Shown here: positions 1-64,000 of the stretch, piece after piece
Position numbering within the stretch: position 1 is the stretch's first letter
How the letters are laid out: each line of letters starts with the position of its first letter
Assembly (NCBI GenBank): GCA_017557865.1
Contig: JAFYXW010000002.1
Location: forward strand, 1-64,000
From: Candidatus Saccharimonadota bacterium
Lineage (GTDB): Bacteria; Patescibacteriota; Saccharimonadia; Saccharimonadales; Saccharimonadaceae
Direction of reading: 5' to 3'
Length of the DNA stretch: 64,000 nt
The notes under the pieces: model-generated
What the model was told of the DNA's origin: nothing
What the model saw: the letters and a program-made list of their open reading frames with translations, nothing else
Database searches by the model: none
Program-made: the position numbers and the translations under genes

Positions 1-37
1 AGCATTCATCCTGAGCCAGGATCAAACTCTCCACTAA
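1..37 (-). rRNA. rrs: 16S ribosomal RNA, 5' end only (runs off the left edge)
   Basis: Reverse complement of positions 11-30 is the universal bacterial 27F site (AGAGTTTGATCCTGGCTCAG). The mature 5' end normally lies seven bases before it, which puts it near position 37. Only the first few dozen bases are inside the window, so the anti-Shine-Dalgarno end and the phylogenetic signal cannot be read here. Confidence 0.95.
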
Positions 38-156
38 AGTGTTTGAACATAGTTCAACATAAAAAATAAACTGACGATGATTAATTGCACAACTAAATTG
101 TTAAAAATTCTTCAGACTACTAAAATAATTGTTCTCGCAGCTTTAAGACTGATACC

Positions 157-185
157 ATCTTATCAAAAGCTGCAAGAATTGTCAA
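157..185 (-). promoter_or_regulatory. rRNA promoter with nested dyad around the -10
   Basis: On the minus strand a -35 TTGACA (180-185) lies 17 bases before a -10 TAAGAT (157-162), close to the sigma70 consensus and about 120 bases before the 16S 5' end. An inverted repeat, gcagcttt (137-144) with aaagctgc (166-173), and an inner one, tgata (150-154) with tatca (161-165), enclose the -10. This could be an operator or a structure in the 5' pre-rRNA. The promoter assignment is strong; the role of the dyad is inference. Confidence 0.8.
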
Positions 186-194
186 CACTTTTTT

Positions 195-944
195 TCACGA
201 TTTTTTGCACTTTTTTGACTTTTTGACTGGCGCAAGCCACCATGCAGACAAAAACCCGCCAATTAGGACCACGACAACCGCCCACCATGGAAGTTCTACC
301 GAGCGATTCTCTTCTACCGGCGTGCCTGCATCTGGAATATCTACGGATGTAGGCGTACTAACAACCACTGGTTCTAAGGTGGTCGACACTGTAGGCTGTG
401 ACTCTACAATTGGATCGGCAAAAGTAACGGCGCTTACATCAGTGGTGGCGGCAACAGTGACGACAGGTTCAATAGCGACCTCAGCATCGCTATCAGCACT
501 GGCATCTGTGTTTATATCTTCAACTGGGGTAGCTGCGCACGCGTCTTTATCGGAGCAAGCCTCGCAACCATCATTATAACCGTTGGTATAGCCCTCGTTA
601 CGGCCACCGGTATAACCAATGCGATAACCATTATCGTAGCCGTTACTGAGGCCAATATTATATCTTTCTTCGTTATGCTCACTGTAGCCAAAGGTATAGC
701 CCTCATTGTACCCCTGTTCAAACCCAAGCGTAAGTCCAAAATCATAGCCATCTACGTAGCCTTCATTATATCCGTTGGTGTTGCCATTATCATAACCCAC
801 CCAAAAACCTTCCCAATAGCCATCACTGTAACCACCGTTATAGACTTCGTCGTAGTCAAAAGACTCGGCAAAACAGCTTGAAACTGGGGAAAGAGTGCCA
901 AGCAGTGCTAAAGTTGATATAAATATGGGTAATTTTTTAACCAT
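195..944 (-). CDS. Secreted, membrane-anchored Gly-Tyr repeat protein
   Basis: A 249-residue protein of unknown function. Residues 1-26 form a Sec signal peptide ending near SCFA. Residues 33-125 are a run of short repeats of the form GY-x-x-GY with many Asn, Glu and Asp, so about every fourth residue is Gly followed by an aromatic residue. A Ser/Thr/Val/Pro-rich stalk follows, then a hydrophobic segment near 220-240 that starts with WW, and a Lys-rich tail that would stay in the cytoplasm. The topology fits a surface protein held by its C terminus. The start has a strong ribosome site, AAAAAGGAG, seven bases upstream. It lies alone between the rRNA promoter and gyrA. I do not recognise a named family; Gly-Tyr repeats occur in adhesive and structural proteins, but no function can be assigned. 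Confidence 0.75.
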   Translation of the reverse strand: MVKKLPIFISTLALLGTLSPVSSCFAESFDYDEVYNGGYSDGYWEGFWVGYDNGNTNGYNEGYVDGYDFGLTLGFEQGYNEGYTFGYSEHNEERYNIGLSNGYDNGYRIGYTGGRNEGYTNGYNDGCEACSDKDACAATPVEDINTDASADSDAEVAIEPVVTVAATTDVSAVTFADPIVESQPTVSTTLEPVVVSTPTSVDIPDAGTPVEENRSVELPWWAVVVVLIGGFLSAWWLAPVKKSKKCKKS

Positions 945-1041
945 GAATACTCCTTTTTAAATAGTTATTCAAGAATATGGCCATGGACAAGAAATTTTAC
1001 AACCCTTTAGAGCGTTTGTTTTTGGCATAAGTTTATTCATC

Positions 1042-1081
1042 AAAAAGCCTAGGCTTATCCCCCATTTTGCCTAGGCTTTTT
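1042..1081 (-). terminator. Terminator after gyrA (bidirectional in shape)
   Basis: Perfect 13-bp inverted repeat, aaaaagcctaggc with gcctaggcttttt, directly after the gyrA stop codon. The A run at one side and T run at the other allow termination in both directions, though no plus-strand gene reads into it. Confidence 0.85.
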
Positions 1082-1082
1082 C

Positions 1083-3581
1083 TTACTCTGTTTTTTCTTC
1101 AGTAGAGTCTTCTGATTCTTCTTCTGGTAAGACAATGCCGATAGAGGCTACAGTGTCACCTTCGCTCATACGCATAATGCGAACACCTTGGGTAGCGCGG
1201 CCAAGTGTAGGAATTTCTTTCATCGCTACACGGATAGCTTGACCCTTGGTGGACATCATGATTACTTCTTTGGCGAGTGGATCCAACGTGTGAACAGCTA
1301 CGATTGGGCCAGTCTTATCTGTAACAGCAGCTACTTTGATACCGACGCCGCCACGTTTATGTGGTGGGAAGTTGGATACTAAGCAGGCTTTGCCGTAACC
1401 ATTTGCAGATACAGCGATAAGTTTTTGACCTGGATCGGTGATTACGTCCATGCCTACGATTTCATCTTTTGGACGGAGGCGCATACCACGGACACCCATA
1501 GCGGAGCGGCCCATCGCACGAACTTCTTTCTCGTTGAAGCGAGTAGCTTGACCAGCAGAGGTAGAAATCACGATATCGTTTTCACCGGTAGTCTCTTTGA
1601 CCCATTTGAGTTCATCGCCAGCGTCTAGCTTAATAGCGATAAGACCATTAGAACGGACATTGAAGAAATCTTTGATAGCAGATTTCTTGATAGTTCCCTT
1701 CTTGGTAGCCATAAAGAGGAAACCATCTGCGCTGGTGTCACCTTGTTTGATGATAGCGGTGATCTTTTCTTCTGGGTGCATGTTGAGCATGTTGACAGCG
1801 GCAGTACCCTTAGCGGCTAGAGAAGCCTGTGGTACTTCGTAGGCCTTCATACGGAAGAGGCGTCCCTGGTTGGTGAAGAACAGCAAGTAGTCGTGTGAAT
1901 TTGCAGTTAGAATCTGTGCAATCACATCTTCTTCCTTGGTAGTCATACCGCGTTTACCTTTGCCGCCACGGTTTTGTTTCCTAAAGTCAGCCTGAGGAAC
2001 ACGCTTCATATAGTTTTCTGAGGTAAGAAGAATTACGCTTTCCTCTTCTGGGATAAGTTCTTCTTCGGAGAACTTGCCAACTTCGTGATTAATAATCTTG
2101 GAGCGGCGTGGATCGTCGTATTTCTCTTTGATAGCGATGAGCTCTTCCTTTACTACACGGAGAACTTCTTTTTCGTCGGCAAGGATAGCTTCGAGTTTCT
2201 TGATAAGTTCGTGGAGTTCTTTCAACTCTTCTTCGATCTTATCACGCTCGAGACCTTGGAGACGGCGAAGTTGCATTTGAAGGATAGCATTGGCTTGGAT
2301 TTCAGAGAGGCCAAACTTCTTCATGAGCTGTTTATCAGCGTCGTCATAAGAAGCGCGGATAACTTTGATTACCTCGTCGATGTTGTCTAGAGCGATCTTC
2401 AAACCTTCCAAGATATGCGCACGTTCTTTGGCTTTCTTAAGGTCAAACTCAGTACGACGGCGAATCACCTTTTGGCGGTGCTTAATAAACTCTGCCAAGA
2501 TTTCCTTGAGACCAAGGATACGTGGCTGAATTCCGTCTACCAATGCTAGCATATTATAATGGAATGAGGTCTGAAGTGGGGTAAGCTTGTAGAGTTGGTT
2601 CAGAATCTTCTTCGGGAAGGCATCTTTTTTAAGTTCTACTACTACGCGAACCTTACCACGGGCAGACTCGTCACGAGCGTCAGCGATGTGGTCTAGTTTC
2701 TTCGCCAGGACTAGATCGCGAACCTTCTCGATGAAGTCTTCCTTGCTCATACCGTATGGCACTTCGGTGATTACAATGTTAAAGCGACCATTTTTGCGCT
2801 CTTCGATGTTTGCTACAGCGCGGATAACAACCGAACCTTTACCTGTAGCATAGGCTTGTTTCATTGGTGCACCACCGTAAACTTCGGCACCGGTTGGGAA
2901 ATCTGGGCCTTTGACATATTTCATCAAGCCTTCTAGAGAGATTTCCGGATCGTCGATCTGAGCAACGGTAGCATCTACAAGCTCACCGAGGTTGTGTGGC
3001 GGAATGTTGGTAGCCATACCTACGGCGATACCCATCTGACCGTTCAAGAGAATGTTTGGTACGGCGGCTGGGAGCACGGATGGTTCCTTCTCTGAGCCAT
3101 CAAAGTTATCACGAAAGTCTACAGTGTCCTTCTCGATATCGGCAAGAAGCTCGGCACCAACTTTGTCGAGACGAGCCTCGGTGTAACGGGAAGCAGCGGC
3201 TTCATCACCGTCCATAGAACCAAAGTTACCTTGGCCTTCTACGAGGGTGTAGCGCATCTTCCACGGTTGTGCAAGGTTGACCATGGCGTCATAAATAGAT
3301 GAATCACCATGCGGGTGGTATTTACCCATAACTTCACCAACGATACGAGCAGATTTGACCGTTGCGTGTGGGGCTTTCCAGCCGTTTTTATTCATCGCAT
3401 ATAATATACGGCGATTTACAGGTTTAAGACCATCACGAACATCAGGGAGTGCACGGTCTACGATTACGGACAAAGAGTAACGCAGGAAGTAATCTTCCAT
3501 TGTATTCTCGACGGTGCGGAGTTCGATACCATTCTCTGGCACGATTTCTTCTGGTTGATTTACTAATTTTTCGTCTTCCAT
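1083..3581 (-). CDS. gyrA: DNA gyrase subunit A
   Basis: GyrA cuts and rejoins DNA in the A2B2 gyrase that adds negative supercoils with ATP. The 832-residue length is normal. The breakage-reunion domain is complete: the active-site pair Arg132-Tyr133 lies in AASRYTEAR, and the quinolone-determining stretch [10 protein letters not shown] keeps Ser94 and Asp98, matching the sensitive form of the E. coli Ser83/Asp87 pair. The C-terminal half carries the six-bladed beta-pinwheel that wraps DNA, with a GyrA-box-like motif QNRGGKG near residue 540. The start has a very good ribosome site (AAGGAGGAAT). Only eight bases separate it from the end of gyrB, so the two are one transcript. A terminator hairpin follows the stop. 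Confidence 0.98.
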
Positions 3582-3589
3582 ATTCCTCC

Positions 3590-5575
3590 TTAAAAGTCCA
3601 AATCGTCAAGATCAACAGATGCTGCTCTTGCCTGGATAAAGTTTTTACGAAGTTCGGCTTGGTCACCCATGAGCTTGGAGAAGATGGCATCGGCCCGCTC
3701 GGCATCTTCTATATTGACTCGTACCAAGATACGATTCTCTGGATTCATAGTGGTTTCCCAAAGCTGAGCGGCGTCCATTTCACCAAGACCTTTAAAGCGC
3801 TGCTGAGCAGTATAGCCAGCTTGCTTAAAGCGTTCAGCTTCTTCGTCTATCTTAACGCCCTGGGCTTTTCTCTCGGCAATTTTATCTGTAAGGGCTTTTT
3901 CAAGGGCATCCTCATCATAAATATAGTCGATTTTACGAGTATTGCCTGTACCTTTGATGAGACCAAATAGAGGTGGTTTAGCCAAGTAAACGTGCCCTGC
4001 TTTGATAACGTCCGGCATGTAGCGGAAGAAGAATGTAAGAAGAAGTGTAGAGATGTGAGAACCATCGACATCGGCATCGGTCATGAATACGATCTTGTGG
4101 TAGCGAAGACCTTCGATGTTGAATTGGTCGCCAATACCTACGCCTAGGCCTTTGATAAGGGAGACTAGCTCGGCATTAGCAAGCATCTTGTCCAGACGGG
4201 CGCGCTCGGTGTTTAGCACCTTACCACGAAGAGGTAGGATGGCTTGGATGCGGGAGTCGCGACCTTCCTTGGCGGAACCGGCAGCAGAGTTACCCTCTAC
4301 AATAAAGAGCTCACATTCTTCGGCATTTCTAGAGGAACAATCGGCGAGCTTCGAAGGAAGGTTAAGACCTTCAAAGGCACCTTTTCTAATTACGTTATCT
4401 CTAGCGGCGCGAGCGGCTTTTCTAGCGCGGGCAGCGAGAGTGGCTTTACCAACGATTTTCTTAGCAATAGCTGGATTTTCCTCGAGATAGTAGCCAAAGT
4501 ATTCGGTCATAACTTTATCTACGTAGCCACGGACTTCTGGGTTACCAAGCTTGTTTTTGGTCTGACCTTCAAACTGTGGATCTGGGAGTTTAACCAAAAT
4601 AACAGCGGTGAGACCTTCTTTGATGTCATCACCGGTAAGGTTATCTTCTTTTTCTTTTAAGAGGCCGTTTTTGCGAGCGTAATCATTAATAGTACGGTTG
4701 AGACCAGTGCGGAAACCAACTACGTGCATACCGCCATCAGGGGTTAACACGTTGTTTGCAAATGGTTTCATGATTTCGGCAAAGGTATCGTTGTACTGAA
4801 GGGCGATTTCGATGCCAGTGTCGTTCACTTGTTTCTCTACGTAGAAGATATCATCAGAGAGAACTTCCTTACCATTGTTGAGGCGTTTGACGTAACTCTT
4901 GATACCGCCTTCGAAATAGAAGGACTCATGGTCGCCAGTGCGCTCATCTGATACGGTAATTAGAATACCTTTGGTAAGATAGGCTTGGTGACGAGCATAA
5001 TTAGACACCCAGCCGTAATCAAAAGTGGTAGTCTCTTTAAAGATGGATGGATCTGGATAAAAAGTAATGGAAGTACCAGATTCACGTGGGCTACCCTTGG
5101 TGACGATCAGTTCAGTGGTTGGTTTACCGGTGTCGAACTCGATATGGTGAGTTTTGCCATCCCTATAAACCTCTGCCACCATACGGGTAGAGAGAGCGTT
5201 TACTACGGATGAACCCACACCGTGAAGACCAGATGATACCTTGTAGCCACCATCGCCGAATTTACCACCGGCGTGGAGGACGGTTAATACTGTTTCTAGA
5301 GTGGATTTTTTGGTTTTAGGGTGAATATCTACAGGGATACCACGCCCGTTATCGTCTACACGAACACCACCATCTTTTAGAATGGTGATATCGATTCTGT
5401 TCGCATACCCAGCAATCGCCTCGTCGATAGAGTTATCGGCGATTTCCTTAATCAGGTGATGCAACCCATCGTAACCGGTGGAACCGATATACATACCTGG
5501 ACGGAGACGAACTGGCTCTAGCCCTTCGAGCACGCGAATCTCGGACGAATCGTAAGCTTCAGCTTTTTCGGCCAT
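3590..5575 (-). CDS. gyrB: DNA gyrase subunit B
   Basis: GyrB is the ATPase subunit of gyrase. The 661 residues show the GHKL ATPase fold (ADNSIDEA with the base Glu, [20 protein letters not shown]), the transducer domain, and the TOPRIM metal site ([27 protein letters not shown]). The C terminus with RFKGLGEM is complete. The length is that of short, GyrB-type subunits without the insert seen in E. coli. It is the first gene of gyrB-gyrA. The leader carries AGAGGT before the ATG, and the -10 TATACT lies in a small inverted repeat (5594-5610). Confidence 0.98.
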
Positions 5576-5593
5576 TTTTATACCTCTTCTTAA

Positions 5594-5610
5594 TATACTA
5601 TTCTAGTATA
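5594..5610 (-). promoter_or_regulatory. gyrB promoter -10 inside a 7-bp inverted repeat
   Basis: tatacta (5594-5600) and tagtata (5604-5610) are perfect inverted arms with a 3-base centre. The minus-strand -10 TATACT is positions 5605-5610. The arrangement resembles the larger dyad at thrS. Gyrase genes are often supercoiling-sensitive; whether a protein binds here is unknown. Confidence 0.45.
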
Positions 5611-5669
5611 CACCAGCGGTAACAAAAAATCAAGGTGTAAATAGCCTTAAAATGGCCTAAAATGGGCCT

Positions 5670-8216
5670 TTAAGCGTTCTTATTTAGCCAGCGGTCTAGG
5701 AATCCCTTTTCTGGCTCAGAAGCGCTTGTAGCGCCCTCTACGGACGTTTCAGCGGCTTTTTTAGCAAGGCTAGCAGCGTTCCAACGAGCTTCGATTTCTT
5801 TTTCTACTTCAGCACGGCTTCTAGCATATTTTGTAGCAGAGTAGGTCTTGAGGCTCTCCATTAATTCGTCGCTTGGTTCACCCATAGGAGGTGGAAGATT
5901 GATGGTGAATGGCGCTGAAGGCATGTCGAACATCATCACCTTAGCTACAGCGGCGAAGTTTGGTGTTTTGGTAAGGTCTTCAGCGGTAAAGGTAGGAGCA
6001 AAGGCTTTAACCATTAGTTCTGCATCTGTTACACCGATACGGCCACAGATAATCGTACCGACGTTACCAAGGAGCGCTTCCCTGATTTTATCGGTAAGCT
6101 GGGTCATAAACTGGTTAGCCACGATAAGGTTAAGGCGATACTTACGAGCCTCAGATAGGATTGATTCAAAGCTATCTGTTGCAAAGTTCTGGAACTCATC
6201 TACGTAGAGACAGAAGTCTTGGCGCTGATCTTCAGGGATGTCCTGGCGGCTCATAGCTGCCTGTTGGAATTTCATTACGAAAATCATACCAAGGAGGTTC
6301 GCATTGATATCACCGAGGCGGCCCTTAGAGAGGTTTACGAGGAAGATTTTCTTGTTATCCATAATTTCACGGATATTGAAGCCGGATTTTACCTGGCCAA
6401 GGGTATTTTTCATGATGGTGTTAGCGATGAATGGGCCCCATTTTGAGGCAAACCAAGTGATTACTTCGCCGGCATCGTTTGATCTTTGGGACTGCGGGAA
6501 CTCCTTAGTCCAATAATCATAAACAGCCTTATCGGTGACGTATTTAAGTTTGGACTTGACGAATTCTGGATCGGTGAAACATTGAGGGATATCAATAAAG
6601 GTAGCCCCGGCCGGGTCGGCCATCAAGAGAAGAGCGGCGTTTCTAAACATATGCTGACCACGTGGGCCAAAGAAGCCCTGGTTATTAGGGTCGAACAGAG
6701 ATTGGAGCATACTGATGCCCTCTTGAACAATAAAGTCTTTTTGGTCATCGTTGGTGAATTCAAACATATTCATACCAACTGGATGTTCGATGTCGGCAGG
6801 GTCAAAATAGATGACATCATCGATGCGCTCTTGTGGTACACGCTTAAGCAGAGCCTCTACGGCGTCACCGTGCGGGTCAATAAAGGCAAAGCCTTTGCCA
6901 TCACACATATCCTGGAAGGCCAGGTTTTCGAGGAATACGGATTTACCCATACCGGTTTGGCCTATTACGTACATGTGGCGACGGCGGTCTTTTTCTTGGA
7001 GATAAATTGGTTTTTTGGCGCCGCGGAACTCGTTAGTACCAAGGAATAACCCATCAGTAGCGAGTTTGGCTGGCCCATCCACCTGTTTGGTAAGCTGGCG
7101 TTCCACATTGGAGCTAGGGATAGAGCTCTGTTCTGGTAGATGATAAATAGAGGCAAGCTCAACGCTGTTTAAGATATTGCGGTTGTTTTTGATTGGGAAG
7201 AAACGGAAGGTATAGTCTACTACTAATTTCTTCGGATCTTTAAGAGTATTCGCTTTAAATCCGTTAAGTTCTGGGGAATTGAACTGTGCAAAAGCAGAAA
7301 TAATACCTCCGACAATGGCTTCTGAGCGCTGCTTGCTCCCAGAACTAGCCACTATCCTGATAAGAGTTTCAAAGGCTGGATAGCGCATCTTGTTTGCCAC
7401 AGCATTAAGCTCTTCTTGCTTGATATTAGAGAGAGTCTCGACTTTTTCGCCTGGCTCGTGCATCTCTGGAACTTCCCAAGGAGCACGGATGATATCCATA
7501 GCTAATTCACTAAAGCTAGCACCACCGATGGTTTTGGTCTTGGTTTTGCCTTTTTGAGTGTCTTCGATATAGCTTTTGGCTTCTTCTGACCAATTTTTTT
7601 GTGCAGGGCGGAACAAAATTTGAACAGATGCGCCCTCGCCTTTACCCACACCAGACAATGTTGTGAGCATAGCCATGGCAGCATCACGTTTGGTATCTTC
7701 GTAGGTAGCAATCGGCAGATAAAAATCTTTATTTAGGGTGAGCTCGGCCCCAGCCACTGCCTCTGTACCGGCGCCACCATCGAAGATATTATCTTCCCTT
7801 TTCTCCTCTATACGAGCGGTAGGATAGGCGGATTGGATAGCCTGTTTTACCGTCTCTGTAAGAACAGCTGGGACTACGGCGTAATACTTGATAAAGCCAT
7901 CTTTAGCAGAAATCTCTAGAGAGAAGTGGCGTTGGCCATAAAGCTTAGTTTTGATTCCCTTGGTAATGGTGGACGAGAGAATAGAATACATCACCTGGGC
8001 TTTAGAGACAGCTTCGTTGGTGACATCACGCTGATCACGGCTGCCAGCACTGATGTCATCAGTGGTTGGTGGCAAATGGATAAGGAGTGGGACCATCTTG
8101 AGGCCACGCTCATATTTCTTGGCTTTTCTAAGTTTAGAAATTTGAGAGCTAAAGATAATGGAGCCAATAATACCTATGGCTACTACCGTGATAAAGATGA
8201 CCACCCAGAGTTCCAT
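5670..8216 (-). CDS. VirD4/TraD-like type IV secretion or conjugation ATPase
   Basis: An 848-residue membrane-anchored motor ATPase. Residues 1-25 form one transmembrane segment. A long middle region of unknown fold follows, then a HerA/VirD4-type RecA domain: Walker A GQTGMGKS at 419-426, FIDPHGD just after it, and Walker B LYVDEFQ at 670-676 followed by a conserved SEARKYRLNLIVANQF-type stretch. Such proteins are widespread in CPR genomes and usually annotated as TraM-recognition or type IV secretory ATPases that pump DNA or protein. The gene overlaps the preceding one by a single base (TAATG), so they are translationally coupled. No relaxase or VirB4 is seen nearby; a separate pilin-like gene is at 29.8 kb. 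Substrate unknown. Confidence 0.8.
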   Translation of the reverse strand: MELWVVIFITVVAIGIIGSIIFSSQISKLRKAKKYERGLKMVPLLIHLPPTTDDISAGSRDQRDVTNEAVSKAQVMYSILSSTITKGIKTKLYGQRHFSLEISAKDGFIKYYAVVPAVLTETVKQAIQSAYPTARIEEKREDNIFDGGAGTEAVAGAELTLNKDFYLPIATYEDTKRDAAMAMLTTLSGVGKGEGASVQILFRPAQKNWSEEAKSYIEDTQKGKTKTKTIGGASFSELAMDIIRAPWEVPEMHEPGEKVETLSNIKQEELNAVANKMRYPAFETLIRIVASSGSKQRSEAIVGGIISAFAQFNSPELNGFKANTLKDPKKLVVDYTFRFFPIKNNRNILNSVELASIYHLPEQSSIPSSNVERQLTKQVDGPAKLATDGLFLGTNEFRGAKKPIYLQEKDRRRHMYVIGQTGMGKSVFLENLAFQDMCDGKGFAFIDPHGDAVEALLKRVPQERIDDVIYFDPADIEHPVGMNMFEFTNDDQKDFIVQEGISMLQSLFDPNNQGFFGPRGQHMFRNAALLLMADPAGATFIDIPQCFTDPEFVKSKLKYVTDKAVYDYWTKEFPQSQRSNDAGEVITWFASKWGPFIANTIMKNTLGQVKSGFNIREIMDNKKIFLVNLSKGRLGDINANLLGMIFVMKFQQAAMSRQDIPEDQRQDFCLYVDEFQNFATDSFESILSEARKYRLNLIVANQFMTQLTDKIREALLGNVGTIICGRIGVTDAELMVKAFAPTFTAEDLTKTPNFAAVAKVMMFDMPSAPFTINLPPPMGEPSDELMESLKTYSATKYARSRAEVEKEIEARWNAASLAKKAAETSVEGATSASEPEKGFLDRWLNKNA

Positions 8217-8731
8217 TACGCCGCTTCCCCTATATCTCTGTTGAAGGAGTTTTTAAGATAGGCTTTTGAGGCTGCCCAGCGAAGGTCTACGAGGTTAGCC
8301 GGAGAAATTTCGTTGTTTTCGAACTGGCGTAAACCTTTGTTTAAGGCTTTACGGGCAATTGATGGAAGACGGTCATTTTTGTCGACCTTTAAGGTGTTAA
8401 AATCAACAATGTTTGAAGCCTCGACAGAGGTTTCGGCAGGAGCGCGCTCAGTTTCGACAACCTCAAATGGGCTTTTTGGCATCTCTGGAGCGGCGAACTC
8501 TACTTCTACATTAGAGATTTCTGGCTCTTCTGGGCGTTCAACTAGCTCGCCATTAATGGCAACGTTCCCCATTTTGCTAGGGTCATACGATGCGGTTTCG
8601 ATAGGGCCAGACTTCTCGGTATCGAAAAAGGCTTCAGCGTTCAAACTGTTTTCGGCATCTGGATTAATACCTTTATCGGTATTACCCACCCCTTCTGTAG
8701 GGTAGCTATAGTTGGTCTGACCATTGTCCAT
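8216..8731 (-). CDS. Hypothetical acidic protein, partner of the VirD4-like ATPase
   Basis: A 171-residue, soluble, acidic protein without signal peptide or membrane segment. The first 110 residues are low in predicted order (many Glu, Pro, Ser, Asn); the last 60 or so look like a helical domain containing KALNKGLRQFE and DLRWAASKAYL. No family recognised. It starts a two-gene operon and overlaps the ATPase start by one base, so an adaptor or accessory role with that ATPase is plausible but only inferred. A -10 TAAAAT lies six bases before the ATG, giving a leaderless transcript. Confidence 0.65.
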   Translation of the reverse strand: MDNGQTNYSYPTEGVGNTDKGINPDAENSLNAEAFFDTEKSGPIETASYDPSKMGNVAINGELVERPEEPEISNVEVEFAAPEMPKSPFEVVETERAPAETSVEASNIVDFNTLKVDKNDRLPSIARKALNKGLRQFENNEISPANLVDLRWAASKAYLKNSFNRDIGEAA

Positions 8732-8748
8732 ATGCTTATTTTATCATA

Positions 8749-9102
8749 TTAAACGCGTTTTGCGACTAAAAATTCTGCCAAAATTAAGAAAATTAAAATT
8801 AAACTGATGGTCCAGATGTTAATAGCGCCAAAAGAACGCGCCATTAAGGTCATAATTGGGCCAAATGCCATAACTGCGGCGTAAAGATAGTCTTTGTTTC
8901 TAAAGACTTCTTTTTTGAAAGCGAGGCGGTAAAAAGTCCATAAGATAAGTGAAATGATGCCAAAAAGCGTGACATAAAGTGTTGTAAAAAATAACAAAAC
9001 CCCGAACGGCCCTATTTCCGTCGGAGATGTGAAATTTAGCATAATAAATAAAGCTGCGAGTCCTATTATGCTAACTAAGACTACTAATCGGTTATGCTTC
9101 AT
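8749..9102 (-). CDS. Small four-helix membrane protein, unknown function
   Basis: 117 residues with about four hydrophobic segments (near 7-24, 34-57, 73-90 and 95-112) joined by short basic loops. No catalytic motif and no named family recognised. The gene is monocistronic. Its extended -10 TGTTATAAT ends six bases before the ATG with no room for a ribosome site, so the mRNA should be leaderless. Confidence 0.65.
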   Translation of the reverse strand: MKHNRLVVLVSIIGLAALFIMLNFTSPTEIGPFGVLLFFTTLYVTLFGIISLILWTFYRLAFKKEVFRNKDYLYAAVMAFGPIMTLMARSFGAINIWTISLILIFLILAEFLVAKRV

Positions 9103-9119
9103 AATCCGATTATAACATA

Positions 9120-9480
9120 ACTGGTAGGTTCCCCCAAGTATTTTTTTGGAGGGAAGCGGGGGTTATCCGGCGCTTTAAATCTTAACTATTGACCGCAACC
9201 CTGGTCCGCTTTTCCCTTCCTTTGACCGCTTCACATTAAGTGAAGCATTGATCCTTACTAGCGTTTTCTTTCACTCTTGTTTATGTTTATCTAAGGTGCT
9301 AATGAAAGATTTGCTAATGCGCTCTTTTACCAAAAGTATTTGGCGGAGCTCTAGGTAATTCCTATTTGTAATTTATGGCTAGAAATTACCTTTTCGCCCG
9401 CCAAATTTTATGGTTTATTTCTTTTTCTTTTCATTTTTTTTGCCTTTTGTTTTGGAGTTTTTATGTTAGTCATCTCGACT
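9120..9480 (-). ncRNA. Candidate structured RNA, unidentified
   Basis: A gene-free stretch with RNA-like features. A good minus-strand promoter, TTGATT (9510-9515), 17 bases, TAGTAT (9487-9492), predicts a start near 9480. Downstream are a nested stem, 9398-9405 with 9339-9346 (8 bp) and inside it 9382-9391 with 9353-9362 (10 bp), a 7-bp hairpin gcttcac/gtgaagc near 9230-9250, and further pairs such as tctttca/tgaaaga. Two stems pair fully only as minus-strand RNA because they use G-U pairs that become A-C on the other strand. A 21-codon Lys-rich reading frame (9408-9473) starts the transcript and may be chance. It is not tmRNA, RNase P RNA or SRP RNA as far as I can see. The 3' end is unclear; a plus-strand RNA ending at the nested stem is the alternative. 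Confidence 0.4.
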
Positions 9481-9676
9481 ACTTTCATACTAGCACAAAC
9501 CATAAGAAAAATCAATATTTGTTCAATTATTTTATTGTAATTTTTACAACATTAATCTCTGTTATCACCTGTTCTACTTTATTATACAAAATGTTGTATT
9601 TTTTACAACATAGTGTATTTTTGTGAGCATTTTTGACACAAAAAAGACGCTTTTTAAGCGTTTAAATTTTGTATAT

Positions 9677-10031
9677 TGGTGGAGCTGCCGGATACTGCCT
9701 CCGGGTCCGAAAAACCACATGGTTATCATTCTACGTACATAGTCTTCTGTTTTGTCTTGGCATATATAGTAGCGGCAGAAAACGAAACTTGCTAATGCCA
9801 TGGCTAATTTTCGTGCTATTTTTTGCCAATTAAATAGCCTTAATTCCGTTGTATGATAATTCCGATCCTACGGGATCTTGGACCGAAACCAGCCTAGAAA
9901 ATAAAATTAGGCATATGCTGGCATGTAAGCAACATGCGCAGTCTTTGTGTTTTTTACACTTATTAATACTTACGGTATTCAATCGGTACGCTTGATAACT
10001 GTTAATAATTCGTCTAAGCTTTGTCAGCCCC
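9677..10031 (-). ncRNA. ssrA: Transfer-messenger RNA (tmRNA)
   Basis: The 355-nt RNA rescues stalled ribosomes. Its 5' end GGGGCTG pairs with CAGCTCC before an encoded CCA, and pair 3 is G-U, the identity mark for alanyl-tRNA synthetase. The tag frame ends at TAA (9907-9909) and reads KNTKTAHVAYMPAYA; the resume codon cannot be fixed, so the N-terminal end of the tag is uncertain. The Ala-Tyr-Ala end is hydrophobic as expected for protease recognition. The T arm (9688-9704) has a good 5-bp stem but the loop is GGCAGTA instead of the usual TTCRANY. An extended -10 TGCTATAAT (10042-10047) lies just upstream. It is a one-piece tmRNA. Confidence 0.92.
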
Positions 10032-10071
10032 AACTACCATTATTATAGCATAAAAATGTTGTCTTGCATAG

Positions 10072-10181
10072 AAGAAGACCGGTAACTGCGAGGAAAACCG
10101 GTCTTCTTTAAGTAGAGTGTGGAGTTATTTTGGCTAAATTTTTGTTTTGACCTTCTGAACAATTTTATTGTTCGGAAGCTA
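10072..10181 (-). ncRNA. Candidate small RNA upstream of tmRNA
   Basis: A near-perfect promoter on the minus strand, TTGACA (10210-10215), 17 bases, TATTAT (10187-10192), faces a stretch with no usable start codon. The predicted transcript, about 110 nt, has an 11-pair hairpin near its 5' end (10151-10177, one mismatch in this orientation) and ends in a 12-bp hairpin, aagaagaccggt with accggtcttctt (10072-10108), followed by a weak T-rich stretch. Identity unknown. It could instead be a leader that reads into tmRNA. Confidence 0.45.
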
Positions 10182-10366
10182 TCTCTATAATATCGCGAAA
10201 AAATGCTAATGTCAATATATTTTTTGAACAATTTTTTTACTTTTTTTGTGAGTTTTCCACAAGCATTTTGCTGAACAAGTATATTGTTTTTGTGCTAAAA
10301 AATAAGCCTAGGCGTTTTGTTAAATTCAAGTTGGGGTTGTAATTAATTTTGCCGTATGTTAACTAA

Positions 10367-11881
10367 GTGGGCATGATTAGTAAAATACATTCTATAGTGC
10401 CCTACGGCTTTTTTGGAAAGCTAGTGGAAGTCGAGGGCGACATGAATCGTGGGCTACCAGCTTTCAATATTGTGGGCATGGCAAACAAAACCGTAAATGA
10501 AGCCAAAGAGCGCGTAAGAAGTGCGGTCGTGAATTCGGCTTTTTCTTTTCCGGACAAGAAAATAACTATTAATCTGGCGCCGGCAGAACTGCAAAAGGAT
10601 GGCGCATATCTAGATCTTCCAATCGCTTTATCGATTTTGGTATTGTCTGGACAACTGATAAAAAACGACGTGGCTGGGAAGGCCTTCGTAGGTGAATTGT
10701 CTTTAAATGGGGAGCTTCGACCAGTGCGTGGCATTATCAACATCGTTGAAACCGCCAAAAAAGCTGGCTATACAGAGATTTTTGTGCCATCAAAAAACCT
10801 AGCACAGGCAGCGTTGGTCGATGATATCACGATTTTTGGTGTAGACACATTGCAAAATTTATATTTGCACCTCAAGAACCAAATAAATTTGCCGTTCGCA
10901 CAGTCAAATATACCAGCAGCAGCCGAGAAAGGCCTTGTAGGGCCGTTTTTGGACCATATACGCGGACAAAATATTGCCAAACGTGCCATGGAAATTGCAA
11001 TTGCTGGACATCATAACATTTTGATTTCAGGGCCACCGGGGGCCGGCAAGACTTTACTGGCCAAGGTAGCAGCGAACCTTCTGCCCGAACTTACCCCTAA
11101 CGAGATGGTAGATGTTACCAAGATTTACTCAATCGCGGGACTTTCTACAGATGGGATTGTGACGAAACGACCTTTTAGAAATCCTCATCACTCGGCCAGC
11201 GCAGTTTCTATCATCGGTGGAGGAGCGACGGCGGCCCCTGGAGAGATCTCTCTGGCCCATAAAGGGATTTTGTTTTTAGACGAACTGCCAGAGTTCCAGA
11301 GGTCAGTGCTCGAAGCGTTACGCCAGCCCTTGGAAGATAGAGAAATTTCTATCTCTAGAGCCAATCAAAAGACTACTTACCCAGCCGATTTTATGCTGGT
11401 AGCAACAATGAACCCCTGCCCTTGCGGCTACCTAGGAGACCCGACGCACGAATGTAAATGCACGGAAGTACAAATTCAAAATTATCGTAAGAAATTATCC
11501 GGGCCACTTTTTGATCGTATCGACATGAACGTGAACGTCGACAAAGTTGACAACCAGGATTTGATAAAGAATTTGCCCGAAACTAACCATGAACATAGTG
11601 TTGTAAAAAATACTATAACAGAGGCCATAGAGCACCAAAAGGCCCGGTACGGCCAGGACGGCATGTATAATAGTTCGCTTTCTTCTTTCCAAGTCTCCGA
11701 GCTTCTTGTCATGGATCCGGCTGCCGAAAAGCTTCTTGCGCACGCTTCAGAAAAACTAAATCTTTCTGCGCGTTCGTATTTCAAAACAATCAAAGTCGCT
11801 AGGACTATTGCCGACCTAGACGGTTCTGACATAATCCTGGCAAAACATCTGGCAGAAGCGTTGACTTATAGGAGAAGATGA
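10367..11881 (+). CDS. comM: ComM/YifB-type Mg-chelatase-like AAA+ ATPase
   Basis: ComM is a hexameric AAA+ helicase that drives branch migration during natural transformation; its role in CPR bacteria is not established. The 504 residues show the three family parts: an N-terminal Lon-like domain (GLPAFNIVGM), the AAA+ core with Walker A GPPGAGKT near residue 225 and Walker B ILFLDELPEF near 300, and the zinc-type CPCG motif followed by YRKKLSGPLFDRIDM. The C-terminal Mg-chelatase domain is complete. Two starts are possible: GTG at 10367, which lies six bases after a -10 TATGTT and so fits the leaderless pattern of this genome, or ATG at 10373. The downstream infC promoter lies inside its last codons. 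Confidence 0.9.
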   Translation: MGMISKIHSIVPYGFFGKLVEVEGDMNRGLPAFNIVGMANKTVNEAKERVRSAVVNSAFSFPDKKITINLAPAELQKDGAYLDLPIALSILVLSGQLIKNDVAGKAFVGELSLNGELRPVRGIINIVETAKKAGYTEIFVPSKNLAQAALVDDITIFGVDTLQNLYLHLKNQINLPFAQSNIPAAAEKGLVGPFLDHIRGQNIAKRAMEIAIAGHHNILISGPPGAGKTLLAKVAANLLPELTPNEMVDVTKIYSIAGLSTDGIVTKRPFRNPHHSASAVSIIGGGATAAPGEISLAHKGILFLDELPEFQRSVLEALRQPLEDREISISRANQKTTYPADFMLVATMNPCPCGYLGDPTHECKCTEVQIQNYRKKLSGPLFDRIDMNVNVDKVDNQDLIKNLPETNHEHSVVKNTITEAIEHQKARYGQDGMYNSSLSSFQVSELLVMDPAAEKLLAHASEKLNLSARSYFKTIKVARTIADLDGSDIILAKHLAEALTYRRR

Positions 11882-11889
11882 TGTATAAT
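11861..11889 (+). promoter_or_regulatory. infC operon promoter
   Basis: TTGACT (11861-11866), 17 bases, TATAAT (11884-11889). The -35 lies in the last comM codons and the -10 straddles the region just after its stop. The transcript should start near 11896 and carry a 30-base leader with a ribosome site before the AUA start of infC. Confidence 0.85.
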
Positions 11890-11925
11890 TGTTTACAGGT
11901 TAATTCAAGAGAAGAAAGGACTACC

Positions 11926-12444
11926 ATAAAAACTACATCACATATACGCTTAAACTCTGAGATTCGTTATCCGGAGGTGCGTGTGATCGGTCCAAGTGGA
12001 GAGCAGCTAGGCATTATGTCTAGCCGCGATGCCCAACTTCTCGCGAAGGAACAGGGAGTGGACTTAGTAGAAATTGCTGCTAATGCCAATCCTCCGGTCG
12101 TAAAAGTCATCGATTGGGGCAAGTATCAATACCAAAAGATGAAGGAAGAAGCCAAGAATCGTAAGAAGGCTCGTGAAAAACAATCCGAGCTCAAGCAGAT
12201 GAAGATTGGCCTCAAGATTTCCGACAACGACCTTAACATCAAAGTCCGCAAAATGCGCGGTTTCCTAGACGACGGTGACAGAGTAAAAATTCTGATTATC
12301 TTCCGTGGTCGTGAAATGGCTCACAAAGAGATCGGTGAAGAGCTTCTAAACAAAGTTATTTCCCTTCTTGGCGAAGATGCTGTTCAAGAAGGTAAACCTC
12401 AAATGAGTGGACGTAACCTATCAGTCCAGGTACGGAAGAAGTAA
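11926..12444 (+). CDS. infC: Translation initiation factor IF-3, probable AUA start codon
   Basis: IF-3 binds the 30S subunit, checks the initiation codon and keeps the subunits apart. The N domain (IRLNSEIRYPEVRVI, GEQLGIM), the linker helix rich in Lys and the C domain (KIGLKISDNDLNIKVRKMR) are all present; the chosen protein has 172 residues. An ATG exists at 11878, but it lies before the likely transcription start and its 16 extra residues match no IF-3. A strong ribosome site, AGAAAGGA, stands five bases before ATA at 11926, and the family N terminus starts exactly there. Rare start codons (usually AUU) are the classical basis of IF-3 autoregulation in other bacteria. It heads infC-rpmI-rplT-rpmB. 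Confidence 0.93.
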   Translation: MKTTSHIRLNSEIRYPEVRVIGPSGEQLGIMSSRDAQLLAKEQGVDLVEIAANANPPVVKVIDWGKYQYQKMKEEAKNRKKAREKQSELKQMKIGLKISDNDLNIKVRKMRGFLDDGDRVKILIIFRGREMAHKEIGEELLNKVISLLGEDAVQEGKPQMSGRNLSVQVRKK

Positions 12445-12510
12445 TTTCCTACTTCCACGGCCTCTGATTGCACATTCAATATCAACTAAATAAACTAAAG
12501 GAAAACCTAT

Positions 12511-12705
12511 ATGCCAAAACTAAAGACGCATAAAGGCACCGCAAAGCGTATCAAGATTACCGGTTCTGGTAAAATTACACGCGAGCGTGCATTCGGCAAC
12601 CACATTCTTGCCAAAAAATCTAAAGCCAGGAAGCGCAACATGAAAACTGCTGCTGCCATTAACGGCAAAATCAAGAAAAACGTAAAGACGGCACTAGGAG
12701 TTTAA
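12511..12705 (+). CDS. rpmI: Ribosomal protein bL35
   Basis: 64 residues, highly basic, with the family signature PKLKTHKGTAKRIKITGSGK at the N terminus and the Lys/Arg-rich AKKSKARKRNM in the middle. It is a small protein of the large subunit. The order infC-rpmI-rplT is the conserved bacterial one; in other bacteria bL20 represses this operon at the rpmI start region, and that may hold here too. The ribosome site is AAAGGAAAAC. Confidence 0.97.
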   Translation: MPKLKTHKGTAKRIKITGSGKITRERAFGNHILAKKSKARKRNMKTAAAINGKIKKNVKTALGV

Positions 12706-12707
12706 TC

Positions 12708-13055
12708 ATGAGAGTAAAACGCGGCGTGGCTGCACACGCAAAACACAAGAAAATTTTGAACGCTGCAAAGGGCATGCAACATGCACGCACTCGCAGCTTC
12801 CGTCTAGGTAATCAAGGTGTAATCAAAGCTCTTCGCTATTCTTACCGCGATCGTCGCAACAAGAAACGCGATCTACGTGCTCTTTGGATTACCCGTATCA
12901 ACAACGCATCTCGCGAGCTTGGTATCTCTTACTCACAGCTTATTGCTGGCATGAAAGCTAAGAATATCAATCTAGACCGCAAGGTTCTCGCTGATCTCGC
13001 TGTAAACAACCCAGACGCTTTCAAGCAAATCGTAAACACTGTGAAGGAGAAATAA
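12708..13055 (+). CDS. rplT: Ribosomal protein bL20
   Basis: 115 residues. bL20 is an early assembly protein of the large subunit that binds 23S rRNA and, in E. coli and B. subtilis, represses its own operon. Family features are visible: RVKRGVAAHAKHKKILNAAKG, the YRDRRNKKRDLRALWITRIN helix and the C-terminal globular domain with SYSQLIAGMK. It starts two bases after rpmI; the ribosome site GGAG lies in the rpmI end. Confidence 0.98.
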   Translation: MRVKRGVAAHAKHKKILNAAKGMQHARTRSFRLGNQGVIKALRYSYRDRRNKKRDLRALWITRINNASRELGISYSQLIAGMKAKNINLDRKVLADLAVNNPDAFKQIVNTVKEK

Positions 13056-13056
13056 G

Positions 13057-13266
13057 ATGGCTATCTGCGAAATTACCGGAAAAGGCAAAATGTATGGCCA
13101 CAATGTTTCTTTCTCTCAGCGCCATACACGTAAGGTGTTCAAACCAAATGTATCTAAGAGAACTTTGATTATTAACGGTCAAAAAGTAAAATGCAATGTT
13201 TCTACATCTGCACTCCGTACTCTTAGGAAAAAAGGTTTAATCGAATCCCCAAAAGCTAGCAAATAG
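13057..13266 (+). CDS. rpmB: Ribosomal protein bL28
   Basis: 69 residues with the bL28 signature: CEITGKGKMYGHNVSFSQRH near the N terminus, then the KRTLIINGQKVKCNVST strand region and LRTLRKKG. It starts one base after rplT (AAGGAGAAATAAG). Joining rpmB to infC-rpmI-rplT is not the usual arrangement; it normally stands alone or with rpmG. A strong terminator follows. Confidence 0.95.
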   Translation: MAICEITGKGKMYGHNVSFSQRHTRKVFKPNVSKRTLIINGQKVKCNVSTSALRTLRKKGLIESPKASK

Positions 13267-13275
13267 TTAGCAACC

Positions 13276-13303
13276 AAAAAACCACCCTTTGGGGTGGTTT
13301 TTT
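13276..13303 (+). terminator. Terminator of the infC-rpmB operon
   Basis: aaaaaaccaccc and gggtggtttttt form a 12-bp stem with a tttg loop ten bases after the rpmB stop. It also faces the end of rnpB on the other strand. Confidence 0.92.
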
Positions 13304-13310
13304 GATAATT

Positions 13311-13651
13311 GAGCCGTCGATAAGCCGGGTTCTGTAACTATATATAATATATAGTCGATGGCCATCTATCTAGACGCCGTATTGCTACAGGCGTTCGAGC
13401 GGTGAGCGTGCGTCCTCGAGCCGAGGCTAATAGCACTCCTTGCAACGAGTAGGGTTTGCCTCTGACCTATATCGCTACAGGCCACTGTGAGCTCTTACCT
13501 CACTCTTTTCACCCTTACCGAAGAACTTCGGCGGTATTGTTTCTGTGGTACTTTCCCTATCCTTGCGGACGGTCGCTGTTAGCGACTACCCTGCTCTATG
13601 TTGCCCGGACTTTCCTCTTGGAAAACCAAGCGGCCATCTTTCAGGCTCCCC
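13311..13651 (-). ncRNA. rnpB: RNase P RNA
   Basis: The catalytic RNA that removes tRNA 5' leaders. Conserved blocks read on the minus strand: GAGGAAAGTCCGGGC near the 5' end (CR I) and AGAACCCGGCTTATCG at the 3' end (CR V). The ends pair as GAGCC with GGCTC (helix P1), giving about 341 nt. A -10 TACAAT starts one base after the TGA stop of the preceding Nudix/RNase H gene, so the -35 lies inside that gene and rnpB can be read both alone and by read-through. Ends are accurate to a few bases. Confidence 0.95.
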
Positions 13652-13660
13652 GATATTGTA

Positions 13661-14503
13661 TCATTTTTTGAGAATATTATCAATGGCGGCGTTAGCTTCG
13701 TGATCCGCTATATGGTTTTCGGAACGAGGAATATGCGAGAACGAGACCGCCTCAAAACTGCCCAGTTTTTGCTGAATATCGTTATAAATAGGTATAATAT
13801 CTTGATTTTTGATGGTAAAGATGCCAGAAAGCTGGTTTACAGCCATCAGACTGTCAGAGATAAAGCGCACGGTTTTTAGTCCAAGCTCGATAGCGCGGTC
13901 TACTCCCTTTCTCATGGCATAGTATTCGGCCATACGAGAAGTGGCAAAACCAATAAACTCCCCGCCTTTTTCTACGATGTGGCCGCTGCTATCTGATATA
14001 CAATAACCAATACCAGATGGTCCCGGATTTCCGCGCGAGGCACCGTCTACATAAACAGTAGAGGAGTTGGCGGTATCGCGTGGCGAGATGTGGCCAGGAG
14101 CGACTTTGCCCTCTTCTATTTCTAGCACCGTAGCAGTAGTCTCGTTAAGATGGACATTGGATGAAGTAAAATTCTTAACATACTTATAAGCCGAGTAACG
14201 TTCGTGTGGCTCTGGCCGGCCAGAAGCGGTTACCTCGTATATTATATAAAGATTATTAAGCTGGCTGGCTCCTTCTGGAGCGAGAAAAGTAATCACATCT
14301 TTCAAGCGAATAGAGGTGGCTACTAGGCCAGTGTACTCTGTAAGAGAGCGAGCCATGGCTTCTTCTGGTTGCTCGCCAAACTTGATCTTACCAGTAGGGA
14401 GTTCCCAAAAAACCGGGGCCTCGCTCCGGCCACGGTTTCTCTTCAAAATTAATACCCCATCCTCGTTTCTAATGATTGCAACTGTACGAATTCTTTGTTT
14501 CAT
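13661..14503 (-). CDS. Fusion of Nudix-like domain and RNase HI
   Basis: A 280-residue two-domain protein. Residues 5-110 have the Nudix fold, but the Nudix box at 38-60 is broken: the expected REUXEE reads RSLTEY, so two of the metal-binding Glu are lost. Residues 148-280 form an RNase HI domain with all four catalytic acids, Asp153 (YVDGASRGNPG), Glu193 (MAEYYAM), Asp217 (ISDSL) and Asp267 (NHIADHEAN). The expected activity is cutting RNA in RNA-DNA hybrids; the Nudix half may only bind a nucleotide or nucleic acid. It follows a structured leader RNA and is followed directly by rnpB. No clear ribosome site precedes the ATG. Confidence 0.85.
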   Translation of the reverse strand: MKQRIRTVAIIRNEDGVLILKRNRGRSEAPVFWELPTGKIKFGEQPEEAMARSLTEYTGLVATSIRLKDVITFLAPEGASQLNNLYIIYEVTASGRPEPHERYSAYKYVKNFTSSNVHLNETTATVLEIEEGKVAPGHISPRDTANSSTVYVDGASRGNPGPSGIGYCISDSSGHIVEKGGEFIGFATSRMAEYYAMRKGVDRAIELGLKTVRFISDSLMAVNQLSGIFTIKNQDIIPIYNDIQQKLGSFEAVSFSHIPRSENHIADHEANAAIDNILKK

Positions 14504-14517
14504 TGCCCACTTTCTGG

Positions 14518-14645
14518 GGCCCTGCTAGCCTGTTTTCCCCGTATTATATACAAGGTGGGTAAAATCTTATGCGATACATCCACGGATGTAAGCCACGAAG
14601 TCCCTGAAACATGATTATTCGGAGAATCATGTCGCCAGCAGGACC
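14518..14645 (-). ncRNA. Unidentified structured leader RNA / riboswitch candidate
   Basis: About 128 nt. A -10 TGGTATAAT (TATAAT 14653-14658) overlaps the stop codon of the M50 gene and predicts a start at 14645-14646. The two ends of the RNA pair over 12 bp (GGTCCTGCTGGC with GCTAGCAGGGCC). Inside are three hairpins: ACATGATT/AATCATGT, TACATC/GATGTA with a CGTG loop, and CCTTGTAT/AUACGGGG-type with two G-U pairs. This makes a multi-branched junction like that of riboswitches. The G-U pairs hold only on the minus strand. It ends 15 bases before the Nudix/RNase H start, with a further small CCCA/TGGG hairpin between, and there is no T run. I do not match it to TPP, SAM, glycine, c-di-GMP, T-box, SRP or 6S consensus. 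Confidence 0.6.
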
Positions 14646-14653
14646 TAATTAAA

Positions 14654-15292
14654 TTATACCATACTGAAAAACAAATGCAGTATACCGTTTATGCCATTGG
14701 CCATTAAACCAGAGAAGGCTTGTCCAAAAAACAGAATCAAAATGTAAATAATGAGGATGCCGTATTGTTCCATCGAAGCCATAACTGCACGTACGTTGTT
14801 TGGGGCAATAGCATAAAGCACCCGGGAGCCGTCTAGGGGTGGAATTGGTATAATATTAAAGATCATAAAACCAATATTCACGACCACCAGCTCTGAAAAG
14901 ATAAATTCCAGAGTATCGCCGCCGCTACCGTAAATAAAACCAGTAAAATGCCCAATCAAAAATGCAATTAAAGCGATGAGAAAATTCGTAAGTGGACCAG
15001 CGATAGCAACTAACGCCATTCCCCACTCTTTCCATTTAAGATTATACGAATTGATAGGCACAGGTTTGGCCCCACCAAAAACTGGTGCACCAACAATATA
15101 CAGCATGACTGGCACTAAAATAGACATAAAAGGGTCAATATGTTTAATTGGGTTAAGGCTAAGGCACCCCATATCTTTGGCGGTGCGATCGCCAAGCCAG
15201 TAGGCCACGAGGCCATGAGAGAGCTCGTGCAAGACTACTGAAAAAATCGTAATGACAAGAATTAGAATTACGCCAACAAAGCTAAAATTCAT
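14654..15292 (-). CDS. M50-family site-2-type membrane metalloprotease
   Basis: A 212-residue integral membrane protein with about six hydrophobic segments. The zinc site is complete: HELSHG near residue 23 and the distal NIIPIPPLDGSRVL near residue 140 that supplies the third ligand. This is the short, PDZ-free form (like YwhC and other bacterial and archaeal small S2P homologues). Such proteases cut transmembrane substrates such as anti-sigma factors; the substrate here is unknown. It overlaps the MBL-like gene by one base and ends in the promoter of the leader RNA at 14518-14645. Confidence 0.9.
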   Translation of the reverse strand: MNFSFVGVILILVITIFSVVLHELSHGLVAYWLGDRTAKDMGCLSLNPIKHIDPFMSILVPVMLYIVGAPVFGGAKPVPINSYNLKWKEWGMALVAIAGPLTNFLIALIAFLIGHFTGFIYGSGGDTLEFIFSELVVVNIGFMIFNIIPIPPLDGSRVLYAIAPNNVRAVMASMEQYGILIIYILILFFGQAFSGLMANGINGILHLFFSMV

Positions 15293-15738
15293 TAATTTAA
15301 GACCACTACTTCCTTAGTGGCTGGGAGACTTTCTAGGTTTTTAATCTTAAGTTTCTTTTCGGTGCGGGCGGTTAGTTTGAGGTCTGCCACCATGCCATCA
15401 ACATTGCCCATAGATACAACTAGTTTTGGTTCAATCTCGCGAACGGCGCGAACGGATGAAGTGCAGAGAATGTCAGCGACGATGTCGTCCAAGTTTTCTT
15501 CGATACCGCCAAGGACACCGGTATGAACGCCACCAATTTCTACATCATAAATAGTTTTGCCACTCTCGGTAGAGATGCCGCGGATAGTAGCATCACCAAT
15601 TTCGAACTCGCCTGGGCCGGTAATCTTGCCCACGGCAAGGCCAGCATCAATAACAGCATCTGCTATATTAACCTTGATAGTGGTCTTTTTGGTAGAAATA
15701 ATAATTTCGTCTTGGTTTTTGCTTTCGAGCTCAAACAT
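15292..15738 (-). CDS. MBL-fold-like protein without metal ligands
   Basis: 148 residues. The motif GPGEFEIGDATIRGI and the following TIYDVEIGGV strand resemble the first part of the metallo-beta-lactamase-like proteins common in CPR genomes. The His clusters that bind metal (HxHxDH) are absent: the corresponding region reads GVLGGIEENLDD. It is therefore probably a non-enzymatic relative. The assignment rests on these short patterns only. The ribosome site AAGGAG precedes the ATG, and the gene overlaps the M50 protease by one base. Confidence 0.6.
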   Translation of the reverse strand: MFELESKNQDEIIISTKKTTIKVNIADAVIDAGLAVGKITGPGEFEIGDATIRGISTESGKTIYDVEIGGVHTGVLGGIEENLDDIVADILCTSSVRAVREIEPKLVVSMGNVDGMVADLKLTARTEKKLKIKNLESLPATKEVVVLN

Positions 15739-15747
15739 ATTTACTCC

Positions 15748-16350
15748 TTACTTTATGATTTTCTCTGGATCAATAATTTCAGTAATTTCCATTTCGAAGA
15801 CGTCTAGAATGAAACGGTCGCGGACGTTCTTGCGATAGATAAAGTCATCTGCGGAAAGAATAACATAGTTGATAGGTTTACCCATTTTCTTCTCGATAAC
15901 TTCGGCCCAGCGGGTAAGTTTTTTAGTCTTGTCGTTACCAATGATTAAGAGGTCTACCCCGTCTTGGCCTGGTAAACGGTTGGTGACAATGAGCCCTTTA
16001 AGATAGTTTTTGACTGGGCGGCAGTAATCTTCCCAGGTATTCTCTTTGACGTCTTTTTCACGGGTGAGATCGGCTTTTTTAGAGAAGATGTCAAGCATCG
16101 GGCGATAAAACGGATGCTTATTGTTGGCAGAATAATAAATCTTGTTGTCGAAATTCTCGTTTTTGATGATGCCGATGCTCTCTAGGTTGGTGAGTTCGCG
16201 GCGGACGGAGTTGATTTGCTCGTCGATAACGCGAGTCATTTCGCGGACATAGAAAGATTTGGTTGGGTTTTCATAAAAGAGTTGCAATAATTTGGCCCGA
16301 GTCTTTGAGCCGAACAATTTTTCTATTGGAGTGCTTGCAACTTTACTCAT
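15748..16350 (-). CDS. Winged-helix protein with C-terminal nucleotidyltransferase-like domain
   Basis: 200 residues. Residues 8-80 form a winged helix of a type frequent in CPR and archaeal genomes: LFGSKTRAKLLQLFYENP, then YVREMTR and VRRELTNLESIGI. The C-terminal half (about 110-200) has LIVTNRLPGQDGVDLLIIGN, reminiscent of the minimal nucleotidyltransferase/polymerase-beta-like fold found fused to such helices, but the GS/DxD catalytic motif is not clear. It may act as a regulator. It overlaps the miaA end by eight bases and precedes the MBL-like gene by nine. Confidence 0.65.
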   Translation of the reverse strand: MSKVASTPIEKLFGSKTRAKLLQLFYENPTKSFYVREMTRVIDEQINSVRRELTNLESIGIIKNENFDNKIYYSANNKHPFYRPMLDIFSKKADLTREKDVKENTWEDYCRPVKNYLKGLIVTNRLPGQDGVDLLIIGNDKTKKLTRWAEVIEKKMGKPINYVILSADDFIYRKNVRDRFILDVFEMEITEIIDPEKIIK

Positions 16351-17062
16351 TCTGTATATATTTTATCACGAATGGATAAATTTTTTCAAGTTCGAGCCAA
16401 TTTATTTCCGGAGTACGCTTAAACCAAGTAAGCTGACGTTTCGCTAAATGCCAATCGTCGTATACAAAAAGTTCTTTGGCCTTTTCCAAAGAGATTTCGC
16501 CATTAAGATACTGCCATACAAACTGATAGATATTGCTTTTCATTGCCTGAGACCCCCAACCATATTTTTCTACAAGCATCTTGGTTTCTTCATATAGTTC
16601 CGGACAAAACATTTGTTCAGCACGAAGTTTTAGTCTTTTTCTTAACACTTCTGGATCAGTTTTTACGCCAATCAATAAATAATTTGCGCAAAGCTCTTTG
16701 CGGTCCTCCGTTCCTTTTTCAGGACCAAAATGATAATCATAGACTAGCGCATCAATATACAAACCAGTACCGCCCACAATCATCGGTACATGGCCGCGGG
16801 CCTTAATTTCAGCTATTTTTTCTTCGGCATAGGCCTTCCAATCCGCTACCGTGAAACGCTCACCCGGTTCTACTAAGTCGATACCAAAATGTGGCACGCC
16901 GTCTTGCTCCTCTTTTGAGGGCTTGGCGGTACCAATGTCCATACCTTTATAAATTGCACGCGAATCAGCGGAGATAATCTCTCCGCCAATCGCTTTGGCG
17001 ATTTTAATAGAGACACCAGTCTTGCCAGACCCCGTAGGGCCTAATATTACTATAGTTTGCAT
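16343..17062 (-). CDS. miaA: tRNA dimethylallyltransferase (short form)
   Basis: MiaA adds the isopentenyl group to A37 of tRNAs that read codons beginning with U. The P-loop GPTGSGKT (8-15), the SADSRAIYKGMDIGTAKPS segment, the GGTGLYIDAL motif and the C-terminal RQLTWFKR are all visible. At 239 residues it is about 60-70 shorter than usual; the missing part lies in the helical tRNA-binding insert, as the ends are intact. It overlaps the end of thrS by 13 bases and is translated from the same mRNA. Confidence 0.95.
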   Translation of the reverse strand: MQTIVILGPTGSGKTGVSIKIAKAIGGEIISADSRAIYKGMDIGTAKPSKEEQDGVPHFGIDLVEPGERFTVADWKAYAEEKIAEIKARGHVPMIVGGTGLYIDALVYDYHFGPEKGTEDRKELCANYLLIGVKTDPEVLRKRLKLRAEQMFCPELYEETKMLVEKYGWGSQAMKSNIYQFVWQYLNGEISLEKAKELFVYDDWHLAKRQLTWFKRTPEINWLELEKIYPFVIKYIQNE

Positions 17063-18795
17063 AGGTAATCAGAGAGTTCTGCGAGAGTAATCTTTTCTTC
17101 TTTGTCGCGCAAACGAATAGAGACAATTCCCTCTTCTGCGTCTTTTGGCCCAACGATAATCACGGCTGGGATTTTCATTTCGGTAGCGCGACGAATCTTT
17201 TTGCCAAGAGAATCGGCAGAATCATCTACGCTGTAGCGAATCTTATTATTTGGTAATGGCTCACTTAGGACGGTATTGTCTAGAACGTCGGTGATTTTCG
17301 CGACATAGTCAGAAACTTGGTCGTTTACTGTCAGAATACGTACGTTTTCTGGAGCGCACCACATTGGGAGCCAACCAGCAGTATGTTCAAGATAGATGCT
17401 CATGAAACGCTCAATAGCACCAAGGAGAGCGCAGTGAACCATGATTGGAGTCTTTTTAGAACCATCCTCGGCGGTATATTCTAGATGGAAGCGGGTAGGC
17501 ATAGCATAATCTAGCTGTACAGTAGCAAGCTGCCATTCGCGGCCCAAAGCATCTTCGGCCATAAAGTCCATCTTAGGGCCATACATAGCGGCTTCGCCTT
17601 CGCCAATAAAGTAATCCATCTTGTATTTATCTGCCATGTCTTTGATAGCGTTCTCTGCTTTCTCCCACATTTCTGGAGTACCGATATAACCATCGCTATC
17701 ATCGCGGAAAGAAAGACGGAGGTGGAGCTTCATGTCGATGCGCTTATAGAGATCTTTAGCGGCTTCGATGAGTTCGCCAAAGATATCGCCGATTTGGTCT
17801 TCGGTACAAAAGACGTGTGAATCATCCTGAGTAATAGCGCGTACACGGGAGAGGCCACCAAGTTCACCCTTACGCTCATCGCGGTAAACCATTGTAGTTT
17901 CCAGATACTTAATTGGGAGGTCCTTGTATGAGCGTGGTTGTCCAGCAAAGATTTGAGAGTGGTGCGGGCAAGAAACTGGTTTTATTGCAAGGTGGTCGCC
18001 AGATTCCTGAGATACAAATTGAAGCATCTCTGGGAATTTCTCATAGTGACCAGAGGTCTTATAAAGATCTACATTTGCAATGTGCGGAATACAAACTTTT
18101 TTGTAACCGTTTTTAATGCGATAACTCTGAGTAAAATCATTAAGAAGATCGCGAAGAATTGTACCACGCGGAGTAAACAAAGGAAGGCCAGAGCCAACCA
18201 AGTCGGAGAAGCAGAACAAATCTAGTTGTGCACCGAGTTTACGATGGTCACGAGCTTTTGCCTCTTCTTGTCGCTTAATATATTCGTCTAGTTCTTCCTG
18301 AGTATCAAAAGCTACGCCGTAAATACGGGTGAGCATTTCCCTTTTTTCATCGCCACGCCAGTAGGCGCCAGCCAAACGAATAAGTTTGAACGCGCCAATT
18401 TCCTTGGTGTTCTCTACGTGTGGGCCTTTGCAAAGGTCGGTAAAAATGTTACCCAGGTCATAGAAAGAAATTTCTTCCCCATCCGGGAGCTCGGAGATTA
18501 ATTCTACTTTGAACTTTTGATTGTTCTCTTTTGCCCAGTTCAAAGCCTCCTCTTTTGATACGGTACGCTTTGTCATGTCTAGATTACGGGCAATAATGCC
18601 GCGCATCTTTTTCTCGATTTTAGGGAGATCAGCGTCGGAAACTTTGGCATCGCCAAAGTCAATGTCATAATAAAAACCGTTATCGATAGCCGGGCCAATG
18701 CCAAATGTTGTTGTAGGATAAAGCTCCTGCACCGCAGCTGCAAGTACATGACTTAAAGTATGCCTCATTTTTTCTAAATCTTCAGCAGATTTCAT
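17050..18795 (-). CDS. thrS: Threonyl-tRNA synthetase lacking the TGS domain
   Basis: ThrRS charges tRNA-Thr. The 581 residues begin directly in the editing domain (HTLSH at 12-16, and a later CxxxH-type site), so the roughly 60-residue N-terminal TGS domain of the E. coli enzyme is absent. The class II core has the zinc ligand Cys in CPHHSQIF, motif 2 MVYRDERKGELGGLSRVR and motif 3 with GAIERF. The C-terminal anticodon domain is present. The start has AAAGGAAAGGA before the ATG and the promoter -10 lies in the loop of a 12-bp inverted repeat. It heads thrS-miaA-wHTH-MBL-like-M50. Confidence 0.96.
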   Translation of the reverse strand: MKSAEDLEKMRHTLSHVLAAAVQELYPTTTFGIGPAIDNGFYYDIDFGDAKVSDADLPKIEKKMRGIIARNLDMTKRTVSKEEALNWAKENNQKFKVELISELPDGEEISFYDLGNIFTDLCKGPHVENTKEIGAFKLIRLAGAYWRGDEKREMLTRIYGVAFDTQEELDEYIKRQEEAKARDHRKLGAQLDLFCFSDLVGSGLPLFTPRGTILRDLLNDFTQSYRIKNGYKKVCIPHIANVDLYKTSGHYEKFPEMLQFVSQESGDHLAIKPVSCPHHSQIFAGQPRSYKDLPIKYLETTMVYRDERKGELGGLSRVRAITQDDSHVFCTEDQIGDIFGELIEAAKDLYKRIDMKLHLRLSFRDDSDGYIGTPEMWEKAENAIKDMADKYKMDYFIGEGEAAMYGPKMDFMAEDALGREWQLATVQLDYAMPTRFHLEYTAEDGSKKTPIMVHCALLGAIERFMSIYLEHTAGWLPMWCAPENVRILTVNDQVSDYVAKITDVLDNTVLSEPLPNNKIRYSVDDSADSLGKKIRRATEMKIPAVIIVGPKDAEEGIVSIRLRDKEEKITLAELSDYLCKL

Positions 18796-18812
18796 CTTTA
18801 TCCTTTCCTTTA

Positions 18813-18847
18813 ATTACTAGTATATTATACCAGATTATACTAGTAAT
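18813..18847 (-). promoter_or_regulatory. thrS promoter enclosed by a 12-bp perfect inverted repeat
   Basis: attactagtata (18813-18824) and tatactagtaat (18836-18847) are perfect inverted copies. The minus-strand -10 TATAAT (18824-18829, extended TGG) lies between them. One arm overlaps the last codons of the transporter gene and the other the transcription start. This looks like an operator, or a hairpin that ends transporter transcripts; there is no T-box. Confidence 0.55.
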
Positions 18848-19764
18848 AGCCAGACCATTAGTGGTAGCGTGACCATAGAAAGAATTGTAGAGATTGTAAC
18901 CAGCTCGGAGGCCTCATCGGCTTTACCGCCATACTTTACTGCAAAGAGTCCAAGCGAAGTGGCGGTAGGGAGAGCCTGGATGAGCGTACAAACCTGAATG
19001 ACCTCGGTTGGAAAGTTAAGAGCTGTAAGTAATCCAAAGGTGATAAGTGGGCCAGAAAACAGCTGAATAATAGCAGTAAATCCAAGGCGCCATTTTTTGA
19101 ACACCCTTAAAAGATTTGCTTCTGAGAGCATAAAACCAATACAGATAATTGAAAGTGGCGTGGTGGCACTACCAACGTAACCAACGGCGTCCGTGATAAA
19201 GCTTGGCAAATGAATGTTGAGCAAAAATAGTATCATCCCAGCCAAAACTGCAAGGATGTTCGGATTAAAAATTATACTACGGATAAGTTTCCAGGAAATT
19301 TTGTGTTCAAACAGCCAGATACCATAAGAAAAGAGCGCAATGTTAAAGGAAATGATAAAGCCGCAGTAGGCCAAAACGCCGCTCGGGCCGAAGGTGCTAA
19401 CCACGATTGGGTAACCCAGGAAGGTGGCATTATTAAAAATTAATGCGAATTGTGACTCGTAACGTAAATCTTTGTCTTTGTAGAATTTTGAATTAAAGAT
19501 AATTTTGGCCAAAATGATAAGAGTAATCATGATAATAGCGCCGGCAGCCAGGCCAGCGAAGAAAATATTGGCTGAAGATTCGTCATAGCTGCCCGGGAAA
19601 GCCACAAAAAGGGCTGCTGGCATGAAAACCACCAAGAGTAGGTTGGTAATTTCCTTGTTAGTTTTGGCGCTAATCAGCTTGAGCTTGCCAAGTAAAAAAC
19701 CAAGTGCTAAAATGAGGCCGATTGAGCCAAGACGTGCATAAAATTCCGCGAGTTCTACGTTCAT
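18835..19764 (-). CDS. AEC-family (auxin efflux carrier-like) transporter
   Basis: 309 residues with about ten transmembrane helices in two repeats of five, the layout of AEC/bile-acid-transporter-like carriers. Conserved points: NKEITNLLLVVFMPAALF in the first repeat, FNNATFLGYPIV, and TTPLSIICIGFMLSE with the family's PLS/A and G in the second repeat. Members export malate, other organic acids or amino acids; the substrate here cannot be deduced. The promoter is a leaderless type, TGCTATAAT six bases before the ATG. Confidence 0.88.
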   Translation of the reverse strand: MNVELAEFYARLGSIGLILALGFLLGKLKLISAKTNKEITNLLLVVFMPAALFVAFPGSYDESSANIFFAGLAAGAIIMITLIILAKIIFNSKFYKDKDLRYESQFALIFNNATFLGYPIVVSTFGPSGVLAYCGFIISFNIALFSYGIWLFEHKISWKLIRSIIFNPNILAVLAGMILFLLNIHLPSFITDAVGYVGSATTPLSIICIGFMLSEANLLRVFKKWRLGFTAIIQLFSGPLITFGLLTALNFPTEVIQVCTLIQALPTATSLGLFAVKYGGKADEASELVTISTILSMVTLPLMVWLLLV

Positions 19765-19792
19765 GCTTTTATTATAGCATAACCGGAAACAA

Positions 19793-20455
19793 TTATCTGC
19801 GTTTGCCTACTCCGCCGCGAATCTTTAGAATTTTACAGGTATCACAGTAAAGCTCGTTAAAGCTATCGTGGATTTTAATGTTGCTATCAAAAACTTCTTT
19901 AAGCATAGGCTTAATATCGTTGAACTGTGAGCATGCTAAAATAATCTCTTTAGGAACAAACTTTTTGGTCACGGCAAGTTCCAGCATTACATCTCTTATC
20001 TCCGTTTTGGTAAGTTCCCCGTCGTCAATTTTGCTGGGCCAATCGTCTAGGGCCATAGTAACGACATTGCGATGCAACCTGTTTACGTAGATGCGATATT
20101 TAACCGTCCTGGAGACGGCACTAGTAGTAAGAACAACCGTATTGCGATTAATAAAAGTACTCGGCATTACGAGATCCAAACCGATAAATTTTTGTGATGG
20201 ATATTGTTTACGAAAATACTTTAGACTAGTAATGGTGAGCAGAAAATTAGCAAAGACAATTAAATCTACTCTTCCAAGATACGGTTTTAGCGCCTTTTCG
20301 GCGGCAGCACGAGCTTCGTGCCGATTTTTTAGATATAAATCGGCGTTGCGCCAATCTATAACCCTTATAATTTCCACGACGCCAAGTTCGTCTTTTAGTT
20401 TATCTGCGAACAATTCCCCGCCAAAACCGCTGTCAAAAACTACAATTTTTAGCAT
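19793..20455 (-). CDS. Glutamate racemase-like protein missing one catalytic Cys
   Basis: 220 residues related to the Asp/Glu racemase superfamily (MurI). The N terminus VVFDSGFGG carries the conserved Asp-Ser. The first catalytic Cys, normally in ACNT, is lost: the segment reads FANFLLT (about 68-74). The second is kept as Cys175 in LACSQFND, although the usual GCTHYP around it has changed. Racemisation uses both Cys, so ordinary glutamate racemase activity is doubtful; a hydrolase, a one-base enzyme or a binding protein is possible. The ribosome site GGAG lies seven bases upstream. Confidence 0.65.
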   Translation of the reverse strand: MLKIVVFDSGFGGELFADKLKDELGVVEIIRVIDWRNADLYLKNRHEARAAAEKALKPYLGRVDLIVFANFLLTITSLKYFRKQYPSQKFIGLDLVMPSTFINRNTVVLTTSAVSRTVKYRIYVNRLHRNVVTMALDDWPSKIDDGELTKTEIRDVMLELAVTKKFVPKEIILACSQFNDIKPMLKEVFDSNIKIHDSFNELYCDTCKILKIRGGVGKRR

Positions 20456-20596
20456 TATGTCTCCTTTTTCCTCCGTTACGGCGATTGTAGCATGAGGTGG
20501 GACAGATTCTTTTGGCGTTTTTTAATTTTTCACTACATTTGTAGTAAGAATTTAAAAATCACTGACATACGTATTGCCTTTTTTGGTGTTTTATGG

Positions 20597-20602
20597 TATA
20601 AT
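20597..20602 (+). promoter_or_regulatory. Promoter of the 20635 gene
   Basis: TTGCCT, 17 bases, TATAAT (20597-20602). Since transcription should start near 20609, the ATG at 20605 is excluded and the ATG at 20635, behind GAGGGGG, is favoured. Confidence 0.75.
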
Positions 20603-20634
20603 ATATGTATTCTATAGAGAGGGGGCTATTGTAC

Positions 20635-21027
20635 ATGGAAAGAAACAATGCCAGATTATTAATTATTAAAAATATCAACGGATATTTGAAAGGTTTGTTT
20701 AAGGATCCTAAGGATGCAGGAGCAAATGTTTGTTTCTTGCGTCCGGAGAACAAGGATGAAATAACATGCATATTGCCAGAGATGTATTTGATGCCAGATG
20801 AAGTGCTAGCGGCTCAAAACTCGCTAGATGATATGCTCAATGAATCTCAGTGTAAAATGATTACGCTAGATTTAGCGACAAATCTATTGAGCATCACATC
20901 CGTCTTAAAGGGGATGGCAAAAACCGTCGAGATAACACTCGAAGGAGAACCCCTTGAATACTTCAAAAAAGGAGAAATCTTTGATTATATTTCGACAAAA
21001 GAAGACTTCTTTTATGGCCCCTTCTAA
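20635..21027 (+). CDS. Hypothetical soluble protein
   Basis: 130 residues from the ATG at 20635, which has a GAGGGGG ribosome site ten bases upstream; an ATG at 20605 lies between the -10 and the transcription start and is unlikely. The protein is soluble, mixed alpha/beta, with no motif I recognise. The stop codon TAA lies in the loop of the terminator hairpin, so termination starts as soon as translation ends. It is a single-gene unit, convergent with the SDR gene. Confidence 0.65.
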   Translation: MERNNARLLIIKNINGYLKGLFKDPKDAGANVCFLRPENKDEITCILPEMYLMPDEVLAAQNSLDDMLNESQCKMITLDLATNLLSITSVLKGMAKTVEITLEGEPLEYFKKGEIFDYISTKEDFFYGPF

Positions 21028-21040
21028 GGGGTCTTTTTTT
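21016..21040 (+). terminator. Terminator with the stop codon in its loop
   Basis: ggcccc and ggggtc pair around ttctaa, whose last three bases are the stop of the 20635 gene, followed by seven T. Confidence 0.85.
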
Positions 21041-21707
21041 AGTTGTTGATATTTTTGATGCCGACTTCTGGGATCATCACGTCGGCTGGAGTTTCAATAA
21101 TAAAACGAATTAAGCGTGCAACTTCCCTGGTGTCCACGCCATTAGCCATGTTCTTTTCGATGTTAAGCTTTTTAAACATGTCGGTTTTCATCATACCAGG
21201 CATAACATCAGTTACACGGATGCCATATTTGGCAACTTCATCTTGAAGCGACTTGGTAAAACCAGTAACGCCCCATTTAGTAGCATTGTAGACGACGCGC
21301 TCGGCTTTATGGTTGATACCGGCTTGAGAGTTAATATTGATAATTAAACCATCGCCATTCTTTTTCATCTCTGGGATAACTGCTTTGGAACAATTCATCA
21401 CGCCAAGAAGATTTACTTTTACTACTGATTCGATACGATTGACATCGTTTTCGTCAAGCTCTTCCTGAATCCAGAGCCCAGCACAGTTGATTAGGACGTC
21501 AATCTGACCAATTTTATTGATCACAGTTTCAACAGAATTATAATCTGTTACGTCGCAAACATAGTAGTCGCAGCCAGTTTCATCGGCAACGTTTTTTAGC
21601 TTTTCTTCGTTGGTCGCCAGAATCGTAACCTTGTTGTCTTTTGATAGATTTTCGGCTAGAGTTTTACCGAGGCCGTCGCTACCACCTGTAATGATAATAT
21701 TTTTCAT
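21039..21707 (-). CDS. Short-chain dehydrogenase/reductase
   Basis: 222 residues with the classical SDR features: cofactor motif TGGSDGLGKTLA at the N terminus (TGxxxGxG), NCAG near residue 75, a Ser in IININSQAG and the catalytic YNATK near 139-143. It is an NAD(P)(H)-dependent oxidoreductase; the acidic residue Thr-Asn-Glu region after strand 2 does not decide the cofactor, and the substrate is unknown. The start has AAGGAGC before it. Its end meets the plus-strand terminator at 21016-21040. Confidence 0.9.
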   Translation of the reverse strand: MKNIIITGGSDGLGKTLAENLSKDNKVTILATNEEKLKNVADETGCDYYVCDVTDYNSVETVINKIGQIDVLINCAGLWIQEELDENDVNRIESVVKVNLLGVMNCSKAVIPEMKKNGDGLIININSQAGINHKAERVVYNATKWGVTGFTKSLQDEVAKYGIRVTDVMPGMMKTDMFKKLNIEKNMANGVDTREVARLIRFIIETPADVMIPEVGIKNINN

Positions 21708-21740
21708 TTGAAGCTCCTTAGTTATTTTAATTATATCATG

Positions 21741-22148
21741 CTAAACTTTGTGGATTCTTCTTAGGTATTCTTCCCAAGCTTCGTTGTAGTAATTTACGAA
21801 ACGCTTACCGGCTTCGTCTATATGCACCCACTCGATTTGTTCGGCCTCTTCTTTTTGGGGGTTAAGTTCGTCGTTTAGCGGTTTTGCAACAAACAACAAT
21901 ATATCTTTGTAAATATCGGTGCCGGGCACGAGATGCCCAGTTTTGAAAGGATCGGTATCAACAATTTCTACATCTAGACCAGTCTCTTCTTTTGTTTCTC
22001 TAATTGCAGTTTCTATATCTGTCTCGCCTGGCTCTTGGTGCCCCTTTGGAAACGACCAAAACATTTCGCCGTCAGGGTCTTTTGCCCCAACTAAGAGCAC
22101 TTTATCTTCTTTCAAGATAATACAGCCACAACTTTTTTCAGTTTTCAT
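21741..22148 (-). CDS. Nudix hydrolase (diadenosine-polyphosphate hydrolase-like)
   Basis: 135 residues with a perfect Nudix box, GHQEPGETDIETAIRETKEETGL in consensus spacing (G-x5-E-x7-REUXEE-x-GU), near residues 35-57. The N-terminal SCGCIILKEDKVLLV is typical of Ap4A-hydrolase-like and MutT-like members, which clear damaged or signalling nucleotides. The exact substrate is open. Unlike the fusion at 13.7 kb the catalytic box is intact. The gene is leaderless: TATAAT lies six bases before the ATG. Confidence 0.9.
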   Translation of the reverse strand: MKTEKSCGCIILKEDKVLLVGAKDPDGEMFWSFPKGHQEPGETDIETAIRETKEETGLDVEIVDTDPFKTGHLVPGTDIYKDILLFVAKPLNDELNPQKEEAEQIEWVHIDEAGKRFVNYYNEAWEEYLRRIHKV

Positions 22149-22182
22149 GTAATGATTATATCACTCTATGTGAAACGAGACA

Positions 22183-22236
22183 CACAAACAGAATAAAAAA
22201 ATACCCCTTTGGGGTTTATTATTTATTCTGGTGGGG
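22183..22236. repeat. Left copy of a flank repeated next to tRNA-Val
   Basis: This stretch (acacacaaacagaataaa, a cccc/gggg terminator-like hairpin at 22194-22225, then ttattctggtgggg) has a counterpart at 22781-22840 (cacacaaacagaaaaa, another hairpin, ttattctggtgggt). The second copy runs into the 3' end of tRNA-Val. The two enclose the deaminase gene as direct repeats, as an insertion at a tRNA end would leave. They are not identical: the hairpin sequences differ. Confidence 0.5.
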
Positions 22237-22319
22237 TTTAATTCGCCACGTATCAACAGTATACAAAGAAGATTTATATCAAAAATGGTATAATAAAAAG
22301 GAGCAAAAGGATATAAAAT

Positions 22320-22760
22320 ATGAGCGATGAAGACTATATTGATATAGCTATAGATATTAGCAAAAAATCTAAATATCCTTACGGGGCTATTATTGTTAAA
22401 AACAATGAAATAATTGGCAGAAGCGATGACGAAACTCTGAAGAAAACAAGCATGTACTCACATGCAGAGCTAGAGGCGATAGAAAGTGCTTCAAAAAATA
22501 AGAATTTATACGGAGATTTAAAAGGAGCGACAATATATGCTTCCTGTGAACCGTGTATGATGTGCATGGGAGCTATTTTATATGAAGAGTTTTCTAAAAT
22601 TGTTTATGCTGCGACACTAAAAGACAGTAACGACTATTACTGCCCAGAAATATTAACAGACATAGATGAACTAGCAAATTATTCGAAAAATAAAATCCAA
22701 ATAATTAAAGAATTGCATAGAGAACAGGCGGTAGAAGTATTGAGGTCAAACGTATCTTAG
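22320..22760 (+). CDS. Cytidine/deoxycytidylate-type nucleoside deaminase
   Basis: 146 residues with the zinc deaminase signature: HAELEAIES (ligand His, catalytic Glu) and CEPCMMC (two Cys ligands). The arrangement resembles TadA and guanine deaminase relatives. It may act on a free base or nucleoside; TadA function is possible only if no other tadA exists. The gene is more AT-rich than its neighbours, has a ribosome site (AAAGGAT) rather than the leaderless start of nearby single genes, and lies between two direct repeats next to tRNA-Val, so acquisition by transfer is plausible. The promoter has TGGTATAAT. Confidence 0.88.
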   Translation: MSDEDYIDIAIDISKKSKYPYGAIIVKNNEIIGRSDDETLKKTSMYSHAELEAIESASKNKNLYGDLKGATIYASCEPCMMCMGAILYEEFSKIVYAATLKDSNDYYCPEILTDIDELANYSKNKIQIIKELHREQAVEVLRSNVS

Positions 22761-22802
22761 GCCCCTTGCGAGGCGAGCCACACACAAACAGAAAAATAAA
22801 AT

Positions 22803-22830
22803 AAAGAGCCTCTGGCTCTTTCTTTTTATT
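22803..22830. terminator. Bidirectional terminator between deaminase and tRNA-Val
   Basis: aaagagcc and ggctcttt form an 8-bp stem with a 3-base loop. T-rich stretches follow on both strands, serving the plus-strand deaminase and the minus-strand tRNA. Confidence 0.8.
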
Positions 22831-22831
22831 C

Positions 22832-22908
22832 TGGTGGGTGATGAGGGGCTCGAACCCCCGACCTTCTCGGTGTAAACGAGACGCTCTAGCCAACTGAGCT
22901 AATCACCC
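22832..22908 (-). tRNA. tRNA-Val (anticodon UAC)
   Basis: Reads GGGTGAT at the 5' end and ATCACCC-A-CCA at the 3' end. The anticodon arm is TCTCG-TTTACAC-CGAGA, giving TAC. The D arm (AGCTCAGTTGGCTAGAGC) and T loop (TTCGAGC) are normal, and CCA is encoded. Confidence 0.97.
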
Positions 22909-22933
22909 GTGCTGATAATTATACCATACTTTT

Positions 22934-24559
22934 CTACTTTTTGACAAATTTTTTGGTGACGTCAAATTTTTCCATATAGAGGCCAAACATTAGACGGGTC
23001 TGAGCATAGAAAGCCGCTAGTGACTGGTAAAGTATAGAGGTGACCGGCATTAGGACCCATTGCAAAAGCATCAGAATAGAGCGGCTTTTGCGATACTTCT
23101 CTGGGCGAGGCGGAAGCATCTTGAAAGAAACCAAAATAGTAATCATCAAGCCAACTAGTGCAAAGGTTTCTACAACGCTAACGATGTTTGGGAGGCTATA
23201 GGCGACCATATTATGAGATGAAACATTCATAATCATTGGTACCCAGCCACCAAAAGCGACAATCGGAGCCAGAATAGCTAAGGTAATATGCCCGTCTAAG
23301 AGGCGCCAGAATCTTGGGAATAGTTTCCAAAATGGCATGATGCGACGGCTATGCGAAGTGAAGAGCCTAATCCCTACGTAGGCTACATCGGAAGCGCCGT
23401 AATACCAACGACGCACCTGAATAAACTGCGCCCTGATGGTTTTTGGCAAGGTTTCGTCCACTACGGCATCTTGGTATATAGGTATTCGAATCGGTAACAC
23501 CGAATAATCCCCATTAAAGAAGAACAGACTGCGCCAATATTGATGACCATCTTCTACAATGGTACGCTTGCTCCAAAAATCCATAGCCTCCAAAGCTTGG
23601 AGCGGTTGGCTATGAGAGGCGAAGTTACGAAGTAGATGTGGGCGCATAGTAGTAATAACGTTGAAGAAGGAGTTCGATACGGCGATAATACGGGACGGGG
23701 CAGGCGCATCCCAGATATTATTCATAAACAAAGACACCGGTTGGTAACTGAGGCGCTGGCGATTAGGATGAGTGATAAATTCATAGGCCACAGAATCCAA
23801 ATATTTTGGCGCCATCTGATTATCACTATCTAGAGATGTGACAATAATGTTTTCTATCGGCAAATGTTTTTTCGCTACATAATCTGCCAAGATGTGGCCG
23901 GCGAAGGTAAGATTCGGACCCTTGCCGATGACTTCGCCTGGCAAATCTGCTGGGTGTTTAGAGAGAATAAATTCTTTGAACACGCCTTTGTATTTGGCGG
24001 CAAGTTCCATAGCTAAAGCTTCCATTTCTTCCCCGCCACGAGCTTCGTAGGCCAAAACAAAGATAATACGTTTGTTTGGGAAAGTAGTATTTACGATTGC
24101 ATCAATAGAAGGAACTAGAATTTCACGCCCTTCGTTATAGGCGGTCATAATAACAGCGTGTAAAGTCTTGCTTGGATCTGGATAATCTCTACCCATGGCG
24201 GCCATCAATTTAAGATTTTCGACATGCTCATCAAAATGATAGCTCTTAGAACTATTGCCGTGGAGGCGTTCATAAGCTTCGTGGGGATTTTCTAGATCTT
24301 CCATGCGCTTACGCCAGTCTACACGCCCTGCCCGCTTTATTACTTCGTAACCCTGAATTGTGCGGTAAGCTACGCCTATGGCTTTTACCAAGGTAATGGC
24401 AATGACGGTAAATAGATAAATTGCGCCGAGAACTGGACTAAGCCATGACAAAATGAACAAGAGAACAATGGCGCCATAAGAAATAGCACCAGGCAAAATC
24501 TCTAGAAACCGATATAGTCTAGCGCGTCTACCTTGGGGAATTTCAAGGTTATGGCGCAT
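22934..24559 (-). CDS. Membrane glycosyltransferase, family 2-like
   Basis: 541 residues. Two transmembrane helices near 15-55 precede a GT-A domain (about 130-370) with MTAYNEGREIL, the metal-binding VTSLDSDNQM (DxD-type) and the QVRRWYYG motif typical of processive family 2 enzymes (QxxRW). Three to four helices follow near 400-520. It resembles the cellulose- and poly-GlcNAc-synthase-like enzymes of CPR bacteria, which may build a surface polysaccharide; donor and product are unknown. It is the last gene of a tight operon after two small membrane proteins (gaps of 0 and 1 base). Confidence 0.88.
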   Translation of the reverse strand: MRHNLEIPQGRRARLYRFLEILPGAISYGAIVLLFILSWLSPVLGAIYLFTVIAITLVKAIGVAYRTIQGYEVIKRAGRVDWRKRMEDLENPHEAYERLHGNSSKSYHFDEHVENLKLMAAMGRDYPDPSKTLHAVIMTAYNEGREILVPSIDAIVNTTFPNKRIIFVLAYEARGGEEMEALAMELAAKYKGVFKEFILSKHPADLPGEVIGKGPNLTFAGHILADYVAKKHLPIENIIVTSLDSDNQMAPKYLDSVAYEFITHPNRQRLSYQPVSLFMNNIWDAPAPSRIIAVSNSFFNVITTMRPHLLRNFASHSQPLQALEAMDFWSKRTIVEDGHQYWRSLFFFNGDYSVLPIRIPIYQDAVVDETLPKTIRAQFIQVRRWYYGASDVAYVGIRLFTSHSRRIMPFWKLFPRFWRLLDGHITLAILAPIVAFGGWVPMIMNVSSHNMVAYSLPNIVSVVETFALVGLMITILVSFKMLPPRPEKYRKSRSILMLLQWVLMPVTSILYQSLAAFYAQTRLMFGLYMEKFDVTKKFVKK

Positions 24560-24560
24560 T

Positions 24561-24923
24561 TTAGCCTTCTTTCTGGAGGCGAATTAGTACGACAAGAGCA
24601 CCGGCGATTAACATGGTGGTGGTAATAAGAAAGAACTTGGCCATACCGGCGCCGCGGCGATGGTAAAGTTTAACGGCGATGAAATTATGAACAATCCCAA
24701 AAATGATAGCTAAGATCAAAAACGAAATCATGTCTACCCAAGAGCCGTCGCGATAACCACCGATGTCGCCATACCCAACTTTTACAACTACAGCATTTGG
24801 ATTTAGCTTAATAACTCCATAGACAAGAAGAACAATCGAAAAAACAAGATTCATAATCATTAGAACGAGCATCCAGCGCTCTTCTTTATAAATCTTTTTT
24901 AGATCTTCGAGATAAGTTTTCAT
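24561..24923 (-). CDS. Small membrane protein in the glycosyltransferase operon
   Basis: 120 residues with three hydrophobic segments (about 16-38, 65-82 and 95-113) and basic ends. No family recognised. It abuts the stop of the preceding DUF308-like gene and ends one base before the glycosyltransferase, so it may help that enzyme in the membrane; this is inferred from position only. Confidence 0.65.
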   Translation of the reverse strand: MKTYLEDLKKIYKEERWMLVLMIMNLVFSIVLLVYGVIKLNPNAVVVKVGYGDIGGYRDGSWVDMISFLILAIIFGIVHNFIAVKLYHRRGAGMAKFFLITTTMLIAGALVVLIRLQKEG

Positions 24924-25520
24924 TTATTTTTTACCCGCGAGTTTGTCGATTATCATATTCACGTGCTGAATAAAGATTACATCGCCAATGATACCAATGA
25001 CACCGGTAACAACCATGAGCCAGCCAGCTAGAGCAATAGCCCCGCCAGTGCTAAAGGTAACAATGATACCAATTACTAGCATAATTAATGAAATTACGAT
25101 CATTTGCTTCCAGCTCACTACCTTGGCAGCACGAAGTTTAAGCGCAGCATTAAGACGTACGAGCGATTCGTAGATGATTAAGATACCAATAATTACGCTA
25201 AAGATGTGGGCAATACTTTGGCCGGCAACCAAAATTGCGATACCAATCAGAGTGCAAATAACGCCAGAGAGGAGCCTGTTATTAAAATAATCTTTTTGGT
25301 TCTCTTCTAGAAAGTAGTTGATGATAATTACGCCACCACGGACAATAAAGAAACAGCCAATAATAAGTGCGATTACTTGTACGATAGTATCTGGCCAGAT
25401 AGCGCAAAGAAAACCAAGCACCAATAGGACCATAGATTCAAGCACGGCAGACCATGCAGATTTTTTGATGTCACTGCCAGCCTGTTCGATTGGGCGTTTG
25501 ATGATTTCCGTTTTGCTCAT
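24924..25520 (-). CDS. HdeD/DUF308-like membrane protein
   Basis: 198 residues with six hydrophobic segments in pairs, each pair carrying a Gly-rich turn (LVLGFLCAIWPDTIV, GIAILVAGQSIAHIFSVIIGI), the layout of the HdeD/DUF308 family. Members are linked to acid stress in E. coli but their function is mostly unknown. First gene of a three-gene operon with a ribosome site (AAGGAG) and a TGCTATAAT promoter that diverges from that of tRNA-Thr. Confidence 0.8.
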   Translation of the reverse strand: MSKTEIIKRPIEQAGSDIKKSAWSAVLESMVLLVLGFLCAIWPDTIVQVIALIIGCFFIVRGGVIIINYFLEENQKDYFNNRLLSGVICTLIGIAILVAGQSIAHIFSVIIGILIIYESLVRLNAALKLRAAKVVSWKQMIVISLIMLVIGIIVTFSTGGAIALAGWLMVVTGVIGIIGDVIFIQHVNMIIDKLAGKK

Positions 25521-25575
25521 GCTTATCTCCTTAACTGTGTATATTATAGCATATATTGTGCTATAATAGAAAAGT

Positions 25576-25651
25576 GCCGTTGTAGCTCAGTTGGTAGAGC
25601 AGCTCATTCGTAACGAGCAGGTCGCAGGTTCAAAGCCTGTCAACGGCTCCA
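25576..25651 (+). tRNA. tRNA-Thr (anticodon CGU)
   Basis: GCCGTTG pairs with CAACGGC before T-CCA. The anticodon loop TTCGTAA gives CGT. The last pair of the anticodon stem is an A-C mismatch. The T loop is TTCAAAG. CCA is encoded. The promoter is TGCTATAAT with the -10 at 25562-25567. Confidence 0.95.
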
Positions 25652-25655
25652 TTTT

Positions 25656-26609
25656 TTATGGAACTAGGTGCCGGATTTCCCTGCCGCAAAGTACATCGGC
25701 AAGACTCTCGATAAGCATCAGCTCTAGCCTTTGAATAGCATTGTCCGAATTATAAGCATTGTGTGGCGTAATGATAAATTTGTTATCTGGAAGTTTTAGG
25801 AACTCGTCGTCTTTTTCGGCCGGTTCGTCGTAGAAACCGTCCATCGCGACGAAGTTAATTTTGCCGTTAGTGATGGCCTCGTATAAATCTGACTTTTTTA
25901 CTAGTTGTTGTCTAGCAGTGTTAACAAGGATAGCGCCCGGTTTCACCAAATCAAGTTGCTCTTTTTTAATCATTTCTTGGTTTTCTTCAGTTAAGGTAGC
26001 ATTTACAGAAATAATATCAGCAGTTTTAAATACTTCGTCTAGGGAAGTCATGCTGGTATTATATTTGGTGTCTATTTCCGGAACACTATCTATGGAATTG
26101 TAGATTAGGCCCATGCCGAAGCCATCGCATAAAATTTTAGCAATAGCAGAACCAATCTGGCCCATACCTACGATGCCTAAAGTTTTTCCTTCTAGGTCAG
26201 TGGTTTTTGGTTTGTTCCAGATTCCATTTTTTACTTGATTGTTACTATAAGTGATCTTTTTGGCGGCGTCTAAAATTAGTGCAACAGCGTATTCGGCGAC
26301 TGCTTTAGCGTTGGCGCCTGGGGCGTAGCTTACTGGGATATTATTTTCTTTGGCAGCTGCTACATCGACATACTGTTGATAGCCGGTACCAAAAAACGTG
26401 ATTAGCTTCAAATGTTTATTGTTTTCGATGACTTTGCGGGTGCACTTATCTTTTTCGCGACAGACATAACAATCATAATCGTGGAGGATCTCCGTGAGCT
26501 CATCTTCGGTATAGCCATCTTCTTTGCCGGGCACGATATCTATTCCTGCCTTTCTTAGTTTGGCAAGAATCGGTTCGCTAAAAACGCAGCTTGAAAATAA
26601 GACTTTCAT
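25656..26609 (-). CDS. D-2-hydroxyacid dehydrogenase, NAD-dependent
   Basis: 317 residues of the D-isomer-specific dehydrogenase family. The Rossmann motif GIVGMGQIGSAIA lies near 145-157, the catalytic Arg in VNTARQQLV, the Glu in GFYDEPAEKDD and the His in TPHNAYNS. These enzymes reduce 2-keto acids such as pyruvate or hydroxypyruvate; in a fermenting CPR cell lactate formation or glycerate metabolism is plausible, but the substrate cannot be read. The -10 TATAAT lies nine bases before the ATG. It ends just short of tRNA-Thr on the other strand. Confidence 0.9.
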   Translation of the reverse strand: MKVLFSSCVFSEPILAKLRKAGIDIVPGKEDGYTEDELTEILHDYDCYVCREKDKCTRKVIENNKHLKLITFFGTGYQQYVDVAAAKENNIPVSYAPGANAKAVAEYAVALILDAAKKITYSNNQVKNGIWNKPKTTDLEGKTLGIVGMGQIGSAIAKILCDGFGMGLIYNSIDSVPEIDTKYNTSMTSLDEVFKTADIISVNATLTEENQEMIKKEQLDLVKPGAILVNTARQQLVKKSDLYEAITNGKINFVAMDGFYDEPAEKDDEFLKLPDNKFIITPHNAYNSDNAIQRLELMLIESLADVLCGREIRHLVP

Positions 26610-26635
26610 TATGCTTTTATTATAGCATAAACGTT

Positions 26636-28063
26636 TTATTTCTTATTAGCATTTAGACGGTGCATAAGTTTTTGACGGGCATGAGGAGTAATAATTTTAT
26701 CAAGCCAAGAAGACTTTGGAGTCTGATTTTTAGAGGTAAGTATTTCTACGATATCGCCCTGTTCTAATTTTTTGTTCAAGTTACTCATCTTGCCGTTGAT
26801 TTTTACGCCAATCACGTGGTCGCCAATTTCGGAATGCAGGCGGTAGGCAAAGTCGAGTGGCAATGAGCCAACCGGTAGGTCGATAATATCGCCTTTTGGC
26901 GTGTAGACAAAGATTTTGTCGGCAAAGAGATTTAATTTTAGCTTTTTATAGTCAACCTTTTTGCCCTCACGAAGCTTAGCGGCGGTCATTTGAAGCTCAG
27001 TAATCCAGAGAAGGTTAGTAGGAAGGTGCTCAATCTTCCCTTTTTTGTAGTTTTCGGTAACCTTTTGTTCGTTGTAATAGAAGCTGGCGGCAAGGCCACG
27101 TTCGGCGTATTCGTGCATTTCTTTAGTGCGAATCTGAAATTCCACCACGCGCTTATCTTTGGTAATAACAGTGGTGTGAAGAGACTGGTAACCGTTTTGT
27201 TTTGGCATGGCAATGTAATCTTTGATGCGCCCGCCCATCGGAGTGTAAAGTGAGTGGATAATACCAAGGGCAAGGTAACAATCTGTAATGTCTTCAACAA
27301 TCACACGGAGAGCGATAAGATCATAGATTTCATTGATGTTTTGGTTGTGTTTGGCTAGTTTTTTGTGAAGCGAGTAAACCGACTTCACGCGGCCAGAAAG
27401 TTCAAACTTGATCTTCTCTTTTTTGAAGGCTTCAGAGATCTCGTCTTCGATTCTTTTAAGAGATTTTGATGCAGATTTGTTATATTTTTCAATCAAATCC
27501 TCGAGGTAGTCGTAACGTTTTGGATCGACATATTTAAAGGAAAGGTCTGCCATTTCGACACGAAGAAGACCCATGTTCAAGCGGTCTGCAAGAGGGGCAA
27601 AGACTTCTAGGGTTTCTTTGGCAATCTTTTTCTGTTTGTCTGGCGGAAGCGCAGAAAGAGTACGAAGATTGTGAAGACGGTCTGCGAGTTTAATAATAAG
27701 TACGCGAATGTCATCACCTAGTGCAATCATGAGACGGAGGAAATTGTCTCTAGTCTCTGGAAGATATGTATCGATATCGCGCATGCCGGTGCGGGCGGTA
27801 GAAAGTTTAGTAACCCCGTCAACGAGAAAAGCTACGGTTTCACCGAATTCTTTCTTGATGTCGTTGAGCGTAAGATTGGTATCTTCTACGGTATCGTGCA
27901 AAATACCAGCAATAATGGTGTCTTCATCCATTCCCCATTCTTCGAGTATTTTCTTAACCGCTAGAGGATGCACGATATAAGGTTCGCCAGTTTTTCTAAA
28001 CTGACCTTCATGGGCAGCGCGCGCCACTTCTACTGCATGCTTGATGCGGTCTGTATCTTTCAT
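26636..28063 (-). CDS. RelA/SpoT-type (p)ppGpp synthetase/hydrolase, short form
   Basis: 475 residues with an HD hydrolase domain (HPLAVKKIL, LHDTVEDT, ADRLHNLRT), a synthetase domain (YDLIALRVIV, YIAMPKQNGYQSLHT) and a TGS domain (FVYTPKGDIIDLP) that ends the protein. The helical, zinc-finger and ACT parts of full RSH enzymes (about 700 residues) are missing. Both catalytic domains look intact, so it can probably make and break the alarmone. Losing the C-terminal part should remove most ribosome-based regulation. The gene is leaderless (TGTTATAAT six bases before the ATG). Confidence 0.94.
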   Translation of the reverse strand: MKDTDRIKHAVEVARAAHEGQFRKTGEPYIVHPLAVKKILEEWGMDEDTIIAGILHDTVEDTNLTLNDIKKEFGETVAFLVDGVTKLSTARTGMRDIDTYLPETRDNFLRLMIALGDDIRVLIIKLADRLHNLRTLSALPPDKQKKIAKETLEVFAPLADRLNMGLLRVEMADLSFKYVDPKRYDYLEDLIEKYNKSASKSLKRIEDEISEAFKKEKIKFELSGRVKSVYSLHKKLAKHNQNINEIYDLIALRVIVEDITDCYLALGIIHSLYTPMGGRIKDYIAMPKQNGYQSLHTTVITKDKRVVEFQIRTKEMHEYAERGLAASFYYNEQKVTENYKKGKIEHLPTNLLWITELQMTAAKLREGKKVDYKKLKLNLFADKIFVYTPKGDIIDLPVGSLPLDFAYRLHSEIGDHVIGVKINGKMSNLNKKLEQGDIVEILTSKNQTPKSSWLDKIITPHARQKLMHRLNANKK

Positions 28064-28083
28064 ACTTTTATTATAACACTAGG

Positions 28084-28884
28084 CTAGAGATTTTCTAGAT
28101 AAGCGATTTTGGCATCGCGGCGAGCGTCATCGTCGGCAGCAGGGAGAGTATCACGAGTAGAATAATCATTGAAAACATCGAGGCAACCTTTGATAGGACC
28201 ATCATAGATTGGTGGTTTATCATAAACACCCCACATAATCATACGAATATCTGGCGAGTTGGTAGCATAAAACTCCAAAGCCTTGGATGTAGCGCGAATA
28301 AATTCTAGTTCTGTCTCCTTGCTGTGGCGCCAGGCACGACCAGAGAGGTATTTTTCGGTAACGACAGGTGAGATTGCAATCATCAAGAAAAGAACTTGAT
28401 AATCGCCAGATTTCAAAAGCTCCAATAAAATACCTTCCATTTGTGGATCTAGCAAAGTAACATCTAGAACGATGTCGTAGCCGCCTTTAATCAGCTCGGA
28501 TAAGGTAAGAAATAGCATAATCGTGCTAAATTCGTCGGTGTTTTTGCGAAGGTTTTCGTCGCCATAGTACTCTTTGATTTCCTGATAGTGTGGATGATAT
28601 TCCACAAAACGACGAGCGGCCATTAAGATCGGCTCAAAATTGTTCTTTTTACAGTATGCTTCAACGGCTGGAAGAATTTGAGTGGTTTTGCCAGAGCCGG
28701 AAAGGCCGGCGATACGAACGAAACGACGGTTTTTGGTAGCAGCAATGGTAAAATCTTCTACTACTTTCTTTAGGATTCCTGGGTATTCGGCAAGGCCAAC
28801 TTGCCATTCTGGTTTGACATCGCTTGGCCAGTGGGCCCGCATGTATGCGATTACCTGCTGGAGGTGTGGATCACTTTCAGACAT
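28084..28884 (-). CDS. Zeta-toxin-like P-loop kinase
   Basis: 266 residues. A Walker A GLSGSGKT lies near residue 60, followed by features of the zeta-toxin/nucleoside-kinase group: AARRFVEYHPHY, the helix with TDEFSTIMLF, and VLDVTLLDPQ in place of the zeta acid-rich loop. SGRAWRHSKETE would supply the LID arginines. Zeta toxins phosphorylate UDP-GlcNAc; others of this fold act on nucleotides or RNA. No epsilon-like antitoxin is next to it, so toxin action is not supported. Its start overlaps the lipid kinase gene by 34 bases, as the last gene of the rpoD operon. Confidence 0.65.
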   Translation of the reverse strand: MSESDPHLQQVIAYMRAHWPSDVKPEWQVGLAEYPGILKKVVEDFTIAATKNRRFVRIAGLSGSGKTTQILPAVEAYCKKNNFEPILMAARRFVEYHPHYQEIKEYYGDENLRKNTDEFSTIMLFLTLSELIKGGYDIVLDVTLLDPQMEGILLELLKSGDYQVLFLMIAISPVVTEKYLSGRAWRHSKETELEFIRATSKALEFYATNSPDIRMIMWGVYDKPPIYDGPIKGCLDVFNDYSTRDTLPAADDDARRDAKIAYLENL

Positions 28885-29768
28885 TTCTTCCCTTTCTTTA
28901 CCTCTATAGTTTTAATATTTTTAAAGATGCGGTATTCGCCCTCGGCTTGAAGCTCTACCGTAGCTGGTTTTAAGAATTCAATTTTGTCACCTTTTGTCTC
29001 GGTGCCTGGAGTACGTTTTAAAATAGATGCGGTCATCAGCTTGGTAAGGCGCCATAGATTGGTAAGGCGGCAATTTTCGCTACGAAATACCTTTGGTTTT
29101 AGATAATCGTCCCCACCTTTCATCACACGGCACATCGAACGACCAGAAAGTGCGCAGTAATCACTAACTTTACTAGCGGTAGGTTTGCCGTTTAGAGTAA
29201 ATGGCGGGATAAATTCTTTTTTGTGGCGGTTTTTGAAATACCATTTAGAAAGCGCTATGTAAGAACGCCAGGAACTTTTGTGCCCTTTTTGCATTTCTTT
29301 TCTAAAGTCTGGTTCGTCAAAAAGTTCACACGCCTCTGCGGTCATACCGATAGTCATGTAACAAGTAGCGTAGCGGAAGAATTTGCCATCGATATAGATT
29401 TCTAGCGGATAGAGTTTTTTGGTGGTGAAATCTTTGCTAAAAACGTCTTCGATAGTTTTGGTGCCAAGAGTGCGGGCAAGGTCATTAAAGTTGCCATATG
29501 GAAGAACGGCCAAGGTCACGTTTTTTTCAGATTTCAGAATACCGTTTGATGCAATAATACCTGTAGCGTCGCCGCCAGCAGAAACGACCAAATCGCCATC
29601 TTTCAATAGCTTCGCGAATTTGGTTGAATTTTTGTCTACATCAGTTGGCTCAACTTCGTATTTGCCAACCATATAACCTTCTAGATTGCGTACTTTAGAG
29701 AGAACTTCTTTTTCCACGTCAATAAAACGGGATGAGCGTGGGTTATAGACGATGAGGAGACGGCGCAT
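28851..29768 (-). CDS. Diacylglycerol/lipid kinase-like protein
   Basis: 305 residues of the DagK catalytic family. Visible motifs: IVYNPRSSRF at the N terminus, SAGGDATG near 63-70 (normally GGDGT), PYGNFNDLARTLG near 95-107 and a beta-sandwich C-terminal domain. Members phosphorylate diacylglycerol or sphingoid-type lipids with ATP and feed phospholipid recycling. The Gly to Ala change in GGDGT is small. Most CPR cells cannot make lipids, so salvage of host lipid is a reasonable guess. It lies between the pilin-like and zeta-like genes. Confidence 0.82.
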   Translation of the reverse strand: MRRLLIVYNPRSSRFIDVEKEVLSKVRNLEGYMVGKYEVEPTDVDKNSTKFAKLLKDGDLVVSAGGDATGIIASNGILKSEKNVTLAVLPYGNFNDLARTLGTKTIEDVFSKDFTTKKLYPLEIYIDGKFFRYATCYMTIGMTAEACELFDEPDFRKEMQKGHKSSWRSYIALSKWYFKNRHKKEFIPPFTLNGKPTASKVSDYCALSGRSMCRVMKGGDDYLKPKVFRSENCRLTNLWRLTKLMTASILKRTPGTETKGDKIEFLKPATVELQAEGEYRIFKNIKTIEVKKGKKCLKVIHTSSR

Positions 29769-29771
29769 AGT

Positions 29772-30086
29772 TTAGTCTGGGTATCCTTGGGTGAATGTTG
29801 GCATGAGCCATTGTAAGAGCGCATAAATAGCTAGATAAACTGCGACGCCAAGGATGATTTCAAAGAGACGACGTTTGGCTTTTCTGGTTTGCTCTTCGTT
29901 ACCGCCGGCCGTAAGATATTGAATGCCTACAACCGTGATACCGATAACCGCTAGGATGCCAATGCCAACAGACATGATATTTACAATCAGTGTTAGCATA
30001 TTGTACACGCTATCGCCGTGCCCGTTGTCACAGACTTCTCCTCCGCCGATAATTGCTGTTGGTACGCATTCTGCTAGAAACCTCAT
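29772..30086 (-). CDS. VirB2/T4SS-pilin-like small membrane protein
   Basis: 104 residues with two hydrophobic helices (about 28-56 and 75-92) joined by a basic loop, GIQYLTAGGNEEQTRKAKRR. This loop and layout match the T4SS_pilin (VirB2/TrbC-like) family frequent in CPR genomes, which makes extracellular pili or membrane complexes. The short N-terminal part has two Cys. A strong ribosome site AGGAGGAAT precedes the ATG. It sits seven bases after rpoD and three before the lipid kinase, far from the VirD4-like gene. Confidence 0.7.
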   Translation of the reverse strand: MRFLAECVPTAIIGGGEVCDNGHGDSVYNMLTLIVNIMSVGIGILAVIGITVVGIQYLTAGGNEEQTRKAKRRLFEIILGVAVYLAIYALLQWLMPTFTQGYPD

Positions 30087-30093
30087 ATTCCTC

Positions 30094-31068
30094 CTATTTT
30101 AGATATTCATGTAGTTTTTTGGTGTCTTTGTTCTTGCGAAGTTTAGAGAGGGCCTTGGCCTCGATCTGACGAATACGCTCACGGGTAACGTCAAACTCGT
30201 TGCCGACTTCCTCCAACGTATGTGGACGACCACCGCCAATACCAAAACGTAGGCGGATGATCTTTTGTTCCCTCTCGGTAAGGGTGGCAATAATTTCGGA
30301 TAATTGTTCCTTCAAAATTTGGTTTGCGGCAGAATCTTCTGGGGAGTCGCGCTCTTCGTCTTCGACGAAATCACCAAGCACGGAATCTTCATCGTCGCCC
30401 TCGCGGCCAACGGAAGCATCAAGAGAGGCGATATCTTGTTTAATGCGCATGACGTAATCGATTTTTTCTGGCTCTAAGCCTAGCTCTTTTGCGATTTCTT
30501 CATTGGTTGGCTCGCGGTTAAGCTCGGCGGTAAGTTTACGGGTAGTGCGGAGAACTTTGTTAATAGTCTCTACCATGTGCACTGGAATACGAATAGTACG
30601 AGCTTGGTCGGCAATGGCACGGGTGATAGCCTGGCGCACCCACCAAGTAGCATAGGTAGAAAACTTAAAGCCCTTGTCTGGGTCGAACTTCTCAACAGCA
30701 CGAAGAAGCCCAGTGTTTCCCTCTTGGATAAGATCAAGAAAATCTAGGCCACGGCCACCATAACGCTTGGCAATAGATACTACAAGACGCATGTTGGACT
30801 CTACCATCTTGTCTTTGGCTTTTTTGTCGCCTTTAACAATACGGGCAGCAAGATCAGCTTCTTCTTCTGGAGTAAGAAGTGGAATTTTACCAATTTCACG
30901 GAGATAAAGACGAACCGAATCGTCTGCAAAAGCGTCGACGTTTTCAGCAGTAATGGCGAGCTCTTCGTCGGAGAGCTCTTCTTCGCCCTCTAGATCGTCA
31001 GTGCCTGGTTCATCAAAATCAAGCGCTAAATCTTTGGCATTCAAAACATCATCATCTTTCAAGTCCAT
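30094..31068 (-). CDS. rpoD: Primary sigma factor RpoD (short)
   Basis: 324 residues. After an acidic N terminus (about 1-45) come region 1.2 ([17 protein letters not shown]), region 2 with the -10 recognition helix ([17 protein letters not shown]), region 3 ([24 protein letters not shown]) and region 4.2 with the -35 helix ([22 protein letters not shown]). Region 1.1 and the non-conserved insert are missing, as in many small genomes. The aromatic -10 helix fits the TATAAT boxes seen throughout this window. TATAAT lies eight bases before the ATG, so the gene has a nearly leaderless mRNA. It heads rpoD-pilin-lipid kinase-zeta. Confidence 0.96.
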
Positions 31069-31090
31069 TACAGATGATTATAAACCTTTT

Positions 31091-32725
31091 TTACTTACTT
31101 TGCAAGTCGCGGATTTTCTTAATCACGTCCATATATTCATCGCTGTCTTCGTCGATTTTGGCTAGCTTTTCGTTTAGCTCTGCGATTTGGAGTTTCTTGG
31201 CTTCGGCGTCATAGATAGCGAGAAGATCGGCAGCTTCTTTTTCGTAGTCGGTGCCGGTGAGACCGTCGTGATTGGCATTAAAAATGAGTTCTAGTTCGGC
31301 AAGTTTGGCGTCGTCTTCTGGGGCTTCAAAAGGAATTTTAGTTTTGACTACACCACCAAAGACCTTGAGAGCAAGTAAATTATCTTCTAATTTTTTAATT
31401 TTATCGCTTTTTACCGAAGTTTTTGGCTTTTTTAGATAGCGGTGGGCAGCGGCCTGTTCTAATTTTTTGTTCAAGCGCTCGCCTTTTTCGCGGAGAATTT
31501 CAACTTCGATTTCTAGCTTTTTTGCTACCTTCTTTTCGTAGCTAGCACGCTCAATTTCGTCATTAACATAACTAAGCAACTGTAAAGCTACATCGGAATA
31601 CTGTTTTTTGCCAGGAGCAGTAGAGAGGTCTAGGTTTTCTTCGTATTTGTCTAGGAGCCAGTCTACGGCCGGAACGCGCTCTTCTACGGCAGCTTGCCAG
31701 AGTTTTGGATCTTTTTGGATGAGCTCGTCTGGGTCTTTGGCACCATGGTAATTAGAGATTACTGTTAAATTAATACCAAGGTCACCAGCTAGCATAATGG
31801 CGCGCTCAGTGGCTTTGACGCCGGCCGCATCGCCGTCGTAGGCCAAGCGAATGTCTTGAGTAAGATTAGATAAAATCTTTAGATGTTGTTCGGTCATGGC
31901 GGTGCCAGAGGTAGCCACCGCTTCTTTGACGCCGGCTTGGTGAGACGAGATTACGTCCATGTTCCCTTCTACAATTACCACGTAGCCACTACGACGGATG
32001 GATTCTTTGGCGTGATAAAGACCAAAGATAAAACGTGATTTGTTAAACAGAATTGTATCTGGAGTGTTAAGATATTTTGGTTCACCTTTGCCAAGAATTC
32101 TAGCAGTAAACCCAATGACGTCACCATTTGTATCGATAAACGGCACCATCATGCGGTCACGGAACATGTCTTTTTTGTATTGGTTTAAGAGCCCCGCGTC
32201 ATCAAGCTCTTGCAGGGAGAAGCCACGCTTATTTAATACTTCGATTAAAGCAGTGCCGCTAGCAGGCGAATAACCGATTTTGAATTCTGCTACGGTGCTA
32301 CGGTTGAGATTTCGTTTATAAAAGACGTACTCGCAGACAGGCTTATTACGAACTAGGCAGGCTTGGTAATATTTTGTAGCAAGGGAGAGGGCTTCACGAG
32401 CGCGGGCTTTTTTCTTGGCGACGTTTGGGTCACCACCTTTGTATTTGGAGATATCAACACCGGCGCGAGCAGCAAGTTTTTCTAAGGCTTCTTTAAAACT
32501 AATACCTTCTACTTCCATAAGGAAGGTAAAAATATCGCCGCCCTTGTTGGCGGAAAAATCATGCCAGATGCCCTTTTCGGGAGACACCATAAAGCTCGGG
32601 GTTTTGTCTACACCCCAGGGAGAGCGGCCTTTTAAATTGCGGCCGGCACGTTTTAACTCCACATACTGTCCGACGACGTCCTCTACGGGCAGGCGGGATT
32701 TTATTTCCTCCTTTAGGTCGTACAT
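31091..32725 (-). CDS. dnaG: DNA primase without the zinc-binding Cys/His residues
   Basis: DnaG makes RNA primers at the fork. The 544 residues keep the zinc-ribbon fold sequence but not its ligands: the usual CPFH reads SPWG (Ser35, Gly38) and the later CFGC reads DFSA (Asp56, Ala59), while KTPSF between them is kept. The catalytic core is intact, with EGNMD at 253-257 and AYDGDAAG of the TOPRIM fold. The zinc domain normally reads the template start site, so site choice must be done another way. The helicase-binding C terminus is shorter than in E. coli. TATAAT (32734-32739) lies eight bases before the ATG, in a shared divergent promoter. Confidence 0.93.
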   Translation of the reverse strand: MYDLKEEIKSRLPVEDVVGQYVELKRAGRNLKGRSPWGVDKTPSFMVSPEKGIWHDFSANKGGDIFTFLMEVEGISFKEALEKLAARAGVDISKYKGGDPNVAKKKARAREALSLATKYYQACLVRNKPVCEYVFYKRNLNRSTVAEFKIGYSPASGTALIEVLNKRGFSLQELDDAGLLNQYKKDMFRDRMMVPFIDTNGDVIGFTARILGKGEPKYLNTPDTILFNKSRFIFGLYHAKESIRRSGYVVIVEGNMDVISSHQAGVKEAVATSGTAMTEQHLKILSNLTQDIRLAYDGDAAGVKATERAIMLAGDLGINLTVISNYHGAKDPDELIQKDPKLWQAAVEERVPAVDWLLDKYEENLDLSTAPGKKQYSDVALQLLSYVNDEIERASYEKKVAKKLEIEVEILREKGERLNKKLEQAAAHRYLKKPKTSVKSDKIKKLEDNLLALKVFGGVVKTKIPFEAPEDDAKLAELELIFNANHDGLTGTDYEKEAADLLAIYDAEAKKLQIAELNEKLAKIDEDSDEYMDVIKKIRDLQSK

Positions 32726-32729
32726 ATGC

Positions 32730-32739
32730 TATAATTATA
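32730..32739. promoter_or_regulatory. Self-complementary divergent promoter, dnaG and 32746 gene
   Basis: The palindrome tataattata supplies a TATAAT on each strand (plus 32730-32735, minus 32734-32739), each within a TG-extended or TG-like context. The plus ATG is ten bases away and the minus ATG eight. The same core occurs at 59231-59240. Confidence 0.75.
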
Positions 32740-32745
32740 TCATAT

Positions 32746-33342
32746 ATGGATGGCCAATCTTATCTTAATGAAATATCAATGGCAAACCGCCCAGCTCCAA
32801 AGTCCAAAATGGATTTTATGAAGTCTAAATTCTTTATCGTAGGGGCAATTGGAGTAGTTGGGTTAATTCTACTTTTGATAATTGGCGCTGTGCTTGGTGG
32901 TGGTAGTAGCGTAAAAGACCAGACTATCACTTTGAAAGTTCGCCTTGATAACACTGCTGCACTAGTGGGTGATTACCAGCCGAGCATCAAATCTTCAATA
33001 CTACGTTCTAGCAGCGCTTCTTTATATAGTGTAATGACAAACACTAGCCGTGAGCTTGGCGAATATTTGGGAGAAGAAAAAGTCCCGGCCAAGATTACCG
33101 AGGATGAAGATGCGCATAAAGAGGCCTTAAGCAGCGAGCTATTTGAGGCAAAAATTAATGGCGTGCTAGATAGGACTTTTACCTATAAAATGGTTTACGA
33201 GATTTCACTGATTACAACGATGGAGCGCAGGATTGCTAATTCTGCAAAGAGTGATGATTTAAAAAACATCCTCGAGACCTCACTAGAAAGCTTGGACAAT
33301 ATCTACAATGCTTTGAATAATTTTTCTGAGACAACAAAATAA
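32746..33342 (+). CDS. Membrane-anchored hypothetical protein
   Basis: 198 residues: a short basic N terminus, one transmembrane helix near 28-50 (FFIVGAIGVVGLILLLIIGAV) followed by GGGSS, and an extracellular alpha-helical domain of about 145 residues rich in Ser, Glu and Leu. No family recognised. It may share a transcript with mscL, which starts 19 bases after its stop. Confidence 0.65.
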   Translation: MDGQSYLNEISMANRPAPKSKMDFMKSKFFIVGAIGVVGLILLLIIGAVLGGGSSVKDQTITLKVRLDNTAALVGDYQPSIKSSILRSSSASLYSVMTNTSRELGEYLGEEKVPAKITEDEDAHKEALSSELFEAKINGVLDRTFTYKMVYEISLITTMERRIANSAKSDDLKNILETSLESLDNIYNALNNFSETTK

Positions 33343-33361
33343 TTAATAGGAAAGGAAGAAA

Positions 33362-33775
33362 ATGTCTAAAGAAGAAAAAACCGCAAAAGCAAAAGAAGCT
33401 TTAAGCAAAGCTCGCAAGGGTGGCTCTAGTTTCCGCCAAGAGTTCATTGAGTTTATCAACCGTGGCTCAGTAGTGGATCTCGCCGTAGGTGTAGCCGTAG
33501 GTGGTGCATTTACGACAATTGTTAATTCCCTAGTCAACGACATCGTGATGCCAATCGTTGGCCTAGTTGCGGGCGGCGTAGATTTCACTAATCTTGCAAT
33601 CCGCATCCCAAATTTCTTTGGCACTGGAGACGAAGCCGTAATTGCCTATGGTAATTTTATTCAGAACGTCATTCAATTCTTGATTATTGCGTTTGTTATC
33701 TTCCTTATTATTAAGGGCATGAACCGCATCAACCGCAAACGCGACGCTAAAAAAGCTGCTGAAAAAGAAGCTTAA
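33362..33775 (+). CDS. mscL: Large-conductance mechanosensitive channel
   Basis: MscL opens under membrane tension to release solutes in osmotic downshock. The 137 residues show the N-terminal helix and TM1 ([20 protein letters not shown], with the pore-lining Gly/Ala/Val pattern), the periplasmic loop, TM2 ([19 protein letters not shown]) and the charged C-terminal bundle. It has an unusually long Lys-rich N-terminal extension of about 20 residues. The ribosome site AAAGGAAG precedes the ATG. Its terminator lies inside the 3' end of parB on the other strand. Confidence 0.95.
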
Positions 33776-33789
33776 ATAAAACCAAGGTG

Positions 33790-34641
33790 TTACTTTAAGA
33801 GCTCAGCGATGAGCTCTTTTAGTTCACTGTCATTCTTGCATTTAAAAGTAAGGGCACGGCCTTTGATAACGGTGGTAGCGTTATATTTAGCAGTAAGTTT
33901 GTCTTCGTCTTTACGGTAAGCGTCGCGTTTAATGGCCGCAAATGAAGATTTTTTGGTGGTTTCGGCAAAGTAGCGTTCAACTTTACGAGCAGTCCAACCT
34001 TCTTCGATGATCTTTGGTAGAACTTTTTTGATGGTTGCTTCATCGCGAGAAACAAGCGGGCGCATTACACCTTCGGTAAGCTTTTCCTTGACCATGATTT
34101 TTTTGACGTCATCTGGGAGATTAAGCAAACGGAGAGTGTTTTGAATGGTTTGTTCGGACTTGCCGACCTTGGCGGCGATGTCTTCGGCGGTAAGGTTGAA
34201 CTGGCTCTTTAGCTTGGCGTAAGCAGTGGCAAGCTCAATGGCATTCAAATCTTCACGCTGAGCATTCTCAATGATGGCTAGCTCAAGACGATTCTGGGAA
34301 TCTAGCGTACGGATAATAGCTGGGATTTTGGCAAGGCCAGCAATCTTGGAAGCGCGCCAACGGCGTTCACCAGCGACGATTTTATACTTGCCCTCTTCTT
34401 TTACTACTACAATCGGCTGCAATACACCGTGCTCTTTAATAGATGCGGCAAGCGCATTCAACGCTTCTTCGCTAAATTCACGGCGCGGCTGCTCTTCGTC
34501 ACGAACGATATCTTCAATCTTTAGTTCTTTTAGCACGGATTCGCTTTTGTCCTCAACGGCAGTAAGATCAAACTCTTCATCCACTAAATCTGTAGGGATG
34601 AGAGCTTCAAATCCGCGACCTAAACCTTTTCCAGTACTCAT
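33790..34641 (-). CDS. parB: Chromosome-partitioning protein ParB
   Basis: ParB binds parS sites and spreads with CTP to load partition and SMC complexes. The 283 residues have the N-terminal CTPase/ParB domain (EEALNALAASIKEHGVLQPIVV, GERRWRA), the helix-turn-helix (TAEDIAAKVGKSEQTIQNTLRLLNLP) and a C-terminal dimer domain. No parS-like TGTTTCACGTGAAACA is seen in the window. The start overlaps the parA stop by four bases (ATGA). Confidence 0.96.
   Translation of the reverse strand: MSTGKGLGRGFEALIPTDLVDEEFDLTAVEDKSESVLKELKIEDIVRDEEQPRREFSEEALNALAASIKEHGVLQPIVVVKEEGKYKIVAGERRWRASKIAGLAKIPAIIRTLDSQNRLELAIIENAQREDLNAIELATAYAKLKSQFNLTAEDIAAKVGKSEQTIQNTLRLLNLPDDVKKIMVKEKLTEGVMRPLVSRDEATIKKVLPKIIEEGWTARKVERYFAETTKKSSFAAIKRDAYRKDEDKLTAKYNATTVIKGRALTFKCKNDSELKELIAELLK
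33797..33820 (+). terminator. mscL terminator inside the parB coding end
   Basis: aagagctca (33797-33805) and tgagctctt (33810-33818) with a gcga loop, then T's. It overlaps the last codons of parB on the minus strand. Confidence 0.75.
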
Positions 34642-35408
34642 TTTGTTCTTGCCTCCACTTCTTTGGTAAATTCTTTGTAGGCTTTTGCGCCTTTGCTAAA
34701 TTTGTCGTAAGCCCCCACTGGCACACCATGACTTGGCGCTTCGGCTACGCGAACATTGCGCGGGATGGTAGTGTTAAAGGTGAGGGTTTTGAAATACTTT
34801 TTGATTTCTTCGAATACTTGGGTGGAAAGGCTAGTGCGCTTGTCGTACATGGTGGCGACTACGCCGAGTAGCTTGAGATTTGGGTTAGCCTGCTTCATGA
34901 CGAGTTTCATGGATTCTAGAAGCTGTGCTACGCCTTCTAGCGCATAGAATTCGGTTTGAACTGGAAGTAACAAATAATTTGAGGCAATCATGCCGTTGAC
35001 GGTGAGGAGGCTAAGCGACGGCGGGAGATCAATAATGACATAGTCATAATTAGCCTCTACGGAGCGGATAGCGTCGCGAAGACGCACAAACTTGCGTTGC
35101 ATACCGGTGATTTCTACTTCGGCATTAGCGAGCTCCGGAGTAGCTGGAGCGATGTCAAAATTCTTGTATTTGGTAGGGCGGATAATATCGGCTAGGTTGG
35201 CAGCGCCAAGAATAACTTCTGTCATGGTGCCACTGAGCGTACCGTCGTTTTTGTCGATACCAAGGCCAGAAGTAGCATTGCCCTGAGGGTCAAAATCTAC
35301 TAGCAAAGTTTTGAACTTGTCTTTAGCAAGGTAATAAGAAAGATTGACAGCGGTAGTGGTTTTGCCCACACCACCCTTTTGGTTGGTTACACAGATTACC
35401 TTCGCCAT
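34638..35408 (-). CDS. parA: Chromosome-partitioning ATPase ParA (Soj)
   Basis: 256 residues of the Walker-type ParA/MinD family. The deviant Walker A KGGVGKTT lies at 11-18, followed by LLVDFDPQGNATSGLG and the VIIDLPPSLSLL Walker B. The length and missing N-terminal DNA-binding region identify the chromosomal Soj type. ParA moves the ParB-parS complex over the nucleoid. It is first in parAB; the promoter TGGTAAAAT leaves a leader of at most two or three bases. Confidence 0.96.
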   Translation of the reverse strand: MAKVICVTNQKGGVGKTTTAVNLSYYLAKDKFKTLLVDFDPQGNATSGLGIDKNDGTLSGTMTEVILGAANLADIIRPTKYKNFDIAPATPELANAEVEITGMQRKFVRLRDAIRSVEANYDYVIIDLPPSLSLLTVNGMIASNYLLLPVQTEFYALEGVAQLLESMKLVMKQANPNLKLLGVVATMYDKRTSLSTQVFEEIKKYFKTLTFNTTIPRNVRVAEAPSHGVPVGAYDKFSKGAKAYKEFTKEVEARTK

Positions 35409-35426
35409 AATAATAATATTTTACCA

Positions 35427-35460
35427 TAAAAAATAAGCTCTTTAAAGAGCTTATTTTTTA
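35427..35460. terminator. Terminator after rplU (bidirectional shape)
   Basis: aaataagctcttt and aaagagcttattt form a perfect long stem with A and T runs at both sides, directly after the rplU stop and 20 bases before the parA start region. Confidence 0.88.
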
Positions 35461-35769
35461 TTATGCGATCTTAGTGATCTCGATTTCAGAATATTTCTGG
35501 CGATGGCCGGTTTCGGTGTGAACGCGTTTTTTGCTATGGTAGCGGATAACGCGAACTTTGTCGCCAGCAACCTTTGCGGTTTTTACTTTGGCTGAAACCT
35601 TTACGCCTTTTACAGTAGGAGTGCCGACAGTAGTTTTGTCGCCATCGATTACGAGTAAAGCATCAGTTTCGAGCTCTTTGGTGCCTTCCGGGAGGAGGTC
35701 CACCCGTAGGGTCTCTTTTTCCTCGACGAGATATTGTTTCCCGCCAACGAGGATAACTGCTTTCTTCAT
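35461..35769 (-). CDS. rplU: Ribosomal protein bL21
   Basis: 102 residues: KKAVILVGGKQYLVEE at the N terminus, the central beta-barrel and the C-terminal RYHSKKRVHTETGHRQKYSEIEI signature. Normally rplU is followed by rpmA (bL27). Here it is alone, between its own promoter region with AAAGGA and a terminator. bL27 may be elsewhere or missing. Confidence 0.95.
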   Translation of the reverse strand: MKKAVILVGGKQYLVEEKETLRVDLLPEGTKELETDALLVIDGDKTTVGTPTVKGVKVSAKVKTAKVAGDKVRVIRYHSKKRVHTETGHRQKYSEIEITKIA

Positions 35770-35800
35770 ATTAATCCTTTAATTAACTTGTACTATTTTA

Positions 35801-37084
35801 TCACACTTTTTTGATTTTGCCAAGTAGAAACAGGTAGAGAGCAGAGAGAATTGCGCCTTCTTCGATGGTGCCAGCCTCCGGACCGATAAAGTTCCCTGTC
35901 CAAGAGAGAGGCATTTCTTCGATTTCTTTTGCCAACCCGTCGTATTTTTTTGAATCTTTGTCTTTAGACTCGGTTAAATCCTTGTAGGCTTTGGAGAGCT
36001 TATTAAAAATGGTGCCGGTATCATAAAGATATTTAGAATCTTCATCTTTAAATAAATGAGCAATTTTTTCGGTAATGCCCTTTTCGCCTTTAAGGATAGC
36101 GTCGTAGGCGGCGCTAGTCTCGCGGGAAAGGTATTTTTTGCGGTGCTCAATATAGGTTTTTACGGCCTTTTCTATAGGTTGGCTTAGGCCTTCGGCCCGG
36201 TCGACAAACCAGTCGATCACAAGGTCTGGGATATTAATATTAGTGGCAGAAGTAAAATTAAGCCAGCCAGCCGCATAATTGGTTTCGAGAAGATACAACT
36301 TGCCGGTTCCCTTTTCTTTTAAAATGTCTACACCGGTATATTCGAGCCGAGAAACAGCAGCGGCCCGGCAGGCAATTTTGCCCAGGATCTCAATCATGTC
36401 TTGGTCTTCTTCGAGGAATTTCTCGCGGCCACCACTCCAGGCAACAAAGTTATCTGGATGATCGGTGTCGCCGATTTTTCGCATTATACCAACTGGGGTA
36501 CCACCGATTACAAAAACGCGCCAATCGCATTCGGCCTCGATGTATTGCTCGATTAAAAAGCCCTTAAAACTTTTGACCTTATCTAGCTCGGCTTCGTTTT
36601 TAATTAATATAATGTCTCGGCCGGCAGTACCATAACGATACTTTAGAAGGATTGGGAAATGTACCCGGTCGCCCTTGATATAAGACATGACGTTTAGTTT
36701 GTGCTTGGCCTCAAAGGTAGGAAGAGCGTGTTTCTTTAAAAACGGGTCGAGCAAGAATAGCCCCTGCTGGAAGTGTTTGTCGGAAGTGGCTGCACGCGCA
36801 CCAGCGGCATCGGCATTCATTACAATTTTGTGGTTCTTCTTGAGATAGAAAAACAAGCGCTCGGCCTCAACATAATTGTTGTTAGTGAGCTCACGAAACA
36901 CTACGTTGTCTAGAGGCGTATCCGAAAAATCGTAACGAGCGATCTCATCGGAATTTAAAATAGAGACATGCTGAAAACCCCACCCACGGTTTTCAGCAGC
37001 TCTTTTAAAGTCGTCAACTATTGGTTGATTTTTGATGCGCCCTTCAACTACCGTTAGAATCTGGTTGTTTTTGGCGGCTCCCAT
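35801..37084 (-). CDS. ATP-grasp ligase of a surface-protein operon
   Basis: 427 residues with an ATP-grasp fold at about 90-300: FPILLKYRYGTAGRDIIL (ATP-binding Lys), FLIEQYIEAECDWRVFVIGG, and LLETNYAAGWLNF as the metal-binding Glu-Asn end. It most resembles RimK/glutathione-synthetase-like ligases that join an amino acid or peptide to a carboxylate. The last 120 residues are a helical extension of unknown role. It overlaps the stop of the MPETG-anchored protein by one base and is the last gene of a four-gene operon, so it may modify those surface proteins or a cell-wall peptide. Substrate unknown. Confidence 0.8.
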   Translation of the reverse strand: MGAAKNNQILTVVEGRIKNQPIVDDFKRAAENRGWGFQHVSILNSDEIARYDFSDTPLDNVVFRELTNNNYVEAERLFFYLKKNHKIVMNADAAGARAATSDKHFQQGLFLLDPFLKKHALPTFEAKHKLNVMSYIKGDRVHFPILLKYRYGTAGRDIILIKNEAELDKVKSFKGFLIEQYIEAECDWRVFVIGGTPVGIMRKIGDTDHPDNFVAWSGGREKFLEEDQDMIEILGKIACRAAAVSRLEYTGVDILKEKGTGKLYLLETNYAAGWLNFTSATNINIPDLVIDWFVDRAEGLSQPIEKAVKTYIEHRKKYLSRETSAAYDAILKGEKGITEKIAHLFKDEDSKYLYDTGTIFNKLSKAYKDLTESKDKDSKKYDGLAKEIEEMPLSWTGNFIGPEAGTIEEGAILSALYLFLLGKIKKV

Positions 37085-38418
37085 TATTGCTCCGCTGGAG
37101 TTTCTGGTTGATCTTTCTGATCGGTTTGTTCTGGCTTCTTTTCTTCTTCTTGGCCTTTGGCAACAGCCTCAGTGGTTTTGAGGGTCTTGCGGGTGCGATA
37201 GAGGTAATAACCGCCACCACAGATACCGAGAACAACTACGATAGCCATGACAATTTCTACTGGACCAGTTTCTGGCATTTCTTGGCACTCTGGCATTTCT
37301 GGGTTGGTGGTACAGTCTTTGACTGGTGGCTCACAACCATCTTTGGTAGCAATAAGTTTAACACTGTCGGTTTTGTTGCCATCGTTGGTGCTGACAGTAA
37401 CCGTGTTGATTAATTCTTCGTTACAGTCCGTAGCGTCTTTAGCTTTAGCTTGGTAGGTAATTTCTGCCCAGCCGCTACCACCGGCATAATCACCGATGTT
37501 CATACCATTTTCGGAAATGATATCGTCGTTTACGGCAACACCGTCAGGATTGTTGTTGTTGTAGAGCTTGGCGCTTCCAGCAATATATTCTAGATTTGCT
37601 GGCAAAACATCTTTTACTACTACGTTAGTTTGGTTCATAGTGCCAGTGTTTTCATAGCGTACCTTAAAGGTGACGGTTTCGCCAACTTTGATGGTGCTGA
37701 CTCCTTCTACTACACTCTTGGTTACTTCAAAGTCTGGAGCGTCGGCAAAGATTTGGTAAGTGATATAACCGGCGTATTCGTTACAGCCTGGCAAAAGACC
37801 AGAGAACTTGTTGTAACCAAGCAAAGCGCCATCACCAAAGAGGTAATCTGGGCCAATAGATTGGCCGTTTAGATCGCCACCGTTGTGGATGATTGCAGTG
37901 CCTGGAACATAGCGAAGATACAAGTCTCGTGATGGGTACATATAAGCGCCGTCCCATACTTCTAGAGGGTCAGTGTCGGAAGCAAAGATAGTGCCGGTAA
38001 CGGTAGCTCTTTCGCCAGCTTTAACGGTGGCTGGGAAGCTGGATTTTACTGCGGCGCCATCGGCAATGCCAATAGCGGTTTTACCGACGTCGTGCGCATC
38101 GGCATTATTATGGTAGTAAATGTAGACTTCATAAGTTTTGCCTGCTTCTAGCGTAACTGACTCGCCAAAGTGCTCACCGTCTTTGACCTCACGGATACGC
38201 ACGAAGTCGCGTTCATCGCCGAGATCTGGGTTGTTAGTGATAGAGTTAAACGTGGCATACGGAGCTGGGTCTTCCCAAGTGAAGGTAGTACGATCTGGAC
38301 CCCATGGAGTATCCACGATAGCGCTTGCGTCGTTTGGTGTTGTTATGGTTAAACCACCCAAGATAGTTGCACCTAGTGCTAGACTTGATAGACTAATTTT
38401 TTTAATAGCGTTTTTCAT
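37084..38418 (-). CDS. Cell-surface protein with DUF11 domain and MPETG anchor-like end
   Basis: 444 residues. A signal peptide spans about 1-33. A Ca-binding-free beta-rich region follows, then one DUF11-type (isopeptide-like conserved repeat) domain at about 230-350 with FKVRYENTGTMNQTNVVVKDVLP. The end has MPETG at 381-385, a hydrophobic helix (387-405) and a charged tail of almost 40 residues. MPETG resembles sortase sites (LPXTG), but sortase tails are much shorter, so a plain C-terminal membrane anchor is possible too; no sortase is seen in the window. It is third in the operon, 18 bases after the Thr/Glu-rich protein. Confidence 0.8.
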   Translation of the reverse strand: MKNAIKKISLSSLALGATILGGLTITTPNDASAIVDTPWGPDRTTFTWEDPAPYATFNSITNNPDLGDERDFVRIREVKDGEHFGESVTLEAGKTYEVYIYYHNNADAHDVGKTAIGIADGAAVKSSFPATVKAGERATVTGTIFASDTDPLEVWDGAYMYPSRDLYLRYVPGTAIIHNGGDLNGQSIGPDYLFGDGALLGYNKFSGLLPGCNEYAGYITYQIFADAPDFEVTKSVVEGVSTIKVGETVTFKVRYENTGTMNQTNVVVKDVLPANLEYIAGSAKLYNNNNPDGVAVNDDIISENGMNIGDYAGGSGWAEITYQAKAKDATDCNEELINTVTVSTNDGNKTDSVKLIATKDGCEPPVKDCTTNPEMPECQEMPETGPVEIVMAIVVVLGICGGGYYLYRTRKTLKTTEAVAKGQEEEKKPEQTDQKDQPETPAEQ

Positions 38419-38436
38419 GTGAAATCTCCTCTCTTA

Positions 38437-40275
38437 TTACCAATTATTTGGGTCAGTTTCGTCTGTATCGCTAAAGTTGTCTCCGCCTGGCACTATAGGC
38501 TTCGCTCCACCCGTGTCGCCATTGCCACTAGTATTATCTGGCGGAGTGCCGGTGTCACCCGTCGCGGTAGAAGTGTTACCTCCACCCGTTTGGGCGGCTT
38601 GTTGAGCATTGTTTCCTTGCTTGTCTATTTTTTCTCCTTCATTTATTTTATTCTGTGGATTATAAACATTGTCACCATTCATTTCGTCGCCACCCTGCTT
38701 TTCGTTGCCCTGCAATCTCTCGGTGTTCTCCGTGGTGGCACCAGTGGCTGTAATGCCGCTATCAGAAAAGCCGTTGTTGTTTAGGCCATTCTGTTCGCTG
38801 CCGGCGCCTGGTTTAGCGCCGCCGTCATCTACGTAACCCTGGTTGCCAGTGTTTGTACTTTCATTCGTTTCTTTGGAAACCTCTGTTTCTGGGTTTACTG
38901 AATCCGTAACGTCAACTTCGTGCCCGATTTCTGGGTTCTGGGCGTGAGGATCGCCTTCTTTGCCCCATGTACCTTCACTGCCAGTGTCGACGAGTTCTTC
39001 ACCGGTAGTAGTGATTTCATCACCGGTATCGGTAATTTCTGTGCCGGTAGTAGTGGTTTCAAAACCTACTGAAGTGGTGATTTCTTCAGCGCCGGAAACA
39101 TATTCGCTTGGGGCAGAGTCGGTGATTTCTTCGGCCCCAGAGACTTCTTCGTTTCCAGCAGTATAGCGAGTAGTCTCATATGCAACAGAAGATTCGCTTA
39201 CCGACTGTACACAACCATCCCAATTGTTTTTGCCGTCGTCATTAACGCTGTGGTTTAGTTTAAACTTTACTACTGTTCCGTCTCTTAAAGTAAGCGTGGT
39301 GGCTTTGTAGCCTCTTTCCTCTGTTTCGGTATGAACGAGCTCTACGTTTTCGTGATTAACGTTAGCCATGTTAAGCGGAACTTGGTCTTCTTTGCTCTTG
39401 CCGTCGTTGACATCACAGTGCATATAAGCGTTATAGTACGTACCGTTTAATTCGGTTTCTCCAACCTTAGACTCATCCACTTTGTTCTTAAAGTTGTTTA
39501 GAACTTTGCCATACTCTTCGTCGCTAAGGTTTTCGATAGCTTTTTCCATGGTTGCTTCGTCTTTGATCGCCTTGAGGGAGATTGGGCGAAGATCGTCTGG
39601 GAGTTGGCAGTAATAATCCGCCAAAGATTCAGTTTGGTTTTCGGCGACGTTTTTGATAATCTCTTTTGCTTGGTCATCCGCGCTAAGGTTGTCCCAATTC
39701 TCTATAGTGTCTGCAAGGTTCTCGGAGATAACCCCCGCTGCTGCAAACCTCACACCACCTGCATCTATGAACATGCCTGGTTTGTCATAGCCATCCTTAA
39801 TGCCAGGAGCGACTTCATACTCGGTGTGGTTGGTATATGAATCTGCCACGGTCTCAGGCTCCCTGATAGATACTTGTATAACTGGAACCTCAGTTTTTTC
39901 GCTATCTGTGTTTATCACTGATTCTACGCCTGGAAGGTTCGCCTGGTCTGCATTAACGTCTTTGTCTGCAGTGTCAACACTAACCTTGCCACAACCTACC
40001 ATAAAAGTAGTAAAGAGTCCCGCTACGATGGCGTTAGCTTTCTTGTAGCTAAGAAAGATTTCAAAGATATTTTTGCTCTTAACTGTGTTTGCAGCTGCGT
40101 TTTTCCCAGCCTTATTGATGATATTTTCTAAGTTAACTGTATCTTCGGCTTTTTCGCCAACACCTTTGTTTTGTTCGTCGTTACGATCTGCTTCTGGGTT
40201 GCTTATGGTATTGTTATTCTCCATAACCTCCTCAAAAGTTGACGAGTTAATGCCGTAGTTTTCTCCGCTATTCAT
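38437..40275 (-). CDS. Large Thr/Glu-rich surface protein with late lipobox-like segment
   Basis: 612 residues, no family recognised. About 78 hydrophilic residues precede one hydrophobic segment (79-95) that ends in MVGC, a lipobox-like site with Cys95. A 78-residue stretch before a lipobox is unusual, so a plain signal anchor is the other option. The exterior part has a possibly folded region (100-380), then short repeats built of SGAEEIT and TG-D/E-EIT units (about 385-440) and a Gly/Asn/Thr-rich end without a C-terminal anchor. The start has AGGAGGTAGCA, so the ATG at 40275 is right. It overlaps the DUF5663-like gene by eight bases. The repeats are rich in Thr and Glu/Asp, the residues that ATP-grasp enzymes can link in graspetides. 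Confidence 0.7.
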   Translation of the reverse strand: MNSGENYGINSSTFEEVMENNNTISNPEADRNDEQNKGVGEKAEDTVNLENIINKAGKNAAANTVKSKNIFEIFLSYKKANAIVAGLFTTFMVGCGKVSVDTADKDVNADQANLPGVESVINTDSEKTEVPVIQVSIREPETVADSYTNHTEYEVAPGIKDGYDKPGMFIDAGGVRFAAAGVISENLADTIENWDNLSADDQAKEIIKNVAENQTESLADYYCQLPDDLRPISLKAIKDEATMEKAIENLSDEEYGKVLNNFKNKVDESKVGETELNGTYYNAYMHCDVNDGKSKEDQVPLNMANVNHENVELVHTETEERGYKATTLTLRDGTVVKFKLNHSVNDDGKNNWDGCVQSVSESSVAYETTRYTAGNEEVSGAEEITDSAPSEYVSGAEEITTSVGFETTTTGTEITDTGDEITTTGEELVDTGSEGTWGKEGDPHAQNPEIGHEVDVTDSVNPETEVSKETNESTNTGNQGYVDDGGAKPGAGSEQNGLNNNGFSDSGITATGATTENTERLQGNEKQGGDEMNGDNVYNPQNKINEGEKIDKQGNNAQQAAQTGGGNTSTATGDTGTPPDNTSGNGDTGGAKPIVPGGDNFSDTDETDPNNW

Positions 40276-40594
40276 TGCTACCTCCTAAGAAACTTTTTTG
40301 GTAATCATCTAGCACCTCGGTGATTTTTTGCTGTGGGTCAACACCAGCTTTTTCGAAGAATGCGGCAAAAACCTCTGGGTTTTCTTCGTTACGATCAAAA
40401 AGCTCGTTCACCTCGGCGAGCTGTTCTTTGTTTAAGCTGCCATAAATAGCCCAGTCGATTCTTTCATCTATGTCTTTGATGCTAGCCTCGCGGATATCTT
40501 TGTAATTTTCAGCAGGTTGTCCTGGATATTTTTGCGCGATTAGGCCATCAACGAATTTACCTAAAAACTCACGCTGGATGTAGTTGTTTTCCAT
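40268..40594 (-). CDS. DUF5663-like small protein heading the surface operon
   Basis: 108 residues, acidic and all-helical, with FLGKFVDGLIA and a later LNKEQLAEVNELFDRNEENPEVFAAFF region; this looks like the DUF5663 family of CPR bacteria, function unknown. It is the first gene of the operon that continues with the large surface protein. The promoter is TTGACA (40655-40660), 18 bases, TAATCT (40631-40636), giving a leader of about 30 bases. Confidence 0.65.
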   Translation of the reverse strand: MENNYIQREFLGKFVDGLIAQKYPGQPAENYKDIREASIKDIDERIDWAIYGSLNKEQLAEVNELFDRNEENPEVFAAFFEKAGVDPQQKITEVLDDYQKSFLGGSNE

Positions 40595-40685
40595 AAAAAT
40601 TATTTTTTAGTGTTGACCTTTCTTGATACAAGATTAGCATAAACTGAATAAAATTGTCAAGATTATGCTTATCTTTTTTGCCACC

Positions 40686-40714
40686 AAAAAACCGAACTTG
40701 ATGTTCGGTTTTTT
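40686..40714 (-). terminator. Terminator of the two-peptide mini-operon
   Basis: aaaaaaccgaac and gttcggtttttt form a 12-bp stem with a ttgat loop. It closes the minus-strand transcript of the 56- and 39-codon genes before the promoter of the surface operon. Confidence 0.88.
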
Positions 40715-40735
40715 GTGTAATTTATGGTTATTCTC

Positions 40736-40855
40736 CTATATGGTGGCCATGAATAATATGGCCATTTCGTAAAGCATATGTAAGTGCTGTAATTTCATGG
40801 GATCATATGTTACATTGGTAAGCTCCTTGTTTAAAGTTGATATTAAGGTACTCAT
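40736..40855 (-). CDS. 39-residue peptide gene
   Basis: A small reading frame with a clear ribosome site (AAAAAGGAG) about ten bases before ATG and stop TAG at 40736-40738. The peptide begins MSTLISTLNKELT and ends in a hydrophobic MAILFMATI, with five Met and no Cys. It follows the 56-codon gene on the same transcript and precedes a terminator. A role as secreted peptide, small membrane protein or part of a toxin-like pair is possible; nothing in the sequence decides. Confidence 0.6.
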   Translation of the reverse strand: MSTLISTLNKELTNVTYDPMKLQHLHMLYEMAILFMATI

Positions 40856-40907
40856 CTTATAATTATCTCCTTTTTGTTTTTAATGTACGATTTGGTTTTT
40901 TTGCTAT

Positions 40908-41078
40908 TTAAAGACTATTGATAGAGAAAATACTACCAACATGGGCACCAATTTTCCTGGCCTTAAAACTATCTATTTTTGCCTGCGTCGCATCACCTAT
41001 AACTTGAGCTTTTGGTATATACTCTGCTTCATTATTTTGATATTCAAATGGTAAATTTAATGTTTCTATGCCCGCCAT
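40908..41078 (-). CDS. 56-residue peptide gene
   Basis: Begins ATG at 41078 behind AAAGGA, ends TAA at 40908-40910. The peptide starts MAGIETLNLPFEYQNNEAEY and ends GAHVGSIFSINSL; it is soluble, without Cys or signal peptide. It is the first gene of a short transcript with a consensus promoter (41149-41177) and terminator (40686-40714). Codon use looks like coding DNA. Function unknown; no match to a known leader or bacteriocin recognised. Confidence 0.65.
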   Translation of the reverse strand: MAGIETLNLPFEYQNNEAEYIPKAQVIGDATQAKIDSFKARKIGAHVGSIFSINSL

Positions 41079-41148
41079 TTTTTGTTTTCCTTTGTTTATT
41101 TTTGTTTTTGTTTGTTAGAATTTGTATTTTATTTTCTAACTTAATTTG

Positions 41149-41177
41149 AGTATAGCACACTTTGGCAAAAAAGTCAA
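41149..41177 (-). promoter_or_regulatory. Strong promoter of the two-peptide operon
   Basis: TTGACT (41172-41177), 17 bases, TATACT (41149-41154) with the extended TGTGC motif. This is one of the best-matching promoters in the window and suggests high expression. The leader is about 65 bases and A-rich. Confidence 0.85.
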
Positions 41178-41235
41178 TAGCGTTTATGCTTATTTTTTAT
41201 ACATTTGTCAAGTATACAGAGGTAGAAATTGAACA

Positions 41236-41264
41236 AAAAAATAGGACCAAGTGGTCCTATTTTT
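41236..41264 (-). terminator. Terminator after ileS
   Basis: aaaataggacca and tggtcctatttt form a 12-bp stem with a 2-base loop just after the ileS stop, with T's on the minus-strand side. Confidence 0.88.
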
Positions 41265-41272
41265 ATGAACTC

Positions 41273-44233
41273 TTAGATTTTTTCGAGCGAGATGGTAATA
41301 TTTGTACCATTAATAGTAGCAACATCGTCGAAAGCGAAGTTACTATTCTCTACTAGCTCGTCTGCCAAGACTTCGGCTTTGATAAGCTCGGTGAAGGCGG
41401 CTGGCGGGACGACGGAGAGCGACAACCTGATGCGATCATCCATCTGTAGACCGGCCTTTTTGCGGGCAGATTGAACAGCGCGAATGATGTCGCGGGCGTA
41501 GCCTTCTTCTTCTAGCTCTTTGGTGATAGTTTTATCAAGAGCAAGCTCAGTACCGTGAACCACCTCTTTGACGTTGACCTCGTCAGCGATGATTCTCTCG
41601 TAGAATTCGTCTAATTTGTTGCCACTATAAGTGAGTTTAGACAAAGGCTGACGAACCTTGATTTGGTCTTCGGTATCGGATTTACGCATACGAAGAGCAA
41701 GACCGTCGGTGATGATGGCGCGAGTAGCGGCCATTTGGTCTAGAATCTCGGTGTTAATCTCGCCAGCAGCTGGCCAATCTAGTAGATGCACAGAGCCACT
41801 AGAGCCGGTCATCTTTTGGTATAATTCTTCCGCTAGGAACGGCGTAAATGGCGCTAGGAGCTTTGAAAGGTATATTAATATATAATATAGTGTTGCAAAG
41901 GCTTGACGCTTGTCTAGGGCGTCGTCATTCTTGTTAAAGCGGCGACGAGAGCGGCGGACAAACCAGTTGGACAAATCGTCTATAAGCGGCAAGACGTTCT
42001 CTAGGGCCTTTGGCAAGTTGTATTCCTCCATGCCGGCGGTGATTTCGTTTCTTAAAGTGTGAACTCTAGAGGTGACCCAAATATCCAAGGCATTGTCAGA
42101 TTTGATGTTCTCTAATTCCTCGCTGTCGATACCTTCGATAGCAGCATAGGTAGTAAAGAAGTCGTAGACATTCCAAACCATAGCGAGCTTGCGATTGACG
42201 TCGGAGACGTCTTTGTCTAGCATGGCAAAGTCTTCGCCAGACATAACTGGACTAGAGAGCAACAAGAGGCGGTAGGCGTCGGCAGAGTATTGGTCCATAA
42301 GAAGATTTGGGTCGGTGTAGTTGCCGAGGGATTTACTCATCTTGCGGCCATCGTTTCCTGCCAATGTACCAGTAGTGATAACGTTCTTGTAGGCGTTCTT
42401 TGGACCGTTCTTGGCCTTTTCGCCAAAGGCGCCAATAGAAGCTAGGGCAGTGTTTACGGCGTGAACATAATAGAACCATGCACGAACCTGGCCAACATAT
42501 TCTACGATGAAGTCGGCTGGATAATTGGCTTCAAATTTCTCCTTGTTCTCGAATGGGTAGTGGAGCTCCGCAAATGGCATGGAGCCGGATTCAAACCAGC
42601 AGTCCAAGACCTTTTCAATGCGAGTAAAGTGTTCGCCGTCGATGTCGAAGGTGATTTCATCGACCCAAGGACGGTGATAATCTTCGAGTTCTACGCCAGA
42701 AAGCTCTTTTAACTCCTCGTAAGAGCCGATAACCTTGATGCTGCCTTTATCGCCCTTCCATACTGGCATAGCGGTGGCCCAGAAGCGGTCACGGGAAAGA
42801 TTCCAGTCTGGAGCAGCTTCGATGTTTTTAGCAAAGCGGCCATGTTTTAGATAATCTGGGAACCAGTTGATGTTCTCGTTTTCCTCGAGCATCATTTCTT
42901 TTTGGCCTTCGATATCAAAGAACCAGCTTGGGACGGCACGGTACATAATGCGCTCTTTAGAGCGAGGGTTAAATGGATATTCGTGTTGGATGTATTCAAT
43001 CTTGTAGATTGGTTTTTTGTCCTCTTCCAGGCATTTAGCAATGATTTTGTTCATACCCCAGGCGTGGATTTTACCATCGTCGCCCGGACGCACGCCAGCT
43101 TCTTGCATGGCAAAGTCTGCGCCTTCTAGGTAGAAACCATTGTCATCTAGCACATCGATAACTGGGACTTTAGCCTTTTTACATAGCGCAAAGTCGTCTT
43201 CGCCATAGGCTGGAGCAATGTGAACAATACCAGTTCCCTCTTCGGTGCCAACAAAGTCACCGGAATAAACTTTATGCGCGTTAGCATCGTCTGCTTCGTA
43301 ATAGTTTTTCTTGAACTTTTTCCATTCAACTAGTGGAGTACCGGTTTCACCGAGGAAAAGAGGTTCATAGCTAAGACCGACAAGTTTTTCGCCCTTAAAT
43401 GAGTCGAGCTCTTTCCAATCTTCGCCGATAATTTTATCTTTTAAAGTAATGAATTTACGGCCTTCGGCATCTTGATATAAGGCATAGGTAAGTTTACTAT
43501 TAATAGCTAGGGCCATATTGCCGAACAAAGTCCATGGCGTAGTAGTCCAAGCAAGGAGACAGGTCCCTTTGAAATCGCCGTCACTCACCATAAATTTAAC
43601 GTAGGCAGATGGATCGGTGACGGTTTGGTAAGCGTCATTATCCATCGTAACTTCAGCTTTAGAAACAGGTGTAGCGAACTTGGTATCGTACATCAAGACT
43701 TTAGCGCCTTCGTAGATTTTGCCAGCATTATAAAGCTCTTTAAAAGCCCACCAGACAGACTCCATAAAATCTTTGTTCATGGTGCGGTAACAATTGTCGA
43801 AATCTACAAAGCGACCAACGCGGTCAATGGTGCCCCGCCAGGCTTCGGAGTTTGCAACCATAGATTCACGAGCCTTAATAATGTAATCTTCTAGAGACCA
43901 TTTGGTGCCAATTTCGCGACGATCGGTAATGCCAAGCTGCTTTTCAACGAAGTTCTCTGCCGGGAGCCCGTGGCAGTCCCAACCCCATCGGCGTTCGCAG
44001 TGATAGCCGTTCATAGTCCAGTAGCGAGGTACGGCGTCTTTTACAACAGAGCTAAGAAGCGTACCATGGTGTGGTAACCCGGTGATGAACGGAGGGCCGT
44101 CATAGAACACAAAAGATTTGTCGACAGGACGATTTTCTACCGACTTTTCGAAGATTTTGTTTTTCTTCCACCACTCTACGAGTGATTTTTCGTACTCGAT
44201 GGCTTTCCTGCGAGTACCAGCTTGGTATTTCAT
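41273..44233 (-). CDS. ileS: Isoleucyl-tRNA synthetase
   Basis: 986 residues from the ATG at 44233, which has an AAAAGGAGCC site. An in-frame ATG at 44302 lies inside the T-box sequence and is not the start. Class I motifs are clear: PPFITGLPHHGTLL (HIGH region) near residue 50 and GRKMSKSLGNY near 600. The editing domain lies between with TTTPWTLFGNMAL. The C-terminal anticodon and helical parts are present; the zinc finger of E. coli IleRS is absent, as in the eukaryote-like class, to which CPR enzymes often belong. It is regulated by the T-box leader upstream. Confidence 0.96.
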   Translation of the reverse strand: MKYQAGTRRKAIEYEKSLVEWWKKNKIFEKSVENRPVDKSFVFYDGPPFITGLPHHGTLLSSVVKDAVPRYWTMNGYHCERRWGWDCHGLPAENFVEKQLGITDRREIGTKWSLEDYIIKARESMVANSEAWRGTIDRVGRFVDFDNCYRTMNKDFMESVWWAFKELYNAGKIYEGAKVLMYDTKFATPVSKAEVTMDNDAYQTVTDPSAYVKFMVSDGDFKGTCLLAWTTTPWTLFGNMALAINSKLTYALYQDAEGRKFITLKDKIIGEDWKELDSFKGEKLVGLSYEPLFLGETGTPLVEWKKFKKNYYEADDANAHKVYSGDFVGTEEGTGIVHIAPAYGEDDFALCKKAKVPVIDVLDDNGFYLEGADFAMQEAGVRPGDDGKIHAWGMNKIIAKCLEEDKKPIYKIEYIQHEYPFNPRSKERIMYRAVPSWFFDIEGQKEMMLEENENINWFPDYLKHGRFAKNIEAAPDWNLSRDRFWATAMPVWKGDKGSIKVIGSYEELKELSGVELEDYHRPWVDEITFDIDGEHFTRIEKVLDCWFESGSMPFAELHYPFENKEKFEANYPADFIVEYVGQVRAWFYYVHAVNTALASIGAFGEKAKNGPKNAYKNVITTGTLAGNDGRKMSKSLGNYTDPNLLMDQYSADAYRLLLLSSPVMSGEDFAMLDKDVSDVNRKLAMVWNVYDFFTTYAAIEGIDSEELENIKSDNALDIWVTSRVHTLRNEITAGMEEYNLPKALENVLPLIDDLSNWFVRRSRRRFNKNDDALDKRQAFATLYYILIYLSKLLAPFTPFLAEELYQKMTGSSGSVHLLDWPAAGEINTEILDQMAATRAIITDGLALRMRKSDTEDQIKVRQPLSKLTYSGNKLDEFYERIIADEVNVKEVVHGTELALDKTITKELEEEGYARDIIRAVQSARKKAGLQMDDRIRLSLSVVPPAAFTELIKAEVLADELVENSNFAFDDVATINGTNITISLEKI

Positions 44234-44252
44234 GTTGGCTCCTTTTATTATT

Positions 44253-44413
44253 AAAAAATCCAATGCTACTGCATTGGAACTCCTAGGAGCGGTACCATCC
44301 AATTTCCGATAATTCGGCCCTTAATTCGTCTCTTACGCGGATTCACGAGCGGTTCTAATCGTTTCCTTTCTTCCGCCGGCTCGCAGTTGATAGCTGCTAA
44401 TAACGCCTTTATT
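44253..44413 (-). promoter_or_regulatory. T-box leader of ileS
   Basis: A tRNA-sensing leader. The minus strand carries the T-box sequence TTGGATGGTACCGC (about 44289-44302), which forms the antiterminator, overlapping a terminator hairpin CCAATGC/GCATTGG followed by six T (44253-44277). A candidate Ile specifier ATC is at 44389-44391, close to small stems GCTAATAA/TTATTAGC and CGAG/CTCG. Uncharged tRNA-Ile should bind and allow read-through into ileS. The promoter -10 TATACT is at 44420-44425. Stem I looks short, as in the actinobacterial ileS class, but a true terminator is present. Confidence 0.88.
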
Positions 44414-44459
44414 AGCTTTAGTATACCACATTCTAGTTTTAAGTAAAATGCTTGTGGTT

Positions 44460-45140
44460 TTATTTCTTGTCGTGCACATCAATTTGGGTGTATGGGACTT
44501 GGAGTTTGTGGGATTCCATAGTGGTGACGATGGTGCGGAGCGCATCACGGCGAGCTTGAAGCTGATTAATCGGTTCACAGGTGATCACTACTTGATAGAC
44601 TAATGCGGAGGTACCAAGATTAGTAACTCCCTGATAAGTCGCGCTGTTCGTGAGTTCTAGTTCTGTAAGATTTTTGACGATTTCCTGCATCACGACTTCG
44701 GCGTCCTTTACTTTTAGTTCGTACGGCAAAGGAACTTGAAGATAAATATAGCCATTTAATACTTCCACCTTGTCGATGTTGCGGTTAGCAATAGAAACCG
44801 TGTTCATGGTGTTGATGTCTTGAAGCTTAGTGGTACGAAGATTAATAGATTTTACCTGGCCGACATTATCGCCAAAACTAATAACATCACCGATGTCATA
44901 ATAACTATCTGCGATGATTTCTAGACCACGAAAAACATCTTTCATGGCGTCCTGAAGGGCAAGGCCAACTACGATGCCAACGATACCGATGCCAGCGAGC
45001 ATAGAGCTAACATTAATACCAAGAAGTTGCAAAACGGTCAAGACGACTACAATAATTACTGCGGCGACAATGATGCTTTTTAGCATGCGAAGATAAGTTC
45101 TGCGCTTTTTGGTAGAAAAGATTTGGGTTTTATTGCTCAT
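44460..45140 (-). CDS. Small-conductance mechanosensitive channel (MscS family)
   Basis: 226 residues. A basic N terminus and TM1 (about 20-40) are followed by the pore helix region with SSMLAGIGIVGIVVGLALQDAMKDVFRGLEI, the classic MscS TM3 pattern of Gly and Ala, then the beta domain (YYDIGDVISFGDNVGQV) and the alpha/beta C terminus. It is a minimal MscS with two or three helices. A -10 TACAAT lies in the last codons of the thioredoxin-like gene, seven bases before its ATG, so it has an internal leaderless promoter. Confidence 0.9.
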   Translation of the reverse strand: MSNKTQIFSTKKRRTYLRMLKSIIVAAVIIVVVLTVLQLLGINVSSMLAGIGIVGIVVGLALQDAMKDVFRGLEIIADSYYDIGDVISFGDNVGQVKSINLRTTKLQDINTMNTVSIANRNIDKVEVLNGYIYLQVPLPYELKVKDAEVVMQEIVKNLTELELTNSATYQGVTNLGTSALVYQVVITCEPINQLQARRDALRTIVTTMESHKLQVPYTQIDVHDKK

Positions 45141-45143
45141 GCT

Positions 45144-45398
45144 TTATATTGTATAATAGCTGACTTCGTTAATCAATGGCAAGTCACGTCCACGCCAAGA
45201 GGCATGAACTTCGCCATTATTGTCGATGGCAAGGATTGTAGGATATTCTACGATGTCATAAGTCTCGCAAAAATTGATATTTTGATCTGGGTCCATGGTT
45301 TCAATTCTTTTACCGGTACGGCGGTAAAAGTTTTCTAGCCATTCGTTGACGCTGCGACTATAATCTTGATTTTCACGAAAAATACACACCACCCGCAT
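45144..45398 (-). CDS. Small thioredoxin-fold-like protein without CxxC
   Basis: 84 residues. VCIFRENQDYSRSVNEWLENF and the EYPTILAID strand with a cis-Pro-type YPT suggest a thioredoxin-like fold. The CxxC active site is lacking (RENQDYS in that place), so redox activity is unlikely. It follows nrdR by four bases in the ftsA-ftsZ-nrdR operon. Assignment is by pattern only. Confidence 0.6.
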   Translation of the reverse strand: MRVVCIFRENQDYSRSVNEWLENFYRRTGKRIETMDPDQNINFCETYDIVEYPTILAIDNNGEVHASWRGRDLPLINEVSYYTI

Positions 45399-45402
45399 TT
45401 TG

Positions 45403-45855
45403 TTATTTCCTGTTCTTTTGTTCTTTTAGAATTTTTTCGAAATCTTCGAGGGTTTTAAACTCGCGGAAAACACTGGCAAAACGAATGTAGGCAACTTCAT
45501 TTACATCTGCAAGTACGTCCAAAACGGCATCGCCAATTTGTTTAGAGGTAATTTGATCTGAACCGATGGCATAGAGTTTTTCGGTAGCACGGTTTACTAC
45601 ATCTTCTACTTCTAGTTCGGAGTTAAAGAATTTACCAACACTGCGACGCACGGCAAGCGCAAGCTTGTCGCGGTCGAAGATCTCTTTGTTGCCACTACGT
45701 TTGGAAACGGTAAGCGACGGCATCTCGATGCGTTCGTAGGTGGTGAAACGACGCCCATCGGCGGTTTCACGGCGGCGCCGAATCATGGTGCCGTCTACGG
45801 TCTCACGGCTTTCTAGAACTTTACTGTCCCCAATTCTAAAATTCCGTTCCAACAT
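45403..45855 (-). CDS. nrdR: NrdR-type repressor lacking the zinc ribbon ligands
   Basis: NrdR represses ribonucleotide reductase genes using ATP and dATP in its ATP-cone. The 150 residues align end to end with NrdR: SKVLESRETVDGTMIRRRRE, RRFTTYERIE, and the ATP-cone with VSKRSGNKEIFDRDKLALAVRRS. The four zinc Cys (3, 6, 31, 34 in E. coli) are replaced by Glu3, Phe6, Thr31 and Gly34. The Arg-rich strand that touches DNA is kept, so DNA binding may persist without metal. It starts behind AAGGAGGG, 15 bases after ftsZ. Confidence 0.9.
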   Translation of the reverse strand: MLERNFRIGDSKVLESRETVDGTMIRRRRETADGRRFTTYERIEMPSLTVSKRSGNKEIFDRDKLALAVRRSVGKFFNSELEVEDVVNRATEKLYAIGSDQITSKQIGDAVLDVLADVNEVAYIRFASVFREFKTLEDFEKILKEQKNRK

Positions 45856-45870
45856 CCGTGTGCCCTCCTT

Positions 45871-47049
45871 TTAATCTTTCTTTTTCTTACGGAACCGATC
45901 GCGAAGAGAAGGTGGTACGTCCATTTCGTCGTCGTCATCTTCTTCTGGCTCGGTATCTGCTTTTTCTTCTGGTTCGCTTTTGATAGAATCCCACATATTG
46001 GATTTGTTTTCTACGGCGAATTCTTTGGCTTTAGCATTTGGTTTTTCATCGGAAAGATCGGTGTCTGGAGTAGTATCTACTAGAGATGGCTGGTCATTGA
46101 AGTAGTTGGCGTCGAAACCAGTAGCTACAACAGTAACGACAATTTCGTCTTCGAGTTCTGGGCGGATAGAAGCACCAAAGATGATATTAGCATCTGGAGA
46201 AACAGCGCCAGTAATGACCTCGGCAGCTTCTTGGATTTCGCTCATAGACATATCGTAACCACCAGCAACGCTGAAGAGAACGCCACGAGCACCTTCGATT
46301 TTGACTTCGATAAGTGGGGATTCTACGGCTTGCTGAGCGGCAATAACGGCACGATTTTCGCCGGAAGCGCGGCCAATGCCCATAAGAGCAGAGCCAGCGT
46401 TCTTCATGATGGCTTTAACATCGGCAAAGTCTAGGTTGATTAATGAGTGCTCGGTAATAAGCTCGGAAATACCTTGAACGCCTTGGCGCAATACATCGTC
46501 TGCAATCTTGAAAGTTTCAAGAAGTGGAGTACGAGGATCGATAGTTTGAAGCAATCTGTCATTTGGAATAGTGATAAGGGCATCTACTTGGCGAGCAAGC
46601 TTGTCGATAGCTAGTTCAGCATTAGCACGACGCTTAGCACCTTCGAATGTAAATGGCTTAGTAGCTACACCTACGGTAAGAATGTCTTTTTTACGAGCTT
46701 CTTCGGCAACGATTGGGCCTGCACCAGAACCAGTACCACCACCAGCACCAAGGGTGATGAATACCATGTCTGCACCGTCCAAAGCCTTTTCAATAGCTTC
46801 ACGGCCTTCTTCGGCAGCTTCGCGACCTTTTTCTGGGTCACCACCGGCACCAAGACCACGGCCAATATGAACTTTTGTATCTGCAGCAGAATGATGAAGT
46901 GCTTGTGCATCGGTATTGATGGCGACAAATTCTACGCCAGTAAGACCGACTTCTTTCATTCTATCAACAGCGGAACCACCGGCACCGCCTACGCCCACGA
47001 CTTTTATACTTGCTGTACTCTCCACCTCTGTAGGTTTAATTTCTGGCAT
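45871..47049 (-). CDS. ftsZ: Cell division protein FtsZ
   Basis: FtsZ polymerises with GTP to form the division ring. The 392 residues show VVGVGGAGGSAVDRM, the tubulin signature GAGGGTGSGAGP, the NxDFAD T7 loop (LINLDFADV) and a disordered acidic linker that ends in DVPPSLRDRFRKKKKD, the C-terminal peptide binding FtsA. The ribosome site GCGAGGAAA precedes the ATG. It follows ftsA in the usual order. Confidence 0.98.
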   Translation of the reverse strand: MPEIKPTEVESTASIKVVGVGGAGGSAVDRMKEVGLTGVEFVAINTDAQALHHSAADTKVHIGRGLGAGGDPEKGREAAEEGREAIEKALDGADMVFITLGAGGGTGSGAGPIVAEEARKKDILTVGVATKPFTFEGAKRRANAELAIDKLARQVDALITIPNDRLLQTIDPRTPLLETFKIADDVLRQGVQGISELITEHSLINLDFADVKAIMKNAGSALMGIGRASGENRAVIAAQQAVESPLIEVKIEGARGVLFSVAGGYDMSMSEIQEAAEVITGAVSPDANIIFGASIRPELEDEIVVTVVATGFDANYFNDQPSLVDTTPDTDLSDEKPNAKAKEFAVENKSNMWDSIKSEPEEKADTEPEEDDDDEMDVPPSLRDRFRKKKKD

Positions 47050-47090
47050 TTTATTTCCTCGCTTTTATATAACACCAGTATACAACAGAT

Positions 47091-48323
47091 TTAGAATTTT
47101 GAGAATAGTTTCTTGACTAGATTACCTGGTTTTTTATGCGATTTTTTGGTTTTCTTGTTAGCTGGAGTGGCTTCAAAGTGACTATCTTCGGCAGCGAGCT
47201 GAGCTAGACCGACCGCTACGGCATACTCAGGTTTAGCAACAGCGTCAGCAACGCCGCTAATTTTTTGAGGAATGCCAACTTTGACAGAGGCTTCTAGGAC
47301 TTCTTTAGCAAAGGCTTCAATACCACGCATCTTGGCGCCACCGCCAGTAAGGACAATTCCCTCTGGGAGGCGTTGGTCGTATCTGGCTGCTTTAAGATGC
47401 TTTCTGATTTCGCCAAAAATTTCTTCAAGACGAGCTTTTACTACTTCGTCTACTTCTTTGCGTTCAAAGTTACGTTCTAGTTTGCCCTCTTTACCAATTT
47501 TGATAACTTGGGACTTGTTGGAATCAAAACTACCAGTAACAAAGCGACGTTTGATTTCTTCGGCCATGTCTGGGTCGATGGCAAGGACAATAGCGAGGTC
47601 ATTGGTGATGTTGTTCGAACCGGCTGGGACTACACCTGTGTACTGGAGGTCGCCTTCTTCATAGATAGCAACTGATGTAGTAGTTGCGCCAAAGTCGACA
47701 ACCGCAACACCGTTTTCCTTTTGGCGTTCAGTAAGAACGGCTTTGCCAGCAGCAACAGCGCTAGGGACCAGACGCAAGGCCTGGACATCAGCAGATGCAG
47801 TAGCTTTTTTGAGATTTTCACAGTTTGGAGAAAGCGCAGAGACTACGCAAGCGCGCATCTCGAGCCGTGCGCCAGACATACCAATAGGATCTTTGATTCC
47901 GCCTTGGCCGTCCAATGCGTATTCTAGAGGAACAACGTCCAAAACATCGCGGTTAGCCGGGATACGGCCAGTAACGGCGACGTCTTCGACGCGGTCTAGG
48001 TCGTCTTCGGTGATTTCGTGGTCAGAAGTACCAACAGCAATCATGCCTTCGGTACGAGTAGTAAGAATCTGTGAACCATTGATGGAAACATAGGCGCTAC
48101 GAACATCGTAACCGCCCATACGCTCTGCTTCGCCGAGCATTTGATCGATAGCGCCAGCCGGGCCAGCAAGATTAGCTGGAACGCCCTTGCGCATACCATT
48201 GGATTTTCCTTCATTGTAACCAACTATCGCAATTTCGCCGTCTTTTGCAACGGTGGCGATAACTGCACGAACATTTTCGGTGCCTACGTCTAGGCCTGTA
48301 ACAAAGCGTTTTTCTTCATCCAT
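47091..48323 (-). CDS. ftsA: Cell division protein FtsA
   Basis: FtsA is the actin-like ATPase that ties FtsZ to the membrane. The 410 residues show the phosphate loops (TGLDVGTENVRAVIA, VVDFGATTTSVAIYEEG), the 1C domain, the ILTGGGAKMRG adenosine motif and the C-terminal amphipathic membrane helix (PGNLVKKLFSKF). The -10 TGCTACAAT lies six bases before the ATG, giving a leaderless mRNA for the division operon. Confidence 0.96.
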   Translation of the reverse strand: MDEEKRFVTGLDVGTENVRAVIATVAKDGEIAIVGYNEGKSNGMRKGVPANLAGPAGAIDQMLGEAERMGGYDVRSAYVSINGSQILTTRTEGMIAVGTSDHEITEDDLDRVEDVAVTGRIPANRDVLDVVPLEYALDGQGGIKDPIGMSGARLEMRACVVSALSPNCENLKKATASADVQALRLVPSAVAAGKAVLTERQKENGVAVVDFGATTTSVAIYEEGDLQYTGVVPAGSNNITNDLAIVLAIDPDMAEEIKRRFVTGSFDSNKSQVIKIGKEGKLERNFERKEVDEVVKARLEEIFGEIRKHLKAARYDQRLPEGIVLTGGGAKMRGIEAFAKEVLEASVKVGIPQKISGVADAVAKPEYAVAVGLAQLAAEDSHFEATPANKKTKKSHKKPGNLVKKLFSKF

Positions 48324-48340
48324 AAGCGTATTGTAGCACG

Positions 48341-49153
48341 CTAATCCGCTAATGTCAAAACTTCATACCCGTCGTGGGTGACGAGAATCGTATGTTCACA
48401 GTGACAGCCGATAGAGCCGTCTTTCATCTTTACGGACCAGTTGTCATCTTTGTCTACATAGTTGGCCGGTTTACCAAGACAGGACATTGGTTCAATACAG
48501 ATAGTGTCGCCCTCTACCAACTTGTAGCCGTGGCCCTTTTTCCCATAATTTGGGACTTCTGGGGCTTCGTGCATGCTTTTACCAATACCGTGACCGATGT
48601 AATTTTCGATTACGCCAAGGTGGCCTTTCCTTAGAACTGTTTCTACGGCGTGACCGATATCACCAATATGTGCACCTGGTTTAACCTGTTCGATTCCCTC
48701 CCATAGAGAGGATTCGGTAACTTCGATCATTTTTTTGACTGCCGGGGAGCCTTTACCGCCTACGAGCATAGTAAAGGCAGAATCGGTATGGTAACCCTTG
48801 TAATAGATGACAAGATCAAAAGAAACTTTGTCTCCTTCTTCGAGTGGTTCATCTTTTGGCGCACCATGGACTAGCTCGTCGTTAATAGAAATACAGATAG
48901 CTCCTGGGAATTCTTCCTCTAGCATGTCGTAGGAAACCTTAGCGCCACGTCTTACGATTTCTTTACGCACCCAAGCGTCGATTTCTTTGCCAGTCATGCC
49001 AGGCTTTACATAGGCTTTAAGATCTTTTAAGAGGTTGCCCATGATTTTGCCGCCTTCACGCATGGCAGCAATCTTCTCTTCTACCTCAGCTCTGGGGTTA
49101 TTTTCAATGTTGATTTGTTTACTCGCCATAGCTTTTTTCGATTTCTCCGCCAT
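48341..49153 (-). CDS. map: Methionine aminopeptidase, type I
   Basis: Removes the initiator Met. The 270 residues keep the pita-bread metal ligands: the Asp in YHTDSAFTM, the His in GHGIGKSMHE, and the two Glu in IEPMSCLG and HCEHTILVT. The N-terminal helix up to about residue 35 is longer than in E. coli. A second ATG at 49129 is possible; the ATG at 49153 overlaps adk by 35 bases, the other by 11. It is co-transcribed with adk. Confidence 0.95.
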   Translation of the reverse strand: MAEKSKKAMASKQINIENNPRAEVEEKIAAMREGGKIMGNLLKDLKAYVKPGMTGKEIDAWVRKEIVRRGAKVSYDMLEEEFPGAICISINDELVHGAPKDEPLEEGDKVSFDLVIYYKGYHTDSAFTMLVGGKGSPAVKKMIEVTESSLWEGIEQVKPGAHIGDIGHAVETVLRKGHLGVIENYIGHGIGKSMHEAPEVPNYGKKGHGYKLVEGDTICIEPMSCLGKPANYVDKDDNWSVKMKDGSIGCHCEHTILVTHDGYEVLTLAD

Positions 49154-49712
49154 TCACATCCGCTTCCTGAATGGTTGCGTTTGGATTTAGCTTTTTGATC
49201 ACATTTATTAATCGGTCTGTTACAGTATCGATTGGACCGGAACCGTCAACATGCTCCGTTGGAATATTTTTGGCTTCTAACAGAGGTAAAATTGAACAAA
49301 TATTTTGTTCAGAGATCTCAAAACGACGATCAATAGACTCTTTTTCTTTGTCGTCATCGCGGCCACGAAGCGCCAAACGTTTGTACAATTCTTCTTTTGA
49401 AACTTCCAGAACAATAGCACCATCGATTTTTTCGGCCATGTTTTCCATCATCCATTCGGCTTGGTAGACGTCACGCGGATAGCCATCCAAAATAATATCA
49501 AAGCCTTCGGCTTCGGCTTTTTCGATTTGCTTATTCATAAGGCGGATAACGTCGTCGTCTGGGATTAGTTCCCCGCGGTTAACAATCTCTGTATATTCAC
49601 CGGTGTCTCTTATGACTTGGCCCACCGAAAGCCACTTCCAACCAAAGAGCTCAGATAGAGCTTTTCCCTGTGTGCCCTTTCCGGAACCAGCCAAACCTAG
49701 TAATACAATCAT
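49119..49712 (-). CDS. adk: Adenylate kinase
   Basis: Balances ATP, ADP and AMP. The 197 residues have the P-loop GLAGSGKGTQG at 6-16, the AMP-site DGYPRDVYQAEWM (normally DGFPRT), and RDDDKEKESIDRRF as a short LID without the zinc-type Cys. The C-terminal 20 residues are an acidic extension that overlaps map. The ribosome site AGGAGAAA precedes the ATG. Confidence 0.93.
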   Translation of the reverse strand: MIVLLGLAGSGKGTQGKALSELFGWKWLSVGQVIRDTGEYTEIVNRGELIPDDDVIRLMNKQIEKAEAEGFDIILDGYPRDVYQAEWMMENMAEKIDGAIVLEVSKEELYKRLALRGRDDDKEKESIDRRFEISEQNICSILPLLEAKNIPTEHVDGSGPIDTVTDRLINVIKKLNPNATIQEADVNGGEIEKSYGE

Positions 49713-49744
49713 AATTTCTCCTGTTATATATATTATTATATACT

Positions 49745-49770
49745 AAAATATCCCCTTACGGGGATATTTT
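49745..49770 (-). terminator. Terminator after rpsU
   Basis: aaaatatcccc and ggggatatttt form an 11-bp stem with a 4-base loop; it overlaps the rpsU stop codon region and separates rpsU from adk. Confidence 0.85.
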
Positions 49771-49987
49771 ATTTAAGTCCTAGTTTGATACGCTCGGTCT
49801 TTTCGGCCTTGCGAGCTTCGCGGATGATGGCCTTGATGCGGCGCTCACGCTTTGAAATAGGTTTGCTAAAGCGCATTTGCGATTTCTTCAAAGGCATAAT
49901 TCCACTCTGGAGGACTTTGCGGTTGAAACGACGAATAATGTTTTCGTTTGCTTCTCCCTGGTCTTTTCTAGTAACTTTAATAGCCAT
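49769..49987 (-). CDS. rpsU: Ribosomal protein bS21
   Basis: 72 residues from the ATG at 49987 (MAIKVTRKDQGEANENIIRR); the upstream in-frame ATG at 50026 lies before the promoter and adds an unrelated hydrophobic stretch. The Arg/Lys-rich RFNRKVLQSGI and the basic C terminus are typical of bS21. TGCTATAAT lies ten bases before this ATG, so the leader is only two or three bases. Confidence 0.93.
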   Translation of the reverse strand: MAIKVTRKDQGEANENIIRRFNRKVLQSGIMPLKKSQMRFSKPISKRERRIKAIIREARKAEKTERIKLGLK

Positions 49988-49995
49988 ATTGGAGA

Positions 49996-50257
49996 GTATT
50001 ATAGCACAGAGATAGAAAAATGGCAAGAAAATTTAGCTTTGCTTCGTATTGACGAGTCGTCGCCCACTTCGTGGGCTCTCTTTGCTTCGTCGTCTCATAA
50101 AAAGAGAGCAAGCTCTCTTTTTTCTCGTCTTCTTGCAAAGACGAACTACGTTCGCGACTCTTCAGATACAGCACAGAAAAAAATATAAGGCCTTTGGCCT
50201 TTTATTTTTTTCTGTGGCGGATCCGTTTACGAAGTTCCGGAGACGGCACATGAAATG
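49996..50257. other. Gene-free stretch with stacked hairpins
   Basis: Contains the rpsU promoter at its left end, a hairpin gcccac/gtgggc near 50070, a long terminator-type hairpin aaaaagagag/ctctcttttt near 50098-50122, and the terminator of tRNA-Asp, aaggcc/ggcctt (50183-50211), followed by T's on both strands. The word tttgcttcgt occurs twice (about 50037 and 50083). No convincing reading frame. It may hold a short RNA, but I see no good promoter. Confidence 0.6.
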
Positions 50258-50334
50258 TGGCGGATCCGACGAGACTCGAACTCGCGACCTCTGCCGTGAC
50301 AGGGCAGCGCTCTAACCAACTGAGCTACGAATCC
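50258..50334 (-). tRNA. tRNA-Asp (anticodon GUC)
   Basis: GGATTCG pairs with CGGATCC before G-CCA. The anticodon arm CTGCC-CTGTCAC-GGCAG gives GTC. T loop TTCGAGT. CCA is encoded. The last 13 bases recur 43 bases downstream (50213-50225). Confidence 0.97.
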
Positions 50335-50378
50335 AGCACAGTATATATTATATATCATTATTTTACTAAAAGCAAGGG

Positions 50379-52208
50379 TTACATGCCTGGAATTTTGAAG
50401 GCATCCGGCAACGGCGCAACTGGGGCTGCTGGAGCGGCTGGAGCTTCTGGGGTTTCTGGAACCACTGGGACCTCTGGGACCTCTGGTTCATCTGCTACGG
50501 ATGGCATTGGTGGTTCTGGCATTGAAGCGGAGAAATCTACTGGTGGAGTTGGTGGTGGAGGCAAGACCTCATCGCCAGGAAGTGGCATATAATCAATTTC
50601 TGGGACACCGTTTATCTCTGGTGTAGATGGGACAGATGGAGCGATTGAGGCGGCTGGGTTGATTTCTGGGGCGGTGACAATTGGCGCAGTAGCACCAACT
50701 GGGGAGCTGCTATCTTCGGAAATAGCCTCTTCTAACATTTGACCATATTTATTAGTTCCCTCTGCTAGAGACTCTGGGTTGAAATCGGCTGATGGAGTAA
50801 TTACCTTTTCGGTAGAGTTGGCGTCTAACACTGGGGTAGGCAAAACTGGCTCTGTGCTATCCTCTGGTTCTTTAGCAGGTTCTTCGGCCATAAAACCAGA
50901 GTTGGATTTTTCTTCAGGCTCTGGAGTAGGCAAAGTTGCTGGTTCTGGAGTAGGCTCTGGAGTAGGCTCGGCAGTGTCATCCAAACGGATTGGCGCGCGA
51001 GTGGCCTCTGGAGTAGTCTCTGCTCCAGCTTCGGCGAGAGATGCCTCGGCAGCTTTAAGGTCTTCCAAGAGAGTAGACTCTTTTTCTGTGACTGGGGTAT
51101 CTACGATTTTGTCTTCGTCTACGCCCTCTTCATTGCCGTGCTCGATATCGAGTTTGGTTGGGTCGGCATCGGTTTTTTCTTGAGTAGGAGCAGTGGCAAA
51201 TGAGAGTAGCTCATTTTCGATATCTGGAGTGATGTTCTTGGAAATCAATTGTTGATTGGCTCCAGACTCCATCAAGCGAGAAGCAAGCTTCATAGTGGCA
51301 GAAGTGGTAGAAGCGCTAGAAAAGCGATTCGTGGCAGCAACGATACCGGTAAGGAAGGCTGTAGCCTCCTCTTTTTCGATAACGGCTTTACCTTTGATAC
51401 CGTATAATAATGTCGCAACCATTTCAGAAACAGAGCTGGCAGCTTTGTCGCTCCACTCGATTTCACCAAGCTTACCAGGTTTTCCGGTAGTGATGTTTAC
51501 AACTACGGCGTCATGCATAATGCGGCCGTGTTCACGAAGTGCAGTATCTAGGTCTATGCCGTTTGCTACATCTAGAGCAAGGACGAGATCTACGTTGAAG
51601 TCGCCGTAAGAGAATTCTAGGTCTTCTTCGGATAGACGAGCTTTGTATGGGGTGATATAAATCTTTACGAAATCGCCATCTAGTTTATAGCGGAGATGGT
51701 CGGCTTTTTCTTTGTTCAAAGCGATAACGAAATCTTGAAGGGTATCGGCAGTGTCTTCGAAAGTTTCTTCTGGTTTTAGAAATTCTAGAGCATTTGGAGT
51801 TGAACCAGAGTAAATAGCAGTGGCACGCTTACCGAGTTTGTCTAGGTAGAGCGAAAGACCAATAGCACAGGCCATTTCATCTACAGAAGGGTCAGAAGAA
51901 AGTGCAATTAAAATGTTGTGAGATTCGATAATTTTATTAGCAACTTCGGAAATTACTTCAGAGGAAGTGTCCATTTCGGCTGGAGCAGTCTCGGTGGTAG
52001 CAGCCGTATCATTAGTATCAGCAGTGTCGGTTGCAGGAGCTACTGGTTCCGGGGCGACTGGCTCTTCTACGGATGGTTCCGGGGCGACTGGCTCTGGAAT
52101 AACCGGTTCTGGAATGACCGGTTCGACTACCGTATCAGAAACTGGTGCCGATGTTGTTGGCATTATAGGGGTTGGATTTGTTGTTGTTTGTGTGTTATCG
52201 TCAGGCAT
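50379..52208 (-). CDS. DHH-fold-like protein with Pro/Glu-rich arms
   Basis: 609 residues. An N-terminal low-complexity region (1-80) rich in PEPVAPEP, then a folded part (about 80-335) that resembles DHH/bypass phosphoesterases: NILIALSSDPSVDEMACAIGLSLYL in the place of the catalytic HxxPDxD, a DVANGID strand and NITTGKPG in place of the DHH-type triplet. The metal ligands are gone. The C-terminal 270 residues are again Pro/Glu/Thr-rich and end KIPGM. A phosphoesterase activity is unlikely; a scaffold or binding role is possible. The promoter is TTGCAT, 17 bases, TAAAAT, and the ribosome site GAAAGGTAA. Confidence 0.7.
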   Translation of the reverse strand: MPDDNTQTTTNPTPIMPTTSAPVSDTVVEPVIPEPVIPEPVAPEPSVEEPVAPEPVAPATDTADTNDTAATTETAPAEMDTSSEVISEVANKIIESHNILIALSSDPSVDEMACAIGLSLYLDKLGKRATAIYSGSTPNALEFLKPEETFEDTADTLQDFVIALNKEKADHLRYKLDGDFVKIYITPYKARLSEEDLEFSYGDFNVDLVLALDVANGIDLDTALREHGRIMHDAVVVNITTGKPGKLGEIEWSDKAASSVSEMVATLLYGIKGKAVIEKEEATAFLTGIVAATNRFSSASTTSATMKLASRLMESGANQQLISKNITPDIENELLSFATAPTQEKTDADPTKLDIEHGNEEGVDEDKIVDTPVTEKESTLLEDLKAAEASLAEAGAETTPEATRAPIRLDDTAEPTPEPTPEPATLPTPEPEEKSNSGFMAEEPAKEPEDSTEPVLPTPVLDANSTEKVITPSADFNPESLAEGTNKYGQMLEEAISEDSSSPVGATAPIVTAPEINPAASIAPSVPSTPEINGVPEIDYMPLPGDEVLPPPPTPPVDFSASMPEPPMPSVADEPEVPEVPVVPETPEAPAAPAAPVAPLPDAFKIPGM

Positions 52209-52290
52209 GCTTACCTTTCTCCCCCGATTTTAACATAAGCGTCAAGATAATGCAAGAGTAAAAAGTCTTTACTTTTCGAGAGAAAAGAGT

Positions 52291-52296
52291 TATAAT
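52291..52296 (+). promoter_or_regulatory. rpsT promoter
   Basis: TTTACT (52268-52273), 17 bases, TATAAT (52291-52296). Leader of about 33 bases with AGGAAG before the ATG. Confidence 0.7.
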
Positions 52297-52335
52297 AACG
52301 GGAAGTAATTAATTTTTAATGTAAATAGGAAGAAA

Positions 52336-52749
52336 ATGCCGATTATCAAATCTGCCAAAAAGGCTGCTCGCCAAGCTGAAAAACGCACCGAGCATAATGT
52401 AGAAATCAAGAAAGCTATCAAAGCCGCTGTAAAGGCTTTTAAAGCTAAACCAACCGCAAAGACTCTTTCCGCTGCTCAATCCGAATACGATAAAGCCGTG
52501 AAAAAAGATCTTATCAAGAAAAATACCGCTGCACGCCGCAAAGCTGCGCTCCACGCTTTTGCTAAAAAAGCTGGCGTAAAGCTAGAAAAAGGCGCCGCGA
52601 AGCCAGCTGCTGCAAAGAAAGCTGCTGCTCCTAAGGCTGCTCCAAAAGCTGCCGCAAAAAAACCAGCCGCAAAGCCAGCTGCTAAAGCTACAGCGAAGAA
52701 ACCTGCAGCAAAAACGACTCAATCAAAAGCCAAGGCTCCGAAGAAGTAG
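52336..52749 (+). CDS. rpsT: Ribosomal protein bS20 with Ala/Lys/Pro-rich tail
   Basis: 137 residues, where 85-90 is usual. Residues 1-85 match bS20 (MPIIKSAKKAARQAEKR, NTAARRKAALHAFAKKAG). The remaining 50 residues repeat AKKPAAKPAAK-like units, similar to histone H1 and to tails on some bacterial ribosomal and nucleoid proteins, and should bind nucleic acid without folding. The last 62 bases overlap the 3' end of holA on the other strand. Confidence 0.92.
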   Translation: MPIIKSAKKAARQAEKRTEHNVEIKKAIKAAVKAFKAKPTAKTLSAAQSEYDKAVKKDLIKKNTAARRKAALHAFAKKAGVKLEKGAAKPAAAKKAAAPKAAPKAAAKKPAAKPAAKATAKKPAAKTTQSKAKAPKK

Positions 52750-53293
52750 TTTTCATCAAGATATCGGTATGGGAGAGTTCGTCTAGAACTCTCTTTTCTT
52801 TTGTTCCCTGTTTGGCCGCGAAGTCCTTAATGGCCTGAGAAGCAAGAAGGCCCAAGAACATCATTGGGTCTTGGTCTTGTTTAATTTTTTCAAGCATTAA
52901 AACAGCTTTTTTGCCATCGTGTTTGGCGGTTTTGAAGATGTCAAAGACCAGTGAGAAATTTTGATCGACAGGCAAGGCGAACTCGCGAATTTCTAGTTTG
53001 TCTTTAATTTCTTTATAGGTAGCGCTGCGTTTATCTAACTTCAACTCAAAAAGTACAACTTTGTGAGGAGTAGAAAGATATTCCGGAAGTTTTTCAAAGA
53101 CAACTTTATTTGTCGAAAAATCGCGAATTAAAATGCTACGCTCCGTAGCAAATAAAGAAGTACCAAAAAAGAGGCTTGGTAAATCTTCTGGGGTTAAATC
53201 TGGGCCATCAAAAATTTCGTAGTCATCGCCTAGGAATTTTGTAATTTCGTTCTTGGCGCGAACACGATCGTCACCGTAAAAAATCTTAATCAT
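52688..53293 (-). CDS. holA: DNA polymerase III delta subunit-like protein
   Basis: 201 residues from the ATG at 53293 (MIKIFYGDDRVRAKNEI); an upstream ATG at 53332 is deep in mutM. The N terminus FYGDD, LFGT-like SLFFGTSLFATERSILIRDF and the end region MMFLGLLASQAIKDF resemble the clamp-loader delta subunit. It is short (usually 320-340) and lacks part of domain III. It overlaps mutM by eight bases and runs against rpsT for 62 bases. Confidence 0.75.
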   Translation of the reverse strand: MIKIFYGDDRVRAKNEITKFLGDDYEIFDGPDLTPEDLPSLFFGTSLFATERSILIRDFSTNKVVFEKLPEYLSTPHKVVLFELKLDKRSATYKEIKDKLEIREFALPVDQNFSLVFDIFKTAKHDGKKAVLMLEKIKQDQDPMMFLGLLASQAIKDFAAKQGTKEKRVLDELSHTDILMKTTSSEPWLLIESFLLQVSSL

Positions 53294-54134
53294 CTTTCCT
53301 CCTTTGGCAGTTTGGACAGAGGTGAGTGCCACGACCGGCTACGCGAATTTTGACAATCTTTCCCCCGCAGCGTGAACATGGTTTGCCGTCGCGGCGAAAC
53401 ACCAAAGCGAATTTTTCGAGGTAATCGCCCTTGGTGCCGTCAGCTTTAACATAGGTGGCCATGGTAGAACCACCAGAGGCGATGGAGCGGTCCATGACCT
53501 TTTTGGCGGCATCAAGAAGCGCGCTGGCTTCTTTTTTGGTGAGTTTGCCGGATTTAGTTTCTGGATGAATTTTTGATTCGAAAAGAGCTTCATCGGCATA
53601 GATGTTCCCTAGCCCGCAAATGATGGATTGGTCTAAAATCGTAGCTTTGATTGGCGCAGCTTTATGCTTTTGTAACTTTTCGTAAAATTCGTCTGGGTTT
53701 AGCTCCCAAGGCTCCTTTGCGAGTTTTTTGATAAAACTGTCGTTTTCTACCTCTGAAGTTTTGATCACTTTAATAAAGCCGAATTTGCGTTGATCATTAA
53801 AATATAGACAACCGTCTTTAAACTGAATGATTACACGAGTCTGTTTGTTTGGTAATTTGGCAGTAAAATTATCGCTGGGGTGGCCGGCGGCATAGCGTTT
53901 TTCCCCGTCATAAATAAGCTGGCCGGTCATACGAAGATGAATCATGAGTGACTGACCATTGTCTAAATCTATAATCAGGGCTTTGCCAAAACGGCGAAGG
54001 TCGACGACGGTAGCAAGCGCCGGAGTGCCAACAAAAGATTTGTCGCACAAAACTTCAATTTTGGTGATTTTTTTGTGCAAAATGAAACTTTTTAGGCCTC
54101 TTTTGATGGTCTCTACTTCCGGCAACTCTGGCAT
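53286..54134 (-). CDS. mutM: Formamidopyrimidine-DNA glycosylase (Fpg/MutM)
   Basis: Removes oxidised purines such as 8-oxoguanine and cuts the strand. The 282 residues begin PELPEVET after Met, the catalytic Pro and Glu. The helix-two-turn-helix (IICGLGNIYADEALF) and the C-terminal zinc finger with four Cys (CSRCGGKI, LCPNC) are intact. Thus zinc proteins as such are not lost here, in contrast to DnaG and NrdR. TGTTATAAT lies six bases before the ATG: leaderless. Confidence 0.97.
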   Translation of the reverse strand: MPELPEVETIKRGLKSFILHKKITKIEVLCDKSFVGTPALATVVDLRRFGKALIIDLDNGQSLMIHLRMTGQLIYDGEKRYAAGHPSDNFTAKLPNKQTRVIIQFKDGCLYFNDQRKFGFIKVIKTSEVENDSFIKKLAKEPWELNPDEFYEKLQKHKAAPIKATILDQSIICGLGNIYADEALFESKIHPETKSGKLTKKEASALLDAAKKVMDRSIASGGSTMATYVKADGTKGDYLEKFALVFRRDGKPCSRCGGKIVKIRVAGRGTHLCPNCQRRKDD

Positions 54135-54181
54135 ATCTCTATTATAACATATTCAACATTTTTTCCACATTTAGTGTAAAA

Positions 54182-54216
54182 AGTGCTTGACAAGCACTAT
54201 ATGTGGGGTTTATAAT
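54182..54216 (+). promoter_or_regulatory. Promoter with 8-bp operator-like dyad over the -35
   Basis: TTGACA (54187-54192), 18 bases, TATAAT (54211-54216). agtgcttg (54182-54189) and caagcact (54191-54198) are perfect inverted arms around one base and cover the -35, as a repressor site would. The leader that follows has the words ggcagagccagaag and ggcagaagccagaa in tandem (54251-54285). Confidence 0.7.
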
Positions 54217-54297
54217 CAAAAACATAAAGGTAATACTAATAACATTAACAGGCAGAGCCAGAAGAAAATAGGCAGAAGCCAGAAAAAAAGGAAAACC

Positions 54298-54738
54298 ATG
54301 AAAAAAATTATCTACCGTAACGAAAACGACGCCGAAATTTTCGACATGAAGCGGTTTTTGAAGTCTCTTAGCAAATATGCTAAGGTTTCTGAAAAAGAAG
54401 CTGCTGCTGCACTAGCTGATTTCGATCAATATGAAACGTTGCATGTTTCCTGTTTGGTAGAGGCAGGCATGAAACTAATCGGTGAAAAAGCTGGCGACTG
54501 CGCCATGAAAGAATACTTTGAAGAACACGCCGAATACTTTGATGAAGGTAAATTCGAAAGACTTCGCCGCATCACTGGTTACCTAGTAGGTACTTTGGAT
54601 CGTTGGAATGATGCCAAAAAAGCCGAGGAATCTGCTCGCGTAAAACACTCTGTAAACTCCGCCATCGACGACGCTGCTCGCTTGGCCGCACTAGAAACCC
54701 AAGCTATGGAGCACAATATCGCTTACGCGACACGCTAA
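54298..54738 (+). CDS. Hypothetical soluble protein under a dyad-marked promoter
   Basis: 146 residues from the ATG at 54298 with AAAAGGAAAACC before it; the longer reading frame from 54187 begins inside the promoter. The protein is mixed charged and mostly helical: YRNENDAEIFDMKRFLKSLSKYA, an Asp/Tyr/His region, and a C-terminal helix rich in Ala and Arg. No family recognised. Its end overlaps the RhuM-Fic gene on the other strand by four bases. Confidence 0.7.
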   Translation: MKKIIYRNENDAEIFDMKRFLKSLSKYAKVSEKEAAAALADFDQYETLHVSCLVEAGMKLIGEKAGDCAMKEYFEEHAEYFDEGKFERLRRITGYLVGTLDRWNDAKKAEESARVKHSVNSAIDDAARLAALETQAMEHNIAYATR

Positions 54739-55721
54739 TTTTCAAGCAATTTACAGATAAGGGCCGTCAGTAGGCCCTTTTCTGATGGGCTAGATTCGGC
54801 AATCAGAAGAGCAAGGGCGGTAAGAGCGCGGTCACTAATTTTGGTCTCCCCTGCCTCAGTCAGATGGTAGTCATTGATAGTGAGAAAAATTACAAAAAGA
54901 AGTGCACCAATACGTTTGTTCCCATCGTAAAACGGGTGGTCCTTGATAATAAGATAAAGAAGATTAGCGGCTTTTTCGGCAATCGATGGATAAACATCTT
55001 TGTCGTCATAAGTCTGGAAGATAGCACCAAGACTAGAAGAAAAAGCCTGGCCACGCGGCTTGCCAAAGAGGTCGTCGCCTTTTACATTTTTCTTCAACGA
55101 AGCAATAATATCTATACAGTGGTCCATAGTTAGAGGTTTTACGACGCGTTTCTTGCCCTTAGTAAAAGAAATATGCCCTTCATCAAACTCTTTTAAAGCT
55201 TTGAAGCTTGGAGTGTATTTGGTAATAACTTCAAGCACGCCGCTGGCTTCGTCGGCAGAAAGGTCGGAGGCGGCAACAAGACGCTTTACGATACCGAGCG
55301 CACCTTCGATTTCATGGAGCTTCTCGCTATCAAGTTCTTTTAGCCTGCGTTCATTTACGGCCACGCCATCTACTACGTAATGGTGGAGGACTTTGGTGGC
55401 CCAAATACGAAAATCGGTAGCTTTTTTGGAGTTGACGCGGTAACCAACAGAGATGATGGCGTCGAGATTGTACATTTTGACTTCACGCGCAACGTTTCTA
55501 GACCCCTCTTTTCGAACTATTCGATTTTTTCGAATAGTTCGATTTTCGTCTAATTCTCCTTCACGATAAATACTATTTAAATGATAATTGATAGTTGGCA
55601 AACCAGTGTCAAATAGTTTTGCAATTTGTGCCTGCGTAGCCCAAAGGGTGTTTTCTGTTGAGTCAACATTAAAGACTACTTCGCCCTCAATTGCTTTATA
55701 GATTTCAATCCCCGTCTCCAT
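54735..55721 (-). CDS. RhuM-Fic fusion, death-on-curing type
   Basis: 328 residues. The first 115 match the RhuM virulence-protein domain (WATQAQIAKLFDT, REVKMYNLDAIISVGYRVNS). The C-terminal part has the Fic/Doc motif HPFYDGNKRIGALLF near residue 265, with the catalytic His and Asp-Gly-Asn-Lys-Arg. Fic proteins usually transfer AMP, Doc phosphorylates EF-Tu; the DGNKR form suggests a Doc-like phosphate transfer. A regulatory glutamate helix ((S/T)xxxE(G/N)) is not clear and no Phd-like antitoxin lies next to it. An 11-bp inverted repeat occurs inside the gene near 55515. The mRNA is leaderless (TAAGAT six bases before the ATG), and a 12-bp dyad stands upstream. Confidence 0.85.
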   Translation of the reverse strand: METGIEIYKAIEGEVVFNVDSTENTLWATQAQIAKLFDTGLPTINYHLNSIYREGELDENRTIRKNRIVRKEGSRNVAREVKMYNLDAIISVGYRVNSKKATDFRIWATKVLHHYVVDGVAVNERRLKELDSEKLHEIEGALGIVKRLVAASDLSADEASGVLEVITKYTPSFKALKEFDEGHISFTKGKKRVVKPLTMDHCIDIIASLKKNVKGDDLFGKPRGQAFSSSLGAIFQTYDDKDVYPSIAEKAANLLYLIIKDHPFYDGNKRIGALLFVIFLTINDYHLTEAGETKISDRALTALALLIAESSPSEKGLLTALICKLLEN

Positions 55722-55746
55722 ATCTATATCTTATCATAGATTAGAG

Positions 55747-55775
55747 TCAGTATGTGCATTTTTTGCACATACTGA
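55747..55775. promoter_or_regulatory. 12-bp perfect inverted repeat upstream of RhuM-Fic, downstream of polA
   Basis: tcagtatgtgca (55747-55758) and tgcacatactga (55764-55775) with a five-base loop. No T run follows on the minus strand after polA, so it is a poor terminator. It ends about 15 bases before the -10 of the RhuM-Fic gene, where it would cover the -35, and so may be an operator. Confidence 0.55.
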
Positions 55776-55778
55776 AAT

Positions 55779-58226
55779 TTACAGTTCGCCCCAGTTTTTG
55801 CCAGTGGTGACGTCTACAGCGAGTTTAATTTTGAGCTCTGGTGCCACGGCTTCCATTTCACGTTTCAAAATGTTTCCAACTTCCGCAGCTTTATCCTCAT
55901 CACACTCAACAATTAGCGAATCGTGAACCTGCATAACAAGTTCAGCGCCTTTCGGCAAAGCTTTATCTACAGCAATCATGGCGCGTTTCATAAGGTCTGC
56001 CTCGGTACCCTGAATTGGCATATTGGCGGCGGCACGTTCGGCAGCCTGGCGAATAATAAAGTTAGACGATTTTACATCTGGAGTTGGACGACGACGACCA
56101 TAGAACGTCTCAACGTAGCCTTCTTCTCTGGCCTGTTTCAAAATGTCATCAAGCATGCTTTTAATCGGCGCACGAAGCTTGAAATAGTTATCGATAAAGA
56201 TTTTTGCCTCACCTATTGGCATTTTAGCGGCATCAGCAAGTCCTTTGACGCTCATACCATAAAGCACGCCAAAATTAATTACCTTCGCGGCGCGACGCTG
56301 TGTCTTAGTAACCTGATCCATCGGTACGCCAAACGCCTCAGACGCGGTCTTGGTATGAATATCAATGTCGTTATTAAAATCGTCAATCAAAGCTTGGTCT
56401 CCAGCAAGGATAGCAGCAAGGCGAAGCTCAAATTGTGAATAGTCGGCAGAAACCAAAATCTTACCTTTGCCTGCAATAAAACCAGTACGGATACGCTTAC
56501 CTTCGTCAGTACGAACAGGGATATTCTGGAGATTTGGATTAAGAGAGCTCAGGCGCCCGGTAGCGGTAACGTTTTGAGTAAAGGTAGTGTGGATGCGACC
56601 GTTTTTGTCGGCGAGGTCTGGCATTGGGATAATGTAAGTAGAAAGAAGTTTAGCGGCTTCACGATATTCAATAAGCTTTGGGATGATTGGGTGAAGGTCC
56701 TTCAACTTGTCGAGCTCTTTGGCACCAGTGGAATAGCCACGAGTGGTCTTTTTGATGCCTTTAGTTGGCAAACCTAGGTCAGTAAATAGGATTTCGGATA
56801 GTTGCACTGGGGAGTTTACATTAAAATCCTTGCCCGCAGACTCACAAACTTCTTTTTCTAGACCATTTACGATTTTTTCATATTCTTCTTTTAGGCTGCC
56901 AAAATACTCGCGGTCGATTAGCATGCCCTTCTCTTCCATCTTGTAAAGAATTGGGATCAAAGGAAGATCCAAAGTTTGTAAAACATGCAGCAACTTTGGC
57001 GTGCGTTCAAGCTCCGCAACCTGACGATGATATTCCTCTTTTGTATCCACTAGTTGCGGAATCTCCCGAGCAAGTGGGTTTAGCAAGAATGCTGCTTGAG
57101 ACAAATCCCAGAAGGACTTTCCTTTAAGAATTTCGTCTGCTATCTTTTTGTCATTGTGCATTAGAGACTTGATATCCCATTCGATGATATCTGGCGAATT
57201 TAGAATAGCACTCTCTCGGGACGGGTCGCTCACGCCCGCCGTCGCGGGGTTCGCGCCCTCATTCTCGGTCGTAACCTCCGAAAGCCCTCGAGCAGCGCTA
57301 TTCCCAAATTCGCTAGCTCCGGATTCCCTCGAATCCGAAGTTTTCTCGTCTTCTGTACCAAATTTTCGGATGAGAGAGTTAAACTCAAGTTTCTTTAGTC
57401 CAGCGACAACACGTTCGCGGTCAAACTCAAAATCTGGAATATCGGCAAGATTTACTGGCGCATTAAACATAATCTGCGCAAGTTTGCGCGACATATAAGC
57501 AGAGTCTTTCCCTGCTTCCAACTTGGCTCTAGTTGAACCAGAAATTTGTTCAATATTTTGATATACGCCATCTAGTGTGCCGAAATCATTTAACAATTTG
57601 GCGGCGGTTTTTTCGCCGATGCCTGGTACCCCTGGAATATTATCCGAAGAATCTCCCTTCAATGCTTTTAAGTCTAGGAATTGTGCTTTTTTGATACCAT
57701 ATTTTTCTTCTAATTCCGGGACATTTATTTGTTCAATATTGGTAAAACCTTTGAGGATGCGCCACATATGAGTGTTATCGTCTACAATTTGGAGCATGTC
57801 AAGATCAGAAGAAATAATAAAAGTTTCGTATTCGCAGTGCCCATCTGGTCCGATAGTTTCGTCGGCTTCGCGACTTAATGTTCCGATAATATCATCTGCT
57901 TCGTAGCGGTCTAGCTCTACAAAAGCCCAGCCAAGGTCATTGACTAGTTCTTTTAGGAGCGGGATTTGGGTATAAAAATCCTCGCCCGGTTTGACGCGGC
58001 CTGCTTTATACTCTGGGTAAATTTCGCGACGACGAAAACTAGAAGTTTTCGAATCCCAAGCTACCACTACCTTGGTAGGGTTTAATTTTTTGACGATTTC
58101 CATTGCGATGGCGGCAAAGCCATAGACGCCGCCGGTTGGCGTACCGTCTGATAGACTTAGTGCACCCATGGCATAATAACCGCGGTAGAAAACCGATTTT
58201 CCATCAATTAGAACTAGACGTTTCAT
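55779..58226 (-). CDS. polA: DNA polymerase I
   Basis: 815 residues. The 5'-nuclease domain (1-285) has its metal Asp residues (VLIDGKSVFYRGYYA, RYEADDIIGTL, GDSSDNIPGVPGIGEKTA). The 3'-5' exonuclease region is shortened and has lost its acids. The polymerase domain has motif A (SADYSQFELR), motif B (RRAAKVINFGVLYG) and motif C (QVHDSLIVE). Residues about 290-340 form an odd insert with SRES at both ends and GC-rich coding unlike the rest. PolA repairs gaps and removes primers. It starts one base after the gene at 58228 and belongs to that operon. Confidence 0.97.
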   Translation of the reverse strand: MKRLVLIDGKSVFYRGYYAMGALSLSDGTPTGGVYGFAAIAMEIVKKLNPTKVVVAWDSKTSSFRRREIYPEYKAGRVKPGEDFYTQIPLLKELVNDLGWAFVELDRYEADDIIGTLSREADETIGPDGHCEYETFIISSDLDMLQIVDDNTHMWRILKGFTNIEQINVPELEEKYGIKKAQFLDLKALKGDSSDNIPGVPGIGEKTAAKLLNDFGTLDGVYQNIEQISGSTRAKLEAGKDSAYMSRKLAQIMFNAPVNLADIPDFEFDRERVVAGLKKLEFNSLIRKFGTEDEKTSDSRESGASEFGNSAARGLSEVTTENEGANPATAGVSDPSRESAILNSPDIIEWDIKSLMHNDKKIADEILKGKSFWDLSQAAFLLNPLAREIPQLVDTKEEYHRQVAELERTPKLLHVLQTLDLPLIPILYKMEEKGMLIDREYFGSLKEEYEKIVNGLEKEVCESAGKDFNVNSPVQLSEILFTDLGLPTKGIKKTTRGYSTGAKELDKLKDLHPIIPKLIEYREAAKLLSTYIIPMPDLADKNGRIHTTFTQNVTATGRLSSLNPNLQNIPVRTDEGKRIRTGFIAGKGKILVSADYSQFELRLAAILAGDQALIDDFNNDIDIHTKTASEAFGVPMDQVTKTQRRAAKVINFGVLYGMSVKGLADAAKMPIGEAKIFIDNYFKLRAPIKSMLDDILKQAREEGYVETFYGRRRPTPDVKSSNFIIRQAAERAAANMPIQGTEADLMKRAMIAVDKALPKGAELVMQVHDSLIVECDEDKAAEVGNILKREMEAVAPELKIKLAVDVTTGKNWGEL

Positions 58227-58227
58227 C

Positions 58228-58665
58228 TTAATATCCTATATATTCGCGGCCGACTTTACGCGAAATCAATCTTTTGATAACGGCAAGAACCTTAGGCTGC
58301 TCTTTGCAGGCCCCGAGCTCGCAAAGTTCGGTAGTGTCATCACCGTCGTACTTTAAACTAGAAGTTGAAATACCATCATAAAGAATTAGGACGCGGTTGA
58401 CGCCGTCGTCGTCGAAGCTCTCGTCTTCAGCGATAATCTTATCGTCATAAACATAATAAATAGTTTTTACGTTGCTGCTATCGTTGTAACGGTCGGTAAT
58501 AGAAAACTTATATCCTTCTGGCACCGCAGAGGCGCCAGTACTATTCATAATACCAAGAATGTTGCCGATAAGCACAGCGATAGAGATTCCAGCAATAGCC
58601 CAAAGAGAGTAGCGCATCCAGTTGCCTTTTTTATAAGCAACAGAGGTTAACTCGGGTCCGCTCAA
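58228..58665 (-). CDS. Single-span membrane protein before polA
   Basis: 145 residues: a basic N terminus, one transmembrane helix near 18-40, and an extracellular domain of about 100 residues with the two Cys in ELCELGACK that may form a disulfide. No family recognised. It overlaps the kinase gene by four bases (ATGA) and ends one base before polA. Confidence 0.65.
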   Translation of the reverse strand: MSGPELTSVAYKKGNWMRYSLWAIAGISIAVLIGNILGIMNSTGASAVPEGYKFSITDRYNDSSNVKTIYYVYDDKIIAEDESFDDDGVNRVLILYDGISTSSLKYDGDDTTELCELGACKEQPKVLAVIKRLISRKVGREYIGY

Positions 58666-59228
58666 AACTCAATCTCCTTTAAAATTTCGTCTAGGCGGGT
58701 GCCAACGTCTTCGATGGTACCGTTGTTCAATATATAATAATCTGCGGCGACAATCGGGCCACCTTTTTCGAGATTTTCAATTTCGCTGCGGTCACGTTCA
58801 CGAATGGCGGCTGCATCAAAAGCACGCCCTGGGCGATTTGCTACGCGTTCGTAACGAAGTTTTTTGTCTACCACGATAGCTATAAAAGTAAGGCATTTTG
58901 GGAATTCGCGTTTTAGGATTTTGTATTCAGTCCATGTATAAACGCCGTCTAGAATAATACGTTTTTGACCTGCAGCGATTAGATCTTTGGCTTCGGCGAT
59001 AGCCTGGCGTACCACCCAATCTTTGCCTTCGGTTTCACGAATCATTTCACGAAAATGTTTTTCGGATTCGCCATCTTCGGTGCGGATAATACCGCGTTTT
59101 TCCATTTCTTTGTAAATCATGCCACCAAAGTAAACTCTTGGGTAACCTTTTTCGGTGAGGTAATCTACTGCAACAGATTTGCCACTGCCACTCATCCCCA
59201 CGATAGCTAGAATCTTAACATTGTCCAT
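58662..59228 (-). CDS. P-loop nucleotide kinase-like protein (archaeal UPF0200/CoaE-like)
   Basis: 188 residues with Walker A GMSGSGKS at 11-18, a core like the nucleoside/dephospho-CoA kinases (YPRVYFGGMIYKEMEKRG, IILDGVYTWTEYKIL) and RPGRAFDAAAIRERDRSE, all like the archaeal UPF0200 family of uncertain function. Dephospho-CoA kinase or nucleotide kinase activity is possible. It is first of kinase-membrane protein-polA. TATAAT (59235-59240) lies six bases before the ATG in a shared divergent promoter. Confidence 0.75.
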   Translation of the reverse strand: MDNVKILAIVGMSGSGKSVAVDYLTEKGYPRVYFGGMIYKEMEKRGIIRTEDGESEKHFREMIRETEGKDWVVRQAIAEAKDLIAAGQKRIILDGVYTWTEYKILKREFPKCLTFIAIVVDKKLRYERVANRPGRAFDAAAIRERDRSEIENLEKGGPIVAADYYILNNGTIEDVGTRLDEILKEIEF

Positions 59229-59230
59229 GC

Positions 59231-59240
59231 TATAATTATA
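59231..59240. promoter_or_regulatory. Self-complementary divergent promoter, kinase and phosphotransferase
   Basis: The palindrome tataattata gives TATAAT on plus (59231-59236, TG-extended) and minus (59235-59240, TG-extended). The minus ATG is six bases away, the plus ATG eight. Neither gene has a ribosome site. Confidence 0.8.
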
Positions 59241-59244
59241 ACAT

Positions 59245-60057
59245 ATGAGTAATTTTTTTACTGAAGATGATCCCCTGGATCAGATAATTGCTGAGACATT
59301 TCCAGAAAAAGAGATAAAAGACACTAAGCATATTTTGACAGGGTGGACAAATATCGTAATAGAAGTAACAACTGATGCCGGTGCGTATTTTTTCCGCTTC
59401 CCGAGGAACCCATTTTGGTCCAAGATGATCGTGAAAGATGCAACTGTCTGTAATTTTGTAGATGGTAAAACTAGTTTTTATACGCCGCAAATGAAACTCT
59501 GCTTTGATTCTAAAAAACGCCCATTCTCGGTGCACCAAAAGATCGAAGGTTATACTCTTGGAGATAGAATCTATCATCTTTCCCACACTGCTCTAACTGG
59601 TGCAGCTTATGATGTGGCCAAGTTTATAAAAGAGCTTTCTGGCATCGACCTATCCAAGGCGCCGGAAAAAGTAAAATATCCTTTGTCTGATTTCTTGCAA
59701 GAGCTAGATGACAAACACTATGTAAAGCATCTGGATGCAGACCACAAGTTTATCCGCGAAACCGAACGGAATAACTTGGTGCACGGAGATTTAAACCTTG
59801 GCAATATCTTACTCGACGAGAACGATAAAGTAATCGGAGTAATTGATTTTTGCTTTGCAGGAACTGGCAACCCAGAGATGGATATGGCTAGAATTTTGTC
59901 TAGGCCAGTACCAAAAGAATTCGAAGAGACTTTCCTCGCGCAATTCGCTGATACGTCTGATGTCCCGAGGATGAAAAAAGCCTGGCACAACATCGACGCT
60001 GGGTACGCAGATCATATCCGTACGCATTTCCCAGAGATTACATTGCCAGAATTATAA
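59245..60057 (+). CDS. Aminoglycoside/choline-kinase-like phosphotransferase
   Basis: 270 residues of the APH superfamily. The catalytic loop LVHGDLNLGNIL (Asp as base, Asn as metal ligand) and the metal Asp in GVIDFCFAG lie near 175-205. The N lobe with a conserved Lys-type FRFPRNPF is less clear. Members phosphorylate antibiotics, choline, sugars or other small alcohols; the substrate is unknown, and resistance should not be assumed. The gene is leaderless, from the palindromic promoter. Confidence 0.85.
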   Translation: MSNFFTEDDPLDQIIAETFPEKEIKDTKHILTGWTNIVIEVTTDAGAYFFRFPRNPFWSKMIVKDATVCNFVDGKTSFYTPQMKLCFDSKKRPFSVHQKIEGYTLGDRIYHLSHTALTGAAYDVAKFIKELSGIDLSKAPEKVKYPLSDFLQELDDKHYVKHLDADHKFIRETERNNLVHGDLNLGNILLDENDKVIGVIDFCFAGTGNPEMDMARILSRPVPKEFEETFLAQFADTSDVPRMKKAWHNIDAGYADHIRTHFPEITLPEL

Positions 60058-60348
60058 TTATTCTTCGGTAAGGTTATAGCTAAGACGAATCAGATCGTCT
60101 ATTTCGCTGTCTTTTAGCTGGCCGGCGAGGACGATTTCAATGCCACCGCGACCAAAGTAGCGCGACTGCATAACAGATTCGTATTTTTCGGCAAGAAGTT
60201 TTGCGAGTTTATCGTCGGTACGGATTTCGATGGTGTTTTTATTCTCAACAAGAAAAGCTTTTTCGCCCTTATTATATATGGTGCGTTCCTCTTCGGTTTT
60301 TTTACTAAATTCTCCGATGCCGGTTACTTTAGAAAGGTCAAGTACCAT
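60058..60348 (-). CDS. MmcQ/YjbR-like protein
   Basis: 96 residues. The C-terminal half (TIEIRTDDKLAKLLAEKYESV, YFGRGGIEIVL, IDDLIRLSYNL) follows the MmcQ/YjbR pattern of alternating strands and helices ending in a conserved S-Y-x-L. The family has a CyaY-like fold and unclear function (possible DNA binding). It overlaps orn by 25 bases. Confidence 0.7.
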   Translation of the reverse strand: MVLDLSKVTGIGEFSKKTEEERTIYNKGEKAFLVENKNTIEIRTDDKLAKLLAEKYESVMQSRYFGRGGIEIVLAGQLKDSEIDDLIRLSYNLTEE

Positions 60349-60848
60349 TTGAGCTCCTCTATACTACCATTAATATCATCAAGTGCACGGTGTGCGTCGC
60401 GCTTGGTATATTTTTTGTCTAGGGCGTTTTCGAAATAAATTTTCCAAGCAGAGACGTCGAGCATACGATAGTGCAGGCGCTTGTTTAAGTCTGGCATTTC
60501 GCGCTCGATAAATTTGCGGTCTTGGTGGATGGAATTACCAGCAAGATAAATTTCTTTACCAAAATTGTTGTCTAGAAAATCGACTAATTCCCTCTCGACT
60601 TCTTTTACTGGTTTGCCGTTTTTGTTTTGAGCAACTAAAGCATCGCGAGATTCTTTGTTCCTCTCCCAAAATTCACCAACCATGCGTTCTTTTATGAGCT
60701 CGTCGTCCACTTTTATAACAGCCTCGTAGGTCGCCATTTCGTTTAAATCCATGTCTGTTGCGATGGCGGCAACTTCCAGAATCTTATCTTTTTCTGGATC
60801 GAGGCCAGTCATTTCTAAATCAATCCATAATAATTTAGCTTTTTTCAT
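60324..60848 (-). CDS. orn: Oligoribonuclease
   Basis: Degrades 2-5-nt RNA and, in many bacteria, pGpG. The 174 residues have the DEDDh set: WIDLEMTGLDPEKDKILEVA (Asp, Glu), the middle Asp in GNSIHQDRKFI, and HRALDDINGSIEELKWY at the end. Orn is typical of Proteobacteria and Actinobacteria, so its presence in this genome is worth noting. It overlaps argS by one base. Confidence 0.94.
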   Translation of the reverse strand: MKKAKLLWIDLEMTGLDPEKDKILEVAAIATDMDLNEMATYEAVIKVDDELIKERMVGEFWERNKESRDALVAQNKNGKPVKEVERELVDFLDNNFGKEIYLAGNSIHQDRKFIEREMPDLNKRLHYRMLDVSAWKIYFENALDKKYTKRDAHRALDDINGSIEELKWYLTFLK

Positions 60849-62452
60849 TACATCTCCTCCGGGATTTCAATTCCCAAAATATTTAGACCATGGGTGATAG
60901 TGTCTAAGTAAGTTTTAACGAGTTTGGCGCGAGTAGCCTCTTCGGCGGAGCCGGCAACTGGGCAGTTTTCGTAGAATCTCGAGAATTCTTGGGCGAGTTC
61001 GTATAGATAATTTGCTACTTTGTGCGGAGCCATTTCGGCAACTGCGTCGTTTAATACAGTTTTGTATTCTAAAATCTTTTTGATAAGATTTTTCTCATAT
61101 ATGTTATAGGCATATTCGGTCTCTTGGGTGTTGTTGCAATTTGCTAAAATCTTTTTGGCGCGAACGGCAGAGTAAAGTAGGTATGGGCCGGAGTTGCCAG
61201 TCATTTTGACGGATTCTTTTGGATCAAAGATAATGTTGCCACCCATACGGTATTTGAGGAAAGCGTATTTAGTAGCAGCAAGTGCAACTTTTTCGTCTTC
61301 GGAATTATACTCAGACTTTAATTCGTCTTTAACCATATTTAGCACGTCGACAGCCTTAAGGAAGTTGCCTTTTCTAGAAGACATTTTTTCGTTGCCAGGT
61401 AGTTTGACTAGGCCATGAGTTAAGTGGGAAGTTTTTTCGACTAGATCCGGTGCATATTGTTCAACAGATTTTAGAACGACTTTCATGTATTCGAGCTGCT
61501 CACTACCGGTGATAACAACCGATTTATCAAAGTGGAAGTCATTAAATTTAGTAAAGATGAGCCCTACATCTTTGGCTTCGTAAGTTGGGACGCCTTCCTT
61601 ATTGATGAAGACGCGAGTATGTAAGCCAAATTTATCGCCGTCGAAGATCACGGCGCCGTCCGACATTTCGTAGACGCCTTTTTCAAGCTGTTCTTTGACC
61701 TTGGCGAGGCCAAGTGCAGCAACAGTAGACTCTGGGTAATATTTGTCAAACTTTACACCGATAGACGCATAGAAGGCTTTGAAATAATCGTAAGACAATT
61801 CCCTGCCTTTCCAATAAAGGTCGGCGAGTTCATTGCCGTGAATGTCTTCAGCGTTAATTTTATATATTTCTTTGTTTAGCGCGGTGATTTCAGTTTTGGC
61901 AGATTCATCGTCTTCGTAGGCGGCAGTACCCTCAACATAGCATTTTGCGATGTCTTCGATAGTGAGGCTAGTGGTGTCTTTTTTCCTTAGCGCGTACATC
62001 GTTTTGGCCACATGCAGGCCAACATCGCCACCGAAGTTAGCGCGGATGACGTTGGCGCCAGCATATTCGAAGAGGCGAGAAATAGAGTCTCCAACGATGC
62101 TTGTATAAAGATGCCCAACATGAAGGACCTTAAATGGGTTTGGATCGCTAAATTCGCAGATGACAGTTTTGCCAGCAAAGGTGCCGGAACTAATATCGTA
62201 ATTATCAAGAGCAGTTTTTAGATAATCTTCGTTTAAAGAGAAGTTAAGAAAGCCTGGGGCGCTTGGGGTGCCAAAGCCAATTTCTTCGGCAATTTGCATT
62301 GGGGCCTTGTGGAGCACTCCCGCAAGTTTCAGGGGAGCATTTGTAGAATAGTCTGCGTCGATGTTTTCTGGCGCTTTGGAAATTTCAACATCAAAATCAA
62401 TGTTGTATAAATTTTTGATAATACCTTTTAGTTGCTCCTGAATCGATTGCAT
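60848..62452 (-). CDS. argS: Arginyl-tRNA synthetase
   Basis: 534 residues. The N-terminal Add1 domain is short; the class I signature HVGHLYTSIVGDSI (HIGH) lies near 115, KMSSRKGN fits the KMSKS position near 355, and the C-terminal anticodon helices (RFYENCPVAG) are complete. ArgRS needs tRNA for activation. The gene heads argS-orn-YjbR and is leaderless (TGGTATAAT six bases before the ATG). Confidence 0.95.
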   Translation of the reverse strand: MQSIQEQLKGIIKNLYNIDFDVEISKAPENIDADYSTNAPLKLAGVLHKAPMQIAEEIGFGTPSAPGFLNFSLNEDYLKTALDNYDISSGTFAGKTVICEFSDPNPFKVLHVGHLYTSIVGDSISRLFEYAGANVIRANFGGDVGLHVAKTMYALRKKDTTSLTIEDIAKCYVEGTAAYEDDESAKTEITALNKEIYKINAEDIHGNELADLYWKGRELSYDYFKAFYASIGVKFDKYYPESTVAALGLAKVKEQLEKGVYEMSDGAVIFDGDKFGLHTRVFINKEGVPTYEAKDVGLIFTKFNDFHFDKSVVITGSEQLEYMKVVLKSVEQYAPDLVEKTSHLTHGLVKLPGNEKMSSRKGNFLKAVDVLNMVKDELKSEYNSEDEKVALAATKYAFLKYRMGGNIIFDPKESVKMTGNSGPYLLYSAVRAKKILANCNNTQETEYAYNIYEKNLIKKILEYKTVLNDAVAEMAPHKVANYLYELAQEFSRFYENCPVAGSAEEATRAKLVKTYLDTITHGLNILGIEIPEEM

Positions 62453-62498
62453 AAAATAATTATACCATATCCACCCTATATGTTATAATAAGAGAGTC

Positions 62499-62573
62499 GC
62501 GGGTATCGTATAGCGGCTATTATGTATCCTTCCCAAGGATGAGATCAGGGTCCGACTCCCTGTACCCGCACCA
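62499..62573 (+). tRNA. tRNA-Gly (anticodon CCC)
   Basis: GCGGGTA pairs with TACCCGC before A-CCA. The anticodon loop TTCCCAA gives CCC. The T loop is GTCCGAC. CCA is encoded. TATAAT (62483-62488) is about ten bases upstream; it diverges from the argS promoter. Confidence 0.95.
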
Positions 62574-62577
62574 TTTT

Positions 62578-63573
62578 TTATTCTGGATTGATAAATTCGT
62601 TGACTCTTCCGTCTTCGCGGATGGCTTCAAAGCGTGAGTTAAATTCGGTAAACGGAACTTTGATTGAAACAAAATTGACTTCGCTGTCGGTTTTTTTAAT
62701 GAGCTTTACGAAGTAGTAGCCGTCGCCGTTGATAGAAGTGAAACGGCCACTTTGCTCTCCCGGCTCGAGCTTCATGGCCTCGGTAGCACGACCGCCATCA
62801 ATGTTTTGATTAGACACCATACCGCCTGTTTCCTCGTAAATGATGCTGGATTCAAGGGCTTTGGCGATGTCGGTATAACTACTGCCTTTCTTTAGCATGT
62901 TTTCTACACGTTCGGCAACCTTATTGGCTTTTTCGTCGATTTCGATTTCTACCTTGCTTTTAATTAACGAGAGATAGAGAATGCGCTCATATTCACCTTT
63001 GTTTAGACCGAAATTATCGGAAATGATTTTAAGGAAGCTCTCTTCGCTGCGTTCGATGCCACCGATGTTAAGATGGCGGTTGAATTCTTCGGCGACTTCT
63101 TCGCTGGTAACCGTAATGCCTTGGTCGTTCGCGATTTTCAAGGCATAGGCAAACTTTTCAGCTTCGGTAAGAGCATCGCGACGATATTGCGCACGCAAAT
63201 CGTCGATGGAACCTTCGGTCTTGTTTTGGCTAGATTGACGCTCTACGGAAATGATACTGCTACGATATAGCATAAGGTAGTCTGAGAAAAGCACCTTTTC
63301 GCTGATGACTTCGGCGACTGGCACTGGTAAAATTTTGGTGACGCGGAAAAGCATTTCGTCGGTCATATTAAAGCGATAGAGAGCAAGCCAACCACTAGTG
63401 ATAATAATACCAATTACGACCGTAGTGATTAGTATAGTATTAATAACTACGCGGTGTTTGGTCCATTGGAGAGGGTATTTAAACTTGCGCCCGGCGGCAA
63501 GGACCTCTTCCCTGCGTTCTTCAACGCGTTCCTGCTCGGTTTTCTTGTCGTCTTTTCTCTTGAATAATTTCAT
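62578..63573 (-). CDS. Membrane-anchored SurA/PrsA-like foldase
   Basis: 331 residues: a 40-residue charged cytoplasmic part, one transmembrane helix (about 45-67), and an extracellular part with a SurA_N-like helical region (FAYALKIANDQGITVTSEEVAEEFNR) followed by a parvulin-type PPIC domain near 215-300 (GSSYTDIAKALE, LEPGEQSGRFTSINGDGYYFVKL). It should help secreted proteins fold. Some PPIase residues are changed, so it may act only as a chaperone. TATAAT is six bases before the ATG. Confidence 0.82.
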   Translation of the reverse strand: MKLFKRKDDKKTEQERVEERREEVLAAGRKFKYPLQWTKHRVVINTILITTVVIGIIITSGWLALYRFNMTDEMLFRVTKILPVPVAEVISEKVLFSDYLMLYRSSIISVERQSSQNKTEGSIDDLRAQYRRDALTEAEKFAYALKIANDQGITVTSEEVAEEFNRHLNIGGIERSEESFLKIISDNFGLNKGEYERILYLSLIKSKVEIEIDEKANKVAERVENMLKKGSSYTDIAKALESSIIYEETGGMVSNQNIDGGRATEAMKLEPGEQSGRFTSINGDGYYFVKLIKKTDSEVNFVSIKVPFTEFNSRFEAIREDGRVNEFINPE

Positions 63574-63599
63574 GATACAATTATAGCATAATTTTTTAT

Positions 63600-63675
63600 G
63601 GCCCGGTGGCTCAATGGATAGAGCAATTCCGTCCTAAGGAAGAGGTTGTGCGTTCGACTCGCACCCGGGTCACCA
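63600..63675 (+). tRNA. tRNA-Arg (anticodon CCU)
   Basis: GGCCCGG pairs with CCGGGTC before A-CCA, one G-U pair included. The anticodon loop GTCCTAA gives CCT. The first pair of the anticodon stem is mismatched. The T loop is TTCGACT. CCA is encoded. Confidence 0.95.
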
Positions 63676-63697
63676 TATTTTAATACAAAGGAGAAAA

Positions 63698-64000
63698 ATG
63701 AAAGTATTGTGCGTCAACGCCGGATCGTCATCTTTGAAGTTCCAGCTTTACGAAATGCCTGCGGAGATTTCCGTTATCAGTGGCTACGTTGAAAAAATCG
63801 GAGCAAAAGACAGTTTTTATAATATCAAGTTCGAAGGTAAAAAGACTGAGACTAAAAAAGAGATTAATGATCACACTGAAGCCGTTGCAGTTATGCTCGA
63901 AGAGCTAGTCAACTACGGCGCAGTAAAAGATTTGTCAGAAATCCGTGGCGTTGGGCACCGCGTAGTGCATGGTGGCGAAAAATATGCTAATTCCGTGGTA
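63698..64000 (+). CDS. ackA: Acetate kinase, N-terminal part (runs off the right edge)
   Basis: The first 101 codons of acetate kinase, which makes ATP from acetyl phosphate at the end of fermentation. The N terminus KVLCVNAGSSSLKFQLYEM holds the phosphate-binding Asn and Ser residues, and VGHRVVHGGEKY at the right edge holds the substrate-binding Arg and His region. The ribosome site AAAGGAGAAAA precedes the ATG. It follows tRNA-Arg by 22 bases and may be co-transcribed with it. Confidence 0.95.
   Translation, partial: MKVLCVNAGSSSLKFQLYEMPAEISVISGYVEKIGAKDSFYNIKFEGKKTETKKEINDHTEAVAVMLEELVNYGAVKDLSEIRGVGHRVVHGGEKYANSVV

Follow-up and report, generated by a model that had tools for sequence, protein, structure and literature searches.

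A RimK-like ATP-grasp ligase encoded with surface proteins in Saccharibacteria as a candidate modifier of a glutamate-rich repeat stalk

What is an ATP-grasp ligase doing at the end of a row of surface protein genes? Saccharibacteria are tiny bacteria that live on other bacteria. Their attachment to these hosts is incompletely understood (PMC12206443). The window (the whole stretch of 64,000 nucleotides analyzed) comes from a Saccharibacteria-like genome assembled into 24 contigs (694,178 bases), in which we found three sortase-like genes. A preliminary description of this DNA had pointed to four overlapping or adjacent genes, and inspection of the open reading frames verified all of them, with their coordinates, on the minus strand (Table 1). 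They sit between ileS and rplU, and the order along that strand is ileS, the gene of a 108-aa protein, the gene of the repeat protein (REP), the DUF11 gene, the ATP-grasp gene (ATPg), rplU, parA, and parB. The first two genes of the set overlap by 8 bases and the last two by 1 base, and 18 bases separate REP from the DUF11 gene. Since the genes overlap or nearly touch, the layout is that expected of one transcript. Between the 108-aa gene and a small ORF upstream of it there is a terminator-like hairpin and a promoter-like site (TTGACA...TAATCT, the latter read by eye).

Table 1. Features of the locus, in positions of the window
Feature	Position	Strand	Remarks
RimK-like ATP-grasp ligase (ATPg), 427 aa	35801..37084	-	Invariant K148, R189, D253, E267, N269; conserved C-terminal SWxGNF region
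DUF11 surface protein, 444 aa	37084..38418	-	Signal peptide, WGPxRxT...FNSIT.NP.LGDER conserved domain, DUF11 domain, LPXTG-type anchor, TM
TM of DUF11 protein, residues 389-407	37198-37254	-	C-terminal to MPETG
MPETG sorting motif, residues 381-385	37264..37278	-	LPXTG-type motif at equivalent site in most orthologues
REP, 612 aa: cytoplasmic N-terminal region, one TM, extracytoplasmic region, low-complexity stalk, conserved C-terminal tail (WGKEGDPHA...)	38437..40275	-	
Thr/Glu repeat stalk of REP, about residues 376-436, proposed substrate	38968..39150	-	SGAEEIT, TGTE, TGDE, TGEE, TGSE
Predicted TM of REP, residues 82-100	39976..40032	-	Hydropathy scan; Lys on N-terminal side, acidic on C-terminal side
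Small protein, 108 aa, first gene of module	40268..40594	-	Relatives in 36/60 genus genomes
56-aa ORF (MAGIETLNLPFEYQNN...), upstream of 108-aa gene	40908..41078	-	Small ORF at same place in many relatives

REP had been described as an exported protein with SGAEEIT and TG-D/E-EIT repeats. The repeats are present: SGAEEIT occurs twice and is followed by TGTEITDTGDEITTTGEELVDTGSE, and at most 2 of 5,000 composition shuffles matched the repeat counts. They are also predicted to lie outside the cell, because the only TM segment is preceded by basic residues. No signal peptide was found at the N terminus of REP, and the protein reads as a putative type II (N-in) single-pass membrane protein. In the neighboring protein, both the DUF11 domain (PF01345 in Pfam, E = 4.5e−11) and the C-terminal anchor, MPETG followed by a TM segment, were confirmed. 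Its signal peptide, LPXTG-type motif, and TM segment, in a genome that encodes sortases, are those of a sortase-anchored surface protein. Its structure consists of beta-strand domains whose Foldseek matches, of low TM-score, were uninformative on function. The 108-aa protein lost its label as DUF5663-like, having no match to this family in Pfam at E ≤ 1 and no match at all in NCBIfam; no function could be assigned to it or to REP from Pfam, NCBIfam, or PADLOC.

That the fourth gene encodes an ATP-grasp enzyme was borne out by a match to PF08443 (RimK) above the cut-off (E = 4.9e−15), and this family was matched by 12 of 12 members. The rimK_fam, MptN, LysX, and CofF models likewise matched all 12 members, whereas the graspetide maturase model TIGR04187 matched 4 of the 12, weakly (best E value 2e−6, versus 3e−25 for rimK_fam). 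Weak matches to the Pfam TTL family were found in 3 of the 12. When ATPg was compared with proteins of known structure by sequence, RimK structures gave E values of 1e−16 to 3e−16 and the graspetide synthetase PsnB 4.5e−5. By these comparisons ATPg is closer to RimK/LysX-type ligases than to graspetide synthetases, and we did not accept it as one of the latter, given its sequence affinity with RimK. Neither did we file it as RimK itself, as it scored 71.4 bits (E = 7.6e−20) against the RimK family model TIGR00768, below the required 143 bits. A Foldseek search with the AlphaFold2 model of ATPg (pLDDT 86, pTM 0.87) placed ArgX/LysX first (3vpb, E = 1e−12), followed by RimK (2e−11), with PsnB close at 5e−11. 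The five catalytic residues listed in Table 1 are invariant and align with those of RimK. R189 and N262 are in contact with the glutamate chain bound by Pseudomonas RimK (PMC10092738), and in our reading of the alignment R189 and N269 of ATPg would be their counterparts; these positions do not decide the chemistry, because the residues are catalytic more widely. In genome G178 a relative carries a fused RimB-like protease (PF05618) and adjoins a true RimK, which points to a RimK/RimB ancestry.

Among the relatives, the small gene, REP, and the gene of the DUF11/LPXTG protein constitute a widespread module to which ATPg is an accessory. The genomes compared are mostly metagenome-assembled (MAGs), and some of the REPs are truncated at contig ends. 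The named relatives that an alignment search retrieved are MAGs of Candidatus Saccharibacteria, many from the ruminant gut, and one is labelled Nomurabacteria. DUF11 relatives were present in 58 of 60 sampled genomes of the genus and in 80 of 101 genomes of the family, and full-length matches to REP in 16 of the 60. In nearly all the loci that we read, a large low-complexity protein is encoded directly upstream of DUF11. A single-sequence search of genome contigs with ATPg gave no confirmed match, but an alignment query did find relatives. Orthologues occur in 18 of 174 genomes of the genus, in 26 of a family sample of 394, and in 20 of a class sample of 393, the sole ATPg genome outside the family in the last being G420. 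Of the 26 family genomes, 25 have ATPg directly behind DUF11 or a second REP (the latter in G103 and G162). The preliminary description had taken an ATP-grasp gene found alone as evidence against its proposal. Only weaker relatives fit this description, namely those in G178 and G420 and the second copy in G333. The vicinity of rplU was rejected as a functional link because G003 has an unrelated gene in place of rplU, and ATPg still adjoins DUF11 there. A dependence of the DUF11 protein on the enzyme was also dropped, because G135 and other genomes encode DUF11 proteins at ~70% identity without ATPg, and we found no enzyme-dependent feature in the MPETG/DUF11 protein.

The proposal that the enzyme is coupled to the Thr/Glu repeats would have seemed unfounded if judged by their exact wording, since SGAEEIT and TG[DE]EIT are absent from every other REP tested. 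The link appeared with the broader unit Thr-Gly-x-Glu (TGxE) and with stalk composition. We took REPs located upstream of DUF11 or adjoining ATPg (25 loci with the enzyme and 53 without) and defined the stalk mechanically, as the 80 residues starting 15 residues past the last qualifying Cys (23 stalks with ATPg, 48 without). Stalks that accompany ATPg are Glu-rich and Pro-poor (21% Glu and 6% Pro) and carry regular Thr/Ser-Glu repeats, often TGxE, whereas those without the enzyme are mostly Pro-rich (11% Glu and 21% Pro; Mann-Whitney U test, P = 7e−8 for Glu and 3e−7 for Pro). The contrast remains significant when the genus and the other genera are analyzed apart. Two or more TGxE units were found in 13 of the 23 stalks with ATPg and in none of the 48 others, and an offset of +3 from Thr to Glu is enriched, by 0.33 over base, solely in the presence of the enzyme. 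A maximum of at least 7 TG dipeptides per 100 aa was reached by 12 of 25 REPs with ATPg and by 0 of 53 without (Fisher's exact test, P = 1.2e−7), a threshold chosen after part of the data had been seen and on which the composition tests and the census given below do not depend. Thr/Ser content alone barely separates the two groups (P = 0.02), and we rejected "Thr-rich" as the signal, which lies in Glu, Pro, Gly, and spacing. About 10 of the 23 stalks with ATPg lack TGxE arrays. Most of them have other repeats of Glu with Ser/Thr, such as AENPSD/ENPGT (G045, G085, G310, and G340), SENSETTE (G142 and G354), KETDEKTT (G333), TKTNPEG (G386), and SEKESENEK (G002). The stalk of G251 is weakly repetitive, and that of G003 is largely EPEP, Pro-rich and with few Thr/Ser.

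Low-complexity stalks evolve fast and their arrays grow by duplication, so they might drift in composition through slippage with ATPg as a mere passenger. We searched all 174 genus genomes for DNA encoding TGxEGTGxEGTGxE, a pattern also chosen after the arrays had been seen and applied to genomes that several of the other tests reuse. It was found in 6 of the 18 genomes with ATPg and in 0 of the 156 without (Fisher's exact test, P = 5e−7), every one of the matches listed being at a REP locus; the reversed control pattern gave no match over the same genomes. The 232 TGxE units use four Thr codons (113, 56, 39, and 24 times) and both Glu codons, and x may be T, S, N, E, D, V, or another residue. 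Across all 43 units of three arrays with period 5, x varies but E, T, and the second G never do, and the T, G, and E of the window stalk are kept relative to L211, although the two REPs are 31% identical overall. At loci without the enzyme, the prolines of XP arrays are separated by T, E, Q, D, or I. Since T, G, and E stay fixed as codons and x change, the T-G-x-E unit is maintained as protein and is not a product of DNA slippage. This synonymous divergence and the exclusive census make a chance association strongly disfavored, to the point that we give it hardly any weight.

Shared ancestry was controlled for with a ParA/ParB/L21 tree of 55 genomes, outside which the group of G127, G134, G322, G333, and G369 falls. 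The presence of the enzyme requires 12 changes on this tree. Among the seven pairs that are independent and lie on well-supported branches, the trait scored for the stalk (Glu ≥ 14% and Pro ≤ 10%) agreed with the enzyme in five and opposed it in none (sign test, P = 0.0625). The nearest genome without ATPg, as judged by DUF11, had the lower Glu-minus-Pro value in 23 of 23 comparisons; since partners recur among them, these are not independent. The contrast is sharpest between G162, G103, and G359, with 9 to 15 TGxE units, and G101, which lacks the enzyme and has NPTPDNPTPDKP instead, their DUF11 proteins being 80 to 81% identical. The tree-controlled result is no more than suggestive, and the link could be indirect. 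The acidic, Gly-rich stalk and ATPg would then both be adaptations of some lineages to a niche, a host, or a type of wall, with the enzyme acting elsewhere, for example on a wall precursor, the 108-aa protein, the DUF11 protein, or the cytoplasmic domain of REP. A cytoplasmic enzyme and a stalk predicted outside the cell agree with this, and REPs with ATPg tend to be longer, so other parts of them may differ as well. We nevertheless consider it improbable, because the stalk shifts alike in several genera and in several lineages of the genus by means of different repeat sequences, ATPg adjoins the module almost exclusively, and T, G, and E are invariant within fast-changing arrays.

These results suggest that the REP stalk is very probably the substrate of ATPg. 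The operon layout, the near-exclusive placement of the enzyme, its kept catalytic residues, its association with stalk type, and the conservation of T, G, and E in arrays were all observed. What the enzyme would do to the stalk is less secure. We give about even chances to the reading of ATPg as an accessory carboxylate ligase from the RimK/LysX clade that is dedicated to modifying the stalk and would probably attach amino acids to the side chains of Glu. ATPg would act in the cytoplasm before REP is exported, using ATP to activate the Glu side-chain carboxylates of the repeats, to which it would then couple a nucleophile; the likeliest nucleophile is a free amino acid, e.g., glutamate, reacting through its amino group. 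The resulting stalk would be acidic and branched, probably also extended and resistant to proteases, and would take the place of the proline-rich stalk of relatives without ATPg. Its purpose may be a stiff or protected adhesin stalk, and a role of this putative surface system in host attachment is plausible. The order of events follows from the location of the partners: ATPg has no export signal and the stalk is predicted outside, so any modification must come before translocation, a requirement that is the main mechanistic weakness of the stalk-modification reading.

The identity of the nucleophile divides the evidence. Membership of the RimK/LysX clade favors the attachment of amino acids at the side chains of Glu, and to an amino acid as nucleophile we assign slightly less than an even chance. 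The fixed Thr and its i+3 spacing favor Thr-Glu esters, and a Thr/Ser side chain as nucleophile is a less likely option. In the TGxE arrays Thr is as fixed as Glu, which is unexplained by amino acid ligation alone. In chemistry of the graspetide type, as the preliminary description had envisaged, ATPg would link Thr/Ser hydroxyls to Glu side chains (e.g., T-E at i+3) as esters, giving many small rings in a large surface protein. The joint conservation of Thr, Gly, and Glu around a free x, the +3 offset restricted to loci with the enzyme, and a modeled fold for which the plesiocin synthetase PsnB is nearly as good a match as RimK are consistent with this chemistry. Graspetide synthetases are described as accepting cores that are repeated, spacing that varies, and substrates the size of proteins (PMC8939145 and PMC12291112), and graspetide loci have been predicted in the candidate phyla radiation (CPR; PMC8939145). 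We hold it to be rather unlikely, since the sequence affinity is with RimK, TIGR04187 matches few members, no short precursor is present at the locus (intact REPs beside ATPg are membrane proteins of ~500 to 1,585 aa), some stalks with the enzyme have few Thr/Ser (G003), and small rings would need to pass through the translocon. The claimed coupling is supported in that the repeat type tracks the enzyme across genomes, and its graspetide chemistry is less probable than amino acid ligation. The same, rather low probability goes to a wider reading, in which ATPg would install many Thr/Ser-Glu cross-links between side chains along the TGxE stalk of a membrane-anchored surface protein. Episymbiotic bacteria would thus use a graspetide-type modification to build a structural surface fiber, and proline-rich stalks would be the option that needs no enzyme.

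If stalk modification by ATPg is true, it would give the ATP-grasp fold a new role and reveal a new way of building bacterial surface fibers: a dedicated enzyme would rewrite the stalk of a surface protein for which close relatives have a proline-rich version that needs no enzyme. Enzymes of the RimK/LysX and graspetide types are known to modify ribosomal proteins, carrier proteins, cofactors, or small peptides (PMC10092738 and PMC8939145). We found no description of the pairing of ATPg with a stalk in the open-licence PMC literature. The reading makes a sharp prediction, namely a single mass shift produced by one enzyme on one repeat.

Several known systems resemble parts of this proposal. 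RimK/RimABK belongs by profile to the same ATP-grasp clade, its catalytic Lys, Arg, Asp, Glu, and Asn align with those of ATPg, and it acts on acidic protein ends; the RimB-like fusion beside RimK in G178 is a further likeness. The differences are the extra C-terminal region of ATPg (~130 aa, with SWxGNF) and its proposed substrate, an internal repeat of a surface protein instead of the C terminus of ribosomal protein S6, to which RimK ligates glutamate. LysX and ArgX, the top fold matches of ATPg, attach amino acids to the Glu side-chain carboxylate of LysW, a small acidic protein. Unlike in those systems, no LysW or genes of lysine/arginine pathways were seen in the ATPg operon, and the product would be no metabolic intermediate. 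Tubulin polyglutamylases (TTLL) are ATP-grasp ligases that decorate Glu-rich disordered tails, but they act in other organisms and on another substrate, and the TTL matches among the 12 members are weak. Graspetide synthetases (PsnB of plesiocin, MdnB/C of microviridin, and ThfB) share with ATPg a location beside repeated Thr/Glu motifs, PsnB also matches its modeled fold, and the repeated Thr/Ser...Asp/Glu core of their co-encoded substrates has its equivalent in the TGxE and other Ser/Thr-Glu repeats of stalks with ATPg. Here, however, the repeats belong to a membrane-anchored surface protein, and given the lack of a short precursor and the weaker sequence affinity we did not file the locus as a graspetide locus. 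Those predicted in two CPR branches have, in the sections of the survey that treat them (PMC8939145), short precursors and other associated genes, and the ATPg locus has neither. Finally, covalent strengthening of stalks is known from surface adhesins whose isopeptide or ester bonds arise autocatalytically (PMC8382745 and PMC10619420); these bonds form within folded Ig-like domains, whereas the ATPg locus combines a separate enzyme with an unstructured repeat.

In the relative G001, a Tat-like segment (SRRGFLAGAAAMAAVAGG) takes the place of the plain transmembrane segment found in the other copies of REP, the stalk-bearing surface protein encoded upstream of the anchored DUF11 protein, and several REPs carry a lipobox-like cysteine at the end of the transmembrane segment. 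Most sampled genomes of the genus gave at least two DUF11 matches each, and the genome of the window itself (G000) encodes a second DUF11 paralogue. In some genomes free of the ATP-grasp gene, a different gene of 516 to 595 aa fills its slot behind DUF11 (loci L109, L177, L122, and L182). Many relatives also have a small ORF (INLPNKVIDSDWKDD...) at the position of the 56-aa ORF of the window.

Coordinates of the features described in the text
Feature	Location	Strand	Position
56-aa ORF	window 40908-41078	-	upstream of operon
REP of G001	L120:3866-5437		
Second DUF11 paralogue	G000:C6:7254-8315		
Different gene	L109:6831-8561		behind DUF11
ATP-grasp/RimB-like fusion (G178)	L168:3332-6561		

In G178, a C-terminal RimB-like retropepsin (PF05618) is fused onto the ATP-grasp relative, and a true RimK gene immediately adjoins this fusion. 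A pair of RimK-like ATP-grasp ligases with a RimB-like protease was present in many Saccharibacteria loci (L012, checked with Pfam, and L015, L022, L023, L025, L026, L029, and L030, read by eye), the protease being fused in some loci with one of the two ligases.

Follow-up and report, generated by a model that had tools for sequence, protein, structure and literature searches.

The window, a 64-kb stretch of a Saccharibacteria genome, carries on its minus strand a gene for isoleucine--tRNA ligase (ileS) preceded by a structured leader (Table 1). Its product is closer to eukaryote-cytosolic and 8c8u-type enzymes than to the 1ffy and 8c9e types. Read 5' to 3', the leader presents a promoter-like site, Stem I, stem II, stem IIA/B, stem III, UUGGAUGGUACCGC, an antiterminator, a terminator, a GGAG and the ATG. 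The initial annotation had picked out a T-box sequence, an overlapping terminator with six T, an ATC specifier and a promoter, and all of these are in the sequence where it placed them, on the minus strand. The promoter match is weak taken alone, because three promoter-like sites occur in 601 bases (both strands) against 1.0 expected from shuffles. The minus strand of the window also holds an RNase P RNA class A gene (13306-13649) and a tmRNA gene (9677-10031).

Table 1. Features of the ileS leader and its gene in the window
Feature	Position	Strand	Evidence or remark
ileS leader region, ~225 bases	between upstream gene end 44460 and ATG 44233	minus	
T-box element	44253-44425	minus	5' of ileS
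Promoter-like TTTACT-16-TATACT, TG preceding the second hexamer	44420..44447 (TATACT 44425-44420)	minus	sequence
Ultrashort Stem I: GGC/GCC base, bulged kink-turn-like part, GCAG/CUGC helix	44378..44407	minus	covariation
Specifier AUC (isoleucine) in apical loop CUAUCAA, A directly after	44389..44391	minus	invariant in 34/34 leaders
Stem II with S-turn-like GAAGAA / UUAGAA	44349..44376	minus	two-sided changes in 3/4 pairs
Stem IIA/B pseudoknot region	44329..44347	minus	100% of cells paired; almost invariant, little covariation
Stem III between AAGGG and AA (RRRxG-stem III-AA motif)	44306..44317	minus	two-sided changes in 3/4 pairs
Antiterminator, helices A1 and A2	44274..44302	minus	Rfam match and alignment
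Putative intrinsic terminator UCCAAUGC AGUA GCAUUGGA U6	44253..44278 (stem 44278-44259, six T 44258-44253)	minus	
Shine-Dalgarno-like GGAG	44239..44242	minus	sequence; not within the terminator stem
ileS, isoleucine--tRNA ligase, 986 aa	41273..44233	minus	TIGR00392, 740.7 bits (cut-off 621.4)

Stem I extends over only 30 bases in the window, and the long Stem I with an interdigitated T-loop tip that marks class I T-boxes is absent. As in class III (the classes are defined in the available part of PMC10482949), Stem I is short, bears the specifier in its apical loop, has no elbow-binding tip and is followed by a stem II. The specifier loop has seven bases when only standard pairs are counted, against 5-6 in that part of PMC10482949, and the kink-turn position holds U.A where a standard kink-turn has tandem G.A. 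The AAGGG before stem III and the AA after it fit the motif described in the accessible sections of PMC7583486. The T-box bulge UGGUACC (44297-44291; UGGUACCGC begins at 44297) agrees with UGGNACC and sits between A1 and A2, with A2 carrying a basal G-U pair that recurs in 32 of 34 leaders. The stretch UUCCAA is common to the 5' arm of the terminator and the 3' strand of A1; in the same sections of PMC7583486 the terminator 5' strand consists of the 3' strands of A1 and A2. Another 8-bp hairpin (GCUAAUAA/UUAUUAGC, 44416-44396) would be a competitor of Stem I. It was rejected on inspection by eye: the aligned relatives do not preserve its 3' arm, and the transcript probably begins at its 5' arm or downstream of it.

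The Rfam T-box model RF00230 matched the leader over the full model length (44412-44272; 39.7 bits, E 2.4e-6), the sole match with E<=1 in the 6001 bases searched, though below the curated cut-off of 93 bits. This cut-off misses the ultrashort class, because an actinobacterial ileS T-box from Tsukamurella (L329) scores only 31.9 bits with the same model. Elsewhere in the genome RF00230 gave one more, weak match (12.1 bits, E 0.85), which looks like chance. We built a model, R1, from 34 leaders, the window included; over the 64 kb it gave 172.1 bits at the leader, and its next best match had an E of 8.7 or worse. The minimum free energy (MFE) of the leader is ordinary (z -0.64; 46 of 200 shuffles as low), so the evidence lies in the conserved pattern and the covariation and not in stability.

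The pattern was assessed on the alignment of the 34 Saccharibacteria ileS leaders, with the structure (30 pairs, 1020 pair cells) drawn from the window. Pairing holds in 99.7% of the cells (93.8% in shuffles), and 13 of the 30 pairs show two-sided changes against 7.0 in shuffles, a number that none of the 500 shuffles reached. The covariation score is 0.285 (0.158 in shuffles). Controls in which the structure was slid along the alignment paired in 32-39% of cells; these controls lean toward the drawn structure, because it was taken from one row of the alignment. Further pair types showed no excess over shuffles (233/500). Most changes fall in Stem I, stem II and stem III: the two helices of Stem I are paired in 99.0 and 100% of cells, with two-sided changes in five of their seven pairs. 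Stem IIA/B and A1 hardly vary, and are thus untouched by the covariation test. In ungapped columns only, identity to 23 relatives is 0.81-0.92 in the leader, 0.65-0.80 in the upstream DNA and 0.72-0.81 in the coding sequence. One pair of relatives (L025 and L094) shares 99% identity in the leader but only 79% in the second part of ileS, a hint that leader and gene parts have been swapped inside the genus.

The initial annotation had named two observations as counter-evidence, a missing T-box model match and stems not conserved in relatives. Neither was borne out, although the match scores under the Rfam cut-off. Its reading of a T-box with an isoleucine specifier controlling ileS agrees with the RF00230 match, the AUC and the TIGR00392 assignment of the gene. 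One may still ask whether an ordinary terminator of the upstream gene merely resembles a T-box by chance. The unremarkable MFE would fit, but the Rfam E-value, the covariation and the link to ileS in 66 of 70 leaders speak against it, and conservation refutes it; its probability is negligible. Judged from its sequence, the window leader is a genuine T-box of ileS.

The genome encodes a tRNA-Ile(GAU), with A73 and the 3' end ACCA, that is complementary to the AUC of Stem I and, through its ACCA end, to the UGGU of the bulge. Specifier, target gene and tRNA therefore match. A73 was found in tRNA-Ile from all 12 genomes of relatives compared, and the T-box base that opposes it is U in eight and A or C in four, these four having been chosen as odd. 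Because A73 is constant while the T-box base varies (4/12), this pair is not always present and does not covary. A pattern search did not recover tRNA-Ile in G075, G148, G244 and G072, and a strict discriminator pattern gave zero matches in 20 genomes. Sequence elements, conservation, covariation, the matching tRNA and the target gene are direct observations of this analysis.

The free terminator stem (-10.7 kcal/mol) outweighs the free antiterminator (-5.1 kcal/mol), so the default state should be off, with uncharged tRNA needed to hold the antiterminator. We propose that the nascent leader would offer AUC in the Stem I loop to tRNA-Ile(GAU), and that stem II would clamp the codon-anticodon pair. 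With uncharged tRNA, the free ACCA end would pair with UGGU in the bulge, A1/A2 would be stabilized and the polymerase would read into ileS. If the tRNA is charged with isoleucine or missing, the UUCCAA strand would quit A1, the stronger terminator would form and transcription would stop at U6. Here tRNA binding, the sensing of charging and termination are carried over by analogy from T-boxes that have been studied. Very probably the element belongs to the class III T-box riboswitches, those with an ultrashort Stem I, and attenuates ileS transcription. Points that weigh against this reading are the Rfam score below the cut-off, the ordinary MFE, the weak promoter, the U.A kink-turn, a Stem I that does not grip the elbow, the variable discriminator pair and the scant variation of IIA/B and A1.

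The closest described systems are the class III ileS T-boxes of actinobacteria (Nocardia farcinica, Mycobacterium, Tsukamurella). Like the window, these have a Stem I lacking the elbow-binding part, an isoleucine specifier in the apical loop, a stem II with S-turn, IIA/B, stem III, the T-box and ileS as target. The Tsukamurella leader matches R1 (32.2 bits, E 3.2e-7) and its Stem I, GC-GUUGAU-CCGG-CCAUCA-CCGG-GGAGC, follows the same plan, so the ultrashort design is common to actinobacteria and the window, as the initial annotation had supposed when it likened the short Stem I to the actinobacterial ileS type. The two differ in output: the Tsukamurella leader has no U-run and actinobacterial class III elements act on translation (PMC7583486 and PMC10482949, as far as their available text goes), whereas the window carries a predicted transcription terminator with U6. 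In that respect it resembles class I transcriptional T-boxes (Bacillus tyrS type), in which the A1 3' strand is likewise common to antiterminator and terminator and a U-run follows. Unlike class I, it has neither a long Stem I nor an elbow-binding tip, and its Rfam score falls short of the cut-off; a class I example from Acetoanaerobium (L330) reaches 139.7 bits with RF00230.

An actinobacterial kind of control, with the T-box acting on translation and the hairpin before U6 no working terminator, deserves weighing, since this type of Stem I is known from translational ileS T-boxes. Four relatives (L012, by eye, L021, L198 and L249) also carry a Shine-Dalgarno-like GGCGGGAG in the corresponding helix, within the 3' arm of the terminator right before the ATG. 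Because GGCGGGAG lies in that arm, the hairpin of these four would hide the ribosome site; U5 follows the arm in three of the four, so termination may still occur there, and the group may mark a transition from control of transcription towards control of translation. In the class III examples described in the accessible parts of the sources, the Shine-Dalgarno site is sequestered. The window GGAG, however, lies outside the hairpin, 10 bases past the U-run, the hairpin is followed by six T, and every one of the 34 aligned leaders retains a run of five or more U. Translational control of the window gene is very unlikely on these grounds, and the transcriptional control favoured in the initial annotation is consistent with a terminator stem with U6 and a GGAG outside that stem.

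The T-box is widespread. Among 99 near genomes, 22 match RF00230 at E<=0.01 and none exceeds the cut-off. R1 recovered the element in 246 of 392 Saccharimonadia genomes, covering 106 of the 150 genera sampled (E<=0.01). In a sample of the phylum it matched 79 of 379 genomes at E<=1e-4, 47 of them (hand count) outside Saccharimonadia, and RF00230 matched 126 of the 379 at E<=1e-3, 13 over the cut-off and with up to five places per genome. Further T-boxes (L161-L190), most with a longer match and some over the Rfam cut-off, occur in many CPR genomes; several precede genes that by eye are argG-like, proS-like or argS-like. For 66 of 70 class-wide R1 leaders, ileS lies in the fetched downstream stretch, sometimes after another gene; the four others are L194, L195, L199 and L213. 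The AUC pattern is present in 68 of the 70, the two misses being L248, in which AUC is seen by eye, and the remnant L051 described below. In nine of the 70, IleS is just 32-41% identical to that of the window; for the three checked, the best family is TIGR00392 (ileS), at scores under its cut-off for these partial proteins.

We placed these loci on an ileS tree made by a quick method, with 10 proteins of other CPR classes as the root. Its 109 rows omit 36 of 145 proteins (copies, a distant IleS type and rows without T-box removed by thinning); no usable protein had come from 31 of 176 loci, and long branches were flagged among the outgroup rows. T-box leaders occupy deep branches, and the window falls among Saccharibacteria. 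The initial annotation had left two origins open, ancient presence and transfer from a Gram-positive host. A recent acquisition of T-box and ileS from an actinobacterial or other Gram-positive host could account for the ultrashort Stem I shared with actinobacterial ileS leaders (one example) and for the patchy presence in the window's genus (28 of 80 ileS loci). Against it stand the occurrence in 106 of 150 genera of the class and 47 sampled genomes outside it, the place of the window among Saccharibacteria in the tree, and the 37.9% protein identity of the actinobacterial match among plasmid records. Such a breadth across genera makes recent transfer highly improbable. Ancient presence is favoured: Saccharimonadia have passed the T-box on by descent, and the window's genus has often lost it. 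An ancient transfer between Saccharibacteria and actinobacteria may have occurred in either direction, the actinobacterial comparison being a single leader.

The loss is seen at the 80 near ileS loci, where the T-box motif is upstream in 28 and missing in 52. R1 found no match at E<=0.01 at the 52, save in L051. In 39 of these 52 (within L024-L103), a hexamer resembling TATAAT stands 4-10 bases ahead of the ileS ATG, a pattern suggestive of leaderless messages. Each of the 28 T-box loci has a Shine-Dalgarno-like site, and leaderless-like loci are absent from this group. On the ileS tree, loci with and without the T-box are intermingled, with 17 changes for 'none' among the 109 rows. At 4448-4510 of L051 lies a decayed T-box: what remains is a Stem I that lacks AUC, together with the 5' half of stem II, and the purine-rich stem II strand AAGAAAGGGAG occupies the Shine-Dalgarno place directly before ileS. 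With 52 of 80 ileS loci of near relatives lacking the T-box and one of these keeping a remnant, the window element might itself be decaying, its function gone. Yet its helices, specifier and terminator are all intact and conservation is higher in the leader than around it, and we regard decay as a remote prospect.

The relatives also differ in how the terminator is built. We classified leaders by the best RNA duplex of the arm preceding the U-run; of 103 entered, L012 (no U-run) and L051 (no T-box) were dropped, leaving 101. The pairing arm lies upstream of the T-box in 47 of the 101 (class assigned by hand), and for most leaders of the window's genus that arm is the A1 3' strand. L022, L224 and L237 have an upstream arm too, yet are outside the 47; L024, L025, L077, L090, L094, L095 and L101 have their best duplex upstream, but the alignment shows pairing of the A1 strand as well, and we counted these seven as canonical; L004, L006, L017, L023, L219, L221 and L248 have no clear class. 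Of the 47 arms, 43 overlap stem III, with five or more of their bases also paired there. In this arrangement, seen in L210, L204, L205 and about 40 further leaders of Saccharimonadia, stem III lends its 3' strand to the terminator as the predicted 5' arm, and the antiterminator lies within the terminator loop. L210 and L204 share Stem I, stem II, specifier and target gene with the window, which instead uses the A1 3' strand. The 47 upstream arms pair with their own partners at a mean of -14.9 kcal/mol against -4.1 when shuffled, the own pairing being better in 47 of 47. Columns of the three strands change together (A-U-A, G-C-G, U-A-U and C-G-C) in a table that includes only cells with both pairs predicted and whose shuffles preserve only single-base composition. 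On the ileS tree the stem III type occupies deep branches with the window's type nested inside (SH-aLRT 99 and 94 at key forks). This predicted stem III exchange is the more surprising part of the analysis, and it is absent from the window itself.

Outside Saccharimonadia we fetched 21 R1-type leaders from other CPR classes and read their specifiers by eye. Six (L296, L303, L306, L319, L320 and L326) have GUC in the loop before valS, L327 has ACC before thrS and L322 has AAC, the gene behind it scoring as an aspartate--tRNA(Asn) ligase. The specifier of these eight leaders thus fits the gene they precede, which favours the T-box reading of the window. L324 precedes aspS and has no clear specifier, and L317 precedes a protein without family match. 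The terminator arm is upstream in 12 of the 21 (weak in L322), another arm is used in eight and L301 has none.

Taken jointly, these data may mean that CPR bacteria hold an old and diverse ultrashort T-box branch acting on transcription. In its common Saccharimonadia form, stem III itself would be the antiterminator and share its 3' strand with the terminator, whose loop would contain the folded tRNA-end-binding element. From this form the window's genus would have changed to the textbook one, a few relatives would have moved to a Shine-Dalgarno-covering hairpin, and the same short design would read tRNA-Val, tRNA-Thr and tRNA-Asn outside the class. We judge this combined reading to have an even chance of being right.

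The literature searched describes no T-box in Saccharibacteria, the Candidate Phyla Radiation or Patescibacteria, and the word 'T-box' occurs 0 times in the available text of two riboswitch-matching papers (PMC11665869 and PMC4508563). TBDB applied its class II model to actinobacteria and to class I matches with a truncated Stem I, according to the accessible part of PMC7778990. As far as the available portions of the reviews PMC7583486 and PMC10482949 extend, an ultrashort Stem I of actinobacterial type joined to a predicted transcription terminator is a variant absent from them. In the former, transcriptional T-boxes generally require a long Stem I gripping the tRNA elbow, for which a kinetic reason is given, and the Stem I of translational T-boxes is mostly intermediate or ultrashort. 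Many compact terminator-bearing leaders without an elbow grip make this rule directly testable, and natural losses within one genus are available for comparison. These small, host-dependent bacteria gain a predicted sensor of amino-acid supply, present in 106 of 150 Saccharimonadia genera. If the combined reading is true, one clade displays how T-box output changes.
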